Assembly (NCBI RefSeq): GCF_048771995.1
Contig: NC_133024.1
Span: forward strand, 27,730,001-27,794,000
DNA from: Taeniopygia guttata
Taxonomy: Eukaryota > Chordata > Aves > Passeriformes > Estrildidae
Reading direction: 5' to 3'
DNA: 64,000 nucleotides
A program made the translations under genes and the position numbers. Under the pieces are notes generated by a model. That model was not told the origin of the DNA. It worked only from the letters and a program-made list of their open reading frames with translations, and searched no databases. Of this stretch, positions 1-64,000 are shown piece after piece. How positions within the stretch are numbered: position 1 is the first letter of the stretch; each line of letters opens with the position of its first letter.

Positions 1-355
1 TCAGTGCATTGCCCTCATTTATCTAGATGGCACATTCTTTTTATTTCTGGATTTGACAGAAATCTTTGCTATTTCTCCAATCTAGTGTCCATTTCTCTCT
101 CCCTTGGATCCTTGACCTTGCGGGTGGGCACAGGCTGGCTCCAGCCTCTCAGGTCTGAGCAGCTGCTCCTGTAGGAGTGCCTCTGGAGGACAGGCACAGC
201 TAGAAGAACGTGCAGGCCCTCAGAGTGGATCACCTGCAAACACAGGCTAAGAAAATGTGGTTCCCAGGCTGACAGTGATGCTAGGTAAATGGAGGCAATT
301 TATTTCAGGCATTTCACTTTATGGTGTGTTTTCCTTGTTTGCTGTGCTCTAACAG
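1..355 (+). other. CASR intron 3, 3' end
   Basis: Non-coding sequence before the exon at 356. It ends in a pyrimidine-rich acceptor with AG at 354-355. No other feature is seen. Confidence 0.8.
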
Positions 356-29312
<28,957 letters not shown>

Positions 29313-29823
29313 CGAAAGAAGATTGCAAAAAGTACACCAGGCCCAAGAGGAACTTGCTCACCTCTTGCTTCTGAATGGGAAAGGTAACAAAGACACACTG
29401 CTGTGACACAGCCCCACCATACCTTAAAGTTAGCGTCGGCAGGGTAGCACATGTGCCTCCAGAGGAAGGACTGTGTCTGGGGAGCCTTGGACTGAATTTG
29501 CATTTGCTTTATTGAAACCAGGACATCTCAGAAGGACAAGTGAAGATCGCCTCTGGTGGGGCTTAAGCAGAAGTCTGCATGCTGCCTCGCCTCCGTAAGC
29601 TTTTCCTGCCAGACTGCAACTCAGCTGACTATGGGAGGCACTAGGCAATTCCACTATACCCTGCTTTTACATTTATGTATAATATTCCTCTTTCCCACTA
29701 TGTATGATATTCCCTCTTTATCCAGTATATGTGATCTGTAACCATGTGCGTCAGGACTCTCAGCTCTACAAAAGCAAGGTACACAGTTTCACTTCAGGAA
29801 AGCACAGTCATGGGGAAAATAAA
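29313..29823 (+). other. CASR: CASR 3' UTR with candidate poly(A) signal
   Basis: Sequence after the stop. The first AATAAA is at 29818-29823, about 510 bp downstream. A second AATAAA lies at 31016-31021, so a longer UTR is possible. Which one is used cannot be told from sequence. Confidence 0.55.
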
Positions 29824-32800
29824 AAAGCCCCCAACATCCTGCATGCTGTGTACAGCCAAGGGTGTGAACATGTAAAGTATTTAATGTGACAGAGCGCCCT
29901 GCTATTTATATTTAGTAATGTCCCAGTCTCTCCTTTCAGCCCAACGGGAAATACCGGACAATACTCTCCGTAGACTCCATTGCACTAGACCAAGCTACTT
30001 AGGTTCCTACTGGTTTCCTCCAACTGGAATAGCTTTACCTCCATCCTGCCTGCTTTGGTGGAGGGGGAGAACAGCTTGTAAATCCCTCCCAGAGAACGCT
30101 GCAAAAGCACAATGAGATGTATCCCTGATTATGTCGCTAATAGTTGTGTGCTTAACCAAGTGTTGCTGCTGTACTATTCCCACAAGGCATACATGGCTAA
30201 CCCTTTCACTCCATGGTCAGTGTTGTGCTTTGCTGTATTAATCTGCCTCACACCTACACGGAACATTGCAACAGTCCTGGCGGTACTGGTGGGCCTGACA
30301 CAGCAAATGAAACAAGGGGAAATGGAGGAGTTAGGGATGGAGGAGGTAATGGGATCACCAGAGCAGGTGAATATCTGAAGTGTGCGTGCTGGTAGATGAT
30401 TGGGTGAGAAAGACATTCAGGCCTAGGTTCTTAGACACACATAAGTGACAAACGGATGAACTGGATACAGTTTTGCTCCTAAAGGCCACCTACTAGGTTA
30501 TTTCCCAATCTGAAGAGAGGTGGACCTAACACAAGAATGGTGGACTGTACCTAAAGAAAAACACTAAGGATGTCAGTAGAGAGCATAGCAGAAGTTGATT
30601 ATTCTTGTCCTACTCTTCCTAAAGCAGACATAGGTGCTCCTGGTTTTTCAAGGCATGCCTTGTTCTTTTTGATTTGTGCTGGAAAAGTTGAAGAGAGTCA
30701 TTTGCAGAGAGATTTGTTGCAGCCTGATGAGAGAAGAAACATCCCTGGACAGCCTGGGAGGGAGGGCTAGGGTTACATTGCAGAATTTAATTCCCTCTTC
30801 CCAGATTCCCCATGGAAGATCAAGCATCTGTCAGGAAGATGTCAGTACCCTCCCTCATTGAGCATGAAGGTAGTCTAGAACTCTTCAAGAAAGGTAGATG
30901 GGCCTGCAGCTCAGTGTGAGCAGAGACAAAAGGACTGTGTTCGAATGCACTGGGGGAAACACCACAATTCTCTTGTTATTGTTTTTGCTTGGTTGTTCTT
31001 CTGCCAGGGCAGGCAAATAAAACTTACAGGAGAGATTTCTGTATAAAAACTTTGTTTTCCCACCTCCATGTGTTGACAAGGAAGAGAAGTTTTGACTTAC
31101 AGGAGCAAAGTGGAAGTCCAGAACCCAAAGAAGAAGCAGGCTATTCAGACAAGTTGTTTTAACCCTTTTGTTGATCTGTTACATCCCCCTTGGAGTGGGC
31201 TCAAATTTTAACTACACCACATAAGGACCAACTCAACTATAAGTACAAGGCTTGCAAATCACAATATTTGATTAAAAATCTGACTCAGATGATTGGGGGG
31301 GGGTGGGGGGGAGAAAGTGATCTTGAAAACACAAATCTTTCCAGCCGAAATTCTGGAAACTACATTTTGCCCCTGGACCCAGCCAAGAGATGCTTACTGC
31401 TTCTAAAACATAGGTTCCTTCCCCAGGCTGCTGACTGTGGCCGTGGGCTCAGTTTAGGGTAGGGAATTGAGCTCCAGGGGCTCCTGAATCTAACTGCACA
31501 AACAGGGATTAGCAGTAGATGGCAGAGAGGTCTAAAAAAGGCATTTTGGTTATGGCCTACACTTCCAAAAATTCCAATAGCCGAGTAGTTTTAGTGCTAG
31601 TGAATCATTCCTACTGGAGCAAACCCAGCTCAACAACCCCTGAAGTGAAGCTGACAGCACTGAAACATGTAAGAGTTCAATGAGTGAAATGAAAATAACA
31701 CCATTTACTTGTGCAAACCAAAGACTGTGTACAAACACGGGCAATGTAAGAAACAGAAAGTCACCATCAACTGCCTTGTCTGGAGGGCAATATTCACTAG
31801 CTATGTATACTAGCTATGCATTTGGGTGCTTTTCATTCCTTGGGTGTTTTTAATTCTTTACATTTACTTAAAAGGAATTTATACCCTGGCACACAATGAG
31901 TCTCCAAGAGCTACAATCATTTTTTAGCATGGCCAACAGTGCTGTATTTGCTGGGGAAGCCCCTTTCACCGTCTCTGCTCTCATACATGGAGCCCTGGGC
32001 CTGCAGCTCCAATGCTGCATGAGAGCTGCTGCTGCAGCTGATAGCAGTGACACACACGCTGGACACAAGGGAAGTTCAGTAAAAAAGGACCCCTTTGGGA
32101 AGGTGCTTTGTAGCCAAACCCCTTTTCCCATGCACGGAGAGGAGGATATATTCTCATCCTGTCAAGTCCAGGAGACGAGAAGGCTTAGTCAGGCACCTGT
32201 CCAAAAAGCCTATCAGTGTATCACACATGACAACACTTATGAAGTCATGTTGGGGAACATTCTTCTGTTGAAAGCCTGAGAACCTCCACTGACATTTCCG
32301 ACCAGAAGATGCCACGTGAATGCCTCATCCCACCTACCATGGCTCAAAAATCCACTGGAAAGCTTGCCTCAGTGTGAGGTTTCATGAACTGTCCAGTGTG
32401 AAACAACAACAGTGTATCAGCTCTCTGGTGGGATTTCCACTGGAAAACTTGGGAACCATCCCAGTGAAGAGCCCAATTCTTCATTCCCAGTCTCCTGACA
32501 AACCTGGCAGAACTCTGCCTACTGAAAGCCCCAGCAGAGGATTTATTTATAGATGATACCAGAGGAAAGAAAACCTTCCCCATTATATTTCATTATATTT
32601 CACCATGTCCTCCCTGTCAATCCGTGAGCTCTGTTCAGTTTGCAATACCTGCTATTGTTAAATTTAGGTTTATATTGACCAACTTTACCAAGGGGTGCTG
32701 CAAAGTGGGAGGAGGAAGGTAGGTGTTTGTTGTTGGTTTTGCAAGTCTGGATGTTTAAATTGTGGGGAAATTTAGGTAAAGACCTGAACATTCAAACTAA

Positions 32801-32850
32801 AATTTCCCCAGGGATGTCCCAGGGGCTGGATAATTCAGTACCACCTTCAG
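29824..32850. other. Intergenic, CASR to stefin
   Basis: No gene recognised. It includes a second AATAAA (31016-31021) that may end a long CASR transcript and a G9-T-G7 run at 31295-31311. The sequence becomes CpG-rich after about 32860. Confidence 0.65.
31295..31311 (+). repeat. G-run (G9 T G7)
   Basis: Seventeen bases of G broken by one T. It could fold into a two- to four-tract G-quadruplex-type structure and is a likely site of length variation or sequencing error. Confidence 0.9.
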
Positions 32851-32859
32851 CTTGCTGGC

Positions 32860-33560
32860 TGAGGAGCGGCAAAATCAGCGTGGGAGAGGGAATGATGAAC
32901 GCGGTGAGCGAGGGAGTCCGGAGAGGGAGCAGGGCGCTGCGGGGAGAGGCGGCGCGGGGAAGGGAACCCGCAGCGGCTGAGGGCGGCAGCCCTGTCCCCT
33001 CGCGGGGCTGGAACGGAGGCGCCGCTCGCTGAGCAGCGGCTGCAGCCCTTCTGTGCAGGCCGCAGAATAAATTCTGCCGGCAGAGAGTGTCGCTTTCGGC
33101 TGGTTTTGTCTTCAATCAGCCTCGGGGCAGCGCCCATCCCGCTGGGCCACGCTGACCCCCGGCCCGGCTGGGCGGAGCCGTGCCCGGCCGCTCCCGCCCG
33201 CCGCGCCCCGCCCGCGGGCTCCAGCCCGGGCCCGGCACCGCCCCGGCACCGCCCCGGCGCTCCCGAGGGGCAGCCCCGGCCGGAGCGGAGCGTAGCACTG
33301 CTGCTGCTGCCATGTTGTGCGGGGGTGCCTCGGCGGCCCGGCCCGCCACCGAGGAGACGCAGCGGATCGCGGAGCAGGTGAGCGGCCGGGGCGCGGCCCG
33401 GGAGGGTCCCGCAGGCGGGGAAGGCCCGTGCGGGGCCCAGCGTGTGCTCGGCCATTGCTCCGCGGCTGAACGCCGAGACACCGCCCCCGGTGTTAAGGGG
33501 GGAAGGCATGGGGAGTGCGCGGAGCAGCCGGCGGCTCCCGGAGCTCCTTCCCTGTGCCCG
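32860..33560 (+). promoter_or_regulatory. CpG island promoter of the stefin B-like gene
   Basis: An abrupt rise in G+C and CpG, with GC boxes (for example GGGCGG at 33170-33175, and CCCGCCC and CCGCCCCGG runs between 33190 and 33260), immediately before and over the first coding exon. No TATA box sits at a suitable distance. This fits a broadly expressed housekeeping promoter; the start site is probably within 33200-33311. Confidence 0.8.
33312..33377 (+). CDS. CSTB: Stefin B-like exon 1
   Basis: 22 codons, [20 protein letters not shown] plus EQ, then a GTGAGC donor. The ATG follows CTGCTGCTGCC in the CpG island. Phase 0 junction. Confidence 0.95.
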
Positions 33561-36500
33561 CCTGGCTCCGAGGGACCGTGGGCAGCGCGGGGAAACTCGG
33601 CAGAGCCATTGCCTTGAGCTCGGGGAGCGAGCTCCTGTGCTGCTTACAGAATCTGTGCATGCGTTTGGGGTTTGGGTGTTTGTTCTTTGCCTGGGAAAGG
33701 GGGGATTGTTTGTTGTATTTATTTTTGAGGGGGTGAAACGTGGAATAAGCAAGAAAGCTCTTCGCTGCGTTTGCTTTTCCCCAACACAGAATTCAGCACC
33801 AAATCCTGATACTACTTACAGTACCTGAGATTACTGCTCGTGTTATTGGAGCAAATGCTTTTACTCTAAAAACGCCATCGTGCAACTAAGTTCTTTCAAA
33901 CCACACGTTCTTCTTTTTGTCATGGAAACTCAAGTTCCTTCTGCTTTTTGCCTTTATCGGCTAAGATATGGTAATCTAGAGAGCAAAAATTAAGGATGCG
34001 CTCCAGCTTCTGACACTTTGTCATTGCCTGGGCCTGTTCCCCAGGCAGGAGGAGTTCCCAAACACATACAGAGCACCCAGAGGCACAACAGCTACTGAAA
34101 TTAACGTTTGCCTTGTACAGTCTGAGGATTCTGTGTTTTAGGAAAAGGGAGAAATGTGCATCTCCTAAGCACCAGCCTGAGTTTGCAGTAATAAGCACAT
34201 AATTGAGAATTGCTGAGAGTTGCAATTATTGCTTTGACCTGAAAAGGCTTACATGTCATGTTAAAGGTAATGCAGATATGCAATTAACATGGGCTTAAAA
34301 CTAGGTTTGAAATCCTGACTTTCTGTTCTCTAGCACACTGCAGTGGTTTGGTAATCCAAAAACAAAATCCTGTTGGATTCAGAAGTGAGCAGAATTAACA
34401 AAAAAACTCGTGTTTTCATTTAAATCACCTAAATACTTTTAAAGTTTATCCAGCTTGGTTTGACTGCCAGTTTAAATTACTTCCTTTAATGAAATACAGG
34501 TGGGAAAACTCAAACTTGAAACTTGCCCATGCACTCATATCCTCATCTGGACACTGCTGGAGAAAACATTAGTTTTGTTAAATCGAGGTAGCCTTCTCAA
34601 ATAATTTTGTTTGTTTAAAGTCAGGTCTTTTTGGAAATTTATTAGAGCCTGCCAGTTTGCTTGCCATAAACATATTCCCTGTTCCTGCTTTTCCAGTTCT
34701 TGCTTTCATTTTACAGTTTCATAAGAATCCTTGTGATGGCCAAATGTTGTTCAGTTTTGTGACCCACAGTGGGTGTAGTGTCACACAGGGCAGGAAGGCT
34801 TCCTTTGGCAGTGTCTGTCTTAGGAATAATCCCATAGGAACAGCTTCCTCACGACAGGGATTTCCACACAGGCCTGTTCAGCTTTGGCTCCTCACTGGTA
34901 ATTGTGGCAGAGCTTGTCCAGGGTGATTGTGAGCCATCTGCTTTTTATTTAACTGCTCTGGCAGTGCAGGGCAAATAGGCCATGCAGGGCAGTGGAGAGT
35001 CTTCAGGGCATGATCATTTCCAGCCCTGTGACTGAATCATGGATTGTTTGGGTGGGAAGGGACTGCACCTCCTGCATGAGCACAGGGTCAGCATCCTCAG
35101 GCTGCTCACAACTTTGTCCTGTCAGTCTTGAAAACTTCCAAGGATAGACTCCTGCTGTAGTGCAGTCCTCAGGGGAAAGGTTTCTCATTATATCCAGCCT
35201 GAACCTCCAGTTTCAGTTTATGACCACTGTGTCTCATTCTTCTGCCATGTGGAAAGTTTCGTCCCTGTAAAGACCCTGGCCTCTTGTAGGTACTGGAAAG
35301 TTTTCTTCAAAGCTTTCTCTTCCCTGAGTAAGCTCATGTTCTTCCTCTCCTCACAGCACAAGTGCTCTAGCCATCCTGGTGTGCTCATGAGTGCTCCTGG
35401 TGACCCTTCACTGGGTTCACTACAGTTCATTGGTGTCTGGCTTGTACTGGGGGCACATTTTCTAACAAAGGCCGAGTAAAGGGTAATAATCACTCACCTG
35501 TCTTCTGGCTAGGCTCCTGTTGATGCAGCCCAGTATGCCATTAACTTTGTACCACTAGGACACAGTGCTGGCTCCTGTCCTCCAGGATTCCCAAATCCAG
35601 ACAGAGATCAAGAACCAGGTCTTTGGGAGAGTATTTCTGTCTGGGATCTCCCTCTGCACCCTGAGGCAGGATGCTGGTTTGTCACATGCTGTGGTGACTC
35701 ACAAACACCCTGATAAGCTTGCAGCTGCAGGACTCTGAGCTGTCTGTAGCCAGGGTCCAGTGTTCAGCTTCCTGATGGAAATACAAAATGTGCTGAGCTG
35801 GAGTGATTGAGTGACCTCAGAAACCAAAGCTGCCCAGTGCCTAAGATTGCTAAAGGAGCACAGGACAGGACAGGGCCAGTGGGAGACCTGTGTCTGCCCT
35901 GCTGCTTAAAATTTGTAAAAGTGTGATGAAAACTGAGCACTTGCTCCAACCTCTGACTCGGGAAAAGGGGAGGAGGCAGGAGTGAATCATGGTGTTTCTT
36001 CAGGTGCATCTTAGAATGCAGCTTGGATTTCCATATGGTAAAGAACAAACAGGAAAGTGTTCAAACATCATTATCTTGCTTGTGACGACATACTGATCAT
36101 AACCTGGAGGAAGTGTAGAGGTATGGCCTCTGAGAGAAGATAAAAAGCATGGACACAGCTCTCAGGGACAGGATGGTCTCTGAAAAGGCACCAGAGTTCT
36201 GGGAGTTGGAGAGGTGGGAGAACACACCCCGTTGCAGGAATGGTTCTTCTGTTCCTGCTTCACCTACAGCACCTGACCAGTGACAAGCTGGCACTTGTTT
36301 TTCCCCAAGGAAGCCTGGGGGATTTAGGCAGGAGTGCAGATGTATCTATTTTCCTTGAATTTAGGAAAAGGAGAAGTACCCCATATAGCTGGAGGATCTA
36401 CTCATTGCTGGTACCACTGCCTTGGGAGTGAAGGGAGGGCTGTGCAATGATGCAGTGCAGGAGGTGCAGCCTGGAGCAGGCAAGGACTTTCAAGCAAGGA

Positions 36501-37596
36501 CTCTTAAGACGAACTCATCTTGGCTTGCAAAACAAAGGCTGAAATCTGCTTTCCTGACTAAGATTTTTCCATACAGCCACAATGTGCTAGAGTGCCCAGT
36601 GCAGGAGAGAAGAGCTGCATCTCAGGAGTTCATGGCTCCCTCTTGGGTACTGAACAGGTTATTTTGACTTCTTGAGCACTGTTTTGCAATTTGAAAACAC
36701 AGATTCCAGCAGACACGCTGAAAGAACTGTCAAGTGTTTTCCAGACTTGGTGTCAGCCTATAGTGACTGACTCCCAGCTCTGACTCAGTTTGCTACCTCT
36801 GTAGATTCCTGGTCCTGCTCTCACACAAAACTTAACATGATTCATTTTGATCTTTTGATGTCTTAGGAAAAGTGGTAACTCTGTGTCTGGGAATTCAGCA
36901 GCAGTGAACTGTAAGCCTTAAGTCCTAAATACTTGAATCTTGCATCAGCCTTAAAGAATCTATTGTTTCCTTAAGGTAAAAGCTCAGCTAGAAGAAAAAG
37001 AAGGGAAGACCTTTGATGTCTTCACTGCAGTGGAGTTTAAAACTCAGGTGGTTGCTGGAACAAACTACTTCATCAAGGTAGAGCAACAACAACCTGGGTT
37101 GTTTCTTTTCTATTAATGTGTATAATCTTTGGAATGGTGGGTTTTTCCCTTTCTTAACTAGAGGAGAATGTTTATAATTTGACCTTAATAAGAAAAAAAA
37201 TTGTACATTAAAAAGCCACAAATATCCACCTCCCAGCCCTACTCCATATCTGTTAAACAGAGAGATCATCTTTTCTCCATTTTCATGGGAAGATTAGGTG
37301 GTATTTCTGCAAAGTCATGGCTCCTAGTCCGGTTTGAAACAAGCCAGTGGTTTTTTCTTACTGCCTGTGTGCTGCTCCATCCTCGAACCAGCACAGCCTC
37401 TGCCACCCCTCCTGCTGCAGGTTGCTCTTCCTGCAGGGATCTTCTCACTGGGTTTCATGCTTTGCAGGTCCATGTTGGGAATGAGGAGTTCCTGCACCTG
37501 CGGGTGTTCAAGAGCCTCCCCCACGAGAATGAGCAGCTGAGCCTCCACAGCTACCAGGGCAGCAAGACAAAGCATGATGAACTGGCTTTTTTCTAG
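33312..37596 (+). CDS. CSTB: Stefin (cystatin B-like), complete
   Basis: Cytosolic single-domain inhibitor of papain-like cysteine proteases (cathepsins B, H, L, S). Three exons (33312-33377, 36976-37077, 37468-37596) encode 98 residues, the stefin length, with no signal peptide. The three inhibitory elements are present: N-terminal Gly4-Gly5 (MLCGG), QVVAG at 46-50 and the LP hairpin at 73-74 (SLPHEN). Sequence is much closer to human CSTB than CSTA: Cys3, [22 protein letters not shown], and a KHDEL stretch near the C-terminus. By position, however, this is the interval that holds CSTA in human, so databases may name it CSTA. Its neighbour at 38623-45733 is the A-like copy, transcribed toward it. 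Confidence 0.95.
33378..36975 (+). other. Stefin B-like intron 1
   Basis: 3.6 kb intron. It holds a minus-strand CR1 remnant at 35026-35620. The rest has no recognisable feature. The acceptor is TTGTTTCCTTAAG. Confidence 0.8.
35026..35620 (-). mobile_element. CR1 LINE remnant, minus strand
   Basis: Starts with the complement of the CR1 3' tail (CTGAATCATGGATTGTTTGG). It continues with complements of the ORF2 end: 'ttatatccagcctgaacctc', 'tctcctcacagcacaagtgc' and TTGATGCAGCCCAGTATGCC. Diverged, with small gaps, and 5'-truncated. It lies antisense in intron 1. Confidence 0.88.
36976..37077 (+). CDS. CSTB: Stefin B-like exon 2
   Basis: 34 codons, [16 protein letters not shown] through [11 protein letters not shown], with GTAGAG as donor. 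It carries the first inhibitory hairpin. Phase 0-0, the usual stefin structure. Confidence 0.95.
37468..37596 (+). CDS. CSTB: Stefin B-like exon 3
   Basis: 42 codons plus [23 protein letters not shown] through KHDELAFF. It carries the second hairpin and C-terminal strand. The acceptor is CATGCTTTGCAG. Confidence 0.96.
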   Translation, partial: VHVGNEEFLHLRVFKSLPHENEQLSLHSYQGSKTKHDELAFF

Positions 37597-38268
37597 CAAC
37601 CTTCTCTGCTGTGTTTCCCTCGCTGGTTCTTATGTGCATTTTCTACAGGCTGCAAAATGTTGAGTCCTGTGCCAGCAAAGGTGGAAAAATGTGTCTTTTT
37701 TTTTTTTTTTTTTATCATGGTGGAAAAATCAATTTCTTTTATGCCATTCTCTTCCTGTGCAATCTCCAAACCTGAGAGTCACAGGGTTCTCCTATTACCT
37801 GCACTAATGTAAATCCTACTTTTATTGCAACTTAACTTAGGCTTTAGTGCAACTTAATGAGAATACTGTTTGTGGACTTCCTTGGTCTGGAAATCAGGAG
37901 GGGAATGACACCAGTACTCATATATTTGCAGCAAGGAACAAAAGAAAAGCCTCGGTCTTTTCTGTGTTGTTTTGCAATTGTGAATATATGTGGAGATTTA
38001 AATTGTACTTTGTATTTTATGGGCAAAGACCTGATGAGAGACTCGAGCTGAAGCAATTTTGTAAGGAAGAGAAAGAGGCTTACAGTAGCTTGAAACAAAC
38101 ATTCCCTTGGTAATCGTGCTCATCTTCTTGCAGCAGTAGCATGTAATGTCCCGTAGAGGGTGTGTGAGTTTAAAATACCAAACCAGCTTGCTTATGATCT
38201 TGGTCCTATGGAAAAGTCCTGGCAAGGAACTTAAGCTGGATGAGCATTTATGCATTTTTAACAATAAA
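37597..38268 (+). other. CSTB: Stefin B-like 3' UTR and poly(A) signal
   Basis: About 670 bp after the stop, containing an 18-base T run at 37696-37713. AATAAA is at 38263-38268, the first good signal downstream. Confidence 0.8.
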
Positions 38269-38352
38269 CATTTCTTTTGACTTGAGATGGCATCTTTGAC
38301 TGGTGCTTTAGTGTTCTCTTCTTTGGTTTTCACTATTGGTTATTATCTTGCT

Positions 38353-38414
38353 CAGCTTTTTTCCTTAAGTTTTTTTATATTCCAGCTTTTTTCCCTTAAG
38401 TATTTTTTATATTC
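38353..38414. repeat. Tandem duplication, about 31 bp x 2
   Basis: CAGCTTTTTTCCTTAAG followed by a T-rich tail and ATATTC occurs at 38353-38382 and again, with two inserted bases, at 38383-38414. It lies between the convergent poly(A) signals of the two stefin genes. Confidence 0.85.
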
Positions 38415-38541
38415 CAGGTAAGGTTATGTTTATTCTATGTCTTAATTAGAAATACTTTGTTTTAGTCTTGTGACAGACAGGAAAGATAACTAGACCCTTG
38501 CAGGTATATCAGCAGCAAAAGGAAAATACGGACATTATTAT

Positions 38542-38560
38542 TTTATTTACTTATTTTATT
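38542..38560 (-). terminator. Stefin A-like poly(A) signals (two)
   Basis: TTTATT on the plus strand at 38542-38547 and 38555-38560 gives two AATAAA hexamers on the minus strand, 63-83 bp after the stop codon of the A-like stefin. Confidence 0.8.
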
Positions 38561-38622
38561 TACTGTCATGGGCAGAATCCCCATAGGATTTGCAGAGGTG
38601 AGGCACTGCAACACATCATGTC

Positions 38623-38751
38623 TTAGAAGTAGGTCAGAGGGTCATCTCTGGTTTTGCCAGTCTGAAAACCAACAAGGCTGGGACCTGTGTTCTCATGAGG
38701 AAGACTCTCAAACACCTTTAAGTGGACATATTCACCATCAGAAACTTGGAC
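38623..38751 (-). CDS. CSTA: Stefin A-like exon 3
   Basis: 42 codons plus TAA (38623-38625): VQVSDGEYVHLKVFESLPHE, then a tail ending DDPLTYF. The acceptor on the minus strand is TTTGGTTTCTAG. Confidence 0.93.
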   Translation of the reverse strand, partial: VQVSDGEYVHLKVFESLPHENTGPSLVGFQTGKTRDDPLTYF

Positions 38752-41700
38752 CTAGAAACCAAAAGAATAGGCAAGTGAGGATCATGGGCTCAAAGCAGGT
38801 TCAAACAAAAGGCTGTTCTTTACATTTTTGAAAGAACATCTTTGCTAGGATCTTAATTTTAGATGTACCTTCATTTTTACTTCAACAGCTCTTATCAAAG
38901 TCTGGATAGTAACTGGTGGCAGAAACTGTCTGCATCTGTAGAAAACTATTAAAAACCCTCAGACTCAGGTGAAGGGAGAATGAGCAGAACTGCTTGGGTG
39001 TGGAAGCACCAGAAGATGCAACAGGAGACAGGTTTTGATGGTGTCCTATTTCAGTCACCAGGATGGCAGCACGTTTTCTCACAACCTCCTGAAACACTCG
39101 TAGGAGACAATGAGGAAACCTCCATGATTTGGGGGTGGGACACAGTGCAAACACCATGTCAGCTCCCAAAGGGTACAGAAAGATCTAATACATAAAGACC
39201 TGCACATGGTCCTGAGAAGCAATGACAACCTGAAAGCCAGGATCCCTGGTCTGCAGAGTTATTCCAAACACACCAGTGCCTGAACAGGGAACCTGATGTA
39301 CCCCAGTGCTTTTGGGAGTGCATGGGAGTGCCTGCAATAAATACTCTTACAAAGAAATTTGTCTTCCCTCCTAGAAAGTCCTCACATAAAGACTTGGTAG
39401 GAAGCTGTAAAATTTCATTCTTAGAGAGCCAAACACAACAGGTGCCAAACTCTCCCTCAGTGAGGAACACGGCAACTTTAATGCCGGAGGCTCCAAGAGG
39501 TTTTTACGTGCTTTGTGGTGGCTGCAGTGGGGCACTGTGCTTGGTCTGGGTTGCAGCTCAGCTGTAAGTCTGCTGGTAAAACATCAGTGAGGTGGAAGAT
39601 TCAGAAATATAAAAGAATTAATCTTGTTAAATGCTAAAATGAGGAACTGTTTTCCATCACTGGTAAAATTCGGAAAGAAGAGACAAATCATCCATTTCCA
39701 GTGTTACAAATGGATTTCTTCAAAGTTCAGTAATACATCAATCTTTGTTTCTGAGTTAAGAGTTCTTTTAAGGAAGCACCTGGGAAAAACGAAGGTTTGG
39801 CAGCACCTGTCCTTCCTGATATCAACTAAGTATGAGAAGTGTGGAGCTAATGCTCACAGTGTCTCTCTGCAGAATTACTCTCCCCCAGATTTTACAGGCC
39901 AATTCCTCTAATAAATTATTCCCATTCCCTTGGAATATGACATACCCTGTCAGGCGCATGCCCACACATACATGTGAGGTTTCAGCAGTCACAGGCCATG
40001 CCTGCTCTGCTCCAAAGGCCAGCCTGCTGCTCAGCAGTGCTTGCTGGCCTTCAGAGGAAAAATACCCCCAGCCGTTTCTTCTGTGCTACTTCACAGAAAG
40101 CTGCTCACATCCATCGGTCAGGGTTTCCAGTAGAGAAGGAATGGTGCTATCAGAGGGCTCCAAATTAAGCATTACCCATTTTTTCTCTGCAGCAGAGAGG
40201 GGGTTTTGAAAATACAGAAAGAACCAGCAGGCAGGCTGTACCTCTGCAGCACCTGACACAGAACCAAAACATCAACACACCTACTTGCATGCAAAACTAG
40301 CCAGCAGATGTGTGCACTGCATTACAAAATTGACTCTATTTTTCCATCAGTTCCTTAAGCTGATTTCAATTTCATCCCATCAAACACAACTGAAGGACTC
40401 GGATATTATTCTGCCTTGAAAGGAAACAGGAGACTAGTTATACTCATTGAAATAATTTGAGTTGGGAAAGCAGTCTATAGTGCTTGAGGGGGATGATCCC
40501 AAAAAGCTTACCAGTCACATCTAAATAAGCACAGCAATTTTTTTATATTTATATTCCTGCTTACAGTAGTGCCAAACAGAGGAATTTAATAAGCATTTGG
40601 AGGTAGTCCCCACTTCTGTTACTCAGACAGTTTCCTATTATGTTTGCTCTCTTTCTAGCTGTAAGCCACTCTGCCAGTCACCTGTATAATTTCATTCCAA
40701 AACACTCCTACAAGATATACAAACCTTAATAAAGTACATGGTCCCAGCAACCACTTGAGTCTTATATACTATGGCTGTAAAGTCAGCACAGTTCGTGTTT
40801 GCCTGGCTTTGAAACTGTGGCTTCACCTGTAAAAAGAAAGGGAAAAATGATTGGCAGGTTGATACTTGGGGATTTTTTTCACATATACAACTCCAATTTT
40901 CATCCTTTCACACATACTCCCATAACGAATCTCCACAAAGTGACTGAGAGGACCCTCAAACCCCTTGTCCAAATCATCAATAAAGATGTTAATCAGAGCT
41001 GGCCCCAACACGGAGCCCTGGGTGCACCACCTCAGACCAGCCAGATGCAACCACCTCTCCCCGGGCCCGGCCTCCAGCCAGTTTTTTCACCCAGTGAGCA
41101 GTGCATCTGTCCAGGCTTCTTCAGTAGAAAGCTGCAGGAACTGGAGTCTCAGGCTTTACTAAGGTCCAGGGAAACAACATCCACAGCCTTTCCCTCATCC
41201 GCTCAACATGTCATGGAGAGATCAGGTTGGTCAAGCAGAACCTGCCTTGCATGAACCCATCCTGGCTGGGCTTGAATCCGTGGTTGCTGCACACGCTGTG
41301 TGATGGCACTCAGGATGAGCTGTTCCTTGACCTTCCCTGGAACTGAGCTCAGCCTGACAGGTCTGTAGTTCCCTGGATCCTCCTTCCTACCATTCTTGTA
41401 GATGTTCTTTTAGAGGGGCATCAAATTAGCCAAACTCCAGTTGTGTGAGACCTCCCTGATTCATCAGGACCACTGGTAATCCATGGACAATGGCTTGGAG
41501 AGCTCTTCCATGAGCTTCCTCAGTACCCTCAGGTGGATTCCATCCAGCCACATAGATTTACACCTGGAGAAGCAGGTCACTGTTTCCTGCTGGATTGTGG
41601 GAGCTTCGTAGTGTTCCTTGTCTCTGTCTTCCAGCTCAGGGAGCTGGTACCCTTAGGACAACTGGTCTGACTACTAATGATTGAGATGAAGAAGGGTTTA

Positions 41701-44700
41701 AGTACCTCATCCTTTTTTATAGTTTTTTGTGACAATGATTTCCCCAACATCCAGCAAATGATGGAGATTCTCCTTAGCCCTCTTTTTGTTGCTTATGTAT
41801 TCTTAAGAACAGTTTTTGTCATTGCTTTTGGCAGTGAGCAGAGTTAAGTTCTAATAGGGGTTTTGCCTTTCTGACTTTCTACATAACCTCACAACACCTT
41901 TGTAATCCTCCTGAATTGCCTGCCCCATCTTCCATAGCTTATAAACTCTTATCTTTTACCCTGGGTTCCAGCTAAAACCCTCTGTTCAGCCAGTCCAGTC
42001 TTCTTCCCCACCAGCTTGTCTTTTGGCACATGGGGACACCCTGCTCTTGCACCTTTAGGATTTCCTTCTTGAAGAATGCCCAGGCTTCCTGGATCTCTTT
42101 GCCCTTCAGGACTGCCTCCCAAGGGACTCTTTCAACCAGTCTGCCAAAGTCTTCCCTCCAGAAGTCCAAGGTTTTGCTGTTGCTCTTCCTTACTTCTCCA
42201 AGAATTAAAAACTCTCCCATTTCATGATGACTGCATGACCACCACACAGAAAGCAGAGACAGTCCCTCCTAGGCTGGGTGGCGCAGTGCCCCTCTGCACG
42301 TGACACCCACACTGATGCCCGGATGCATTACTGAGTTTGGGCAGAGGAGCAGTGTCAGTGCCAGCCTGCTCAGGCTGCCCTGGGCCAGGCCGGCAGTACC
42401 TCAGTGCTTCTCACCACCCACCTGTTTCACAGGAACCCACTGAATTAATTAACTTTCCCAGCACAAGCACCTACAGCTGGCTGCCACTCCCATGACATTC
42501 CTTCCTAGCGGGAAGGCCACAGAAAGCATCCAAGAAACATCCAGATCATTTCCAAAGAGCCAGAAATTATCATCCTATTCAGCTTCCTCATGATCTCTTA
42601 CCCCGCTCTTCTGCTGAGTAGCTTCCACAGGGTTTCTATCCTCAGGAACAGACAACTATACTTTCAGCTGAAGAGCTGCTAACTGGCAAACCAGGGAAAT
42701 TTTAATTCCCAACAACCTTCCAGCTGACTGGGGCAGGGGCCTCCTAGAATGCGCCTAAGTAGCAACTTTTGGTGCATGATATTCCTCTCTCGGAATAAAA
42801 CAAAACAAAGTCACTTCTCTCCAGTTTTGCTCTCTCTCCTTTGACCACTATATCCCCTATTTGTTATTTACAAGCTGAGCCATCAGTAAAATCAAGAAGG
42901 AAAACAGTGCCTTAATCCTCTGGTGAAAAAATGTAACATTCCTAGCTCTTATCTAACAGCATCCTAAACCCAACACATTCCTCAGTTTTGGGCAACAGCT
43001 GTAAAACAGGGAGACCAAATAAATAACATTCCTCAGCTCACTAATGATGGCTAGATACAAGGCACAGGTATAAGTAAATAATTGTGTAATCCCATGAGCA
43101 GACAGACCTTGGCATCCCAAGTTCTGCGAATGCTTCTCACAACTTCACTGAAATCATAGGAATTGCTTCCCTGCTCAGCAGAGCATAAAAGCCCCCAGAA
43201 ATGCTTCATGAAATAGTGACACCTATGCTGGAAGGACTGCAGGATTTCCCCAGCACAAGGTTTCCACAAGAATATTTTCCATAGACAACTGTACCAAAGC
43301 CTCTGGAAAGGGGGAAAGAGCAGGAAGTGTTCTCTCTCCTGCTCTCAGCACAGGGCAGAAATTTCACCTTGAAGAAAATAAAGAGCAGAGAACAATCTGT
43401 ATTCATTTTCCTGAAGTTACTGAGAACAAAAGAACACTAAAATTAGGATCAGTCCTTTTCTGGAATCAAACAAACTTTGCACTATCCACATTTCAGATTC
43501 CGTATATACCCTGTATTCTGGGGGCATTAACACTGCCCGAAACCAGCATTCACATTTTCAAGTGCCTGTTTGCTCACAGACACCCAAGTGCTGTGGTTAC
43601 ACCTCCAATACACACTGCAAGACTTCTGATGACCCATAAATAACACAGCACAGCATTGAAAATGAAGCTCAGTATCTAGTATGGTGCTTGAGGCATTTTA
43701 CAGACTCATAAATTAAATTTCACAGCCCTCAGCTGGCCCCATCTTAAACATGAGGAAACAAGAATGGCAAATACACAAAGGTGCTACAAGTCCCTTGCTA
43801 GGGTCTTCCCTCCATAGGTAAAAGGGAATTTCTGATCTCTGCAAGTGCTGTTCTTTCAAACATTCCTGCCAGCATAGAAGGAAGAGTTGTACTGCTCCAA
43901 AGTAATACAGTTAGTGCCTCCCAAACAACTGTAGATCATTCATTTCTGCTCTGCAGTAAATCCATTTGTTCTCTGCAGTAAATCATCTCTGACTAACCAG
44001 TTACCCCAGACTCCAGCCCTCCCACATGTACATGTCCCAAACTCTGGTGACCCCAGCTGTGACTGACCAATAAAGCCCTGTAATGGAAGAAGGCTCAGAG
44101 GAGCTGGGGAGGGTGATGGTTCCACCCATGAAATTCAGGGAATAATGCAGGGTGTCACTGATCACAGCTTTTGCAAATGAGCTGACTTTATCTCAACACA
44201 AAGGCTGGCCACAGGGTGTTTTTGATAAATAGCTCTGTCAGTGGAGGGGACAATGTGGTGGCATAACTCCCCGAGTTCAGTAAGAGAAAGCGAACATGCC
44301 CCTGAGTTAGCCAGACCAGCATGTGGGGAGTGAACACATGGCTCTGCCCAACTCTGAGTATAAAAACTAAATGGTTGGACAAAAGCATTTTGAAGAAAAC
44401 TGCTGGCTAGAGCTGACTTCAACCCACATCCCCCTTCCCAGTGATTGAGGATGTCCAGTGTGGTGACACAGAGGGTGTTATACACCAGGAGTGCAGATCA
44501 CGCTGATATCCTCAGAGAACTGGGTTTGCAGTCGCTACATTTTGCTAAGAGTAACTCAGACCTACATCAAGTTGCCAGCATATTTGTATCACTCTGCTCA
44601 ATCAGACACATGGAGTAACATGGAGTATCTTCTAATCAGTAAACTGGATGTTAAAGTTATCCCCTCCATCTGTAGACTATGGAAAAGAGCCCTGTCAGAA

Positions 44701-45733
44701 TACTGGGCTGCCTGGTCTCAGTTGTAAGATCATGGAAGATGTGGAAGGATGCTGGATCGAAGGATGTGCAGACTCTGTCCTCAGTGGCATAGCAAAGGAG
44801 AGAGCTGGGAGCCCTGCACATCAGGTATAGTGAGTGTGCTGCAGTGTTGCCAATGCATTCAGCCCTGCTACTTCCTGGTTTTGTCTTCTCAAAGAGTTCC
44901 CGAGTACAATTGCCAAAGGGACAAGAGCTCATCTTTCAGAGGCAGAAGAGTGAAGACAATTGGGTGGGTGGGTGGAAACCCCTTTCATTCCTCAGGATGC
45001 ATTTTGTACTTTCATTGAAAAGAGCTGCTGCACTACAGGGCATTAGAGGATCACATCTGTGTGAGGTGCTGCTCACACAGCTCTCCAGTTCAGGACCACT
45101 GCCTATAACCAACCACCTGGCACCTGGGCTCACTTAGTGGCCTGCCTTGTGCCAAGCTCATCTTGCCCCAGCAGCAGCCCCTGTATCACAGCTGTGACTC
45201 TAGAAAACACATAATGCCAGCAGGGAACACACAATTTAAAAGCTTTGTCCTGCATTTATAATTCTTTACTGCATACTAGCATCTGGTTTGTCCTATGCAG
45301 TCCTTCACTGAGGAATTAACTCTATCAGGTACAACCTTTTCCCTTCCAATATGCCACCTCTCATTTCAAACAAGTGACCTCACTGCTGGCATAGCAGAGC
45401 TGGGCTTGGAACTTCACACAGACATTAACTGAAGGGAGCCAGTACCATGCCTGGCCATGGACAGAGGAGACAGAGAAGTGGTTTGTCTCAGTCTTACCAA
45501 GGCACTTCCTAAATAGAATGCTGAGAAAACACTGCCAGTCGAGGGGATTCCCACTTTCAGCATGAGCTTCTTCAGTTTAAAACCTGTCTCAGTCTCCCAG
45601 GCTTTACACAAGCTTCAGAAATAGCATCTTTGCACACAACTTAATCTAGAGAGAGGGTGCAACTCACCTGGTTAACAAGCTGCTGAATTTCTGGAGTAGC
45701 TGGCTTGGTCTCAGATAAACCCCCAGTCATCAT
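38623..45733 (-). CDS. CSTA: Stefin (cystatin A-like), complete, minus strand
   Basis: A second stefin gene found by reading exons on the minus strand. Exons 45668-45733, 40725-40826 and 38623-38751 have correct splice sites and phases. They encode 98 residues with the same 22/34/42 codon split as the B-like gene. Exon 1 reads MMTGGLSETKPATPEIQQLV, close to human CSTA (MIPGGLSEAKPATPEIQEIV). Inhibitory elements are N-terminal GG, QVVAG at 46-50 and LP at 73-74. The start has a strong context (GCCACCATG). Divergent points are a loss of the usual LEEK charge cluster after VKPQ, a Cys at 35, Met52 where stefins usually have Asn, and DDPLTYF at the end. All reading frames are open, so it is probably functional. 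It is convergent with the B-like stefin. Confidence 0.92.
38752..40724 (-). other. Stefin A-like intron 2
   Basis: 2.0 kb intron between the second and third exons of the A-like stefin. The donor is GTTTGT. No repeat or other feature is recognised. Confidence 0.8.
40725..40826 (-). CDS. CSTA: Stefin A-like exon 2
   Basis: 34 codons: VKPQFQSQANTNCADFTAIV, then [14 protein letters not shown]. The acceptor TTCTTTTTACAG and donor GTTTGT are good. YKTQVVAG identifies it as a stefin. Confidence 0.93.
40827..45667 (-). other. Stefin A-like intron 1
   Basis: 4.8 kb intron. A 1.4 kb CR1 body occupies the end near exon 2 (40866-42250). The remainder (42250-45667) shows no recognisable repeat or exon. 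Confidence 0.8.
40866..42250 (-). mobile_element. CR1 LINE, internal ORF2 segment lacking its 3' end
   Basis: Minus-strand CR1 ORF2, about 1.4 kb. From the 5' side it includes the spacer after the endonuclease (G-E-V-R near 42185; QEAWAFFKKEILKVQEQGVP near 42050) and then the reverse transcriptase (plus-strand complement of YRPVSLT near 41345-41375; GSVLGPALINIFIDDLDKG at about 40965-41020). It stops shortly after that motif, before the FADD box, so the catalytic end and 3' UTR are absent. Stops and indels make it inactive. Confidence 0.93.
45668..45733 (-). CDS. CSTA: Stefin A-like exon 1
   Basis: 22 codons, MMTGGLSETKPATPEIQQLV plus NQ, with GTGAGT as donor. Two adjacent ATG codons occur; the first aligns with the human start and has the GCCACC context. 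Confidence 0.94.
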
Positions 45734-48700
45734 GGTGGCAAGTGACTTCTCTGAAATGGTGAGCAGCTCTGAAGAGGGAAGTTCAGCGCAGTCTGAGCAG
45801 AGTCCCCAGGTATCTCATATATACAGACACACACATGTGTCATAGAACCATGTGACCTGCAACATACAGAGCCTACCATTACTGAACTGGAGAAGGAGAC
45901 AAAAGGGGGAAAGGGGGAGGGAAAGCAATGTAAAGCACTGGCAATATTATTAATAAATGTAAAAAGCACTCAAAGAAGTGCTTATGGTCTTCACATCCAA
46001 AAGAAAAGCAGACATCAGCCTCCAGTCACCCACATCTTAAAGAGAGTCGGTTTGGGCTGCAGCTGGAATTTCTTGCTTCCCCACCCATGTGCAGAAGATT
46101 AGGCGGAGATCTTGAGAAACAAATCAGACACACCCAGTATTTCCCAATACCTTTACTGATCAGAGGATGATGCAGCACTTGCCTTAACGTAGGTCCCGTT
46201 TAACTTGAAATTTTATTCTCTCAAAATCCTTCCAAATGGGGAAACACAACTAGACAGCATCTTACATCCAGTGACTTGACTTCCCTCTGCCTGACCAAAA
46301 AGCTGACAAGGTAAACACCAGCATCAGAAGTAGAAAATAATTCCATCCCAGATTCAGGTAAGTACTGAAAACAAGGTATTTCTGCTCCTTTCCCATCAAA
46401 CCAAGAGCTGCATTCAGGCAATCATAATAGCAACTGAATGTGCAATAAAATCTGCTTTTTAACTCTAGTGCCAATTTCCTGGAAGACAAAGTACAATCAA
46501 AAAACACAAAAGCTGTCCCATTTTCAACGTATGCTGTTGAAACAAATCACATGAGAACATATAGTCAGAAGTATTCATTCTGCAGTTACAGTGTCATGGC
46601 ACAATCAGCCTCATGAATGTGAATGCACAAAGCTCAGAATCAGCTGGGGGAAGGCTAATAACTGCTAGCAACCCTCCCTGGTAAGGGAGAACTAACACTT
46701 CAAGATCACAGATAAAATTACTCCCTGTCAATATTCCTGCCATCCCCCTCAGCAGCAAATAAGAGGAATGTTGTTCTAGAGCAAGGACCAGAGAATCAGG
46801 AACAGACCAGACACTTTTTAGTCTGTAGGGGCAGGTACATGGCAGCAGATGAAATGAGAATATGTGCTGCACACAGGCAATAGGCATTTCTGCTGGGATC
46901 AGTATTAGGGAATTTGCTAGGAAGAGGTGGGTTTATGGCAATAGCAACTTATCTGTGTCCTGCCCATACTACTGAATCTCCTCCTCACAGATAACAAATG
47001 ATACAAGACACTGTAAAAAGTACTTCAGATCTGACTTCAAAACCAGGGGTTTTGGTAGAAAGCCCCTGAAACTGAGAAACTGGGGCTATAGGAGCCCTAT
47101 ACTCAACAGTATTAATGAGTATTACAGCATGTTACTGAAAAAGATATTGCAGAATTTTCTAGACTTGAGCAACAGTGCTATGGAAGCAGACAAAAAGCAT
47201 TTGAGGAAAGTTCATTTTCCTGAGAATATTTTTGTGAACGGAGAGAAAAATCCTTCCTATACTCAGCAATAAAGGGAGTGGCAGCTGATAAAACTGGAAT
47301 TCTGCCACTTTCAACAACTTCTCTCCAGATGAGGAGTCCCTCAAAGTCCTATTCATGGAGCTGATGACAACTCAAATCTTCTTTTGTATAAGAGCTTGCT
47401 GATTCACTCAAATGCTGATCATGTTCCACACCCCTTATTCATACAGCAGGACAGATAAGTTAAGGAACTGGAAGACCCAGTTCACCTTACTAAGGCCAGA
47501 AATCAGAGAATGTGTCCAACAACTGCACAGCACCAGTACTAAACAGGGTATTTTATAAACCTGTCCACTCACCAGGACACAGAACCTGCTAATTTCCTTG
47601 GGAAGGGATGTTAAGATCCCTAGGGCAGTAGTACTCTCCTGGAGAACTCTTGATTCTGTCTAGCAATGAATACACTGAGCACAAAGTCTAGGAGGGTTCA
47701 TTTATAATTTTGGAAAGAATCTAGGTGTGAAACTGAAGATATTAATGTTGCATGGAAATCATTCACTCCATATTTCTGGGTTTGCTGCTTTTTTACTTTA
47801 AAGCATAACAACTTTTTTTTTCTTTTTTTTTTTTTTTTTTTTTTTTTTTCCTGGAATGCACAGTTGTGCAGAAGGGGAAAAAAAAAATCAAGCCTAAGTA
47901 TCAGCAAGTTGATGCTGAAGTTTACAGAGTCAAACAGACTGTTTCCTTTCCATGGCAGTGCTAATGGCTGTCCCAAAATACCAAAAAGTGGTATTTCTAA
48001 GACTGGGATGCAGTATTTCAAGTATTTCATTAAACCACTTTGAAGTGCTGACATTTCACAGACCTGTGATCAAAGATGACCAGAGGCAATTGATAAACAT
48101 TATCTGGGGCAATCTCCACCTCCACCCGCCCTTCTCTACATCAAGTTTTGGATGTAATGAACCACGATTTGGAGCACTGCCTTGAAAAGAACAGCTGCCT
48201 CCATGTCATCTCTTGCACAACAAGGTGAGTGTGCCCCCTGTGATGTTTGAGATGTGGCTGGTATCACGTACCAGGTCAGTCTACTCTTCATCAGCACAAC
48301 TGGCAGCTTCCTCTCATGACACTGTGCTGCTGCTATCCTGGAGAATCTCTGCTGGGAAACCACCACTGGCATTCTGTACAGCTTTGAAGCTGAGTAACAT
48401 CTTGCACCATGTACTATTCCAACACAGATCTTTACCATTGGCAGACCACTACTCTCTGGTCCTGTTTAAGCAATTTTAAGAGTGCCAAGCTATTGCTGAT
48501 AAAAACACCAGTACAAAAAAAAGCAAACAAAATAACCTCCACCAAATCCAAACCCCAGGGTCATGTACTGACAAGTAATTTTTAAACCAGGAATGAAGTC
48601 AGCTCTGTAGAAATGATTGTGAAAGCCAAGTCAGTAAGGTAAGTCTTCTGGTTTCACAGTGACATGTAATTGTGGCTGGACATGACATGGTCTGAATGTC

Positions 48701-51481
48701 TTTAAGAGCTTCTAGAGGAAAGCAGCCCTCCATGTACCAGGTGAAGATCTGTTCTCATCATCACAGGAACAACAGCCTTGATTTTCAACGTGCTAGTCTG
48801 CAAAAAAGGCTTCCCCTCCTGCTACCCATCCCAATTTTGAAAGATTTCATTGTACATGAAAAAGGATCAACAGAAACCTGACCTTCAGCAGCACAAAGTT
48901 ATCATGGCCCAGCCTATGCTGAGCCTCTTCCTCTCAGTCTGCTTCAAGACAACTGAAATCTACTGTTAAAAATATTCTATAAAGAAATTACCTGTTTCAT
49001 CAGTCTTTCATGCCTACAGGCTGCAGAAGACAACAGCACTGAATGCTAGAAAAAGAACAACACATCTTTCTATTTCACAGAAAGAAAGATGCACAAGCTT
49101 GAGAGGACTTTCCAAGCATGTGGGATCTGCCCACCTCTATTCACCACTTGCAAGCATTGGGAAAGCCCCAGTGGGAGAGGCAAGGCACCCACAGGACTCT
49201 GGACACAGCCATCAGCTGTGCTCAAATGTCTTTACTTGCAGAAATAGAACTTAAAACCAGAGAAAGGAAGAAATTCTGCTGTTTGTAGTGTCCACTATTT
49301 GACCCCCATATGACAGCAAACAGTAATTTTGTAACTACCTCAATGGTAATGTTGAAGCAAGGTTCAATCCCTGACTAAACACCATCCTGGAATCCTCAGG
49401 GGTCCCTAGACACAGAATTTACCTGCCTGTGTTCAGTGTGGCACACAGCTCACACCGATGCTGTTTGCACACATTCCAGAACATCCCGCTCCACACGCAG
49501 CTCTGAGGCTCTCAGGAACCAGCAGAGCTGCGTCCTCCTGCCCGCACCCAAAGTGTGGCGTGCAGTTCCATTTACTCACCTTTGTGTTCCATCAAGTTCA
49601 ACAGCAACGTTAAGCAGCCTCTGAGCCACCAGATTTGCTGTGGACTATTGTAAGAGACACCCTCTGTGCTCAGAGCAAACTATATAAAGCAATTCAATGT
49701 CTTACTGCAACCCTCTGTATGCAATCACCCCAAGAAGGGATGCTGTGGATTCAGGAGTCTTCTCATGGTAGCAGTTTCCCATACTCAGGTTTGTATAGGA
49801 CTACTAGCTTGGCCTTATATTCAAACTGAAAAGAATTCTATGTTGTGCTGATTTCTTGGTGTTGTGGGTTTTGGGGTTTTTTAACATAGTTTTCCTCATA
49901 ACTAATGCAAAAAAGAAAAAAAAAATCTGTGTATCACATCCATTTCACAGGTAATTTAGCACAGCATCTGCTTAAGTGAAGAAGCCTTCCACAACAGCTG
50001 AGCGAACATCTGGATGGATAAAGGAAGACAATGATTAATCCTCATTACAGTCTCTAGTTTATGCAGAAATAAAAAATTATTATTTCAAGACTATTGACCC
50101 AAGTCTATACACACTCGTAGAAGTTTCTATTGTACACTGGCTTAAAAGGATAATTTGTCCTTGCAGTTGATCCAAGCCCTGGAGAGAACAAATATTTTAG
50201 ACACCTATCCTAGAGTGTCTAATAAATAATAAAGTACCAACTTTGAAATCAAAACTTACTGTTCTCAACATCTCATTAACTGACCATCATCTCCTGTTGA
50301 AATTTCATTAGTGCCAATTCAGCCCTGAGTGATGAGCAGTATTTGATTTACACTTTGATGATAAACAATTATAAGAATTCAATAGCTGAAGAACAAACAC
50401 ATTTTCTGCTTTCAGAGTTGCAGAAAAACAAGGAGAAATCTTCAAGAATGAGTGCTCCAACTCAATGTTCTGCATAAAGCAGTTGCAGTACTTTGAGAAA
50501 AAAAGAGCATCTATAAAACAGATGTTGCTGCACAGATCTTTGCCAGCTCTCAATAACACAGGTACATTCCTTCATTTACTTCCCACTCTCTATATACACA
50601 AAGCTTTAAGGATGTGTGAGTAATTTCATTGCTATTGCTGAATTCCAAAGTGTTTGCAAGACAGGGCCTGTATTTTCAGTGCTCTGTTTAAGTTCAGTGA
50701 TTCTTAAGATCATATCAGCTGGCAACCACACAGACCTTGTCACTTGACTGTAAGCCTATCTGAGATAAAAACAAAATAAAAGTAAAATATACAGGTGTAA
50801 TTGCAGCAATTCAGCTTTCCTCCTACTTATCTGCCTTTAAATGCTGTGTTACTGCAGGGGTGCTGCATTCAAGCTTTCTAAACACAACACCATGGCCAGG
50901 ATCAGCAGGATCAGGTATGCACAGCTGTTTCCTCAACAGTTCACAATTCACCTTTAGAACTGCTCTTAAATATTCAGAGAGAGGGACAAAAAAGGGTCCC
51001 TGGACAGTCTCATTCCCAAATGAGAGACATCTTCAGCTCCAACCTTAAGTGGTTTTAATCGACACCACATCCCCTATATACAGGAAAACTCCAGAACTTG
51101 GAAACACAGACCAAAGGGCAGCAAGCAACAGATGCTGCCTGTCAGCGTTGCAGGAGCAATGGCAAACCTGTACCTATACACAGCTCTGAGCCACTGCTGC
51201 TCATGTTGAGCAGTTCAGAACCAAGGCTGGTCTCTTCTTACTTTCAGAAATGCTGAATCTACTACACTTGTTGATCAGTCTGCAATTTTTACTTCCTTTC
51301 ATACTTCAGCAGATTATTTCCACAGAAAGACCATGTTCACTGATATTTTAGCAGGCACCAGCTCAGGGAGAGCCTTCTCCTCCCTGCTCAGGATAGGTTT
51401 TACTCTTTCTTCCCCTCTGGGATCACTGAAGCTGCAGAAGTTCAAGAAAGATGCCAGTTTTGCATTCTGATTGAAAATTGT
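45734..51481. other. Intergenic, stefin A-like promoter side to MIX23
   Basis: The promoter of the A-like stefin should lie just above 45733 on the minus strand, but there is no CpG island, unlike the B-like gene. A long T run (47813-47849) is present. No other gene was recognised. Confidence 0.6.
47813..47849. repeat. Poly(T) run, T9-C-T27
   Basis: Thirty-seven bases, all T except one C. It could be the tail of a minus-strand retroposed sequence, but the flanking DNA was not recognised. Confidence 0.9.
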
Positions 51482-51709
51482 TTTAATACTATAAAACTCA
51501 TTTGTTCACATAGTTTGTACAAAAGATGAGTTGTTTTCTCTTAATTACAGGAGAATTATTTCAAGTTGAGAATTCATCTAAGTAGGTCCAAAACAAAACA
51601 AGACTGGGTTCTACTGGTTCTGGAGGGTCCCAATTCAGCTCACCCAAGGTCTCTTTCCAGTTTGGCTCTCACAGTTATGGACCACCTTGATGGAAAATAC
51701 CCCACATCA
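51482..51709 (-). other. MIX23: MIX23 3' UTR with candidate poly(A) signal
   Basis: After the minus-strand stop at 51710. The variant signal ATTAAA (plus-strand TTTAAT, 51482-51487) lies about 225 bp downstream. No canonical AATAAA was seen nearer. Confidence 0.5.
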
Positions 51710-59362
<7,653 letters not shown>

Positions 59363-59670
59363 CCTGGATCGGCCGAGGGAGCCGCGGCGCCCAATCCGGC
59401 GGGGAGCCGGGATGACGCGCGGGGCGGAGCGGGGCGGGACCCGCCGGAGCGCGGCCCCCGGCGCAGCGGCCCCCGGCCGGGCATCGCCACCGGCAGCGGC
59501 CTCGCGGCCCCTTCTCCTCCTCCGGCCGCTGCGAGCGCTCCGGCCGCCCCCAGCGGAGGCGGTGCCGGCCCGGCGGCCCCGAGCGCCCCGCGGCGCGGCT
59601 CCCGCCAATCGCGGGCCCGGGGCGGGGCCCGGCCGTGACATTGAGCTGCGCCCGGCGGGCCCGCAGTGCC
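59363..59670. promoter_or_regulatory. Divergent CpG-island promoter, MIX23 / FAM162A
   Basis: 308 bp separate the two start codons. Very CpG-rich and without a TATA box. CCAAT boxes lie at 59391-59395 and 59605-59609, and a CRE-like TGACGC at about 59413. The island runs roughly 58880-59900 and covers both first exons. One promoter for two mitochondrial proteins is inferred from the geometry. Confidence 0.85.
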
Positions 59671-59686
59671 ATGTGGGGCCGCGCCG
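59671..59686 (+). CDS. FAM162A: FAM162A exon 1 (coding part)
   Basis: ATGTGGGGCCGCGCCG, five codons and one base, with a GTGAGT donor. It is the only ATG close upstream that joins in frame to exon 2. The short coding part makes this the least certain exon. Confidence 0.75.
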
Positions 59687-62600
59687 GTGAGTGAGGGACG
59701 GGGGAGGCGGGGAGGGACCGACCGAGCCCGAGCCCGAGCCCGGGCCGGGGCTGCCGCCGCCGCGCCTCCTCCCCGGGGCCCCGGGCGGCCGGGCCCGCAG
59801 CGCGGGGCGGGAGCCGAGGCGAGCCTGGGGCCGTGTCTGGTGGCCTGGCGGCCGAAACCGTGACGGGAGCGGGGCTGTGCCTCGGCTTCTCTGAAAGGGC
59901 CGGTTTCCTTGGCGGGGTCGCCTGTAAATGTAAATTACTGGCTTTTCGGAGCGGGAGTATATTATTCCGCGAAAGTAAAGGGCCTTAGGAGAGACAGCTT
60001 CAGACAGTATAACAAAGTAAAATAAGAACTCCTTTTATATTTTTAAGTGCCCTTTTTGCCTTTCTGAGATTGGTTGGTTGTTTGGAGTTTTTTTCCCGAA
60101 CTTTTTCATTATATTAATTAATGCATCCGAAGCGCCTACTTTAAAGAATGTGTTCGTATATAAGGTGTCCTGGCTTTTCTAATGTGCTACAAAGTAATTA
60201 CCTCTCAGTGCTAAATAGTCTGCTTTTTTGACTTGACTCTCAATGCTTTTGGGATGTGACAAGATTGGTAGAATGCTGGTGTGCAGTCCTTGAAATAGCA
60301 CCATCCAAAGTGCATCTGAAACATTTGTATAGCTTAGTCCCTGGAAATTGTAATGTTTTAGAAATTGCTAGCAGGACATTATCTTGCTTTTTTTTTTTTT
60401 TTTTTTTCCCTAAATGAATGTAATTGCATTCACATTTTTCTACATATTACTGAGCAAGCTCAAGGCATACCTTATAAGCAAGTTTTCATTGGTAGGCTAT
60501 TACAACTAAATCTGGTATTTCTTGCCTTCACTTGTACCTATTGGTTTTCTTTCTTTTTTTCCTCTTGTGTTAAAAAAAACCCCAAATGCTTCCATTTAAA
60601 AGCTGGTTCCCACTTTCTACTGCTCTGAGTTAAACTTGGCTTTTTTCTTCCTCTGCTTCCTCTTCCAGATAAGGCTGTTAAACTGCTGGGAAGAAATATT
60701 CCCTCAGTTCTGAGGATGACTGAGGGAGTGGACCCAAAGATAAGCAGAAGGCTGTGCATTAAACCCCAGCAAGACCTTCAGTCAAAGCGTAAGAGTCTTT
60801 GATAAAGTCATGGAATGTTTCATGCCACTGAATATTCACATATCCATGCTGCAATCATTTGAACAGGAATTTTGCTGATATAGGTGGTCATATCCCTGAT
60901 TTTGTGAGAGTTCTGGTCTCTAGACTGAAAAAATGGAGCATTAAATTTGGTAAAATCTTGTTTTCTAACAAAAAGACAGGTGTCAATGTTTCCACTTGTG
61001 AGGGTCACACAGCATTCCCTTTGTAGCAGATCACTAGAACCTTATCTAGTGCACACTCCTACACTGAGGCTCCTCAGCTCTGCTCTGGAACTGCTTCTTC
61101 AGACCCACTGTAAACTGTTCGTGTTTAGGAATGTTGTGTAAGCTAAAAGACTTTTGCAGTTTTTTGGAGTGCAGCCAGCTCCAGCTGTTCCAAAAACTCA
61201 GCGTGCCCTGCAGAGAAGAGTCTGAATTGTTCACATTTAAGGGTGGAGCTGGTAAGGGACATCTCAAGCAATTAAACATTTTTTCTCTATTTATGGGACA
61301 GTTTCTGTGCTCCCTGTATCACAGGCTCCTTATGGCCCACCCATGCAGGAAAAAAGGAACATGGAGATGTGAAGCATTTGGCATGACTCTGTGTTAAAAA
61401 CATCAATCAGCTGTACTGGGTAGGACAGAAGGTCTTAAAAATGTGATGTCTCCAGCAGGGGCCAGTAAAGGAAGTCCCTTACATTTGTGTAAAGTGGGAA
61501 TGGTGACCTACAGCAAGAACCTAAGGAAGTGAACAGGAAGAGGGTTCCTCTATATCACTGCCCCAGAGGTGTTTAATAGTCCTCACTGGAATTTTTTTTC
61601 CCCAACAAATTTCCTGAAGCTGGATTAGATGTATTTTTAGTTCCCTAAGAATTTCTTCTCTAAGAAATTCCTCAGCCACAGTCTTGTGTTTGTTTTTTAA
61701 CCCAATGTGCACTTTTTTATAATCTGATTTTCCTTTATTCAGTACCCTTTCCAAACCAAGACCTCATTAAAAACCACACTCCCAATGTCTCTTACAATGC
61801 TCTGCTGGGCTGAAGAGGGCTTCAGTCACTGCTTTTCCAGGCCAAAGGGTCTCAGTCTGTGACACAGTTTCTTACATGGTGTCCATGTGGCTGTCCTTAG
61901 CAGGGTTCTCTGTACCTGTGTTATTTCAGCTCCCTCTGAGCATTTCCCATGCTTTTCAGAAAGCTGGAGTGACAGTTTTTCACAGAGGCACAGTAGTGCT
62001 GCTGTGTTGGTCAGAGTTCCTGATCAGGGACAGTTACGCTGTTTTCCGTTCTGTTGCTTGCCAGAAGCACTGTGGAACCCCAAGGCCTTGCTCAGGCCGA
62101 GGTAATGATTTGTAAGTGAGGGCAGAGTCTGTCACTTGTATATGAACTGGAATTGCTTCCTGTTTATGGCCAAGGGAGTTCCCAGGCCAATTCATTGACT
62201 CCGAGTTCTGAAGCCCCGTGGCATTTTGGGCTCAGCCCTCGTCTTTATGTTTTTGAATAAACTGGTGCTGTCAGCAAACTGTATCCACCCCACTTCCTAC
62301 ATAATTCATGAATCCATGAGGGAGAACATGGCCATACAGGATACTGCCTATTATTTAAAAGGAAAAAGCTGTCTATCTTTGCACTTTGTTTCTTAGATTT
62401 TAATGGTATGTTATATATGAAAAGCTTCCCCTGTTACATTATGGATATTTTGTTTATGGAGTTTGATAGACTGACCTGATAATTATGTGTCCAATCTTTG
62501 CCTATGGTCACCTGTTTACTTTTACCTTCAGATAACATCATACACTGCCTGAAAAAGTTAACATTCTGTGATGTTATATTGGCTTTTTTTGTTATTGTGC

Positions 62601-63076
62601 ATCATGTTGGCTTTTCTGTAGCTGTTCCATTTGGGGTTTTTTTTAACCTTATTCAAATGAAATAGAAAACCAGTACCTTAGGAACCTTAGAAGCTGGAGC
62701 AGCTTCTGCATATTTCGACCTGCAGATACAGAGATTTTGAGAAGGATTTGGCTTTCCTTATATGGCTTCGTTTTAACCCATATTTACACGTTTGTTAATC
62801 TGTGATACAGTTTTAATTCTCTAACCACCTCTAGCAATCATATTTAGAGTTCTGCATTGCTCACCCTAACTGGTTTTGTTACAGTTCTGACCATCCAGCC
62901 TCTCTGACTGTTGTTTTTGGTGGTGTTTTGTTGTTTTGTCTTCGTGTGTTTCGTTGGGTTTTTTTAGGTCGATCTGCTTCGGGAGTGCCTGGATACAAGC
63001 CTACACTCTGGGAGAGAAGGTTTTTGTTGTGGGCAGGCAATTTCAAAAAGCTAGAGGATATTCCAGAAACTGTCTC
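59671..63076 (+). CDS. FAM162A: FAM162A, first three coding exons (partial)
   Basis: Mitochondrial FAM162-family protein; the human form (HGTD-P) is hypoxia-induced and linked to apoptosis. Exons 59671-59686, 60669-60788 and 62968-63076 join in phase and give 81 codons plus two bases; the rest, including the expected membrane segment, lies beyond the window. The N-terminus MWGRADKAVKLLGRNIPSVL is basic and amphipathic, suiting a mitochondrial presequence, but is little like human. Identification rests on exon 3, where YKPTLWERRFLLWAGNFKK and EDIPETVS follow human HKPTDWQKKILIWSGRFKKE and EIPETVS, together with gene order. Transcribed away from MIX23. Confidence 0.92.
59687..60668 (+). other. 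FAM162A intron 1
   Basis: 982 bp. The CpG island extends about 200 bp into it. A 20-base T run is at 60388-60407. The acceptor is CTTCCTCTTCCAG. Confidence 0.8.
60669..60788 (+). CDS. FAM162A: FAM162A exon 2
   Basis: 120 bp, phase 1 in and phase 1 out, encoding DKAVKLLGRNIPSVLRMTEG through RRLCIKPQQDLQSK. The 'C-x-K-P-Q' stretch lines up with human FCTKPQ. The donor is GTAAGA. Confidence 0.88.
60789..62967 (+). other. FAM162A intron 2
   Basis: 2.2 kb, A/T-rich, with no recognised repeat or RNA gene. The acceptor is GGGTTTTTTTAG. Confidence 0.75.
62968..63076 (+). CDS. FAM162A: FAM162A exon 3
   Basis: 109 bp giving RSASGVPGYKPTLWERRFLL, WAGNFKK and LEDIPETVS, ending in phase 2 before GTAAGT. 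This is the most family-specific part seen. Confidence 0.93.
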
Positions 63077-64000
63077 GTAAGTGTTGCTTTTGAAGCTGTA
63101 AAAGAGACTTCATCTATGCAGAAATAAGTTACTTGCATGCAACTCCAGAGTAACTTTTCTAGAAAGGAATGGGTTTGCACAGCTGAAAATCCTTACCCTG
63201 CTGTGTTTGGTGTATCATCCTTGTATATGAAATGATCTCAACAATTCTCTGGTGCTAAGATGATGTATTCCTCTTGATTTTTTTTCCTTTTTTTTGCAAA
63301 GGGTTGACCAGCATTTATCAGTTGTTTCATTAGAAAACCATGTCAGATCAGTTACTTCTCTCACAATCAGAAAGCTTTTTTCAAACATTAGTGTGAGCTT
63401 TTTGTAGTGTTTTTCATTATATGTCAGTCTCTTGCAGTAGTAAACTTTCATATACGGCTATAAAATAACTGAAACTCATATAAAGTATTTATTAATGAAT
63501 ACCTAAAGGGCACAGGCCAACTTCCTTTACTGTTGGAATTTAAACTAACAAACAGTGTTAAGGCTCCCTGACTATACATAGTCAAAACTTCCCTGTTGCT
63601 GCTGAGTCCAAATGTCAAAAGCTTTGTCCCATGTGAAAAGTAGAAAATAAAACTGGATGTTCTGCTTTGGACACCAAAAATAAAGATCAAACTTATCAAC
63701 AATAGACAACTATTAGTCTAGAAAACATTCCTATTGGTAGTATAGTTATCTTTTAAAACATGCTCGTAATACTTTTAAATACATGTATTTATTTAAATTA
63801 AAAAGAAACAGTAAATCTTTCACTACTTGAGTACGAAAATTATGTAGCTGCCCTCTTACATATTTTCTGTTTGTCTGGATGCACCGTGTGGGAATTGAAA
63901 ATCCACCCCTGTATTTAAATGTATCACAGTGAATGAATTTTGTTAAAAGAGGAATCCTTCCATTTTGTACTGAATCTTTTTTCTTAAAACTACATTTGAA
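63077..64000 (+). other. FAM162A intron 3, 5' part
   Basis: 924 bp of A/T-rich intron to the window end. The next exon is not reached. Confidence 0.75.

Follow-up and report, generated by a model that had tools for sequence, protein, structure and literature searches.

The window, a 64-kb stretch of Taeniopygia guttata DNA, carries two stefin genes which, from the reading of their exons, lie tail-to-tail, 33312-37596 on the plus strand facing 45733-38623 on the minus strand (Table 1). As an earlier note on this DNA had claimed, both are complete genes of 98 residues split into 22, 34 and 42 codons: all exons, frames and splice sites could be read accordingly, both genes have their introns following codons 22 and 56, and GT...AG borders were found in 4/4. 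Its statement that the genes face each other with polyadenylation signals about 275 bp apart was likewise borne out, with an AATAAA on each strand (38263-38268 and 38547-38542) and 273 bases between. The pair is flanked by CASR on one side and by MIX23/CCDC58 and FAM162A on the other, and Rfam returned nothing at gathering scores.

Table 1. Features of the stefin locus in the window; the AATAAA and TATATA entries are sequence matches only.
Feature	Position	Strand	Remarks
CASR, 3' part	353-29312	+	ligand-binding stretch 353-1279; seven-helix domain in last exon, ending 29312
CpG island at start of CSTB-type gene	33062-33562		GC 0.768; CpG observed/expected 0.88
Plus gene, best read as CSTB (stefin B) orthologue	33312-33377, 36976-37077, 37468-37596 (including stop)	+	98 aa, intact
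AATAAA polyadenylation signal downstream of CSTB-type gene	38263-38268	+	
AATAAA downstream of CSTA-type gene	38542-38547	-	
Further AATAAA, CSTA side	38555-38560 and 38429-38434	-	candidates alongside 38542-38547
Minus gene, best read as CSTA (stefin A) orthologue	45733-45668, 40826-40725, 38751-38623 (including stop)	-	98 aa, intact
TATATA upstream of CSTA-type start codon	45818-45823	-	about 90 bases upstream; CpG-poor DNA
MIX23 (CCDC58)	51713-59362	-	five exon matches
FAM162A exon	62970-63077	+	

The Pfam cystatin domain is matched by both proteins (81.1 and 67.7 bits; cut-off 22.2), and each displays the hallmarks of a stefin, namely a length of about 98 residues, an N-terminal glycine, the QxVxG loop and an LP in the second hairpin. 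Their alignment with the human stefins begins at residue 1, and they are identical to one another at 49/98 residues. No NCBIfam family was matched by either protein, and a dynein-light-chain Pfam match of the plus protein was disregarded, its 26.1 bits lying below the family cut-off of 29.1. A tblastn search with the two window proteins as queries revealed no third stefin in the 64 kb; a match of human stefin A at 63877-63761 (E 0.006), among the matches listed, was judged to be due to chance, its QVVKD being a QxVxG without the glycine. With the plus protein only as query, relatives on viral contigs amounted to 10 pattern matches, of which 0 were confirmed. In themselves, both genes are ordinary.

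It is scarcely credible that one of the copies, the A-like one being the stronger candidate, is a pseudogene that is not expressed, as the frames are open, the splice sites are canonical at 4/4 introns of both genes, the translations of both copies keep all three inhibitory elements, and CSTA, a match by name alone, is expressed in pigeon crop epithelium. In the list of open reading frames of at least 75 aa, none on the minus strand contains an exon of the minus gene. The suggestion of the earlier note that automated annotation may overlook or merge the A copy found little support, since CSTA is named in a pigeon and a tortoise paper, in both cases matched to the minus gene by name alone.

Judged from the protein sequences, the plus gene is best read as the CSTB orthologue and the minus gene as the CSTA orthologue, because a likelihood test on four proteins pairs the former with human stefin B and the latter with human stefin A, in keeping with the claim of one CSTB-type and one CSTA-type gene. 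In this unrooted quartet of short proteins (the two window proteins and human stefins A and B, under an approximate BLOSUM62-derived model, with human B taken from a crystal structure from which the natural sequence may differ at a residue or two), pairing by type reached -756.61, compared to -769.10 for joining the window pair and -768.96 for the crossed arrangement, and resampling gave 0.98, 0.004 and 0.016 in the same order. Site patterns followed suit, with 7 of the 98 sites favoring pairing by type, 1 the crossed arrangement and 0 the window pair against the human pair. The tree that joins both window copies, which contradicts the claim, was looked for in this same quartet and came out 12.5 log units worse. 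A single stefin duplicated locally in birds only, with copies that later came to resemble mammalian A and B, would account for the adjacency of the two genes; that topology is the one set back by 12.5 log units and by 0/98 sites grouping the window proteins against both human ones, and this origin of the pair is thus very improbable.

A FastTree analysis of seven sequences, 3 of them entered by hand, bovine stefin C included, grouped the minus gene with human A and bovine stefin C (local support 0.99), so that the plus gene fell together with the remaining sequences, three mammalian B proteins. PDB entries 8gqq (cystatin-A2), 9uoz, 5zc1, 6qb2 and others were kept out of the trees. The plus gene groups with mammalian B and with neither A nor its neighbour, and the minus gene with mammalian A.

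In pairwise comparison, the plus protein matched solved human cystatin B (CSTB; PDB 1stf, 2oct) at E 1.8e-40 and shares with it the length of 98 residues, the QVVAG loop and the SLPHEN hairpin; it is identical to human B at 66/98 and to human A at 55/98 residues, and at the 46 sites separating human A from B it carries 18 B and 7 A residues. The minus protein matched solved human cystatin A (CSTA; PDB 1dvc), also of 98 residues, at E 3.6e-31, with identity at 54/98 residues to human A and 50/98 to human B, and both contain the N-terminal GGLSE and KPATPEIQ. Cystatin-A2 (8gqq) was matched at 2e-19 by the minus protein versus 5.9e-12 by the plus protein. Of the 46 separating sites, 15 have the A residue and 11 the B residue in the minus gene, distributed (A/B) as 7/3 in exon 1, 4/2 in exon 2 and 4/6 in exon 3, where 20 of the sites are located. 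Unlike human CSTA, it therefore has B-like residues in exon 3, and since that exon is nearer to B, it is chiefly the first two exons that carry its assignment to the A type.

The surroundings of the pair were counted in favor of the CSTB/CSTA orthologue reading as well, because CASR, CCDC58 and FAM162A are, in the part of the source covered, the neighbours of human CSTA, and the minus gene sits between CASR and CCDC58. The claim that a pair of stefin genes occupies the position of human CSTA hence holds. The plus gene, in contrast to human CSTB, which lies on chromosome 21 and not beside CASR, shares this neighbourhood. It is rather improbable that the plus gene represents an additional copy of the B type, with a separate CSTB orthologue still residing beside PDXK/RRP1 in the bird: the sole stefin match in a search of the genome (1.14 Gb) was the plus gene's exon 2, and any further CSTB resembling it in that exon should have shown up too, even though the search was insensitive and recovered 1/6 of the stefin exons of the window.

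The earlier note had offered two histories, of which the bird-only duplication is strongly disfavored by the evidence above, while an ancestral pair separated in mammals fits and stands unproven. The likeliest course appears to be ancestral linkage, from which CSTB later departed in the line of mammals. The A/B duplication would predate the bird-mammal split and would have arisen locally beside CASR, and CSTB of the mammalian line would later have been transferred to what has become human 21q22.3. Human CSTA, which has no CSTB alongside, presumably runs in the direction of CASR; the bird A copy is then oriented opposite to it, so that at least one inversion is needed. As this history compares two lineages, bird and human, the comparison fits either direction, and CSTB may instead have had its original place next to PDXK/RRP1, where mammals have it, and have joined CSTA in the lineage of birds. 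With local duplication the two genes are neighbours from the outset, and no move to precisely the vicinity of the partner has to be assumed; the move in the bird line is consequently considered unlikely.

Returning to departure on the mammal side, there is about an even chance that the bird locus is the preserved birthplace of the amniote stefin pair, formed by local inverted duplication beside CASR, with mammalian CSTB as a relocated copy in a new regulatory neighbourhood. CSTB is mutated in Unverricht-Lundborg epilepsy. If this is true, this epilepsy gene may have acquired its mammalian genomic context only later, the position of human CSTB would not be universal among amniotes, and a concrete, checkable account of the origin of CSTA and CSTB would be at hand. 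Human chromosomes 3 and 21 have been proposed as joined in the ancestral mammal.

The presence of both types in amniotes is already proposed in a 2009 study (PMC2784779), which, in the text covered, lists both stefin types for amniotes and places the divergence of A and B in the ancestor of amniotes, and the present assignment is in line with it. The location of the two genes is not discussed in the covered text of that study, and 'synten' is absent from its main text. Among the papers listed, judged by titles and abstract openings and with few subscription papers covered, none deals with CSTA and CSTB paired next to CASR in birds, nor was any found on CSTB with PDXK and RRP1 in chicken; the main text of PMC12507687 contains no CSTB, CASR or cystatin.

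Taken as a whole and with its history included, the explanation that bird CSTB and CSTA lie tail-to-tail between CASR and MIX23 as intact cytosolic cysteine-cathepsin inhibitors is considered highly probable. Besides the sequence and neighbourhood evidence, the contrast of the start regions, the published dating of the split, the pigeon crop marker and the proposed joining of human chromosomes 3 and 21 were counted in its favor. By analogy with the established stefin mechanism, each protein is predicted to fold into a sheet that wraps a helix and would plug the active-site cleft of papain-type cathepsins by three elements: the N-terminal segment with its glycine, the QVVAG loop and, with the LP of SLPHEN, the second hairpin. 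The start regions contrast, a CpG island marking the B gene and CpG-poor DNA with a TATA-like element the A gene. From these, expression of the B copy would be predicted in most cells and that of the A copy mainly in cornifying epithelia. In the pigeon paper, CSTA, matched to the minus gene by name alone, is a marker of granular cells in the crop. An 11-mer repeat was also observed 54-81 bases before the ATG of the plus gene, compared to a 12-mer about 175 bp upstream of human CSTB in the covered part of PMC9655992.

In the window, a plus-strand CSTB (stefin B)-type gene and a minus-strand CSTA (stefin A)-type gene, hereafter the plus and minus genes, face each other in convergent layout, and their 3' ends therefore lie near each other. 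Both are complete stefins of 98 residues whose exons are split as the earlier note had claimed, with four of four introns of the GT...AG kind placed after codons 22 and 56 in each gene. Against solved structures, the plus protein is topped by human cystatin B (E 1.8e-40; best cystatin A 4e-31) and the minus protein by human cystatin A (E 3.6e-31; best cystatin B 2.4e-27), which bears out the designation of one B-like and one A-like copy; the Pfam cystatin cut-off is surpassed by both. Permissive tblastn with the two proteins as queries revealed no third stefin in the 64 kb. The facing AATAAA signals, previously placed about 275 bp apart, are separated by 273 bases, and a 32-base unit in about two copies (94% match) occurs between them at 38353-38417.

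Coordinates of the stefin pair, its neighbours and other cystatin loci
Feature	Position	Strand	Basis
Plus gene exons	33312-33377, 36976-37077, 37468-37596	+	spliced translation, complete 98-residue protein
Minus gene exons	45733-45668, 40826-40725, 38751-38623	-	spliced translation, complete 98-residue protein
AATAAA, plus gene side	38263-38268	+	sequence match
AATAAA, minus gene side	38547-38542	-	sequence match
Two additional AATAAA hexamers	38560-38555; 38434-38429	-	sequence match
CASR stretches, upstream of pair	353-1279; 27828-29312	+	match to calcium-sensing receptors
MIX23/CCDC58, five exon matches	within 59362-51713	-	human protein query; Pfam MIX23 2.9e-17
FAM162A exon, beyond MIX23		+	Pfam DUF1075 3.3e-13
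Cystatin-domain matches L002-L006	C11, about 17.99 and 18.03 Mb; C4, about 92.5 Mb		Pfam cystatin model

Stefins are reversible, tight-binding inhibitors of papain-type cathepsins, into whose cleft the N-terminal segment and two hairpin loops are wedged. The translations of both genes retain the N-terminal glycine, QVVAG and the second-loop LP, and on these residues both proteins would be expected to inhibit cathepsins in the stefin manner.

The plus protein is identical to human B at 66/98 positions and to human A at 55/98, while the minus protein matches human A at 54/98, human B at 50/98 and the plus protein at 49/98. Human A and B are told apart by 46 sites; of these the plus gene has the B residue at 18, the A residue at 7 and neither at 21, and the counts for the minus gene are A at 15, B at 11 and neither at 20. 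Exon 3 is the weak point in the A assignment of the minus gene, with 6 B-type against 4 A-type residues at 20 differing sites, an excess that retained ancestral states would explain. A likelihood test on the two window proteins and human stefins A and B, using gamma rates and an approximate model derived from BLOSUM62, favoured pairing by type (-756.61) over the crossed arrangement (-768.96); site resampling gave 0.98 by type, 0.016 crossed and 0.004 for the window pair, and 7 of 98 sites supported pairing by type and 1 the crossed one. The bird-only local duplication entertained earlier is opposed by this test (-769.10 vs -756.61), no site of the 98 joining the window pair. With three further mammalian sequences added, FastTree paired human A and bovine stefin C (local support 0.88) and joined the minus gene to them at 0.99, and the plus gene fell across this split on the side of three mammalian B proteins, themselves separated from the others at 0.84. 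The two genes are best taken as ordinary CSTB and CSTA orthologues. The longer branch of the minus gene (0.37, against 0.19 for the plus gene) parallels the listing of CSTA, by gene name, among fast-evolving genes of turtles in an excerpt of PMC5451010.

The CASR stretches scored higher with PDB entry 7dd5, presumably chicken CASR, than with other receptor entries (657.7 vs 590.4 bits and 1059.6 vs 856.4 bits), and the MIX23/CCDC58 exons were matched with a human query sequence. Together with FAM162A, these flanks are named along with human CSTA in the portions consulted of PMC12869084 and PMC5307362; the pair hence sits in the human CSTA neighbourhood, in line with the CASR-CCDC58 setting proposed beforehand.

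Because the likelihood test opposes a bird-only duplication, both genes are most likely older than the bird-mammal split; Kordis and Turk, in the part of PMC2784779 consulted, place the duplication that gave stefins A and B in the ancestor of amniotes and count each of the two as an amniote family. The simplest reading is that the stefins would have duplicated in place, adjoining CASR, and that CSTB would then have left this neighbourhood in mammals. Human CSTA is oriented like CASR, so an inversion would also be required. The opposite course, with CSTB joining CSTA on the avian branch, is less likely. Mammalian departure of CSTB would be eased if human chromosomes 3 and 21 were joined in the ancestral mammal, a proposal cited without test in a passage of PMC1560138, since both loci may then have shared one chromosome. 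No description of the CSTA-CSTB linkage was found among the papers listed by the literature searches, and the linkage may well be visible already in public genome browsers; as a hint at how the stefin pair evolved it is modest but open to testing.

Searching the genome (1,140,912,852 bases, 41 contigs, the window being C1:27730001-27794000) with the Pfam cystatin model returned six places, one of them plus gene exon 2 and the others divided between C11 (three) and C4 (two). No second CSTB was among these matches, which is weak evidence since the search recovered one of the six stefin exons in the window. At the loci beyond the window, likeness to the two stefins reached at best E 0.21 in tblastn; by eye the C11 frames resemble secreted or multidomain cystatins, with domains like those of the kininogen or fetuin type.

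The CSTB start lies within a CpG island (GC 0.768, observed/expected 0.88), whereas the CSTA start lies outside one (GC 0.449, observed/expected 0.08) with TATATA about 90 bases 5' of the start codon; these start regions predict broad expression of B and tissue-restricted expression of A. By gene name, CSTA is a granular-cell marker of pigeon crop in the text seen of PMC10249823. At 33231-33258, 54-81 bases 5' of the CSTB start codon, the G+C-rich 11-base unit CCCGGCACCGC is repeated 2.5 times (100% match). Human CSTB, as an extract of PMC9655992 describes, has a repeat of 12 bases roughly 175 bp upstream, and epilepsy results when it expands; as the bird repeat differs in both unit and place, it is likely due to chance within the CpG island.

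A further CpG island at the MIX23 start (58700-60200; GC 0.56-0.84, observed/expected 0.81-1.05) is possibly a bidirectional MIX23/FAM162A promoter. Open frames in a CASR intron (20013-20643, +) resemble the C-terminal portion of a reverse transcriptase of the CR1 kind; no Pfam family was found for them. Directly 5' of CSTA exon 2, an open frame (40823-41086, -) encodes the reverse-transcriptase-like peptide GSVLGPALINIFIDDL and is probably a fragment of a CR1-type retroelement in CSTA intron 1.
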